From: a virus
Length of the DNA: 28,801 nt
Strand: one strand, 5' to 3'
Virus record (IMG/VR): IMGVR_UViG_3300023179_000389
Coordinates: 1 to 28,801 of that record
Below the pieces are notes generated by a model, which saw nothing but the letters and a program-made list of their open reading frames with translations, had not been told where the DNA came from and made no database searches. Positions 1 through 28,801 of the stretch are shown piece by piece (positions within the stretch are counted from its first letter, which is position 1; the number at the start of each line of letters is the position of its first letter). The position numbers were made by a program, and so were the translations under genes.

Positions 1-173
1 TTCTCCAATGTATTTATTCTATTTTCTTGATCTTGTTCTTTAGCTTGTTTGTTCTTTTCAGCTTCCTTTCTTGCTTTAAACAAACGATATTCATTATCAT
101 TTACGTTGATTATACCATGAGATTTTGCGTCTCTGTACAATCCTGGGTTGTCTTTAACAGGTATATACTTCAT
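1..173 (-). CDS. small coiled-coil virion-associated protein, partial at window start
   Basis: The ATG is at 173-171, 2 nt after the stop of the large structural gene upstream. A good ribosome binding site (GAGGAG) lies inside the end of that gene, so the two are probably translationally coupled. The visible part (57 codons, no stop before the window edge) opens with MKYIPVKDNPGLYRD and then becomes a highly charged Lys/Glu/Gln helix, probably a coiled coil. Small proteins with a similar 'PV..N.GL.RD...G.IIN' opening occur among the structural genes of T4-like marine phages, which is recalled knowledge and was not checked here. The function is unknown; the position at the end of the baseplate operon suggests a virion or assembly role. 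An AATAAATA late-promoter-like octamer at 11-18 falls inside the frame and may serve the next gene. Confidence 0.7.
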   Translation of the reverse strand, partial: MKYIPVKDNPGLYRDAKSHGIINVNDNEYRLFKARKEAEKNKQAKEQDQENRINTLE

Positions 174-175
174 AG

Positions 176-3100
176 CTACTCCTCAAGAGCAATAACAACT
201 AGCTTTTTAACTCTTGGAATTCTAGCTGGATTTCCACCACGCATTACAATTTTAATTTGAACTGCACTAAATGATGGAAGACCTTGAATATTGGCTTCAT
301 ATGCTGAAAACTCTTCCATATCATCGTTCGGTGATGGAATAGTAGTTACTAATTCACCATTTTTGTCCAAATTAAATTCAGCCAAAGTCCAGTTTGTATT
401 AGTTATATCCGTTGGGTCATCAATTTCTTTTACACGATAGTATAAGTCTATAGTATTAGATGAATGTCGATATGCATCAAACATTACTTTTAATGCATTA
501 GAAGCATTAGCCAAGGTCAAAACTTTTGACAAATATTTTGCCGAGACGCTTCCACTATTAGGTGCTATTTCGTCAATATATCTGTCCTTTTGCACTAAGG
601 TAAAAGACGAGTTTTGAAATCCTTTAGCTTGTTTTGGTCGATGATCAACTACAATTTCGCATAAACATGGTTTTCCTGAACCCATGTCGTCGTCGTCAAT
701 AGTATTGTCAGGAGTATAATTTACCTCTAGTACATAAACATCAGCACAATTTCTGTCGCCTGTGGCTCCTGTAATAGTTATTAATTTGCCAATATCTAAT
801 TTTGCCAAGTGTCTTGCCACAGTATCATCAAATGTTTTAATTCTCATCGGAGGTGGCTCTGCTAAAACAGTTGAGCTTGAAGATCCTGTGTCAAACCCAG
901 CATTAATGGTCATGGAAATATTGCTAGAAATAGAAACAACAAATCTTTCTTCGCCGGTAGTAGAATCCTTTATTACATCTCCAGGAGAAAGCTCAGTTAA
1001 AAATTTTGTGCCAGTTCCTGTCACTGATGTTCCATTTGATAAGTCTAGAGTCCCTGTCAGAGTTCCTGTAGAGCTAGTAAAATACACTTTGTTACTAAGA
1101 TCAGATATTAAAGGAACAACAGTAGGTGGCAAACACTGAAACAAATCATAATCATCATTTATTACACAATTAGGATTTACAGATGATCCGACAGGTATGT
1201 GTCCCGTAGGATTATCAATTCTATTTGCAGAACACACAACGCTAAATCGTGATTCATCCAAAACAGGAGACAAATTAGGATTACTTGAGCTTAGTATTGC
1301 TCTAACTTGAATTGATTTTTCACCACCCAAACTACCATCCGCTTGAGATGGACCTGGTATAGTATCAAGAGGTGTGTGTTCGTTAATATAAGAGCTAACG
1401 TGCATAGGACGATCAAACACAACCATATTATTAGGTGAAATATTAATTCTAGGTAGTATTTCATATGGTGTATTGGTATCTTCATTTACTCCCTGACTAC
1501 TGGTAGTTTGAAGATTCCATTTAACTGTGGTTTGGGGCAATTCAAGAGCAGTTGTAAGCAACATTAGCTCATCGCATCTTACGTTAGATGTTGCAGTAAC
1601 TCCTGCTCCACCAACTTTTCCATTGGACGTTGGTTTGGTCCACAAGTCAGGAGCTATAGTGGCACCGCTACTATAAGGTTGATCGGGATCTAAACTTAAA
1701 TCTATCAAATAGCTATCTAATTCAACTTTTGTGATCCAATGTCCACTAACTCTATTCATTACATTTCTGCCGCTATTAGTGTCGTCATCATATCTGTCAT
1801 CACGACAAGCAAGTCCTAATAAATCTCCAGAAACATTTTGAAAAACAACTTTACTACCTATTGTGTGCCCGTGTCCGGGATGTATAACACGAACTTTTAA
1901 ATTATTTTGAGTAAATTGAAATGGATCTCGTGTTAGCACATCTAAAGGCAAATCACCATTTACAAAATCAACTTCACCAGTTCTTTCGGTTTTAAACTTG
2001 GCTTTCCAAATTTTAAACTTAATATCTATTGTTTGATCTGGTGTCCAAGAAATACCATTTTGCGATTTAAAATAAACACCTTGAATATAAGGATCTTTTT
2101 GTATAGGATTTGAAGTACCAATTTCCGTATTTACTTCACCAATATTTCTAAATGCATCTACACCATCACGACCAGTAACATCAGGTCCAGATTGAGCAAC
2201 CCAAACATTATACTCATTACTGTCAGATAACAAAACAAAACAGTAGCTGGTATTTTGCGCCACGTAAATTGGTGATTTAAATGTAAATCTAGTAGGAATC
2301 ATATCTAAGGCAGGATTAGTAGATATGAAACTAACACCATCTTGAATAGTATTACCAGAATCTGCTTTAATTTCTGTTGTGTTTGTCCAAGGTCCTTTTG
2401 TGATACCTTCCACTCCTGTGGTATTCCCAGTTACAGTCAATCTTTGCCCATCAAAATGATTGATAACAATTTCATCAGCATCTTTTACAACTTCACCCAT
2501 GGGCAAAACTGTAGTTGATGGATTACCTCCCGGCGCCAAATCTCTTAATTGAAGTATTACTGGCGATTGAGGTTTATTAGGATCTGAGGGCTTTTTATAG
2601 AAGAAAACATCGATTGCGGTAATAAAACATCCACCTTCATCATATACGAAAAAGCTCTCCGAAATAGGATCTCTAGGACAAGGACTTCCCCACTCTAGCA
2701 TAGATCCTTCGGTAGAAATTGGTCCTAAATTTCTTGAAACAGAAGTAATGTTTAGTGTTGACGCTCTTGTTGAATATGTGGTTTTTTGTTTTGTTGTTAC
2801 CCATCCTGTAGCATGATATTTTGCTTCTGCGAATGATGCTGGAGGTGGGTTTGTTTGATTGGATGTAGAAGTAGTAAGTCTGAATGCCTTGGTTCCAGTT
2901 TTAAACTTTACAGATGTGTCATTAGGTATCTTAAAAATTCCTTCAATTCCTCCCTTAGAGTTACAAACAAGAGGATCACCATAATTGCCATAAGTACCAT
3001 CGGCTTTTTTCGGTTTGCAATAGTCTTCAACATTAACACCATCAAAAAATGGGTATAATGTGGCTCCGGGCATAAACGCTTTTCCGGAGAATTCGATTTC

Positions 3101-3430
3101 TCGACTTCTCATGTATTCGGCTAAGCCCATATCAATAACTCTATCTCCCATGTCCACAGGAGTAGTCATTCCTAAATCAACTAGCTCGCTCTGCACGCCA
3201 GTTTGTATTTTTTCTCCAGAAAGTCCAACGGTTGTTTTTAATTCGTCAGAAATTACCGAAACTCTACCCACATCTACGGGCTGACCAGCATTTACATATC
3301 CCTCAGGCGCCAGAATGATAGGTTGACTATTCGACCATTTTAATTTGTCGTTATCCTTTTTTGGAGCCAAAGGTTTGGATTTATTTCCTCTTGCTGGTGG
3401 TTTATGAGAACGTGAATTACTTTTAGTCAT
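176..3430 (-). CDS. large virion structural protein, C-terminal partner of the DUF4815 protein
   Basis: A 1084-residue protein. The first 30 or so residues are basic and disordered. Near residue 105 is the segment MRSREIEFSGKAF followed by LYPFFDGVNV, which in marine T4-like phages is typical of the C-terminal half of very long DUF4815 tail proteins (recalled family knowledge). The rest is Ser/Thr/Asn/Gly-rich beta structure, ending in a domain with QIKIVMRGGNPARIPRVKKL that is also typical of those proteins. The start is 2 nt after the stop of the DUF4815 gene, with no clear Shine-Dalgarno, so coupling is likely. I infer a peripheral baseplate or fibre-network component acting with its neighbour. 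No enzymatic motif is visible. The structural assignment is firm; the exact role is not. Confidence 0.75.
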   Translation of the reverse strand: MTKSNSRSHKPPARGNKSKPLAPKKDNDKLKWSNSQPIILAPEGYVNAGQPVDVGRVSVISDELKTTVGLSGEKIQTGVQSELVDLGMTTPVDMGDRVIDMGLAEYMRSREIEFSGKAFMPGATLYPFFDGVNVEDYCKPKKADGTYGNYGDPLVCNSKGGIEGIFKIPNDTSVKFKTGTKAFRLTTSTSNQTNPPPASFAEAKYHATGWVTTKQKTTYSTRASTLNITSVSRNLGPISTEGSMLEWGSPCPRDPISESFFVYDEGGCFITAIDVFFYKKPSDPNKPQSPVILQLRDLAPGGNPSTTVLPMGEVVKDADEIVINHFDGQRLTVTGNTTGVEGITKGPWTNTTEIKADSGNTIQDGVSFISTNPALDMIPTRFTFKSPIYVAQNTSYCFVLLSDSNEYNVWVAQSGPDVTGRDGVDAFRNIGEVNTEIGTSNPIQKDPYIQGVYFKSQNGISWTPDQTIDIKFKIWKAKFKTERTGEVDFVNGDLPLDVLTRDPFQFTQNNLKVRVIHPGHGHTIGSKVVFQNVSGDLLGLACRDDRYDDDTNSGRNVMNRVSGHWITKVELDSYLIDLSLDPDQPYSSGATIAPDLWTKPTSNGKVGGAGVTATSNVRCDELMLLTTALELPQTTVKWNLQTTSSQGVNEDTNTPYEILPRINISPNNMVVFDRPMHVSSYINEHTPLDTIPGPSQADGSLGGEKSIQVRAILSSSNPNLSPVLDESRFSVVCSANRIDNPTGHIPVGSSVNPNCVINDDYDLFQCLPPTVVPLISDLSNKVYFTSSTGTLTGTLDLSNGTSVTGTGTKFLTELSPGDVIKDSTTGEERFVVSISSNISMTINAGFDTGSSSSTVLAEPPPMRIKTFDDTVARHLAKLDIGKLITITGATGDRNCADVYVLEVNYTPDNTIDDDDMGSGKPCLCEIVVDHRPKQAKGFQNSSFTLVQKDRYIDEIAPNSGSVSAKYLSKVLTLANASNALKVMFDAYRHSSNTIDLYYRVKEIDDPTDITNTNWTLAEFNLDKNGELVTTIPSPNDDMEEFSAYEANIQGLPSFSAVQIKIVMRGGNPARIPRVKKLVVIALEE

Positions 3431-3432
3431 AG

Positions 3433-6400
3433 TTACTTATTCTTTTTCTTTTTTCCACCTTTATGACCACCCACCACTGCTCTGCCTGCTCTTTGATGTG
3501 CATTTTGAGCTGGTTTTCCAGGACCATTTGTAGTGGATTTTCCTTTTGATCCTTTATCTCCTTGCTTAGGAGCCGAAAGAGCATTGGCATTATCACTCTT
3601 TTCTTCTTGTTTTCTTTCTTTAACTTCCTTAATTCTTTGTTCAACCACTGAGTGACCGGCAATAATTACTTTTTGTCGTCCTGTTGGAACTTGATTTATA
3701 TCAATTCCAGTCCAATTATTAAATGTGGCTCCATAGCTAGTAGTTATTCCTTTTCCGTTACCCATACTAGCTTTAATTAAGTCGTATGCGCCTTCATCCA
3801 CCACATTATGCGGCTCGGCCCAAACATCAGCTTCTTTCCACTCATCAGACCAAGGGCTAATATCAAGCACACCCACATATGTAAATACCGCATATGGATT
3901 AACATTAGAAACTTTACTAGCTTTGGGTTGATCTAACATGACAACATTTTCATATGGTAAAGTATATATTTCGCCCGTTTTTTGATACCATTTCTTAACT
4001 CGTCCTTCTTGTTCTTGATCGAAAGGATTCTCATATATCAATTCGGCTTTTTCAAATAACTCTACATTTATTCTTTGTGGTTGAGGTCGTAGCTCTTGTC
4101 TCTCAGTATCTATACAAGCCCTCGCCCCTGAATCCCAGCTATAATCTCCAGCATCATGAGAGCCGAAGTTATCGACCATAAATCCATTTTTAAATTTGTT
4201 TTGACCCGCTGCATCTGGAATAACCAACTCAGCAGTTTGTTTTTCCAATAATGATAGAGATGTATAATATTCTAAATTTTCTATGCGCTTCTCTAATTTA
4301 CCGATGTCTCTCATGGTATAGCGGCGATTATCAACCATACTAACTGCACAGTCCGAGGGATTTGCAGTATATGGTCTTAGCAACAGATTTGCTATCGTCA
4401 TTCCTGTAGCGGGCTCATCTGGATTTTTAGGATTTATTTCCGGTATACCTCGTTTGACTACAAATGCACCAGATTTGTCCAAATATAGTTTATCTGCACG
4501 AGCCTCATAATGATGATAATCGCATCTAACGGATCCTTTTGGTGGTTCCAAATAAGTTTTAAATCCAGCCGAAACGCCAATTTGTGTTAGACCATCATCA
4601 TCAATCACTCTCGGGCGAAAATCTAAACAGCACGCCAAATCATAAGTTTCGCCACTGGAATTAGTAAACATAGGAATATCTTCATATCTAAGCTCGGCTG
4701 TAGCACCCTCAGTATTATAAGAATCAACAGAAAAATAACCTCCTGTAGATCCTAGAGTATGATCGAAGTAATCAAACTCAACTCTTATTTTTCCAGTGGC
4801 TTTAGGAACACCACTTTTTCTTATAGCACGACCAATATCATAATAATAATCTCTTTGTCCACTATCTAGTGTGTAAAGAGCGGTGACATTTATATGTCCA
4901 TCTGGCAAATCTTCATCGCTACAATCGCTTGGCTCTACACTAAAATTTGGTGATTGAACAACTCTACTAATTCTAAGTACATCGGCCTTTTTTAATGAAA
5001 TAATATTGGCATCGGATTCTACCACAACATACGGCCCACTATATCGATGTTTAAGTTGAGCTGGAAAATATTGAAAAGAACCAGAGCGCAAAATTTTTGT
5101 TCGTTCTAAAGATGCATTATTGGTTTTTTGAATTGTTGCTATAATGTATAGAGTCTTGCTTTCCGAAGATTTTGTGTAAATATTAATGGTATTCCCTACA
5201 ATTTTTAATACGGCAGTATTAGACGGAATAGTAGTGCCATCAGGAGCACCCGCAGCAGGACCATCATAAGACTGTAGCTGCATCCATTGACCATTATTTT
5301 TGTTAATAATGATATAATCATTGATAGAAAATGGTGAAAACAACTCATCTGTAGTTAGAGAAACTGATGTAGTGCCGGTGGTTACCAAATCACTGGCGAC
5401 AACTCTACGAACGGTTAATACAGTATCTTTTGCCGATGGGTTAGGTGCTCCTTGAGATCCACCTCTAACAGTTTTTATCGCATCATGAGGAAGTTTGTAA
5501 ACTAAAGAAGATCCCTCTTGTAATCCTTGGAACTGGACATAAGAAGCCTCAATAACAGACCCCGGCAGTATGCTGCTGGCTCCCGATAAGTAATTAACCA
5601 GTAATTGATTATCATTTTCTGGGTTGGCTGTAACTCTAAAGTAGGATGCGTTTACACCCAACCCTACTCTAACAACATCGTTAGCGATAATAACATTTGT
5701 TTGGTCGTTTTTCCACGATGTTCCTGTGCCGACTAACATATATGTTGATGTTGTGTTTAGTGCACCAGTAACGTCTGTGATACCGTCTTGATTTTTAATT
5801 GAAACTGAACCAAATAATCTGTAATAATCAGGAGAACAATTACACTTAAAGGTTGGATTTCCTGAGTAAACACTCTTTAGTTGTGATAAAGACTTGTTAG
5901 CATCCGGTTTAATATCAAACAAATATAATTTGTATGTAGCGGATGAGGTGGATGACGCCGTAGATAATAGCTCGACAGCCAAAACTCTTGCTGTTCCTAT
6001 TCTTGATGTAGAACTGCTTCCTCCTGGATTATTTTGCTGAGTCTTAGGTGTGTTGTGCAGCTCAATTAAATCATAATTTTGAAGCTCAGGAACTCCTTCT
6101 ACATCAGTCACTATTAAGTATGTTCCAAGAGGTGTATAAAGAGCAGAATTGTTTTGATACTTTAATGTTCTTGCTCTAGGAATATCTACAATCGTTGTGA
6201 ATATTTTCTCAATTTCGTATCCTTTAACGTAGGCTTTTCCTGGTTCAATTTTTAAAGATACTCTATCTCGACAGAGTGTTAAAAAGTCCTGAAAAGTTCC
6301 ATCTTTTTTAGTTGGATACCAAGCATCTTCATATTGTACTCCGCCCGCAAATGGGCCTTCAGCTTCAACATCTTCATTATAAATGGGCAATTCAAAAAAT

Positions 6401-7458
6401 TTATTTGCCAATAATATAGCGGCGTCTTTACTAGAACACTGAAACTCTTCTAGAGGATGAGCCCCACCTAAATTACCTTCTCTCAAGAAATTTTCTACAG
6501 AGACTATGAAAGGATTAACAACATAATCACCAGATTCATCAAAAGTTCTTCTAGCAAGAGTGTGTTCTAATATTGAGTAATCAGTATTAACTACTCGCTT
6601 TCTTAAAGTACCATTTACTAGAGCTAATAGAGGAACAAAGTCGCCTGCGGTAAAGTTTATATCTGGAGCCTGAAATATGTCGGCAGAAATTTTTAAACGA
6701 TCTGCACCCGGTGCAGAAAAATTTGGAGTTCCGATGGCATTATCATACAAAGTATCATCATCATCGGCAGTAACTACAGATTCCGTTACTTTTAGTCCCA
6801 CTAAAGCTGTGGGTGGTTCTAACCAAGCGGCATCATCATCAATATCTCTAGGTTGAATGAAAAGTTTTTGCTGCTCTACAAATACAAAATTTCCATTAAA
6901 GAAATACACACCCTCAGCAACTATAACACAATGAGCAATTCCTATTGCTTCGTCTTTGTTTACTATATTTGCTGATATAGGAGTTTCATCAATAGTAGTT
7001 ATTAATTGATTCTTTAAAAATTTAGTATTGTCACCACTATTATCGGCTCTTAGATAATTAAGAAACAGTCTTGCTTCACCACTAGAATCTGGAGGCAAAA
7101 CACCAACAACCTCGGCTCTTATATCCAGAGGTTCACTTAAACTTTTTATTGTTTTTCCTAACCAGTATTGATTTAATTGTGTTAGTGTGGTGGCTAAATT
7201 TCCATCAGTCCCGGCTATTTTAATAAAACCATAATTATTGATGTATTTTACACCTTCTTTGTCACCAGGAATTACCTGTGCTCCTTGCTCGAACAGATGA
7301 GCACCAACTCTTTCAATTTGCTTTTGAAGTAAAGATTGAAGTTGATTTAATTCTCTGGTTTGAATTGCTCGACCTGGACGAAATAAAATTCGATAGAACT
7401 TTTTATTCTCGTCATAATCATCATAATATGGATATTGATTCAGATTTACTTTTGTCAT
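3433..7458 (-). CDS. DUF4815-type baseplate/tail structural protein
   Basis: A 1341-residue late structural protein. The N-terminus (NQYPYYDDY, then FYRILFRPGRAIQTRELN around residues 20-40 and GAHLFEQGAQVIPG) is the recognisable opening of DUF4815 proteins of T4-like marine phages. A later PGKAYVKGYEIE segment near residue 415 is also typical. The body is a long beta-rich region. The last 60 or so residues are a Lys/Gly/Gln-rich disordered tail ending GGKKKKNK. A GATAAATA late promoter ends only 10 nt before the ATG and there is no Shine-Dalgarno, so the transcript would carry about 5 leader nucleotides. It follows gp8, so the product probably attaches to the wedge periphery, in the position of T4 gp9/gp10; that placement is inferred. 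Confidence 0.85.
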   Translation of the reverse strand: MTKVNLNQYPYYDDYDENKKFYRILFRPGRAIQTRELNQLQSLLQKQIERVGAHLFEQGAQVIPGDKEGVKYINNYGFIKIAGTDGNLATTLTQLNQYWLGKTIKSLSEPLDIRAEVVGVLPPDSSGEARLFLNYLRADNSGDNTKFLKNQLITTIDETPISANIVNKDEAIGIAHCVIVAEGVYFFNGNFVFVEQQKLFIQPRDIDDDAAWLEPPTALVGLKVTESVVTADDDDTLYDNAIGTPNFSAPGADRLKISADIFQAPDINFTAGDFVPLLALVNGTLRKRVVNTDYSILEHTLARRTFDESGDYVVNPFIVSVENFLREGNLGGAHPLEEFQCSSKDAAILLANKFFELPIYNEDVEAEGPFAGGVQYEDAWYPTKKDGTFQDFLTLCRDRVSLKIEPGKAYVKGYEIEKIFTTIVDIPRARTLKYQNNSALYTPLGTYLIVTDVEGVPELQNYDLIELHNTPKTQQNNPGGSSSTSRIGTARVLAVELLSTASSTSSATYKLYLFDIKPDANKSLSQLKSVYSGNPTFKCNCSPDYYRLFGSVSIKNQDGITDVTGALNTTSTYMLVGTGTSWKNDQTNVIIANDVVRVGLGVNASYFRVTANPENDNQLLVNYLSGASSILPGSVIEASYVQFQGLQEGSSLVYKLPHDAIKTVRGGSQGAPNPSAKDTVLTVRRVVASDLVTTGTTSVSLTTDELFSPFSINDYIIINKNNGQWMQLQSYDGPAAGAPDGTTIPSNTAVLKIVGNTINIYTKSSESKTLYIIATIQKTNNASLERTKILRSGSFQYFPAQLKHRYSGPYVVVESDANIISLKKADVLRISRVVQSPNFSVEPSDCSDEDLPDGHINVTALYTLDSGQRDYYYDIGRAIRKSGVPKATGKIRVEFDYFDHTLGSTGGYFSVDSYNTEGATAELRYEDIPMFTNSSGETYDLACCLDFRPRVIDDDGLTQIGVSAGFKTYLEPPKGSVRCDYHHYEARADKLYLDKSGAFVVKRGIPEINPKNPDEPATGMTIANLLLRPYTANPSDCAVSMVDNRRYTMRDIGKLEKRIENLEYYTSLSLLEKQTAELVIPDAAGQNKFKNGFMVDNFGSHDAGDYSWDSGARACIDTERQELRPQPQRINVELFEKAELIYENPFDQEQEGRVKKWYQKTGEIYTLPYENVVMLDQPKASKVSNVNPYAVFTYVGVLDISPWSDEWKEADVWAEPHNVVDEGAYDLIKASMGNGKGITTSYGATFNNWTGIDINQVPTGRQKVIIAGHSVVEQRIKEVKERKQEEKSDNANALSAPKQGDKGSKGKSTTNGPGKPAQNAHQRAGRAVVGGHKGGKKKKNK

Positions 7459-7468
7459 AGTGTATAAT

Positions 7469-7476
7469 TATTTATC
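7469..7476 (-). promoter_or_regulatory. late promoter GATAAATA before the DUF4815 gene
   Basis: On the minus strand this reads GATAAATA, matching the T4-type late consensus (N)ATAAATA read by sigma gp55 with the sliding clamp. It starts 1 nt beyond the gp8 stop. T4 geometry puts +1 about 5 nt before the ATG at 7458. Confidence 0.6.
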
Positions 7477-7477
7477 A

Positions 7478-9379
7478 CTAAAATTCTATAATTGCCTTGA
7501 TGTCTTCAACTTGATCCGATGAACGCAAAACGGGTCTTCGATTTTCAAGATATAAAATTTCTCCCTCAAACTTTTTAATTTCTTCAGAAATCACTCCAGA
7601 AGGTTTAATTGTACCTTCACAGCCCGAAGTTTCTCCAGTAACAGAAAGTCCCGAACTAATTGTTCCATATCCAGTTTCTGGTGTTTGAATATAGGTCAAA
7701 GCACCTTCACTTAAAACTGTGGTAGAAGGAATATAATCTAACACCTTGGCTTTAATTATATTTCCTGATGCACCTTCCATGGAAATTATCTCATCAGAAC
7801 GAAACAGCCCGTTGGTTCCGGATGAAATTCCTGTTAGTAACAGTTTTTTTGTGGCGATTAGTGTTGCTTTTGTTGCTAATTTACCATCATCTTTATTCTT
7901 AACGTTTCTAATTATACCAATTTGTCGATAATCATTATTAATAGGAAAATCTCCTGCACCCTCGGAATACTGAAGTTTGGCGTTTAGCATCACAAAGTAT
8001 GCACCTAAATCTTTTTCAGGATCTTTTCCTAGTCCTTTGACTGGAGATAAAACTGCTCTAACTCTTGCTCCTGTTCCACCTGCAGAATTTACTAATGTGG
8101 CTTTAACGTATGTGGCATTAGAGCCTCCTGATAATACTAAAATTCTACTTACTTTATCACCAGTTAAAATAGGTTTTGCTTTTACCGCAGTGGTGCCGTT
8201 GGATTCCAATCGCAATTCCGGTAATATTTGATATTGCGAATTTGATGAAACTTCTATAACACCATTTTGAGTTTTCCAACTGGAAGTTAAAGTTATTTTT
8301 ACACCATCATAAGATTCAATTTTGTATACTGATCCTTGACCGTCACCAGCGACGATGTGTATTTCACATCCATTATAATGTCCAACAGAACCGCTAGGTT
8401 CGGCACCACCAGTTAGTGCAGAAAGACTGGCTTGTCCTTTGACAACACCACCTTCGCTAATATTTGTAGGGCTGGTTAATTTACCAGAATGAGTGCGAAC
8501 AAAGCCTGATCCCTGAGCTTCAACGACAAATGATAATACAGCACCGGGAGTAGCATCTTCTTGAACGTCCCATTGATATGATCCTGAGTTGTCATCTTTA
8601 GTTAAAGTTTTTACAGGAATCCAACTGTCTGTTAGAAATCTAACTATATCAGATTGCTTAATTCTAGTAATATATTTCCAAACATATCCATCAATATCAG
8701 AATAATCTACCAAATCCGTAACGGGATTTTTTCTCACAGGCTTTTCGGTGCTAGGAGAATTGTTGCCATTTTCTAAACACACAAATACATCAAACTCATC
8801 AGTTAATACATAAAAACTTCCTGCATATAAGTTTCTGGTGCTGGCCTCACTGGCTCTCTCAGGAGTAGGCTGTCGATATAAGTTAGAATCTTTGTCATCA
8901 AAGATGGCATATACTGTGCTTCCTGAAGAGTCCCAATCAAATCTAGGAACAACCAATGACGCTGTGGTTTCGGTAATCTTTTTTAAACCTAGCATTTCAT
9001 CCCAAATTCTAGCTTCTTCCTCCATAGTATCTTGAGGAGGAACAGGATACAACTCATCATTTTGCGACCCATCACCCCAAACTGTGGGTTTTCCTACAAA
9101 AAGATAGTGATTTCGATCTTGTGTATGTCCACCGATAGCGTTTTTTAGCCCAACAACAGAATCGTTTTTAATTAGTGTGTTATCTTGACTGTCGGATGTT
9201 CTATCAAAAGACCAAGTTAAATTTAATGTGGCCTGACCTTGCTGATCATTAGCGAAACTACCATCATCATTAATAGTAATATTATTATTCAATGGCTGAG
9301 TGCGAGGATGACCAGTGAAGTTCTCCAAAAAATCTCTCGCATTTTGCAATCGAAAGTTGTTTTTAATAATCGCCGTCAT
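7478..9379 (-). CDS. 8: baseplate wedge protein gp8-like
   Basis: A 633-residue homologue of T4 baseplate wedge subunit gp8, which bridges gp6/gp7 and carries peripheral proteins. Recognisable features are the N-terminal LFVGKPTVWGD with a following PP-rich loop, then ARIWDEMLGLKKI, the V(V)PRFDWDSG segment, YVLTDEFDVFVCLENGNNS with a nearby KPV, and DGYVWKYITRIK followed by FLTDSWIPV. All correspond to gp8 landmarks. It is nearly twice the length of T4 gp8 (about 334 residues). The extra C-terminal half (from about residue 270) is Gly/Ser-rich beta structure seen in longer marine phage versions. The ribosome binding site is AGGAAATAAATT before the ATG. It lies between the gp7-position gene and the DUF4815 gene, as expected for a wedge operon. 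Confidence 0.9.
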   Translation of the reverse strand: MTAIIKNNFRLQNARDFLENFTGHPRTQPLNNNITINDDGSFANDQQGQATLNLTWSFDRTSDSQDNTLIKNDSVVGLKNAIGGHTQDRNHYLFVGKPTVWGDGSQNDELYPVPPQDTMEEEARIWDEMLGLKKITETTASLVVPRFDWDSSGSTVYAIFDDKDSNLYRQPTPERASEASTRNLYAGSFYVLTDEFDVFVCLENGNNSPSTEKPVRKNPVTDLVDYSDIDGYVWKYITRIKQSDIVRFLTDSWIPVKTLTKDDNSGSYQWDVQEDATPGAVLSFVVEAQGSGFVRTHSGKLTSPTNISEGGVVKGQASLSALTGGAEPSGSVGHYNGCEIHIVAGDGQGSVYKIESYDGVKITLTSSWKTQNGVIEVSSNSQYQILPELRLESNGTTAVKAKPILTGDKVSRILVLSGGSNATYVKATLVNSAGGTGARVRAVLSPVKGLGKDPEKDLGAYFVMLNAKLQYSEGAGDFPINNDYRQIGIIRNVKNKDDGKLATKATLIATKKLLLTGISSGTNGLFRSDEIISMEGASGNIIKAKVLDYIPSTTVLSEGALTYIQTPETGYGTISSGLSVTGETSGCEGTIKPSGVISEEIKKFEGEILYLENRRPVLRSSDQVEDIKAIIEF

Positions 9380-9398
9380 AATTTATTTCCTATATTGT

Positions 9399-9406
9399 TA
9401 TTTAGC
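9399..9406 (-). promoter_or_regulatory. weak late-promoter-like element before gp8
   Basis: The minus strand reads GCTAAATA, keeping six of eight positions of TATAAATA, 19 nt before the gp8 start in the only sizeable gap (63 bp) between gp8 and the gene upstream. The position suits a late promoter, but the match is imperfect. Confidence 0.3.
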
Positions 9407-9442
9407 TACATCTTTATGAGACATCCTACCAAAATTACGAAC

Positions 9443-11077
9443 TCATTCGCTCTCGTCATCTTCAGTGATGGGTCGAGAAATAACTACAGCATCTGGTAAC
9501 AAATTTGTTTTTTGGAATAATTCAGTGTCAATTTTTCGTGGTGTAAGTTTTTTATCCTCACCAAACACAGATATTGGTGTTATGGCTTTTTGGTTTCCTA
9601 AATCATTTGACGGACCAAAATAATTAGGTGTTCCTGGAAGCTCACTATTAATATGTCTAGGTGTCGCAGGTAAAGGCTCATATCTAATAAGTCTAGAAAA
9701 CGGTTTATATCCGAATCTATCTCGATATATGGAATTAACAGAAGGTCCAAGAGGATGTGTTTTTGGATTTCTGTTTATGTCATGTTTAAGATTTACTGAT
9801 AAATGCATCTTAGCCTTGGCGTTTACTACTTGAGAGTGCATTTTTCTTAAAAGCTCTCGACTGCGATTTGGATATTCTGATACTCCTAATTTGGCCTTGA
9901 GAACCTCTTCTGATCTGAATCCACCAAACAGCTTGTATCCTATAGGATGTATTAGAGATTTTAAGGCATTTCTATATCGAGAAATAGTCTCATTTACATA
10001 AACCACATAAGAAAATTGTTGATAGTATTCACCGTCGTGAATGTATTTTGTGGTGGACAAGTGCCCATCTTCATTCATGTAATATCCAGGATAATTAATC
10101 AGTGCACCAAGTTCAAAATTTATTAGAGCAAACTCATCTACTGTGTCACTTACCAAGACTATGTTTATAGGAGGGTTACTTAGTTTATATCCCAGTCCAT
10201 ATTTTTTGATGGATACTTTTTTTATTCCTCCATCCTCATCCACTTCCTCAATTTTTATTTGAGCACCTGAACCCGCATTTTGCACACTAATGTTAAACGT
10301 TTGTCCTACAGAATAGCCCTTGCCCGAAACAGCCACAGAACTTTTTATAGGAACCGGGCTAATCCTTCCAGTAATGATAGTTTTGACCCCATTTTCCAAA
10401 TATTCCGCTTCTATTATTTCTTCTGGTAAAAACGGGCCGGTTATACTAGAGCGATTCAACACCAACTCGTATGCAACTGTAGAGCCTTCTCGTATAGAAA
10501 AAACTCTTTCCACAAATGCAGTAGAGTTTTTTGTCATACCTCTTATCTTTAGAGATTTTAATTTTGCTCCATTTCCCGAAAGAATAAACACTCTAAGTGT
10601 TTTATCCTGAACCCATTTTCCGTCCGAAGGCTTTAGTACATCTACTCGTGGGTAATAAAATTGAACGTCAGTGTCGTACAACATTCTAAAAAATAGCTTG
10701 TAGGATTTTTCTGTACCTCTAGCTCGATAAAATTGCTTTATATTTTTCAGCAGCGTTTTTTTGTCTGCCAAAACTGATCGAGGAATATTTGTTAAAAATT
10801 CTCTAAAAAATTGTTCTACAAAAACATCAATGCTGGTATCGATATCTTGATAATCAGGAATTCTTCGAGAGTCGTAAAGAACGTTTCTTTTGCTTTCCAT
10901 CCACTGATAGTAAGATTTCATGAATTGAAGAAACCGTGGATGATCTTCAGTAACAAATTCTGGAAAATGCGATTGAATGAACGTATCTATACCTGGTAAT
11001 TCCTCGGCGTTAAATACCGAAGGGTATAATACATTCAGATTAGATGTGATAGGAGACTCTAAACTTATATCACTCAT
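9443..11077 (-). CDS. baseplate wedge protein in the gp7 position
   Basis: A 544-residue protein between gp6 and gp8, where T4 has gp7. The first 140 residues form a conserved domain of T4-like marine phage wedge proteins: a helical segment with HPRFLQFMKSYYQWME, then IDVFVEQFFREFL, ADKKTLLKNIKQFYRARGT and FFRMLYDTDVQFYYPR. The centre is beta-rich. The C-terminus is a Pro/Arg-rich extended region ending acidic. Its ATG overlaps the gp6 stop in an ATGA arrangement, indicating translational coupling. It is about half the length of T4 gp7 (1032 residues), and I cannot show direct homology to gp7 from sequence alone, so no symbol is given. The structural role is well supported by position and domain. 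Confidence 0.8.
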   Translation of the reverse strand: MSDISLESPITSNLNVLYPSVFNAEELPGIDTFIQSHFPEFVTEDHPRFLQFMKSYYQWMESKRNVLYDSRRIPDYQDIDTSIDVFVEQFFREFLTNIPRSVLADKKTLLKNIKQFYRARGTEKSYKLFFRMLYDTDVQFYYPRVDVLKPSDGKWVQDKTLRVFILSGNGAKLKSLKIRGMTKNSTAFVERVFSIREGSTVAYELVLNRSSITGPFLPEEIIEAEYLENGVKTIITGRISPVPIKSSVAVSGKGYSVGQTFNISVQNAGSGAQIKIEEVDEDGGIKKVSIKKYGLGYKLSNPPINIVLVSDTVDEFALINFELGALINYPGYYMNEDGHLSTTKYIHDGEYYQQFSYVVYVNETISRYRNALKSLIHPIGYKLFGGFRSEEVLKAKLGVSEYPNRSRELLRKMHSQVVNAKAKMHLSVNLKHDINRNPKTHPLGPSVNSIYRDRFGYKPFSRLIRYEPLPATPRHINSELPGTPNYFGPSNDLGNQKAITPISVFGEDKKLTPRKIDTELFQKTNLLPDAVVISRPITEDDESE

Positions 11078-12891
11078 GATAACTTAACTCTACTCAAGTC
11101 AATAACATCAACCAAAATATCTTCATCATCCAATAAAAGAACCTGATTTCTCAATACGATTATGTCATTCTCTTTAGGAGTTATGTGCAGATCAATATAT
11201 TTCTGTTGATTAGGGATGTTAGTAACCAACAAATCTTTGATTAGTATTTCTCCTGTCTCATAATTAACGAAACCTACATTAGGATTTATGACAATTTTTT
11301 TATCATTAAATAAGTAATACAAAAATAATGTTCCAGCACCATCATCAGCCAACATTACCTTTTTATTTACATAGAAAAATTCTGTGCTATTAATAGCAGC
11401 CTCAGAATTTTTAAAATCTCCTCTGTCAATAGCATTATTTAAAACAATCTTAAATGAGTTTTGAACATCAAACGCTGGGCTCAATCGATATTTTATCTTA
11501 ACATCAGTTAAATTGCTTTCTATTGAAGAGTCTGTTGAGTCGATAACATTTAGCAACTTGGAATATCTAAAATCAGAATCAAATCCAACTAATGATGTAT
11601 TTTTATAATTTTTTATAGAATCATATATGGCATTTTTAAGATCATTAATGCTCTTAGAGGTTTTGTGAGGAAAATAATTTACTCGTGAGTTCACGGTCAT
11701 TCTGATATATTCCGGTTCCAATAGCACCACTTCTACTGATATCAAATTTCTAGGTCTGATATAGTTATCAACTATATTTTTTCTGTCATCTTCATTTAAT
11801 CCATATCCTGTCACGGGCTTAATGGCGCAGAAAACTTTTCCATACATAGGAGGATCATTATCTTCTCCTCCCCAAACTCTAATGTGTTCTATAGCAGGAA
11901 TATCTCGTTTTAATAATGTTTCATAATCAGATCTTGTTACAGCTCTATTTTGCGCCTCGTATGATCTTGGTGCCAATAATTTTATTGAGTCTATAGATTC
12001 CTGAGGTGCATAAGCAGCTTGACCTCCCGCAGGCTTAATAACGTTTATTGTCATTACTCCACCTAGGTATGATCCTCCAGGCGAGTTAATTCTAAAAGAT
12101 TTTGCTCCTAGTGCTTGATTTCCTGTGGGAACAATATATTCGATGTTTATTATATTTCCGTTAGCTAAAGATTTTCCTAAAATACCATCACCAAATATTA
12201 ATTCGTACTTATTGTCGGAAGTCTCTTGCAAGAAGTATACTGCATCAGTTGAACTCAATAAATTAATATCATCAAACAAATTAAATACAGTAACACCAGA
12301 ATTAGTAGCAGAATTCTGAACAGTAATTTTTAACGTTGATGTATCAACATTTTTATTTGGAATAATGTATCGTTGTTTGATGGCGATTGTGTTATCTACG
12401 ATCCAGCTATAAGTAAATTTTTTCCCTTCTAATAGATCAACACCAGATGCAATATACTTTCTAACACCTATTTGTTTGAAATATACAGAATTTTTGGGGA
12501 AAAAACTATATCGTATATCGTTTACGCTTGTATAAAATTCTTTGTTTGCGTCGATCATCATGTTTAGAGGTGGAGTTATTCCTTCAGGAAAATCCAATAC
12601 AACATCAATTTTCGCAGCCAAACATCTAGCAGATCGAGGTGTATATCCTAAGTGTTTTGCTCTTGAGACTACACTTTCACGCATGGATGCAGAGTCTAAA
12701 AACATCTCACTAGCTAACATATTTAAATAAAACCCGTTGTATGCTGTGTTGTATGCTAAAACATCTAGCAACACGGACATGGATGAACCATCAAAGTTGT
12801 AATCTTTAAATTGATCCTGTTGTTTTAGGAAATCTTTTAGATTATTCTTAATCTGTTCAAAATCCAATTCTGTGTATTTTATGTTGCTCAT
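11074..12891 (-). CDS. 6: baseplate wedge subunit gp6
   Basis: A 605-residue homologue of T4 gp6 (660 residues), the protein that forms the continuous ring of the wedge, and of the baseplate J-like family. Landmarks are the N-terminal YTELDFEQIKNNLKDFL, the helix LLDVLAYNTAYNGFYLNMLASEMFLDSA, then SRAKHLGYTPRSA, the central PGGSYLGG and QNRAVTRSDYETLLKRD, and a C-terminal region with FRYSKLLNVID. The gene starts 3 nt after the gp25 stop and has no obvious Shine-Dalgarno, so coupled translation from gp25 is likely. The gp25-gp6 order matches marine T4-like phages. Confidence 0.93.
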   Translation of the reverse strand: MSNIKYTELDFEQIKNNLKDFLKQQDQFKDYNFDGSSMSVLLDVLAYNTAYNGFYLNMLASEMFLDSASMRESVVSRAKHLGYTPRSARCLAAKIDVVLDFPEGITPPLNMMIDANKEFYTSVNDIRYSFFPKNSVYFKQIGVRKYIASGVDLLEGKKFTYSWIVDNTIAIKQRYIIPNKNVDTSTLKITVQNSATNSGVTVFNLFDDINLLSSTDAVYFLQETSDNKYELIFGDGILGKSLANGNIINIEYIVPTGNQALGAKSFRINSPGGSYLGGVMTINVIKPAGGQAAYAPQESIDSIKLLAPRSYEAQNRAVTRSDYETLLKRDIPAIEHIRVWGGEDNDPPMYGKVFCAIKPVTGYGLNEDDRKNIVDNYIRPRNLISVEVVLLEPEYIRMTVNSRVNYFPHKTSKSINDLKNAIYDSIKNYKNTSLVGFDSDFRYSKLLNVIDSTDSSIESNLTDVKIKYRLSPAFDVQNSFKIVLNNAIDRGDFKNSEAAINSTEFFYVNKKVMLADDGAGTLFLYYLFNDKKIVINPNVGFVNYETGEILIKDLLVTNIPNQQKYIDLHITPKENDIIVLRNQVLLLDDEDILVDVIDLSRVKLS

Positions 12892-12894
12892 ATA

Positions 12895-13338
12895 TTAACG
12901 CAATCTTTCTAAAAATATATCTACAGAAGAAACTTCCGAGGTATCGTTGACTGCAAACACCAAATGAACATTATATCCCATTTCATCCGGGTCCACGGAC
13001 ACCTGAAGATCCAACACCGCTACTCTAGGTTCATATATTCTAATTATGTCACTGATAAGAACTTGAATACTTATTTGCGTAAGAGGATTCACAGGCTCAA
13101 ACAGCAGTTGTTTTAAATTGCCACCTAAATTGGGTCTAAATGGTCTTTCGTAGGTGCCCGTCAACATTAAATTTCTTATAGAACGCTTGACTGAATTGGC
13201 ATCTTTTAGTGTGTTTATATCACCCGAAACTGGATGCGGTATAAAATCAAGATCCAAGTCTGAAAATTTCTTTACCGTCTTTTCGAGACGTATCTCACCC
13301 GCAGAATCGGTAAACATTTTTCGATAGTCGTTTGTCAT
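12895..13338 (-). CDS. 25: baseplate wedge subunit gp25 (GPW/gp25 family)
   Basis: A 147-residue protein of the gp25/W family, close to T4 gp25 (132 residues). It forms the wedge core with gp6 and gp53 and nucleates sheath assembly. Features are DLDFIPHPVSGDI near residue 27, VKRSIRNLMLTGTYERPFRPNLG (core loop and strand), a helix with ISIQVLISDIIRIYEPRVAV containing the conserved EPR, and a C-terminal strand pair. It is the first gene after a CATAAATA late promoter, with a leader of about 25 nt that lacks a clear Shine-Dalgarno (TTTCCTC precedes the ATG). Confidence 0.93.
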   Translation of the reverse strand: MTNDYRKMFTDSAGEIRLEKTVKKFSDLDLDFIPHPVSGDINTLKDANSVKRSIRNLMLTGTYERPFRPNLGGNLKQLLFEPVNPLTQISIQVLISDIIRIYEPRVAVLDLQVSVDPDEMGYNVHLVFAVNDTSEVSSVDIFLERLR

Positions 13339-13368
13339 GAGGAAATAGCACTATAAAAATATACAATT

Positions 13369-13376
13369 TATTTATG
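13369..13376 (-). promoter_or_regulatory. late promoter CATAAATA before gp25
   Basis: The minus strand reads CATAAATA in the 76-bp gap between gp5 and gp25, 30 nt before the gp25 ATG. It fits the T4-type late consensus and probably drives the gp25-gp6-gp7-position run. Confidence 0.65.
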
Positions 13377-13414
13377 CTAGTTATTGAATAGCTATGGGTT
13401 ATTTCCACACTGTA

Positions 13415-15337
13415 CTATTCCGCAGATTTTTTGGTTCTAAGATCAAAATTGATTCGATCATTAAATGGACCTGTCAAACACTGATGTCTTTCTGCTGAAT
13501 CCAAAATTAAATTTTCTGCGCCTCCAGGAACAATCCAAAACATTTGCTTAGGATATTTGGCTCCAGGCTTACTCCATCTGCACATGTGTCTGATACCATC
13601 TTCAAACATATCCTGTTTAGATGGACTATCTATTAAATCTCCTGGCACATGAACTGGTCTAACAACTTCCCATTCAGTCATCTGCCCGTCTGGATGTTGA
13701 AACTTTATTACTACAGCTTCAAGTTGTCCTGTAGGTAAGGCTTCTCGCAGCTCGTGATTTGGTCCTGCTGCGGAAAGAGTAACTAGCTTTTTGTCGCTGT
13801 CAGATATAGGTTTATAAACATCACCTACTGTTCCTTTTGGAAGTAAGTATCCATATTTAGGAGATGCTTCAACGGGCTTTTCTTCTATCTTATCTTCATT
13901 ATCTGCATCATTAGGAGTAGCCACAGGGCTAGAATAAGGAGGATTCGGTGCAAATACTTCTCCAGCCAAATGTATTTGTGGAGCTTGAAGCACGATCATG
14001 CTTGCTGATTGAAGATTGATTTCACCAGTAGCCTTTATGTGTACTACACTTCCTTTAGAGCACACATAAACTCCTTCTCCTGCAACTGTTCTGGTTTCTT
14101 CGCCTATTCCTGTATAAACACTTTTACCAACTCTGGTGTTTATGGACTCACCTACATTTCCATTAAGATTTGCACCAACTTGTCTATTATGATCTGATCC
14201 AGAATTTAAATTTATTACAGTTCCTGCTTTTAATCTGTATGCTTCTCCCGCATCCAAATTCATACTCTTTTTTGTGGCATTATAATAATCTTCGTATATA
14301 AAGTTATATTGAGACTTTTTAATCTTATTAACCTCAAGTCCTGTAGGATGAATTTCTCTAAATGTTCCTGATCTGTGATACCAGTGCAATCTTTGGGCAC
14401 CAGGAGTGTCGTCAACTTCTATAACGTGACCTGACTCGCTTTCGTACACATGATTATATGGATATTTTGCGTTGTAGGGGGTGTCAGGCTCCGAAAACGC
14501 AAGTGGCTCCGCAGAAGAGTCTCCACCGACTCCACCGGCCTCGTATCCACCACCTTCTCCTGCATCCATCTCCCCTCGCTTGAGTGCTACGATAGTTTCT
14601 TCAATTTTTTCATTTCGACTAAGACGAGATGTTGAGGGCTCCATCAGTCGATTTTCTAGAGGATATCGTGATATAGGAGCACCAGAAACAGTTGTGCTAA
14701 CTTGCCCACTAAAAAATTCTCTTTCGTTGTTAGGAACACCATCATTGTTTAAGTCCAACATTTTGTCGGCGTCTGCTTGATCGTATTTACCGTCTTTGTT
14801 TACATCAAACTTGTATGAATCAACACTGTAATCTTTTGTTAATTGTCCAAATGCTGTGTTAGAACCAGGTAGTCTTTGTCCATCACCATATTTACCAGAT
14901 TTTGTGCTAGATTGTTCTTGCTCCGCATCTGGTGCTTCATCCTCTTCCAGAGGAGCCATGTCAGGTGGTCGAGGGACGTTATCGGGGGTTAATTGATCGT
15001 CAGGAGTAGGATCGCCGTAGCCACTTTCTACTCGGGATGGTTCTTCATCAATTCCGGGAATATACCCCACAACGATAGGTTTCTGTGCTTCTTTTCCGTC
15101 GAGAAAAAACCCCCAACACCAATCACCTTCTCTGGGCCCAACAGAATTTCGTCCATGATCGAGTGGTAAGGAGGGTACAGCCCAAGGAAGATCCTCGGTT
15201 GGAAGTTCTATTCTATCTTCAGTGTGCCAACCAAATATTCTAACACGAAGGCGACCAAGGAAAATAGGATCTTTTCGATCCTCAATTACTCCTTTCCACC
15301 AAATAAAGCCGTCTTTGCCAAAAAATGATGTTTCCAT
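13415..15337 (-). CDS. 5: baseplate hub/spike protein gp5-like with dockerin-type insert
   Basis: A 640-residue central hub and cell-puncturing spike protein. Residues 10-95 match the T4 gp5 OB-fold (FIWWKGVIEDRKDP, GRLRVRIFGWH, LPTEDLPWAVP, GPREGDWCWGFFLDG, VVGYIPG). An acidic Pro-rich linker follows. Residues 178-189 (DVNKDGKYDQAD) and 195-207 (DLNNDGVPNNERE) are two EF-hand/dockerin-like calcium loops. Residues 285-335 carry YPYNHVYESESGHVIEVDDTPG, typical of gp5/VgrG junctions. Residues 345-465 form a repetitive beta-helix needle, and a separate C-terminal domain of about 170 residues follows. The lysozyme domain of T4 gp5 is absent. An AATAAATA late promoter lies upstream. The identity is firm; the C-terminal domain function is unknown. 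Confidence 0.9.
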   Translation of the reverse strand: METSFFGKDGFIWWKGVIEDRKDPIFLGRLRVRIFGWHTEDRIELPTEDLPWAVPSLPLDHGRNSVGPREGDWCWGFFLDGKEAQKPIVVGYIPGIDEEPSRVESGYGDPTPDDQLTPDNVPRPPDMAPLEEDEAPDAEQEQSSTKSGKYGDGQRLPGSNTAFGQLTKDYSVDSYKFDVNKDGKYDQADADKMLDLNNDGVPNNEREFFSGQVSTTVSGAPISRYPLENRLMEPSTSRLSRNEKIEETIVALKRGEMDAGEGGGYEAGGVGGDSSAEPLAFSEPDTPYNAKYPYNHVYESESGHVIEVDDTPGAQRLHWYHRSGTFREIHPTGLEVNKIKKSQYNFIYEDYYNATKKSMNLDAGEAYRLKAGTVINLNSGSDHNRQVGANLNGNVGESINTRVGKSVYTGIGEETRTVAGEGVYVCSKGSVVHIKATGEINLQSASMIVLQAPQIHLAGEVFAPNPPYSSPVATPNDADNEDKIEEKPVEASPKYGYLLPKGTVGDVYKPISDSDKKLVTLSAAGPNHELREALPTGQLEAVVIKFQHPDGQMTEWEVVRPVHVPGDLIDSPSKQDMFEDGIRHMCRWSKPGAKYPKQMFWIVPGGAENLILDSAERHQCLTGPFNDRINFDLRTKKSAE

Positions 15338-15344
15338 AGGTACA

Positions 15345-15370
15345 AATAGTATTCAAGCAATAATACTATT
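15345..15370. repeat. 9-bp inverted repeat overlapping the gp5 late promoter
   Basis: AATAGTATT and AATACTATT flank an 8-nt spacer. The outer arm overlaps the late promoter, so mRNA starting there would lack one arm and only read-through mRNA could fold the stem. There is no T-tract, so it is not a standard terminator. Confidence 0.4.
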
Positions 15371-15374
15371 TATT
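15367..15374 (-). promoter_or_regulatory. late promoter AATAAATA before gp5
   Basis: The minus strand reads AATAAATA in the 42-bp gap between the 149-codon gene and gp5, 29 nt before the gp5 ATG. It marks the boundary between the small-gene block and the late baseplate operon. Confidence 0.6.
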
Positions 15375-15379
15375 ACACT

Positions 15380-15829
15380 TTAGGAAACAGAATTATCAGC
15401 GTCGGTTTCGTCAGTCAGATCGTATGGTTTAGTGTGAAGCTCACAGGCTGTATAAACCCAAGTTTTTCCTCTTAATTTTCCTTTTTTCCCGCAAACCTCG
15501 CACACACTAGCAGACTCGTTCTCTGCTTCTTCTATCATTTTATCTACTACAGGATCATAGTGAGACATGTAGAATCTAAGAGTTCCATACTTTTCTTTAA
15601 TTTGAGTAATTACAATTTCATTTGCTATTTCTTCTGGTAGAGTTTTGATATAGGCGTTTAATTTGGTGCAAAGTCCAAATAAAAGATCAAACCATCCATC
15701 ATCACATTGTATAGGAAACCATCGGTAGGATTTTATTCCAGGACCTAATTCTTCAACAGTAAAAAAAGTTTCTGTACCAAACAAACTAGGTGCGGCTTCA
15801 TGTAATTTTTGACACAATTCTACCCTCAT
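15380..15829 (-). CDS. hypothetical protein with C-terminal zinc ribbon
   Basis: A 149-residue soluble protein. The N-terminal 100 residues include DDGWFDLLFGLCTKLNAYI and ITQIKEKYGTLRFYMSHYD, a conserved pattern in phage and bacterial hypothetical proteins (recalled). Near the C-terminus, Cys110, Cys113, Cys129 and His132 form a CxxC-15-CxxH zinc ribbon, followed by an acidic tail. The ATG has an AAGGATAGCTT ribosome binding site. It starts 9 nt after the stop of the next gene upstream, so the two are in one unit. The function is unknown; the zinc ribbon could contact nucleic acid or protein. Confidence 0.8.
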   Translation of the reverse strand: MRVELCQKLHEAAPSLFGTETFFTVEELGPGIKSYRWFPIQCDDGWFDLLFGLCTKLNAYIKTLPEEIANEIVITQIKEKYGTLRFYMSHYDPVVDKMIEEAENESASVCEVCGKKGKLRGKTWVYTACELHTKPYDLTDETDADNSVS

Positions 15830-15838
15830 AAGCTATCC

Positions 15839-16141
15839 TTAAATACAATCCAAATAATTGTTTGTTTCGGCGACAGTGTTGTTTCTTTTTTCTATCAACA
15901 AAAACAATTTTTGATAAAAGTCTCTAATTGCCTTAGCTCGCTTGGCATAATCAAGAAGGTTTTGCTCCTTTTTGTTTCTAAAGGCTCTGATAATATCATC
16001 TTCATCGATATTAAAAGATATTTTATTGAATACCATATCCAAAGCCTTGCAGTCACCACTACGCAGAGCAGACAAAATTTCTGGATTATCGGAAAAAAGT
16101 TGCTCGGCTTCTTTTGTCATCATTCTATTCATTTTATACAT
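15839..16141 (-). CDS. hypothetical helical protein (100 aa)
   Basis: I start this gene at the ATG at 16141-16139 because a GGAG Shine-Dalgarno lies 6 nt upstream; an in-frame TTG at 16153 overlaps that site and is unlikely. The product begins MYKMNRMMTKEAEQLF and is mostly alpha-helical and charged, with no motif I recognise. It sits between the MGCDIH protein gene (15 nt upstream) and the zinc-ribbon gene, in one transcription unit. The gene is well supported; the function is unknown. Confidence 0.7.
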   Translation of the reverse strand: MYKMNRMMTKEAEQLFSDNPEILSALRSGDCKALDMVFNKISFNIDEDDIIRAFRNKKEQNLLDYAKRAKAIRDFYQKLFLLIEKRNNTVAETNNYLDCI

Positions 16142-16156
16142 ATTATACTCCAATTA

Positions 16157-16813
16157 TTAAGAATCAAACCAACAAACAAATCTAGTTACAATATCGTCAC
16201 TTGTTCTTTCCATAGCCATCATAGAACAAATAGTTGTGTACAGCGATAAGGACTCATACGGATGAAAAGTATATTTCATTAAATTCTTTTCGTCCGTGTC
16301 GTTGATAAACTTAATAAGCTCTTTCTTTTTTTTATTTGAAATTCCCGACAACTCATCATAGAATTGGATATACTCCAACAGGTATCGTTTTCTAACCATA
16401 ATTAATTCATCTAAAGTCAACCAGGTTATGGAGTGATAATCAGGATCAGGAATCATGTTTTGACTATCGGGTTGTAATTTACCTCCATAATATGAAGTGT
16501 TTACTTGATCTAACTTTGATTTTGAAATTAATCTTTGTCCTAATAAATCTCTTTTTGCGGTTTCGTACTCTTCATCACCAACAACTCGTAAATAATATTC
16601 TGTGGCGCACTCCCATGAAAGTGGAGGATTAGTAGGCAATCCTCGGGTAGGAACTACGGGTGCTTCCAGTGATCTAACACCGGCGAGGAGACCAAACATC
16701 AAATAATCTCTTCCAAAATTAATCCGACCGCAATATGAATCAACAAAACATTTTCCAGTCAGCAAATCTTTTTTGGAGTAGTGCTCGATGTATGCGTGTA
16801 TATCACAACCCAT
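16157..16813 (-). CDS. conserved phage protein of the MGCDIH type
   Basis: A 218-residue protein opening MGCDIHAYIE, then RDYLMFGLLAGVRS and a VPTRGLPTNPPLS loop. This pattern is widespread in phage and some bacterial genomes without an assigned function (recalled family knowledge). The Cys3/His6 cluster at the very start is invariant in that family as I recall it. The C-terminal half is helical and charged. The gene has its own strong sigma70 promoter (TTGACT-17-TATAAT) lying within and just before the end of the upstream gene, giving a leader of about 30 nt, so it is probably expressed early. Confidence 0.8.
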   Translation of the reverse strand: MGCDIHAYIEHYSKKDLLTGKCFVDSYCGRINFGRDYLMFGLLAGVRSLEAPVVPTRGLPTNPPLSWECATEYYLRVVGDEEYETAKRDLLGQRLISKSKLDQVNTSYYGGKLQPDSQNMIPDPDYHSITWLTLDELIMVRKRYLLEYIQFYDELSGISNKKKKELIKFINDTDEKNLMKYTFHPYESLSLYTTICSMMAMERTSDDIVTRFVCWFDS

Positions 16814-16850
16814 TTTATTACCAAAAACAGTAAATCGTGTCTATACTTTT

Positions 16851-16879
16851 ATTATATCAATCTCTAAATTCAAAGTCAA
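16851..16879 (-). promoter_or_regulatory. sigma70 early promoter of the MGCDIH gene
   Basis: On the minus strand, TTGACT (16874-16879) and TATAAT (16851-16856) are separated by 17 bp. The -35 box lies inside the coding end of the 77-codon gene and the -10 box just past its stop. The expected +1 is near 16844. Confidence 0.75.
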
Positions 16880-17090
16880 TCTTTAATGATGTGATCTTGT
16901 CTCTTTTATCTTTATCCAATTTTTGGATGTCATCGACTATTTTGGATAGTATCAATATGGTAAAATTTGATACATCTTTGGGTAATATCCACATTCCAAT
17001 TAAAAATCTAATTTTTCCAAATTTTGTGGCTACGCTACTAAAGAAAAATCTTGCTAATGATGATAGATCCAACCCAAATCTATTTTGCAT
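16857..17090 (-). CDS. hypothetical protein (77 aa)
   Basis: The ATG immediately follows the stop of the gene upstream (TAA then ATG), so translation is probably coupled. The product has a mixed N-terminal half with hydrophobic stretches (LARFFFSSVATKFG, FLIGMWILP) and a C-terminal charged helix (IVDDIQKLDKDKRDKIT). No family is recognised. The 3' end carries the promoter of the next gene. The coding call rests on operon packing and strand consistency rather than homology. Confidence 0.6.
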   Translation of the reverse strand: MQNRFGLDLSSLARFFFSSVATKFGKIRFLIGMWILPKDVSNFTILILSKIVDDIQKLDKDKRDKITSLKIDFEFRD

Positions 17091-17330
17091 TTACATATAT
17101 CCTCGTTCAAACATTCTGCGATCTTTTTCTAATTTTGCCAATTTTAACATTTCGGACATTTCTTTAATGTCTCTTTCCATAGAAGTTTCTTGAGAATTTT
17201 GAGCAAGCTCTACCTGCTCACACAAATACTCTATATGATCGTCTAGCATCCATATCTCTCGATTTAATTCCTCGTCTGTAAGAGAAATTAACAAGTCTCG
17301 ATAAATCAAAAGTTCTGGTCGCTGTGACAT
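17091..17330 (-). CDS. hypothetical coiled-coil protein (79 aa)
   Basis: I choose the ATG at 17330-17328, 1 nt after the upstream stop and 8 nt after an AAGGA site; in-frame alternatives at 17339 (ATG) and 17348 (TTG) would overlap the upstream gene. The product is almost entirely charged helix (REIWMLDDHIEYLCEQVELA, then MERDIKEMSEMLKLAKLEKD), a probable coiled coil. The function is unknown. It belongs to a tightly packed run of small genes. Confidence 0.65.
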   Translation of the reverse strand: MSQRPELLIYRDLLISLTDEELNREIWMLDDHIEYLCEQVELAQNSQETSMERDIKEMSEMLKLAKLEKDRRMFERGYM

Positions 17331-17331
17331 A

Positions 17332-17529
17332 CTATTCATCCTTACCAAAAAGTTTTTCTATTTCTTCAGATAATTGCATTACTCTACGATTTATTCTGCG
17401 ACTCATAATACTTTCCGCAGCTTGTCTCTTACCGGTGTTTGAACCAAAAGAAAGCGCATGACGAATTTTCACCAATTCATTAATCTCGGCAATTAATTCT
17501 TGGACATCTTTTTCACTCTTTTTACTCAT
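17332..17529 (-). CDS. hypothetical helical protein (65 aa)
   Basis: A small, very basic and acidic helical protein (KKSEKDVQELIAEINELVKIRHAL ... SRRINRRVMQLSEEIEKLFG written in two parts here, separated by a Ser/Gly turn near residue 30). A clear GAGGA site lies 7 nt before the ATG and overlaps the end of the upstream 30-codon membrane-peptide gene. Probably a helical hairpin. No known family. Confidence 0.65.
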   Translation of the reverse strand: MSKKSEKDVQELIAEINELVKIRHALSFGSNTGKRQAAESIMSRRINRRVMQLSEEIEKLFGKDE

Positions 17530-17532
17530 AAT

Positions 17533-17625
17533 TTAATCCTCAACATCCTCGGTATCCAACACATAACAAAAAAATCCAATAGTAAGCATCGTAACAAATA
17601 CAGTTAAAAAAATTAATATGTTCAT
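17533..17625 (-). CDS. 30-aa single-pass membrane peptide
   Basis: An unbroken 31-codon frame, MNILIFLTVFVTMLTIGFFC then an acidic tail VLDTEDVED, fills the gap between the 91-codon and 65-codon genes. It starts 5 nt after one stop, and its own stop overlaps the ribosome binding region of the next gene. The first 21 or so residues form one hydrophobic segment and the C-terminus is acidic. Small membrane peptides of this kind are common among T4-like early genes. No strong Shine-Dalgarno is visible (AGAAG at some distance). The function is unknown. Confidence 0.55.
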   Translation of the reverse strand: MNILIFLTVFVTMLTIGFFCYVLDTEDVED

Positions 17626-17631
17626 ATGATA

Positions 17632-17907
17632 TCAGCTTCTAGTTAAGCCTATAATTTTTTCTATTTGCTTTTCTATCATTGGCTTTCGGTTTGGCCAATA
17701 TATGTACTCTTTATCCGCAGTCTTTAGCAATTTTACCAAAAAAGGAACAATTAGCTTTTCTACTTCCAGCAATTTTTGTTTGTAAGTCTCGACTGTCTGC
17801 TCAGTTTCGGCAACAACTTTGTTATACTCTTCTTCACTGACCGCAGAAAACCCGAAATCATCTTCTGCATCAAGATAGTCACTCATTATGGTTTTAATAT
17901 CTGTCAT
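17632..17907 (-). CDS. conserved T4-like phage hypothetical (WPNR motif, 91 aa)
   Basis: An acidic N-terminus (MSDYLDAEDDFGFSAVSEEE), then a helical region LLEVEKLIVPFLVKLLKTA, and a C-terminal KEYIYWPNRKPMIEKQIEKI. Short proteins with an acidic DDFGF stretch and an I.WPNR...Q..K end recur in T4-like marine phages (recalled), so this is a conserved family of unknown function. The start lies 2 nt after the upstream stop with no Shine-Dalgarno, implying coupling. Confidence 0.75.
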   Translation of the reverse strand: MTDIKTIMSDYLDAEDDFGFSAVSEEEYNKVVAETEQTVETYKQKLLEVEKLIVPFLVKLLKTADKEYIYWPNRKPMIEKQIEKIIGLTRS

Positions 17908-17909
17908 AA

Positions 17910-18086
17910 TTAATACTCAAACATAGTCAACAAAATGCCATTATCATCGATACGATTCTTTATATCAGGCTTTTGATCATAGAATCCTATTACTACTAGG
18001 CCTCCAGGTGTCAGAGGAAAACTATCCGGTAAAGATCCTAAACTAACAGTAATAAAAACATATAGTGACAAAACAATTCTACTCAT
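17910..18086 (-). CDS. small exported or membrane protein with N-terminal signal (58 aa)
   Basis: The start at 18086-18084 is chosen because a strong AAGGAG site lies 4 nt upstream; a longer reading from 18143 would discard it. The site and start are inside the last codons of the upstream gene, overlapping its end. The product opens MSRIVLSLYVFITVSLGSLP, a short hydrophobic stretch like a signal peptide or membrane anchor, followed by PLTPGGLVVIGFYDQKPDIKN. No family assigned with confidence. Confidence 0.65.
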   Translation of the reverse strand: MSRIVLSLYVFITVSLGSLPDSFPLTPGGLVVIGFYDQKPDIKNRIDDNGILLTMFEY

Positions 18087-18465
18087 TGGACTCCTTTCTT
18101 TTACTATCAGCCAATGCTTTACGTTCAGCATCAAATGGAACATTAAATTTATCTAGCTGTTGATGCATAGCTCTAAATCTAGCTAACTCAACTTCTCTAA
18201 TGGCATCCAGAGTCAACAACTCATGTCGCAATTCTGTTAAATTTTTTCGATGTGTATCCACCACATCTAGAACATATGTATTTTTAATTTCCGCATCTCG
18301 CATCTTGGAAGCATAGTGTTCTCCTACTCGCATAGAGAGTTTTACCTGAGCAATACTTTTCATCACACGCTTTCTTTGCACCTTGTTAGCATCTAAAGAC
18401 TTTTTAGACTCGGTGATTGCACCACGAAGGTCTGCAATTAAGTTATCCTTTGGTTTCACTCTCAT
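18079..18465 (-). CDS. hypothetical coiled-coil protein (128 aa)
   Basis: The ATG at 18465-18463 has an AAGG site just upstream; an in-frame GTG 4 codons earlier lies inside the upstream small ORF. The protein is a long charged helix throughout (for example IADLRGAITESKKSLDANK, then LTELRHELLTLDAIREVELA), consistent with a coiled coil of about 100 residues. Its last codons contain the ribosome binding site of the next gene. The function is unknown. Confidence 0.65.
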   Translation of the reverse strand: MRVKPKDNLIADLRGAITESKKSLDANKVQRKRVMKSIAQVKLSMRVGEHYASKMRDAEIKNTYVLDVVDTHRKNLTELRHELLTLDAIREVELARFRAMHQQLDKFNVPFDAERKALADSKRKESNE

Positions 18466-18466
18466 A

Positions 18467-18532
18467 TTACCTTGCACCTAAAGAAGTTAAACAAATAAGC
18501 ATAAAACTTCCTACAATATACAAAAAAAACAT
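18467..18532 (-). CDS. 21-aa hydrophobic peptide
   Basis: The frame MFFLYIVGSFMLICLTSLGA plus a final Arg fits exactly between the 120-codon and 128-codon genes. It is preceded by an AGGAG site that overlaps the upstream stop, and its stop is 1 nt before the next ATG. Almost every residue is hydrophobic, so it would be a membrane peptide or a lipoprotein-like signal segment. Placement and ribosome binding site favour a real gene, but at this length chance is not excluded. Confidence 0.45.
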   Translation of the reverse strand: MFFLYIVGSFMLICLTSLGAR

Positions 18533-18542
18533 TATAAGGCTC

Positions 18543-18905
18543 CTAATATTTTAGTGGTGGTGTTACTTGCGATGATCCTACTTTATGTATGCAGTGCGTA
18601 CAAGAAGGATTGGCAGCCTTACACTGAGCACAAATTGTATCAGTATTGGTAGTCCAACTTATGCCGTACGATGGGCCATTTGGTGTGAGATTATACGAAC
18701 CGATATATGGATCAGAATAGTGTGATTGATTATAAATTTTTTGCTGTTCTTTATCCATCAAGTGTTGAATAAATTTAAGTATAGCACGAGATAAGTTAGT
18801 CTCGCTATATTGCTCTAGAGGTGAAGTACACTTAGGCATAGAATCCAGCTTCATTGTAATCCAACTCTTTAGTAGCTCTAAATCTTTTGTAGTATAATCC
18901 GTCAT
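18543..18905 (-). CDS. hypothetical protein with C-terminal CxxC zinc motif (120 aa)
   Basis: The N-terminal 55 residues are helical (DLELLKSWITMKLDSM, RAILKFIQHLMDKEQQ). The middle is Tyr/Ser/Pro-rich. Near the C-terminus, Cys92, Cys95, Cys102 and Cys105 (CAQC, six residues, CTHC) form a likely zinc-binding knuckle. No Shine-Dalgarno is visible before the ATG, which lies 9 nt after the upstream stop. Unknown function, perhaps a small adaptor. Confidence 0.65.
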   Translation of the reverse strand: MTDYTTKDLELLKSWITMKLDSMPKCTSPLEQYSETNLSRAILKFIQHLMDKEQQKIYNQSHYSDPYIGSYNLTPNGPSYGISWTTNTDTICAQCKAANPSCTHCIHKVGSSQVTPPLKY

Positions 18906-18914
18906 AATGTATAT

Positions 18915-19178
18915 CTATGCTACTTTTCCTTCGTTGCGATGAATACGATCTTGTACTTGCATCAACAATCTTTTAAACATTCGCATTTGAGCCGCAATTA
19001 CTCCACTGACCTCGTGTGCAGTAAGTGTACATGCATGACCTAATATTGTTACTTCCAAATCTTCGTACGGATGCTTTTCTGCCAAATCATCACTAACACG
19101 ATTTAGTGTATCTAGTATTGTTTTATATTTTTCTACCAAGTCAAAATCACTAAGTGGTATTGTTACATCTAGGTCCAT
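18915..19178 (-). CDS. hypothetical protein (87 aa)
   Basis: The first codons overlap the end of the 180-codon gene by 10 nt, and a GGGAG site lies 7 nt before the ATG inside that gene. The protein has an acidic helical N-terminal half and a C-terminal helix (SGVIAAQMRMFKRLLMQVQDR). No recognised domain. Overlap and ribosome binding site support coupled translation. Confidence 0.65.
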   Translation of the reverse strand: MDLDVTIPLSDFDLVEKYKTILDTLNRVSDDLAEKHPYEDLEVTILGHACTLTAHEVSGVIAAQMRMFKRLLMQVQDRIHRNEGKVA

Positions 19179-19711
19179 AAATGCTCCCTAACATCAATAA
19201 TTCGTTTCAACATATTAGCATCTTCTGTACTATATTGTCTTGTTAAATTTAAATATTCTTCAAATCCAATTTCTGAACTATCCAAATCTTTTCTGTGTGG
19301 TCTAACATCATGCCACCACAAATATACTTCTAATATTTCTTTAGCTGCATGAGCTTGCTCAGGACTTCTTTGGTCTACAGGAAAACTATCATCATCAAAC
19401 GTAGCTTCTAGTAGCAAGTTAGCAACACCTCGCTCACGAGAGCGAAACCATTCATCGCTACGAAACATCCAAGGCACTCGTGTCAGCACACGTTCTCTTA
19501 AAGATGGATCTTGATTATGATTTCGCCAATAACAACTGGCTTGTTCAATTTCCACATAGTCAGTAACTAGCTGCATAACAGCATGTAGCATTATGGTATC
19601 TTTATCCCAATAATTAGGCGCAAGTGTCTTTATTTTAACAATATTATATCGCTGGGTAGTACGGAAAGCGATCCAATCTATCACTCGACTACAAACTCGC
19701 TCAAATACCAT
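19169..19711 (-). CDS. conserved phage hypothetical protein (180 aa)
   Basis: An excellent CGGAGG site precedes the ATG. The product is rich in Trp, Arg and Asp, with IKTLAPNYWDKDTIMLHAVMQ near residue 28, RSREGVANLLLEA-like text (RSRERGVANLL) near residue 95, and EILEVYLWWHDVRPHRKD near residue 125. Related 'LE.Y.WW...RP.R' proteins are found in large tailed phages (recalled), without known function. No catalytic motif can be assigned. Confidence 0.75.
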   Translation of the reverse strand: MVFERVCSRVIDWIAFRTTQRYNIVKIKTLAPNYWDKDTIMLHAVMQLVTDYVEIEQASCYWRNHNQDPSLRERVLTRVPWMFRSDEWFRSRERGVANLLLEATFDDDSFPVDQRSPEQAHAAKEILEVYLWWHDVRPHRKDLDSSEIGFEEYLNLTRQYSTEDANMLKRIIDVREHLWT

Positions 19712-19755
19712 CTTTAACCTCCGCTTAGTCCAAACGCTTTAGTATCCAAATATCA

Positions 19756-19965
19756 CTATCCAAAAAGATAGTCATCTTCAGTACCCTCATCAAACCAAAT
19801 TCGCACTCTAACACACAAGAACTTAACAAACAATTCACGGTATCGCTCACTCAAGTAATACTCATCAAGATAAGGCTTTCTAATCTTACACACAGGCACT
19901 AAAACCCAATGGCAAGGGTTCAGTATCACCGTAATTTCACCACCGCTATAGCTCAACCAACGCAT
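19756..19965 (-). CDS. hypothetical protein (69 aa)
   Basis: Beta-rich N-terminal half (GGEITVILNPCHWVLVPVC) and a C-terminal helix containing LSERYRELFVKFL, ending acidic. The DNA for the RELFVK segment contains an 18-bp sequence also found in the next gene upstream. The Shine-Dalgarno is weak. A possible sigma70 promoter lies in the upstream gene (20001-20028). No known family. Confidence 0.6.
   Translation of the reverse strand: MRWLSYSGGEITVILNPCHWVLVPVCKIRKPYLDEYYLSERYRELFVKFLCVRVRIWFDEGTEDDYLFG
19822..19839 (-). repeat. 18-bp repeat shared with 20088-20105, copy 1
   Basis: An exact 18-bp match (plus-strand CTTAACAAACAATTCACG) encoding RELFVK in the same frame as in the neighbouring gene. 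Flanking bases also partly agree, suggesting local duplication or exchange. Confidence 0.7.
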
Positions 19966-19988
19966 AATTATAGCTCATTCCAAAGAAA

Positions 19989-20231
19989 TTATCGCTCACT
20001 ATTATATCTATCAACAATACTTAACCAATCACGAGCATCACACTCGTGACCCAGATTACCAAAACGGTTCTGGTACTCAAGGATTTCCTTAACAAACAAT
20101 TCACGATCACTTTCACTTAATGTTTCCCAAGATTGGTGTATTTGCTCACATACGGCACCTACCACATAGGTACGACGACCTAGTGCGTATCTAAATGCAC
20201 AAAACAGTATTACAGGATTTATACTACTCAT
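19989..20231 (-). CDS. conserved phage hypothetical protein (80 aa)
   Basis: Begun at the ATG at 20231-20229, which overlaps the end of the 84-codon gene; an in-frame codon at 20246 is further inside it. The sequence MSSINPVILFCAFRYALGR then YVVGAVCEQIHQSWETLS matches a small protein type (ILFCAFRYALGR...YVV) that is common in phages and plasmids and uncharacterised (recalled). It shares the LSE..RELFVK stretch with the next gene downstream. Confidence 0.75.
   Translation of the reverse strand: MSSINPVILFCAFRYALGRRTYVVGAVCEQIHQSWETLSESDRELFVKEILEYQNRFGNLGHECDARDWLSIVDRYNSER
20001..20028 (-). promoter_or_regulatory. possible sigma70 promoter inside the 80-codon gene
   Basis: Minus-strand TTGGTT (20023-20028) and TATAAT (20001-20006) with a 16-bp spacer. 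The -10 is perfect but the -35 is weak. It could serve the 69-codon gene. Confidence 0.35.
20088..20105 (-). repeat. 18-bp repeat shared with 19822-19839, copy 2
   Basis: The second copy of the 18-bp sequence, in the same strand and frame, again encoding RELFVK. Confidence 0.7.
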
Positions 20232-20478
20232 GTGATAGTTTATCAAAAATTGGTTTTAATTGAGTAAACACCATAGCTGCTTCACGTTTACTTAGTCGTA
20301 GCTGATTAAGCTGTATCATAGCGCATAAACCATTTACGAAGGCTTGTGAAGTTATCATTTGTTCGTGGCGATTCATACCACGACGGTTCACACACTTTTG
20401 GTAGTATTGCTTGATTACTGTACTGGCTTCGACGGCTTTTTCGCTTAATTCAACGTTTGGTGTTTTGTGCTTTTTCAT
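20224..20478 (-). CDS. hypothetical protein (84 aa)
   Basis: A basic helical protein opening MKKHKTPNVELSEKAVEAS, with KRRGMN-like basic text (CVNRRGMNRHEQMITSQAF) and a C-terminal LSKREAAMVFTQLKPIFDKL. The ATG is 1 nt after the upstream stop, so it is translated with the preceding gene. No family recognised. The second gene of the unit driven by the promoter at 20782-20808. Confidence 0.65.
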   Translation of the reverse strand: MKKHKTPNVELSEKAVEASTVIKQYYQKCVNRRGMNRHEQMITSQAFVNGLCAMIQLNQLRLSKREAAMVFTQLKPIFDKLSHE

Positions 20479-20479
20479 A

Positions 20480-20743
20480 TTATTTTTCCATAAGTGAGGT
20501 TATGTGTTCTTGGTGTGCTTGTACTATTTGCTCAACCTCTTCTGCACTCTTTGGTGTATGTGTAGCAAAGCGATGCGACTCATTAAGTATTTGTTCAGTA
20601 ATGATAGCAACGTCCTCCATAAATTTAGGACATACTGTTGGACCTGTAACTGAGCCTCTTAGTACGCCTGCTGCACGAGTTTGTAGCTGGATCAGGGCTA
20701 CTTTTTTGAATAGTTCCGATCTTTCCTGAGATTTTTGGTCCAT
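20480..20743 (-). CDS. hypothetical protein (87 aa), first gene of its unit
   Basis: An alpha-helical, charged product (MDQKSQERSELFKKVALIQL ... EEVEQIVQAHQEHITSLM). A GGA-type site lies before the ATG and a GGAGG further upstream. A sigma70 promoter with a consensus -35 lies 40-65 nt upstream. No known domain. It leads the chain of minus-strand small genes that runs down to about 16.9 kb. Confidence 0.65.
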   Translation of the reverse strand: MDQKSQERSELFKKVALIQLQTRAAGVLRGSVTGPTVCPKFMEDVAIITEQILNESHRFATHTPKSAEEVEQIVQAHQEHITSLMEK

Positions 20744-20781
20744 AGAAATTCCAAGGCCTCCGTGTTTGTGTATATTCTTAT

Positions 20782-20808
20782 ATTATAGGCTATATTAAAT
20801 CTTGTCAA
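20782..20808 (-). promoter_or_regulatory. sigma70 early promoter for the 20.7-16.9 kb gene run
   Basis: Minus-strand TTGACA (20803-20808) and TATAAT (20782-20787). Both boxes are perfect, but the spacer is only 15 bp; shifting the -10 by 2 bp gives TAATAT at 17 bp. The remainder of the 196-bp gap (20744-20939) shows no credible gene. Confidence 0.55.
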
Positions 20809-20939
20809 ACAGAAAATGCTTATACAGCAATTTTGGATTTGGACAGGTTTTTAGGCTTATATGACAAAAATGGATTCTTAGTTTGGCAGTTACTTATAGG
20901 AATCTTTGTTCTTTTTATTTTCTGGCTTAAAAGTGTTTT

Positions 20940-21665
20940 TTAATCTCTTAAAAAGGGATTCTTTTTCTTGGTGCCTGGTGCTAGGCTATAATCACTGTGT
21001 GGCATCTTTTTAATTTTTATCTCGGCTTGCACTTCATAATATTCACTTCTAGTAGCTACACGAACCTTAAAGTCGCCACTACCGGATAATACTGGTATTT
21101 TTTTATTTAACTTATATGGGTTTGCGGATGATACCATATAGAAGTCATCACCGGCTTGCATATAATGGGCAGGTGCGGTTTTGCCCACAGTATAGTGTTC
21201 GGTTACTACTTTACCTAAGTTGTAGTTTTCTTTGCTGGCTATGTAACGATTTACACCAGGTTGGCTAAAGAACTGTTTCATAACGTGTAGTGGTACGGCA
21301 CCTGGCTCTTTTAATCCAGTTTTAGTTGTAGGTATCTTTAATTTATCAAATGGTATACCACTAAACTTAGCTATGTCCTTTAGGAATTGTTTGGTCTGCT
21401 CAGAGTTATTGAGGAGATCTACTGTGTACTGTGCTGCGGGTGTAGTATAGGTGGTGTGCCATTTGCCGTCGGTGTAGTACACACGAGGGTTAGAAAGATT
21501 ATCGGTGTGGTTCATTTTTACTTCAAACCAAACTTCTTTCCGATTGTAAGTTACTTTTACGTCGGGGTAATCGGTACCTACTTTGGGTCTTTCTGCTTTA
21601 ACGCCTGGTATTTTGTCAATATTTTTGGCGACATCCTTCTCGTACTTATCAGATTTTGCACTCAT
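20940..21665 (-). CDS. PD-(D/E)XK nuclease-like protein
   Basis: A 241-residue protein. The N-terminal 60 residues carry the signature of the PD-(D/E)XK nuclease fold: Glu9 in the first helix, Pro34-Asp35 (TDYPDVKV), and Glu48-Val49-Lys50 (WFEVKM) after a beta strand, so the catalytic D...ExK triad looks intact. The middle has helices for substrate contact, and the C-terminus is basic (KIKKMPHSDY ... KKKNPF). Similar proteins with EVKMNHTDN occur in cyanophage-like myoviruses (recalled). It has its own GATAAATA late promoter, so it is likely made with the virion genes. The substrate is unknown; roles in DNA processing, recombination or exclusion of rivals are possible. Confidence 0.75.
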   Translation of the reverse strand: MSAKSDKYEKDVAKNIDKIPGVKAERPKVGTDYPDVKVTYNRKEVWFEVKMNHTDNLSNPRVYYTDGKWHTTYTTPAAQYTVDLLNNSEQTKQFLKDIAKFSGIPFDKLKIPTTKTGLKEPGAVPLHVMKQFFSQPGVNRYIASKENYNLGKVVTEHYTVGKTAPAHYMQAGDDFYMVSSANPYKLNKKIPVLSGSGDFKVRVATRSEYYEVQAEIKIKKMPHSDYSLAPGTKKKNPFLRD

Positions 21666-21701
21666 GCAGTTAATGTGGTAAATAATTAAGTTGGTTATTT
21701 T

Positions 21702-21709
21702 TATTTATC
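21702..21709 (-). promoter_or_regulatory. late promoter GATAAATA of the nuclease-like gene
   Basis: Minus-strand GATAAATA, 36 nt before the ATG at 21665, in an AT-rich 189-bp gap. It matches the late consensus seen before the baseplate genes. Confidence 0.6.
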
Positions 21710-21794
21710 CTTGAATATACTAATACTTGCAGGCTTTAGAATAGCCGTCTATTTTTTATTTAATTATTTTTTAAGTATTTGAGGAAACTAAGGA

Positions 21795-21831
21795 TCCGGA
21801 ATATGTCTGTTAAAACAAGTATTCCGGAATA
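21795..21831. repeat. dyad with a 12-bp perfect palindrome
   Basis: TCCGGAATA (21795-21803) and TATTCCGGA (21820-21828) form a 9-bp inverted repeat with a 16-nt spacer. The right arm is itself part of the perfect palindrome TATTCCGGAATA (21820-21831). There is no T-tract on either side, so an operator or RNA-processing site is more likely than a terminator. Confidence 0.5.
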
Positions 21832-21854
21832 TCTTTGGAATGATCTGGTATTAT

Positions 21855-22121
21855 CTAAGATCGGTGGTATCGGGTATTGGCACCTAGTGCATCTAGGAGA
21901 TCTTTGTCGGTCTTAAATACACCAATTTTATATGGTGCACCTTTCTTGAACTGATAAGTTTCACCACTGGCGGATACTACGGCTACTAAGGGTGCGTTAC
22001 GTTTGGGATCACCACGGAATACTAACTTTCCACCGTCGTGGTTCTTAACAATAGTAAGGGCACTGGAATTCTGTGCTTCTTGTATCTTTGCTAGGTGTTG
22101 GCGAAATAGTTTTAAGTCCAT
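21855..22121 (-). CDS. hypothetical late protein (88 aa) with leaderless geometry
   Basis: The product opens MDLKLFRQHLAKIQEAQ, then beta strands (GKLVFRGDP, APLVAVVSASGETYQFKK) and a helical end; a compact alpha/beta protein of unknown family. There is no alternative start nearby and no Shine-Dalgarno. A perfect TATAAATA late element ends 5 nt before the ATG, which places the expected +1 on the A of the start codon, so the message is probably leaderless. It is isolated from the early genes upstream by that promoter. Confidence 0.65.
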   Translation of the reverse strand: MDLKLFRQHLAKIQEAQNSSALTIVKNHDGGKLVFRGDPKRNAPLVAVVSASGETYQFKKGAPYKIGVFKTDKDLLDALGANTRYHRS

Positions 22122-22126
22122 ACTAC

Positions 22127-22134
22127 TATTTATA
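22127..22134 (-). promoter_or_regulatory. perfect late promoter TATAAATA
   Basis: Minus-strand TATAAATA, an exact T4 late consensus, 5 nt before the ATG at 22121. If it is used with T4 spacing, transcription starts at or next to the start codon. Confidence 0.65.
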
Positions 22135-22139
22135 TGGTG

Positions 22140-22349
22140 TTACTGTTTGGCTTCTGTGGTGTGGGAAGGCTTTTGGAACTCACTCATTTCCTCGATCAGG
22201 TGTATTTCACCACCACGACGAAGGTACTCTTTACCACCATCTACAAAGATTTTACCACAAGGGCAAAAAGCCAAGTGGTGTCGATGCACACTTTCCACAA
22301 TAGTGTTACAGTTGCGGCATCTGGCCTTATTGCTAATAATGTTACTCAT
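22140..22349 (-). CDS. small zinc-ribbon phage protein, possibly DUF7695 type
   Basis: A 69-residue protein with KARCRNCNTIVESVHRHH, then FCPCGKIFVDGG and EYLRRGG. Cys11, Cys14, Cys29 and Cys31, with several His residues, form a zinc ribbon. The C..C...ES.HRH...C.CG.IFVDGG..YLRRGG pattern is very common in tailed phages; I recall it as DUF7695, but the number is from memory. Function unknown. The first codons overlap the end of the upstream gene. Confidence 0.8.
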   Translation of the reverse strand: MSNIISNKARCRNCNTIVESVHRHHLAFCPCGKIFVDGGKEYLRRGGEIHLIEEMSEFQKPSHTTEAKQ

Positions 22350-22578
22350 ACTTTTTATATCCTGGTTCTAATATATTGGCTAGTGGTGTTTGATGCTCGT
22401 GCAAGAAGTCACAGATCTTGTCCAGCATCTCACGTTGGCCCATTAGGAACATTTTGTAATTTTCAGAAGTTGCGCCAATAGTATCTTGGCCTTTTAATTC
22501 CAGGTCGTGGCTTAGTTGATCAATGTGGCACCATAGTTCCATGGCGTCAAGATATTCCTTTTCCTTCCAGTCTGTCAT
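22342..22578 (-). CDS. hypothetical protein (78 aa)
   Basis: Good AGGAG site before the ATG. A helical, acidic protein (YLDAMELWCHIDQLSHDLEL, then GQREMLDKICDFLHEH). It overlaps the zinc-ribbon gene by 8 nt. No known family. It belongs to the early operon read from 24201-24230. Confidence 0.65.
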   Translation of the reverse strand: MTDWKEKEYLDAMELWCHIDQLSHDLELKGQDTIGATSENYKMFLMGQREMLDKICDFLHEHQTPLANILEPGYKKYE

Positions 22579-22590
22579 AACTTCTCCTAT

Positions 22591-22788
22591 TTAATTTTGA
22601 TTATTTAGTTTTTCGATGTCGCCTTTAATAAGTCCATCTTCTATTAATCTAGCACAGGTTCTGCCAAAAAAGCCTTGTAGTTGCCAGGCCAAACCAGTAT
22701 CTACTAACAGTTGAGCAGCCTCGAGGTAAGTTTCTTCGTCACACTCTTCGATGCCTTCCAAGATCATTACTGCGGTAAATGTATTCAT
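22591..22788 (-). CDS. conserved small phage protein, possibly DUF7417 type
   Basis: A 65-residue acidic protein: MNTFTAVMILEGIEECDEE, then LLVDTGLAWQLQGFFGRTC and RLIEDGLI. The LVDTGLAW.LQG.FGR(T)...LI..G.I pattern recurs in many tailed phages, and I recall it as DUF7417 (not checked). Function unknown. An AAGGA site lies within the last codons of the gene upstream, whose stop is 1 nt before this ATG. Confidence 0.8.
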   Translation of the reverse strand: MNTFTAVMILEGIEECDEETYLEAAQLLVDTGLAWQLQGFFGRTCARLIEDGLIKGDIEKLNNQN

Positions 22789-22789
22789 A

Positions 22790-23026
22790 TTATTCCTTTT
22801 CTATCTTTTCTAAAAGGTTTTGTATAGCGAGAGCCACATTTGGTCGCTGCACTATTTCACTGAAGTCGGCATTGGTCTGTATAAGCTCCAGCTCCTGTTT
22901 AATTAAGTTTACAATCCTTGCGGTGGCGGCTTCATAACCAGCCAGATAGTTTCCACAATCCTGCTTGCTTACAAAACCTGCGGTGTTGATGCAGTGTTCC
23001 TCGGCCAACTCTAATGGGTTTTTCAT
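22790..23026 (-). CDS. hypothetical protein (78 aa)
   Basis: A strong AAGGAG site 4 nt before the ATG overlaps the stop region of the upstream gene. The product has FVSKQDCGNYLAGYEAA near residue 18 and a long C-terminal helix (RIVNLIKQELELIQT, ALAIQNLLEKIEKE). The function is unknown. Confidence 0.65.
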   Translation of the reverse strand: MKNPLELAEEHCINTAGFVSKQDCGNYLAGYEAATARIVNLIKQELELIQTNADFSEIVQRPNVALAIQNLLEKIEKE

Positions 23027-23034
23027 GTTACTCC

Positions 23035-23331
23035 TTACTTGCGTTTAAACTTATACTCCACACTGGCGTGCCTTCGCTCGTCATACAGGTTTGTGGCGTT
23101 TACTGTGTGCACTTCACCGACTTTATAGTAGTGGTAATCCGACTCAAGTATCTCTACGTTTACTATTGAGTTCCAACCACAATGGTTTCTGCGATTGGAT
23201 TTGGTTACTACTCGCACTGTGGCTCCTTCCTTATCATGGAAGTTGCTTAGGAAATAGGTCTTGCCTACTTGTATCTCGGCATGGCGTTTGGCAACGGCAC
23301 GTCTCATAGCTTGAACATTTAATCTAACCAT
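23035..23331 (-). CDS. hypothetical basic protein, possible SH3-like fold (98 aa)
   Basis: The ATG has a GGAG site 6 nt upstream, overlapping the end of the 54-codon gene. A basic N-terminal helix (RLNVQAMRRAVAKRHAEI) is followed by a beta-rich domain: VGKTYFLSNFHDKEGATVR, then WNSIVNVEILES and KVGEVHTVNATNLYD. The 'VGK.Y......GA.V.V' strand pattern suggests a small SH3-like barrel, but this is only an impression. No assigned family. Confidence 0.65.
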   Translation of the reverse strand: MVRLNVQAMRRAVAKRHAEIQVGKTYFLSNFHDKEGATVRVVTKSNRRNHCGWNSIVNVEILESDYHYYKVGEVHTVNATNLYDERRHASVEYKFKRK

Positions 23332-23334
23332 AAT

Positions 23335-23499
23335 TTACTCCGCAAGTGTGTTTTTAATGTGCTCCTCTAACCACTCTTTTGAGTTCCACTCTTCTTCGGT
23401 GCCGAATCGTGGTTTGACTCCTACAACATCCTTGTAAATGTTGATAAACTGTTCCTGAAGCAGTTGAATCTCGGTCAATTCGGTTCTCCAATCTTTCAT
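23335..23499 (-). CDS. hypothetical acidic protein (54 aa)
   Basis: An unbroken 55-codon frame filling the gap between the 98- and 89-codon genes. It has a GGAG site 6 nt before the ATG and a stop 3 nt before the next ATG. The product (MKDWRTELTEIQLLQEQ ... EEWNSKEWLEEHIKNTLAE) is helical, Trp- and Glu-rich. Packing, ribosome binding site and amino-acid composition all support a real gene. The function is unknown. Confidence 0.7.
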   Translation of the reverse strand: MKDWRTELTEIQLLQEQFINIYKDVVGVKPRFGTEEEWNSKEWLEEHIKNTLAE

Positions 23500-23502
23500 A
23501 AC

Positions 23503-23772
23503 TTACTCCAAAATAGTTAAAACATTATCCGAGTTGGTTCGCTCTTGATAGTCGGTACTAAAATTAACGTGATGCAACACCATTCGGTTGTTGGCTCGGG
23601 TCTGAGTAGGGTTATTGTATATCATAGTGATAGGCTTGTCCAGCTTAATGATATGATTGAACCCTCGAGGCTCGGTGATCGACTCGATAACAACCCCGGT
23701 GTAAGGCTTACCAGAGAATACACCCTCGACTTTGCGACCTACTAAATTGGTTTTGTACTGTTCTGTATTCAT
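23503..23772 (-). CDS. hypothetical beta-rich protein (89 aa)
   Basis: I start at the ATG at 23772-23770, 1 nt after the upstream stop, rather than the longer reading to 23856, which would overlap that gene extensively. The product (MNTEQYKTNLVGRKVEGVFS, YTGVVIESITEPRGFNHIIK, LDKPITMIYN) looks like a small beta barrel in which 'GRKVEG...Y.G.V' resembles SH3-like small domains. This is inference from pattern. Part of the early operon. Confidence 0.65.
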   Translation of the reverse strand: MNTEQYKTNLVGRKVEGVFSGKPYTGVVIESITEPRGFNHIIKLDKPITMIYNNPTQTRANNRMVLHHVNFSTDYQERTNSDNVLTILE

Positions 23773-23773
23773 A

Positions 23774-23980
23774 TTAATTAACCCAATAGTTAGTGACCTC
23801 AACACGATCAAGAAGTAGCTTCTTGGCGGCGTAATAGGCCTCAACACTACACTCACCGTTCAGCATAGCCACTTTGGCGAACCCTATGCACTTTAACACG
23901 TTCTCAGGAGTCCACTCAACACCGCACTTATCAATAAGGCTAGCGAACTTCTCGGCTTGTTCTTGAACACTCTTATTCAT
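23774..23980 (-). CDS. hypothetical helical protein (68 aa)
   Basis: A GAGG site lies before the ATG. The product is helical with several Cys (VQEQAEKFASLIDKCGVEW, LKCIGFAKVAMLNGECS) and ends LLLDRVEVTNYWVN. No family recognised. Second gene of the early operon starting at the 24.2-kb promoter. Confidence 0.65.
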   Translation of the reverse strand: MNKSVQEQAEKFASLIDKCGVEWTPENVLKCIGFAKVAMLNGECSVEAYYAAKKLLLDRVEVTNYWVN

Positions 23981-23992
23981 CTTAATACCTCA

Positions 23993-24175
23993 CTAAGCAC
24001 AAACACTATTACTTTGAGACTCAACACGAAGGCGACTTTCCAACTCATATCGTACACACTCAATAAACAGGCTTTTCTCAAGATCAGGATTAGTTTCACT
24101 TAAAGCCCAAAGAGTATAAAGGTCCTCGGTGGACATTTCACGGATCATTTCTAATTGTTGGTAACTAACTTTCAT
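23993..24175 (-). CDS. hypothetical early protein (60 aa), first gene after duplicated promoter
   Basis: A helical acidic protein (MKVSYQQLEMIREMSTEDLY, then ETNPDLEKSLFIECVRYELE). It is the first gene after the strong sigma70 promoter; its whole leader and start codon are inside the 59-nt module that is repeated in inverted orientation near 28 kb. The ribosome binding site is a weak AAGAGAT. The function is unknown. Confidence 0.7.
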   Translation of the reverse strand: MKVSYQQLEMIREMSTEDLYTLWALSETNPDLEKSLFIECVRYELESRLRVESQSNSVCA

Positions 24176-24230
24176 AACTATCTCTTTATCTTACTCTTAC
24201 AGTATAATCCAGGAATGTAGTACCTGTCAA
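24172..24230 (-). repeat. 59-nt promoter-leader module, minus copy
   Basis: From TTGACA to the A after ATG, this copy matches 27974-28032 on the other strand at 54 of 59 positions. The differences are four in the spacer and one just after the -10. It therefore duplicates a promoter, leader, ribosome binding region and start codon. Confidence 0.9.
24201..24230 (-). promoter_or_regulatory. strong sigma70 early promoter (minus copy)
   Basis: Minus-strand TTGACA (24225-24230), 18-bp spacer, TATACT (24201-24206). The expected +1 is near 24194, with a leader of about 20 nt to the ATG at 24175. It drives the minus-strand early genes from 24.2 kb downwards. Confidence 0.8.
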
Positions 24231-24281
24231 TCCATAATTTTTACGAGGGTTCAATAATTTAATGGCTAAGTGAAAATTAAA

Positions 24282-24299
24282 TAGCTAAGTAGTTGATCC
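24282..24299 (+). repeat. 18-bp repeat TAGCTAAGTAGTTGATCC, copy A
   Basis: The same 18-mer recurs with one change at 27243-27260, and a variant with a 3-bp insertion lies at 24355-24375. A partial copy (GGCTAAGTG) lies at 24264-24272. The cluster sits in the divergent control region. Confidence 0.7.
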
Positions 24300-24319
24300 A
24301 AAAACATAGAGGGGAAGCA

Positions 24320-24335
24320 TACGAAAAACTCGTAG
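24320..24335 (-). repeat. 16-nt dyad element upstream of the early promoter, minus copy
   Basis: Minus-strand CTACGAGTTTTTCGTA, identical to 27903-27918 on the plus strand and in the same orientation relative to the duplicated promoter (90 nt upstream here). TACGA and TCGTA arms flank a 5-nt loop. Confidence 0.75.
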
Positions 24336-24354
24336 TAATAAAATAATCCAAACT

Positions 24355-24375
24355 TAGCTATTAAGTAATTGATCC
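24355..24375 (+). repeat. variant of the 18-bp repeat, copy B
   Basis: Begins TAGCTA, then TTAAGTAATTGATCC: the repeat with a 3-bp insertion and one substitution. It ends 51 nt before the leaderless-type start at 24427. Confidence 0.6.
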
Positions 24376-24391
24376 ACCGCCAAAATAATAG

Positions 24392-24419
24392 TTGTACCAA
24401 ATATTGGTTGTGATATTCT
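24392..24419 (+). promoter_or_regulatory. sigma70-type promoter adjacent to the 66-codon gene ATG
   Basis: TTGTAC (24392-24397), 16-bp spacer, TATTCT (24414-24419) with TG and one base just upstream (extended -10). The expected +1 coincides with the ATG at 24427. Confidence 0.5.
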
Positions 24420-24426
24420 GTTTTTT

Positions 24427-24627
24427 ATGAATACACAAACATTTACACAAAATTCCATTGATCAGATTACCTGGCTTGATATTATACGATCAGGTCTGCA
24501 AAGTCTGGTCACGCTACACAATCTTAATGGTGATCAGGCTGGTGCGCATCGTGTTAGTAAAGAGCTTTGTCGTGTTATGGTTGAGCTTGAGCGCATCAAG
24601 GTTAGGCCTCGTAAAAGTAAGGCATAA
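24427..24627 (+). CDS. hypothetical early protein (66 aa), probably leaderless mRNA
   Basis: First gene of the plus-strand block. There is no Shine-Dalgarno (TTCTGTTTTTT precedes the ATG), and the -10 box ends 8 nt before the ATG, so a leaderless message is expected. The product is helical (SIDQITWLDIIRSGLQSLVT, AHRVSKELCRVMVELERI) with a basic tail (KVRPRKSKA). Unknown family. The next gene starts 4 nt after its stop. Confidence 0.65.
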   Translation: MNTQTFTQNSIDQITWLDIIRSGLQSLVTLHNLNGDQAGAHRVSKELCRVMVELERIKVRPRKSKA

Positions 24628-24631
24628 ATAT

Positions 24632-24877
24632 ATGTCTATGGAAACATTTAAACAGTACATTGAAGAGGAACACGCCCCGGTTTATGTGGTTGTTAGAAAC
24701 AATCGTGTAGAACTGCGTCGAATGGGTGTTGGAAGTCCTGTAGCCACATTTGGTCAAGGTGCTGTATATGCTGTACTAACCGGCGACCATATCCAAGTTA
24801 ATCTCAAAAATGGCAAAACCGTATTCTATAAACTTTCTGCTTCTGGAATGGGTGTTAGCGGACCTTATATAAAATAG
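24632..24877 (+). CDS. hypothetical beta-rich protein (81 aa)
   Basis: The ATG at 24632 is 4 nt after the upstream stop; a longer reading from 24458 would lie inside that gene. The product (METFKQYIEEEHAPVYVVVR, then NNRVELRRMGVGSP, GDHIQVNLKNGKTVFYK) is mainly beta strand, ending near a sigma70 promoter for the next gene. A CATAAATA octamer immediately before the ATG is too close to act as its promoter. Function unknown. Confidence 0.65.
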   Translation: MSMETFKQYIEEEHAPVYVVVRNNRVELRRMGVGSPVATFGQGAVYAVLTGDHIQVNLKNGKTVFYKLSASGMGVSGPYIK

Positions 24878-24891
24878 ACCAAAAATAATTG

Positions 24892-24921
24892 TTGACATAT
24901 CCAGATCCACTGTGATATAGT
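24892..24921 (+). promoter_or_regulatory. strong sigma70 promoter with extended -10
   Basis: TTGACA (24892-24897), 18-bp spacer, TATAGT (24916-24921) preceded by TGA (extended -10). The expected +1 is near 24928, followed by a GAGG site and the ATG at 24954. Confidence 0.8.
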
Positions 24922-24953
24922 GAATTTTATAGAATGTAACTTTTGAGGTAAAT

Positions 24954-25334
24954 ATGATTAGTCGCAATCAAATGTTGGATTATCTAAAAAACGGACGAGA
25001 AGTAACTGTAGAACTAACCAATGCACAGGTGGTGTCCGTCAAGAGCGAACTAAGACCAATTTCTCACTATCGTTGCGCTACTCTTACTAAGGTAATTGTG
25101 CGAGATGAGGTGCTAGGTTCAATATATTTTGGTGGCTTTAGTGATAAGCTCCGAGATATTAATTATGGTGATAAAGTCTCTCTAAAAGTAAAGGTAACTG
25201 GTGTTGGTGATGCTACAGAAAGGTATCCTGATCCAATTCTTTTTGCTAAGCCTCTTACTCGTAAGGGAGATTCTGTGAAAGTTGAGGCGCCATCCGCTCA
25301 GACTGAAGAGAATGATTTGTCGATTAATGTTTAA
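24954..25334 (+). CDS. hypothetical early protein (126 aa)
   Basis: Read from the promoter at 24892-24921, with a GAGG site 5 nt before the ATG. An N-terminal helix (MISRNQMLDYLKNGREVTVE) is followed by a beta-rich domain (ISHYRCATLTKVIVRDEVLG, IYFGGFSDKLRDINYGDKV, SLKVKVTGVGDATERYPDPI) and an acidic disordered tail. The strands could form an OB-like or SH3-like barrel; this is not certain. No family recognised. Confidence 0.7.
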   Translation: MISRNQMLDYLKNGREVTVELTNAQVVSVKSELRPISHYRCATLTKVIVRDEVLGSIYFGGFSDKLRDINYGDKVSLKVKVTGVGDATERYPDPILFAKPLTRKGDSVKVEAPSAQTEENDLSINV

Positions 25335-25356
25335 TATAATGTAAATGGAGAATAAT

Positions 25357-25635
25357 ATGGTAATGGTAAATACTAATGCAACTGGTGTTTGGGGACGTAA
25401 TGCTGCGGCTCGTCAACAGCTTGTTCGTGAGCTTGTTGAGCACTCTGGTGTTATTGTAAATCGTAAGCAGGTATTGGCTTTTATTGAGTCAACTGGTCGC
25501 ACGATCAATGATGTTTCATGGTTGCTTAATGGTAAGCAGTTTCGTGCATCTCGTGGTCAGTACACACTGCAACCTCTTCTTGCTAGTGATGGTGCTAGTG
25601 CTGCGGAGCCAACTACTGCGTCTAACGTAGCGTAA
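25357..25635 (+). CDS. hypothetical protein, possible winged-helix (92 aa)
   Basis: I use the ATG at 25357 because a GGAG site lies 6 nt upstream; the in-frame ATG at 25345 overlaps that site. After a short leader the product reads GRNAAARQQLVRELVEHSGV, IVNRKQVLAFIESTGRTIND, VSWLLNGKQFRASRGQYTL: three helices followed by a hairpin, like a small winged-helix DNA-binding domain, then an Ala/Ser/Thr-rich tail. A regulator is plausible but unproven. A structured RNA and terminator follow directly. Confidence 0.7.
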   Translation: MVMVNTNATGVWGRNAAARQQLVRELVEHSGVIVNRKQVLAFIESTGRTINDVSWLLNGKQFRASRGQYTLQPLLASDGASAAEPTTASNVA

Positions 25636-25642
25636 ACGAAAA

Positions 25643-25745
25643 GTCGGTTTATTTTAATACATAACCGACAGTGGCATTGCCCCTGGTGCCACAGGTGAAG
25701 GATTAATGTGTCATACCTCAGCATATTAACCACAGGGGCTTTTTT
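25643..25745 (+). ncRNA. possible structured RNA with loop-to-terminator pseudoknot
   Basis: Three hairpins can be drawn: H1 GTCGGTT/AACCGAC (25643-25649 with 25663-25669), H2 GTGGCA/TGCCAC (25671-25676 with 25687-25692), and H3 (25700-25710 with 25722-25731, 10 pairs plus a bulged A). The H2 loop contains GCCCCTG, exactly complementary to CAGGGGC at 25733-25739 just before a T-tract. AGGT after H2 can also pair with ACCT in the H3 loop. Expression and function are unknown; a 3'-UTR-derived RNA or an attenuator for the next gene are both possible. Confidence 0.4.
25679..25745 (+). terminator. rho-independent terminator after the winged-helix-like gene
   Basis: GCCCCTG (25679-25685) pairs with CAGGGGC (25733-25739), enclosing the H3 stem, and is followed by six T (25740-25745). 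It ends 15 nt before the next ATG, so it separates the two transcription units or acts as an attenuator. Confidence 0.6.
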
Positions 25746-25760
25746 CTTTAGGTTTATATT

Positions 25761-25988
25761 ATGAACTATTTGATCAGAGATTCTGAAACTGTTCCAAGAG
25801 CCAAAGATATATTTTACAATGGCGTCAATATAGGTTTTATATACTACAGCAATCTTGATCAGGGGTTTATAGTGCAGCCGGCCTGGGCCAACTATCGTGG
25901 GTTTTTTCATACGTTTGAAAAGGCCTGCGTTGAGCTTATATTTCATTATTGGACTAATTATCATACCGATACCTCCGTTTACTGCTAA
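25761..25988 (+). CDS. hypothetical aromatic-rich protein (75 aa)
   Basis: Product MNYLIRDSETVPRAKDIFYN then VNIGFIYYSNLDQGFIVQPA and FHTFEKACVELIFHYW, rich in Tyr/Phe/Trp, a small alpha/beta protein. No family recognised. Its ATG is 15 nt beyond the terminator T-tract with an AGG site (25750-25752). It converges on the 95-codon minus gene with 2 nt between stops. Confidence 0.6.
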   Translation: MNYLIRDSETVPRAKDIFYNGVNIGFIYYSNLDQGFIVQPAWANYRGFFHTFEKACVELIFHYWTNYHTDTSVYC

Positions 25989-25990
25989 TA

Positions 25991-26278
25991 CTACTGAACT
26001 GGTATAATCTTAAACTCTACAAAATCGTATGAGTAGGCATCAACGTCTCGATGCTTTTTGATTTGTGTTATGTAATAGTTACCTATTCTTGACACAAGGG
26101 GAACTTCCATCTCCTCGGCAATGCCTACTATACTTTGAATGTTTTGTTTTAATTCATCCAGTTTCTTCTTTAGATCTCTAACTTCTCGCTCGATACGTTG
26201 CCTTTCGGTGTCGTATAGAACGAACTGTTGAGCCATATCTTCGATCATAACCTTCATTTGCTTTTTGGACATTTTCAT
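25991..26278 (-). CDS. hypothetical coiled-coil protein (95 aa)
   Basis: Opens MKMSKKQMKVMIEDMAQQFV, then a heptad-rich stretch (RQRIEREVRDLKKKLDELKQ, residues about 27-46), then a beta-rich C-terminus (VPLVSRIGNYYITQIKKH, YDFVEFKIIP). A coiled coil followed by a small fold suggests an oligomeric binding protein. An AGAGG site precedes the ATG. A large 11-bp stem lies just upstream. Function unknown. Confidence 0.7.
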   Translation of the reverse strand: MKMSKKQMKVMIEDMAQQFVLYDTERQRIEREVRDLKKKLDELKQNIQSIVGIAEEMEVPLVSRIGNYYITQIKKHRDVDAYSYDFVEFKIIPVQ

Positions 26279-26300
26279 AACAACCTCTTTTCTAAAACTT

Positions 26301-26337
26301 GGATCACCCCGGCGTCTTCTTCAGCTCGGGGTGATCC
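26301..26337. repeat. perfect 11-bp inverted repeat
   Basis: GGATCACCCCG (26301-26311) and CGGGGTGATCC (26327-26337) with a 15-nt loop. It lies between the AT-hook gene and the coiled-coil gene on the minus strand. No T-run follows directly, so it could be a weak terminator, processing stem or operator. It is the most GC-rich stem in the window. Confidence 0.6.
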
Positions 26338-26351
26338 TACACATTATCATA

Positions 26352-26765
26352 TTATCCTCGGATAACAACCTCGTGTGGGTACCTAGATAACAGATTGGTC
26401 TGTTCCAGATATTTGGCTAAGGCACTATCCGATAGTTTACCAACTCCGGGAGATCCCTTGACTATTAGATCTCTCAGGGCTTCCTTGCCTCGTGATGATC
26501 TTAGATAGCTAAAGAATATCTCGTAGGCTTCTTTTCGACTTAACGCAAAGTGTGGTTTTACCCACTCACGCTGCCACTTTCTGTGTAGTGCTTCACTACG
26601 AGGCCTAATGGAGGGCTTTTGCGTCATTTCGATGGCTTCTTGATCCCATCCTTCTTGAGGCTGTGCGTAGAGCTTGGGTTTATTTTTACTACCTTTGGGT
26701 CTACCACGTCCTCGCTTTATTGGAACAAACTGTGTTTCATGTTGTTCTGTGTTTCTATCTTGCAT
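26352..26765 (-). CDS. AT-hook DNA-binding protein (137 aa)
   Basis: Residues 17-30 read KRGRGRPKGSKNKP, a canonical AT-hook (core RGRPKG, residues 20-25) that binds the minor groove of AT-rich DNA. The remainder contains HRKWQREWVKPHFALSRKEA, a helical section AYEIFFSYLRSSRGKEALRD and LSDSALAKYLEQTNLLS, a possible second DNA-contact or oligomerisation region. Proteins with GRPKGSKNK are frequent in T4-like marine phages (recalled). A GAGG site precedes the ATG. A role in DNA architecture or transcription control is inferred. Confidence 0.8.
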   Translation of the reverse strand: MQDRNTEQHETQFVPIKRGRGRPKGSKNKPKLYAQPQEGWDQEAIEMTQKPSIRPRSEALHRKWQREWVKPHFALSRKEAYEIFFSYLRSSRGKEALRDLIVKGSPGVGKLSDSALAKYLEQTNLLSRYPHEVVIRG

Positions 26766-26922
26766 ATTTACCTCATCATTAATTCAAGCACTATTGCTTG
26801 CATAATTCTATTTTCGTCGATTCTTTTTGGTTACTCAAGCAAGGAATGTAAAAATTTTAACATTTTTTTGATTTCCTTTTACATGAGCCTATTTCGACGG
26901 TGTTTAATTTTTATTGCCGAGT

Positions 26923-26942
26923 TATAGCACTGTAGTGCTATA
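26923..26942. promoter_or_regulatory. operator-like palindrome
   Basis: TATAGCACT and AGTGCTATA arms with a 2-bp centre. The half-site TAGTGC recurs at 27037-27042 and, inverted, at 27052-27057, pointing to a shared DNA-binding regulator. Confidence 0.5.
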
Positions 26943-27020
26943 CCAACATCTCCTCATGGTGCTCATCCTCCTTTGTTGTACAAGATGCTGTTCTATTTGC
27001 TACAGATACAACGAATACCG

Positions 27021-27048
27021 TTGACACTATAACAGATAGTGCTACAAG
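27021..27048 (+). promoter_or_regulatory. sigma70-type promoter containing an inverted-repeat operator
   Basis: TTGACA (27021-27026), 16-bp spacer, TACAAG (27043-27048). The spacer carries CACTAT and ATAGTG arms (27025-27030 and 27036-27041), and another GCACTA lies at the expected +1. It fits a repressible promoter for the 51-codon gene. Confidence 0.5.
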
Positions 27049-27082
27049 ATTGCACTATAAACCTTTTGCTATAGGAGCAACT

Positions 27083-27238
27083 ATGATTTACATCGTGTTT
27101 ACAACAGAAGCCGCCATAGGCCACGTATTCAGTGAGCTACAGCACGCCTTGGAGTTTATAGGCAAAGGCATCAAATGGCATCGCATCGAGGTGTGGAACC
27201 ATGATAAGAATCGCCTGTCCGGATTGCATTTCAGATAG
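27083..27238 (+). CDS. hypothetical protein (51 aa)
   Basis: The ATG at 27083 has an AGGAG site 5 nt upstream; the longer in-frame reading from 27050 begins inside the promoter region. The product (MIYIVFTTEAAIGHVFSELQ, HALEFIGKGIKWHRIEVWNH) is a small alpha/beta protein with no known family. It probably has an operator-controlled promoter. Followed by the 18-bp repeat. Confidence 0.6.
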   Translation: MIYIVFTTEAAIGHVFSELQHALEFIGKGIKWHRIEVWNHDKNRLSGLHFR

Positions 27239-27242
27239 TTAA

Positions 27243-27260
27243 TAGCTAAGTAGTTGATGC
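27243..27260 (+). repeat. 18-bp repeat, copy C
   Basis: TAGCTAAGTAGTTGATGC, one change from copy A. It ends 60 nt before the second leaderless-type start (27321), matching the arrangement of copy B and the 24427 gene. Confidence 0.65.
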
Positions 27261-27284
27261 GTCGTGGAGCAGTTGGCCTTTTTG

Positions 27285-27314
27285 TTGACTGCATCCACAA
27301 TTTTAGTGTATAAT
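27285..27314 (+). promoter_or_regulatory. sigma70 promoter adjacent to the 67-codon gene ATG
   Basis: TTGACT (27285-27290), 18-bp spacer, TATAAT (27309-27314). The -10 ends 6 nt before the ATG, so +1 should fall on the start codon. A second overlapping TATAAT lies at 27314-27319. Confidence 0.65.
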
Positions 27315-27320
27315 ATAATT

Positions 27321-27524
27321 ATGACAAAAGATAAGAACACGCCCGATTTAACAAGTGCCAAGGATCTGCTGGCTCAACTAACTTATTTTGTAAGTTTGGC
27401 TGCCGGCATGAATTCTATTAATGACACTAAGACGGTTGCCGATTTGCTAACCGATGCACTGCGTACCTGCCACGAGCTTAATAACGAGATAGTAATTAAA
27501 GAGTTTACAGCGAGGTTAAACTAA
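27321..27524 (+). CDS. hypothetical helical protein (67 aa), probably leaderless mRNA
   Basis: I start at the ATG at 27321, right after the promoter; a GTG at 27264 is in frame but would lie upstream of the promoter. There is no Shine-Dalgarno. The product (MTKDKNTPDLTSAKDLLAQL, TYFVSLAAGMNSINDTKTVA, DLLTDALRTCHELNNEI) is an acidic helical bundle of unknown family. The next gene begins 1 nt after its stop. Confidence 0.65.
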   Translation: MTKDKNTPDLTSAKDLLAQLTYFVSLAAGMNSINDTKTVADLLTDALRTCHELNNEIVIKEFTARLN

Positions 27525-27525
27525 T

Positions 27526-27774
27526 ATGAGTAAAGAATTGAGATTTCCAAAAGCCTTTGATCACTTATCTCTTGAACAGCTTGAGCGATTGCCTACTAAG
27601 GTAGTATTTGTGGAGCATGGTGCCATTTGCGGTGCTATGTATGACAACTTAGATCAAGCTGCGATACGACACAACGGCTTTGTAGGATATGCCGGCCCGT
27701 TTGCAGATAGATTAAACGGTGAGCTTTGTATTAGATTTGAAAGCAAGGAAGCCTGCGATAGGCTAAGTCAATAG
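27526..27774 (+). CDS. hypothetical protein (82 aa)
   Basis: A GAGG site lies in the last codons of the preceding gene, about 10 nt before this ATG. The product has LSLEQLERLPTKVVFVEHGA, then AAIRHNGFVGYAGPFADRL and ELCIRFESKEACDRLS. A compact alpha/beta protein; no known family. Co-transcribed with the 67-codon gene. Confidence 0.65.
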   Translation: MSKELRFPKAFDHLSLEQLERLPTKVVFVEHGAICGAMYDNLDQAAIRHNGFVGYAGPFADRLNGELCIRFESKEACDRLSQ

Positions 27775-27786
27775 CCTGAGGGTTTT

Positions 27787-27894
27787 ATGCAAGATATTAT
27801 CCTCAAGATTTTCATTATATACATTGGCCTAAAAAGCATGGTATTTGCGCCGCTCCTTTGGCTAGCCTATTGTTTAAATCGATCAGATAGTTAA
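27787..27894 (+). CDS. 35-aa single-pass membrane peptide
   Basis: A 36-codon frame with GAGGG 4 nt before the ATG, starting 12 nt after the previous stop. The product MQDIILKIFIIYIGLKSMVF then APLLWLAYCLNRSDS is mostly hydrophobic with a polar tail, one likely membrane segment. It ends just before the 16-nt dyad of the next promoter. Unknown function; coding status rests on ribosome binding site and composition. Confidence 0.55.
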   Translation: MQDIILKIFIIYIGLKSMVFAPLLWLAYCLNRSDS

Positions 27895-27902
27895 GTCCGG
27901 GC

Positions 27903-27918
27903 CTACGAGTTTTTCGTA
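27903..27918 (+). repeat. 16-nt dyad element upstream of the early promoter, plus copy
   Basis: CTACGAGTTTTTCGTA, identical to the element at 24320-24335 on the minus strand, 55 nt upstream of the second copy of the duplicated promoter. Here the following G extends the stem to CTACGA/TCGTAG. Confidence 0.75.
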
Positions 27919-27973
27919 GTAAAATATTCCATAGTTATCTCATAACTTATTGTGATCCTATATTATTTGGCTA

Positions 27974-28003
27974 TTGACAGGAACCCTATTCCTGGATTAT
28001 ACT
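27974..28003 (+). promoter_or_regulatory. strong sigma70 early promoter (plus copy)
   Basis: TTGACA (27974-27979), 18-bp spacer, TATACT (27998-28003). The expected +1 is near 28010, giving a leader of about 19 nt. It drives the 63- and 73-codon genes and the RadC-like gene. Confidence 0.8.
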
Positions 28004-28032
28004 ATAAGAGTAAGATAAAGAGATAGTTATGA
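27974..28032 (+). repeat. 59-nt promoter-leader module, plus copy
   Basis: The second copy of the module at 24172-24230, in opposite orientation, again running from TTGACA through the start codon. Confidence 0.9.
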
Positions 28033-28220
28033 GTCATTCAGTAAACGATAAAATCCTTGATGAATTAAGAGACCTTTACGATATAGAAGCTAGGCTTTTG
28101 TCTAAGAAGGAAAAGTTAGCTAAGGAAAGATTCCACACCGACTGCGAGTTGATGGAGCTAGAACTTGAGTTGCAAGAGCTTGATAAGGAAATCAAGAAGT
28201 TGCGATACGATATTTTTTAA
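28029..28220 (+). CDS. hypothetical coiled-coil protein (63 aa)
   Basis: First gene after the plus copy of the duplicated promoter; its start codon belongs to the module. The product is a continuous charged helix (LDELRDLYDIEARLLSKKEK, then ELMELELELQELDKEIKKL), a clear coiled coil. It is not evidently related to the first gene after the minus copy, so the regulatory module was duplicated without the gene. Unknown function. Confidence 0.7.
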   Translation: MSHSVNDKILDELRDLYDIEARLLSKKEKLAKERFHTDCELMELELELQELDKEIKKLRYDIF

Positions 28221-28231
28221 TTAGGTGTTTT

Positions 28232-28453
28232 ATGTACAGATATGTTGATGTTTTGGATATATTAAATCGGCATGAGGATTTTGATTCTAGTGCGTTCTTA
28301 GATGACCGTTGTGAGGTCAGTTGGGATCTTTATACTGATTTGTACGAACTTTGGGTCGAGGAAATGCCATACGGCACTGCTAAGGGTCGAGATGGTGATC
28401 CTTATGAATGGGTCTGTAACCGATTGTTTCAAGAACTTGGTGATTTAGTATAA
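28232..28453 (+). CDS. hypothetical acidic protein (73 aa)
   Basis: An AGGTG site lies before the ATG, 11 nt after the previous stop. The product (MYRYVDVLDILNRHEDFDSS, CEVSWDLYTDLYELWVEEMP) is very acidic and rich in Tyr and Trp, perhaps a nucleic-acid mimic or protein-binding factor; this is only a suggestion from composition. The RadC-like gene follows after 14 nt. Confidence 0.65.
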   Translation: MYRYVDVLDILNRHEDFDSSAFLDDRCEVSWDLYTDLYELWVEEMPYGTAKGRDGDPYEWVCNRLFQELGDLV

Positions 28454-28467
28454 GTGAGGTGTTGATT

Positions 28468-28801
28468 ATGCATTATGTTCGTGAAGTTAAAGTTAGGTAT
28501 ACCAGAAAGATTAAAACCCGCACTGACATTAGGTCGGCTAGTGATGTAGCACACTTTGTCCGCACTAAGATCCTCCAAGACAACAGCAAAGAGCACGTTG
28601 TACTGCTTTGTTTGGATGGTAGTCATAGCGTAGCGGCTTACAATGTAGTTAGCATAGGCACAGCAACCTCCGCCGTAGTACACCCTCGTGAAGTGTTTCA
28701 AGCTGCTATACTAGCCGGTAGCGTTAGCATTATTCTAGTACACAATCACCCCTCCGGTAGCATAGAGCCTTCACCAGAAGATGTTAAAACCACCGAGATG
28801 A
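28468..28801 (+). CDS. RadC-like JAB/MPN-domain protein, partial at window end
   Basis: The ATG at 28468 has a GAGGTG site 6 nt upstream. The frame is open to the window end (111 codons). Residues 88-105 read IILVHNHPSGSIEPSPED: His92-x-His94, then ten residues to Asp105, with Glu42 upstream, the full metal-binding JAMM set of the RadC family (HNHPSG..PS..D). Family members are predicted metallohydrolases. RadC was once linked to DNA repair, but its biochemical role is unsettled. Phages often carry short versions without the N-terminal helix-hairpin-helix domain; here too the start is short. Third gene from the duplicated promoter. Confidence 0.85.
   Translation, partial: MHYVREVKVRYTRKIKTRTDIRSASDVAHFVRTKILQDNSKEHVVLLCLDGSHSVAAYNVVSIGTATSAVVHPREVFQAAILAGSVSIILVHNHPSGSIEPSPEDVKTTEM

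Follow-up and report, generated by a model that had tools for sequence, protein, structure and literature searches.

Intrinsic termination of transcription is the textbook case in which a hairpin is needed at the RNA exit channel of the polymerase. Several riboswitches, including those for preQ1, SAM-II, ZTP and fluoride, place a pseudoknot near the expression platform, some of them with a hairpin in loop 3, and in those that act on transcription the pseudoknot and the terminator compete. Three further systems combine a structured RNA with a U-tail, a phage mRNA or a neighbouring small gene. RydC of enterobacteria is a compact pseudoknot with a 3′ poly-U tail, and a mutant predicted to form a short stem-loop and a strong terminator hairpin instead is unstable (PMC4337610). 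The mRNA of T4 gene 32 carries a pseudoknot that is recognized by its own single-strand-binding product, gp32 (PMC535899). In AbiF RCd22 and the type III antitoxin RNAs, a structured RNA and a terminator stand directly before a small gene (PMC12373285).

Here, we analysed a 28.8-kb stretch of viral DNA from IMG/VR (the window), whose baseplate genes are T4-like and compare with those of Pelagibacter phage HTVC008M (Kyanoviridae) and Synechococcus phage S-H9-2. A sequence-only reading had pointed to a hairpin, H2, whose loop (25677-25686, TTGCCCCTGG) is complementary to a terminator arm directly upstream of six T, with the next ATG 15 nt beyond; all the pairings and coordinates that it listed hold (Table 1). 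It had further proposed that the same bases form either a terminator stem or a pseudoknot. However, both of these consist of the same seven pairs, 25679-25685 with 25733-25739, so the mutually exclusive switch is wrong and helix 2 of the pseudoknot (S2) is itself the terminator stem. Since H2 and S2 are compatible, H2 fits beside S2 as helix 1 (S1) of an H-type pseudoknot. The window fold is a classic one, in which a hairpin loop pairs with a downstream strand, loops L1 and L2 are short (1-2 nt and 0-1 nt), and a further hairpin, H3, lies inside a 40-nt L3. The element looks like a transcription stop signal because its last helix directly precedes the U run. It thus shares with intrinsic (Rho-independent) terminators a GC-rich helix that closes an operon and directly precedes a T-tract, whereas the stem here is a pseudoknot helix with an obligatory partner, S1, and closes a long span containing the S1 3′ strand (S1′) rather than the usual short loop. 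A second loop contact from the same reading, AGGT (25693-25696) with ACCT (25715-25718), can form in the window but, judged by eye, is absent from the other five genomes described below.

Table 1. Coordinates of the operon, of the RNA element in the window and of its counterparts in related contigs.
Feature	Position	Strand	Remarks
Sigma70-type promoter	window 24892..24921	+	TTGACA-N18-TATAGT, TG before −10; 11/12 consensus; upstream of operon
126-aa protein gene	window 24954..25334	+	tentatively OB-fold-like; AF2 mean pLDDT 82.7
96-aa protein gene	window 25345..25635	+	stop 7 nt 5′ of RNA
H1 hairpin	window 25643-25649 / 25663-25669	+	GTCGGTT / AACCGAC; just 5′ of pseudoknot; different-sequence hairpin there in 6/6 genomes
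Element (S1 to T-tract)	window 25671-25745	+	
S1 (H2), 5′ strand	window 25671-25676	+	GTGGCA; pairs with 25687-25692; T25677 can add a U-G pair
S2, 5′ strand	window 25679-25685	+	GCCCCTG; in S1 loop, L1 = TT, L2 = G; pairs with 25733-25739
S1, 3′ strand	window 25687-25692	+	TGCCAC
H3 hairpin in loop 3	window 25700-25731	+	GG/CC plus TTAATGTGT/GCATATTAA
S2, 3′ strand (terminator arm)	window 25733-25739	+	CAGGGGC; perfect complement of 25679-25685
T-tract	window 25740-25745	+	six T; putative RNA 3′ end
75-aa protein gene	window 25761..25988	+	starts 15 nt past T-tract
Element	L002 8320-8384		96-aa/75-aa gap
Element	L003 1283-1353		96-aa/75-aa gap
Elements, two tandem	L005 1101-1174 and 1196-1260		96-aa/75-aa gap
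Elements, two tandem	L007 5321-5384 and 5410-5459		96-aa/75-aa gap
Element	L008 5349-5424		96-aa/75-aa gap

Five further IMG/VR phage contigs (L002, L003, L005, L007 and L008), found through the 96-aa protein and its neighbours, carry the element in the same gene order: 126-aa, 96-aa, RNA, 75-aa, then the convergent 95-aa and 137-aa genes. This gives eight elements in six genomes, each between the 96-aa gene and the 75-aa gene; L005 and L007 have tandem copies in which the S1 sequence of the second is unlike that of the first. Viral searches with alignments of the 126-aa, 96-aa, 95-aa and 137-aa proteins returned the same contigs each time, and eight elements are therefore the present limit. 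All six genomes are metagenomic, with no cultured phage among them; homologues of the 96-aa and 95-aa proteins were not found in cultured phages, and a search of bacterial and archaeal genomes likewise found none. Distant relatives of the 96-aa protein are encoded on L009-L011, one of them a 164-kb contig, and are followed at the corresponding place by an ordinary hairpin and TTTTT, as read by eye; a terminator at this spot is therefore a common feature. After this plain hairpin terminator and before the next gene, at about 5225-5320, these contigs carry TATAAATA, a T4-type late promoter box.

The layout S1-L1(1-3)-S2-L2(0-1)-S1′-L3(18-44)-S2′-T-tract is found in all eight elements, and in every one the GC-rich stem is followed by the T-tract 0-2 nt after the S2 3′ strand (S2′). 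In L002, L003, L005 and L007, another base breaks up the T-tract or stands before it. A hairpin of differing sequence occupies the H3 position in six of the eight, while the sequences of L1, L2 and L3 vary freely. Within the H3 loop region (window 25715-25724), ACCTCAGCAT is common to the window and L008 despite differing surrounding stems. Directly past the 96-aa stop, a 14-base block, TACACTCCTTGATG, is identical in L002 (8274), L005 (1047) and L007 (5277), and the CTCCTT within it complements a Shine-Dalgarno sequence and might serve as the seed of a small RNA.

We then compared the helices across the elements. Pairing was 1.00 for S1 when strands were matched with their own partners vs 0.48 when they were swapped between elements, 1.00 vs 0.49 for H3 and 0.94 vs 0.43 for H1, while S2 was more conserved in sequence (1.00 vs 0.81), with two-sided changes at three positions across the eight elements; these counts are descriptive because the helices were placed by hand, which was done because MAFFT misaligned the eight elements. 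Sequence change in S1, H1 and H3 is near-complete, yet the pairing is kept. For an independent count, we aligned the three closest relatives with MAFFT: 98.6% of the cells were paired vs 38-52% when the partner was slid, and seven pairs were changed on both sides: four of the nine pairs in S1, two of the five in H3, and one in S2. The opinion that the pairing is more than a simple terminator needs is borne out by these results, as S1, H1 and H3 covary and the pseudoknot is present in all eight elements; the related phages, far from keeping an outer GC stem and T-tract alone, show compensatory changes in H1, H2 (S1) and H3. Taken together, the fold, its place and the T-tract are conserved and the base pairs covary, and the comparison supports selection on the RNA structure.

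The nested fold of the window RNA is only moderately unusual on its own (MFE −31.8 kcal/mol, z −2.64). For the window element, we estimated −40.3 kcal/mol for the combined pseudoknot and −30.6 for the nested fold, and in all eight elements the pseudoknot beat the best nested fold by an estimated 6.6-10.7 kcal/mol or so, these energies being stacking sums with one fixed penalty of 9.6 kcal/mol rather than a full pseudoknot model. We also wrote a descriptor (S1, L1 1-4, S2, L2 0-1, S1′, L3 8-75, S2′, T-tract), by which the eight real elements score 25.7-32.5; the score is no independent discovery test, because the elements had already been spotted by eye when we wrote the descriptor, and its controls ask only how often unrelated sequence satisfies it. 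In 16.2 Mb of shuffled strand, there were 0.37 matches per Mb at a score of at least 24 and none at 26 or above. Dinucleotide shuffles of the window intergenic region gave any match in 0 of 3000, and those of the other five intergenic regions in 1-6 of 3000. The combination of a pseudoknot with a T-tract is far beyond chance. Only two matches, scoring 23.3 and 18.3, lay in the remainder of the family contigs. The 164-kb distant contig had a single match of 26.4, whose S2 is long and AT-containing, and Pelagibacter phage HTVC008M (147 kb), in which there is no such element, had one of 19.5. Because these scans gave so few matches, the element is site-specific; these phages do not build their terminators this way in general.

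Scans for hairpin-terminator patterns missed the element in the window, L003, L008 and L007. The exact H2 DNA pattern was not found in viral contigs. The S2 pattern with its T-tract (GCCCCTG...CAGGGGC plus TTTT) matched at least 119 stretches of viral contigs, mostly without an S1; the few that bear one, such as L156 and L108, are, by rough reckoning, no more than chance would give in a set already selected for S2. Both of these are unrelated viral contigs with a pseudoknot and T-tract layout on the minus strand (L108 1313-1373, with a loop-3 hairpin; L156 4232-4286), and their layouts may be chance after the preselection or the same design arisen elsewhere.

The element stands at the end of a small operon of two genes. 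In the window, L003 and L008, the 126-aa gene has a TTGACA-N17/18-TATAGT promoter with 11/12 matches upstream of it; the box aligns at this position in all six genomes, with weaker −35 and −10 sequences in L002, L005 and L007. Orthologues of the 126-aa protein in the five contigs are 42-56% identical; in Foldseek, its predicted structure best matched 2k50 (RPA-related; E 0.011, TM 0.47-0.52), followed by OB-fold and SSB chains, which weakly suggests an OB-fold-like protein. The 96-aa protein, which more likely starts at ATG 25357 with GGAG before it, has orthologues in the five contigs and no Pfam or PHROG match, and its structure model was of low confidence (67.6) and gave no useful match. 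The 75-aa protein likewise has no Pfam or PHROG match; its orthologues (31-52% identity) are encoded at the same place in the five contigs, starting about 7-77 nt past the last T-tract. In L007, the start codon lies a few bases past the second T-tract, and the GAGGGGG of S2′ might also act as its ribosome-binding site. No plus-strand sigma70-type promoter was found between the T-tract and the 75-aa gene in the window, L003, L007 and L008, by a scan that may miss boxes used by phage-modified polymerases and that in L007 found none at all. Antisense ORFs across the region were judged non-coding because tblastx gave no similarity in the RNA interval.

Two side observations concern the neighbourhood. 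The 75-aa protein shows weak similarity to an 82-aa protein encoded at 27526-27774 (E 8e-4 in a single comparison), and by their sequences the two are possibly members of one small-protein family. Between the minus-strand 137-aa and 95-aa genes, at 26299-26340 of the window, there is an intercistronic hairpin, GGATCACCCCG...CGGGGTGATCC, with counterpart hairpins of other sequence in L002, L003, L005, L007 and L008, which suggests another conserved structured site for termination or processing.

We consider that the element is probably an H-type RNA pseudoknot that acts as an intrinsic terminator, with a knotted, U-tailed 3′ end and limited read-through. As the RNA exits the polymerase past the 96-aa gene, H1 and then the S1 hairpin would fold, and the C-rich S2 strand would be presented in the S1 loop. 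Once its G-rich partner has emerged, S2 would zip up beside S1, immediately 5′ of the U-tract and at the exit channel, and the polymerase would be released at the U-tract. The terminated transcript would run from the conserved sigma70-type promoter and include the OB-fold-like and 96-aa genes, and its knotted, U-tailed 3′ end would be likely to resist 3′ exonucleases, while a minority of polymerases would pass into the 75-aa gene. Termination and its efficiency, like the protection of the 3′ end and the partial read-through, are what we infer from the DNA. Points against a pseudoknot terminator are the interrupted or preceded T-tracts in four genomes, the presence of H1, which exceeds what a terminator needs, and the small set of six genomes, all metagenomic.

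The compact layout of H1, pseudoknot and U-tail would also suit a small regulatory RNA acting in trans, released from the operon 3′ end or made as its own transcript, in which the pseudoknot would stabilise the RNA and the U-tail would serve as an Hfq-type site, by analogy with RydC. Both are compact pseudoknot RNAs with a U-tail, and the RydC pseudoknot is needed for stability in vivo (PMC4337610); tandem, sequence-divergent copies in two of the six genomes, and the identity of TACACTCCTTGATG past the 96-aa stop in L002, L005 and L007, point the same way. However, RydC is trans-acting, Hfq-dependent and has a conserved 5′ seed, whereas for the element no sequence or Rfam match was found, the six genomes have no unpaired seed in common, their loops differ freely, and the RNA has no convincing promoter of its own. 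A role in trans is unlikely in our judgement, though more probable than the other alternatives below.

It seems improbable that the element is a regulated attenuator, its pseudoknot bound by the OB-fold-like 126-aa product, another protein or some other factor that would determine how many polymerases reach the 75-aa gene. The 75-aa gene is conserved, lies near the T-tract and has no promoter of its own in four of the six genomes. T4 gp32, also a single-strand-binding protein, recognizes a pseudoknot in its own mRNA (PMC535899), and here too a T4-like phage mRNA carries a gene for a possible protein of that kind. But the T4 pseudoknot lies upstream of its gene and controls translation, whereas the element lies downstream, after another gene and ending in a T-tract; in all six genomes it is 3′ of both the OB-fold-like and the 96-aa genes, unlike a gp32-type autogenous operator, and the OB-fold assignment is itself weak (E 0.011). 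Nor does the likeness to a ligand-controlled attenuator, raised by the sequence-only reading, survive the comparison: conserved unpaired ligand-contact bases and alternative folds were not found, the loops vary freely, and in contrast to pseudoknot riboswitches the terminator and the pseudoknot share their pairs, with no conserved ligand-pocket bases and no Rfam match. There is no alternative antiterminator fold, S2 being identical in both proposed states, and a fixed partial read-through requires no regulator.

A plain hairpin terminator with an incidental H2 pairing is very improbable: programs unable to draw pseudoknots do give the nested fold as their MFE and the distant relatives do have such a hairpin, but the reading is contradicted because S1 covaries, being paired in 8/8 elements with two-sided changes, and L1 and L2 are nearly fixed in length. 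ToxN-type toxins are far longer than 75 aa. A type III antitoxin RNA, paired with the 75-aa protein as a small toxin, shares the order RNA, terminator, gene and the pseudoknots of ToxIN and AbiF (PMC12373285) but is the least likely explanation of all, as the 75-aa protein has neither a Pfam or PHROG match nor homology to a toxin, no ToxN/AbiQ-type toxin gene lies downstream, there is no abiF motif and no Rfam match to any antitoxin RNA, and the RNA is unrepeated in four of the six genomes.

The pseudoknot terminator that we favour belongs to a new small RNA family that is unlisted in Rfam, with eight elements in six genomes, a well-supported structure and a putative function; at gathering and relaxed thresholds, Rfam gave no match in the window and its relatives except tRNAs elsewhere. 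RydC provides a precedent for a U-tailed pseudoknot RNA, and a limited literature search found no description of a pseudoknot terminator, which is weak evidence of absence. More speculatively, and with only a small chance of being right in full, the element may represent a distinct class in which the exit-channel helix forms only by capture from a preformed hairpin loop, so that the stop would be tunable by the phage OB-fold-like protein or a loop-acting antisense RNA, would set downstream expression and would yield a stable small RNA. Terminator finders that look only for hairpins, and covariance models restricted to nested pairs, overlook such elements. A site-specific, covarying pseudoknot directly upstream of a U-tract lends itself to asking whether a helix of this type can replace the terminator hairpin, and the effect of loop capture on speed and the protection of the 3′ end are also testable with this element.
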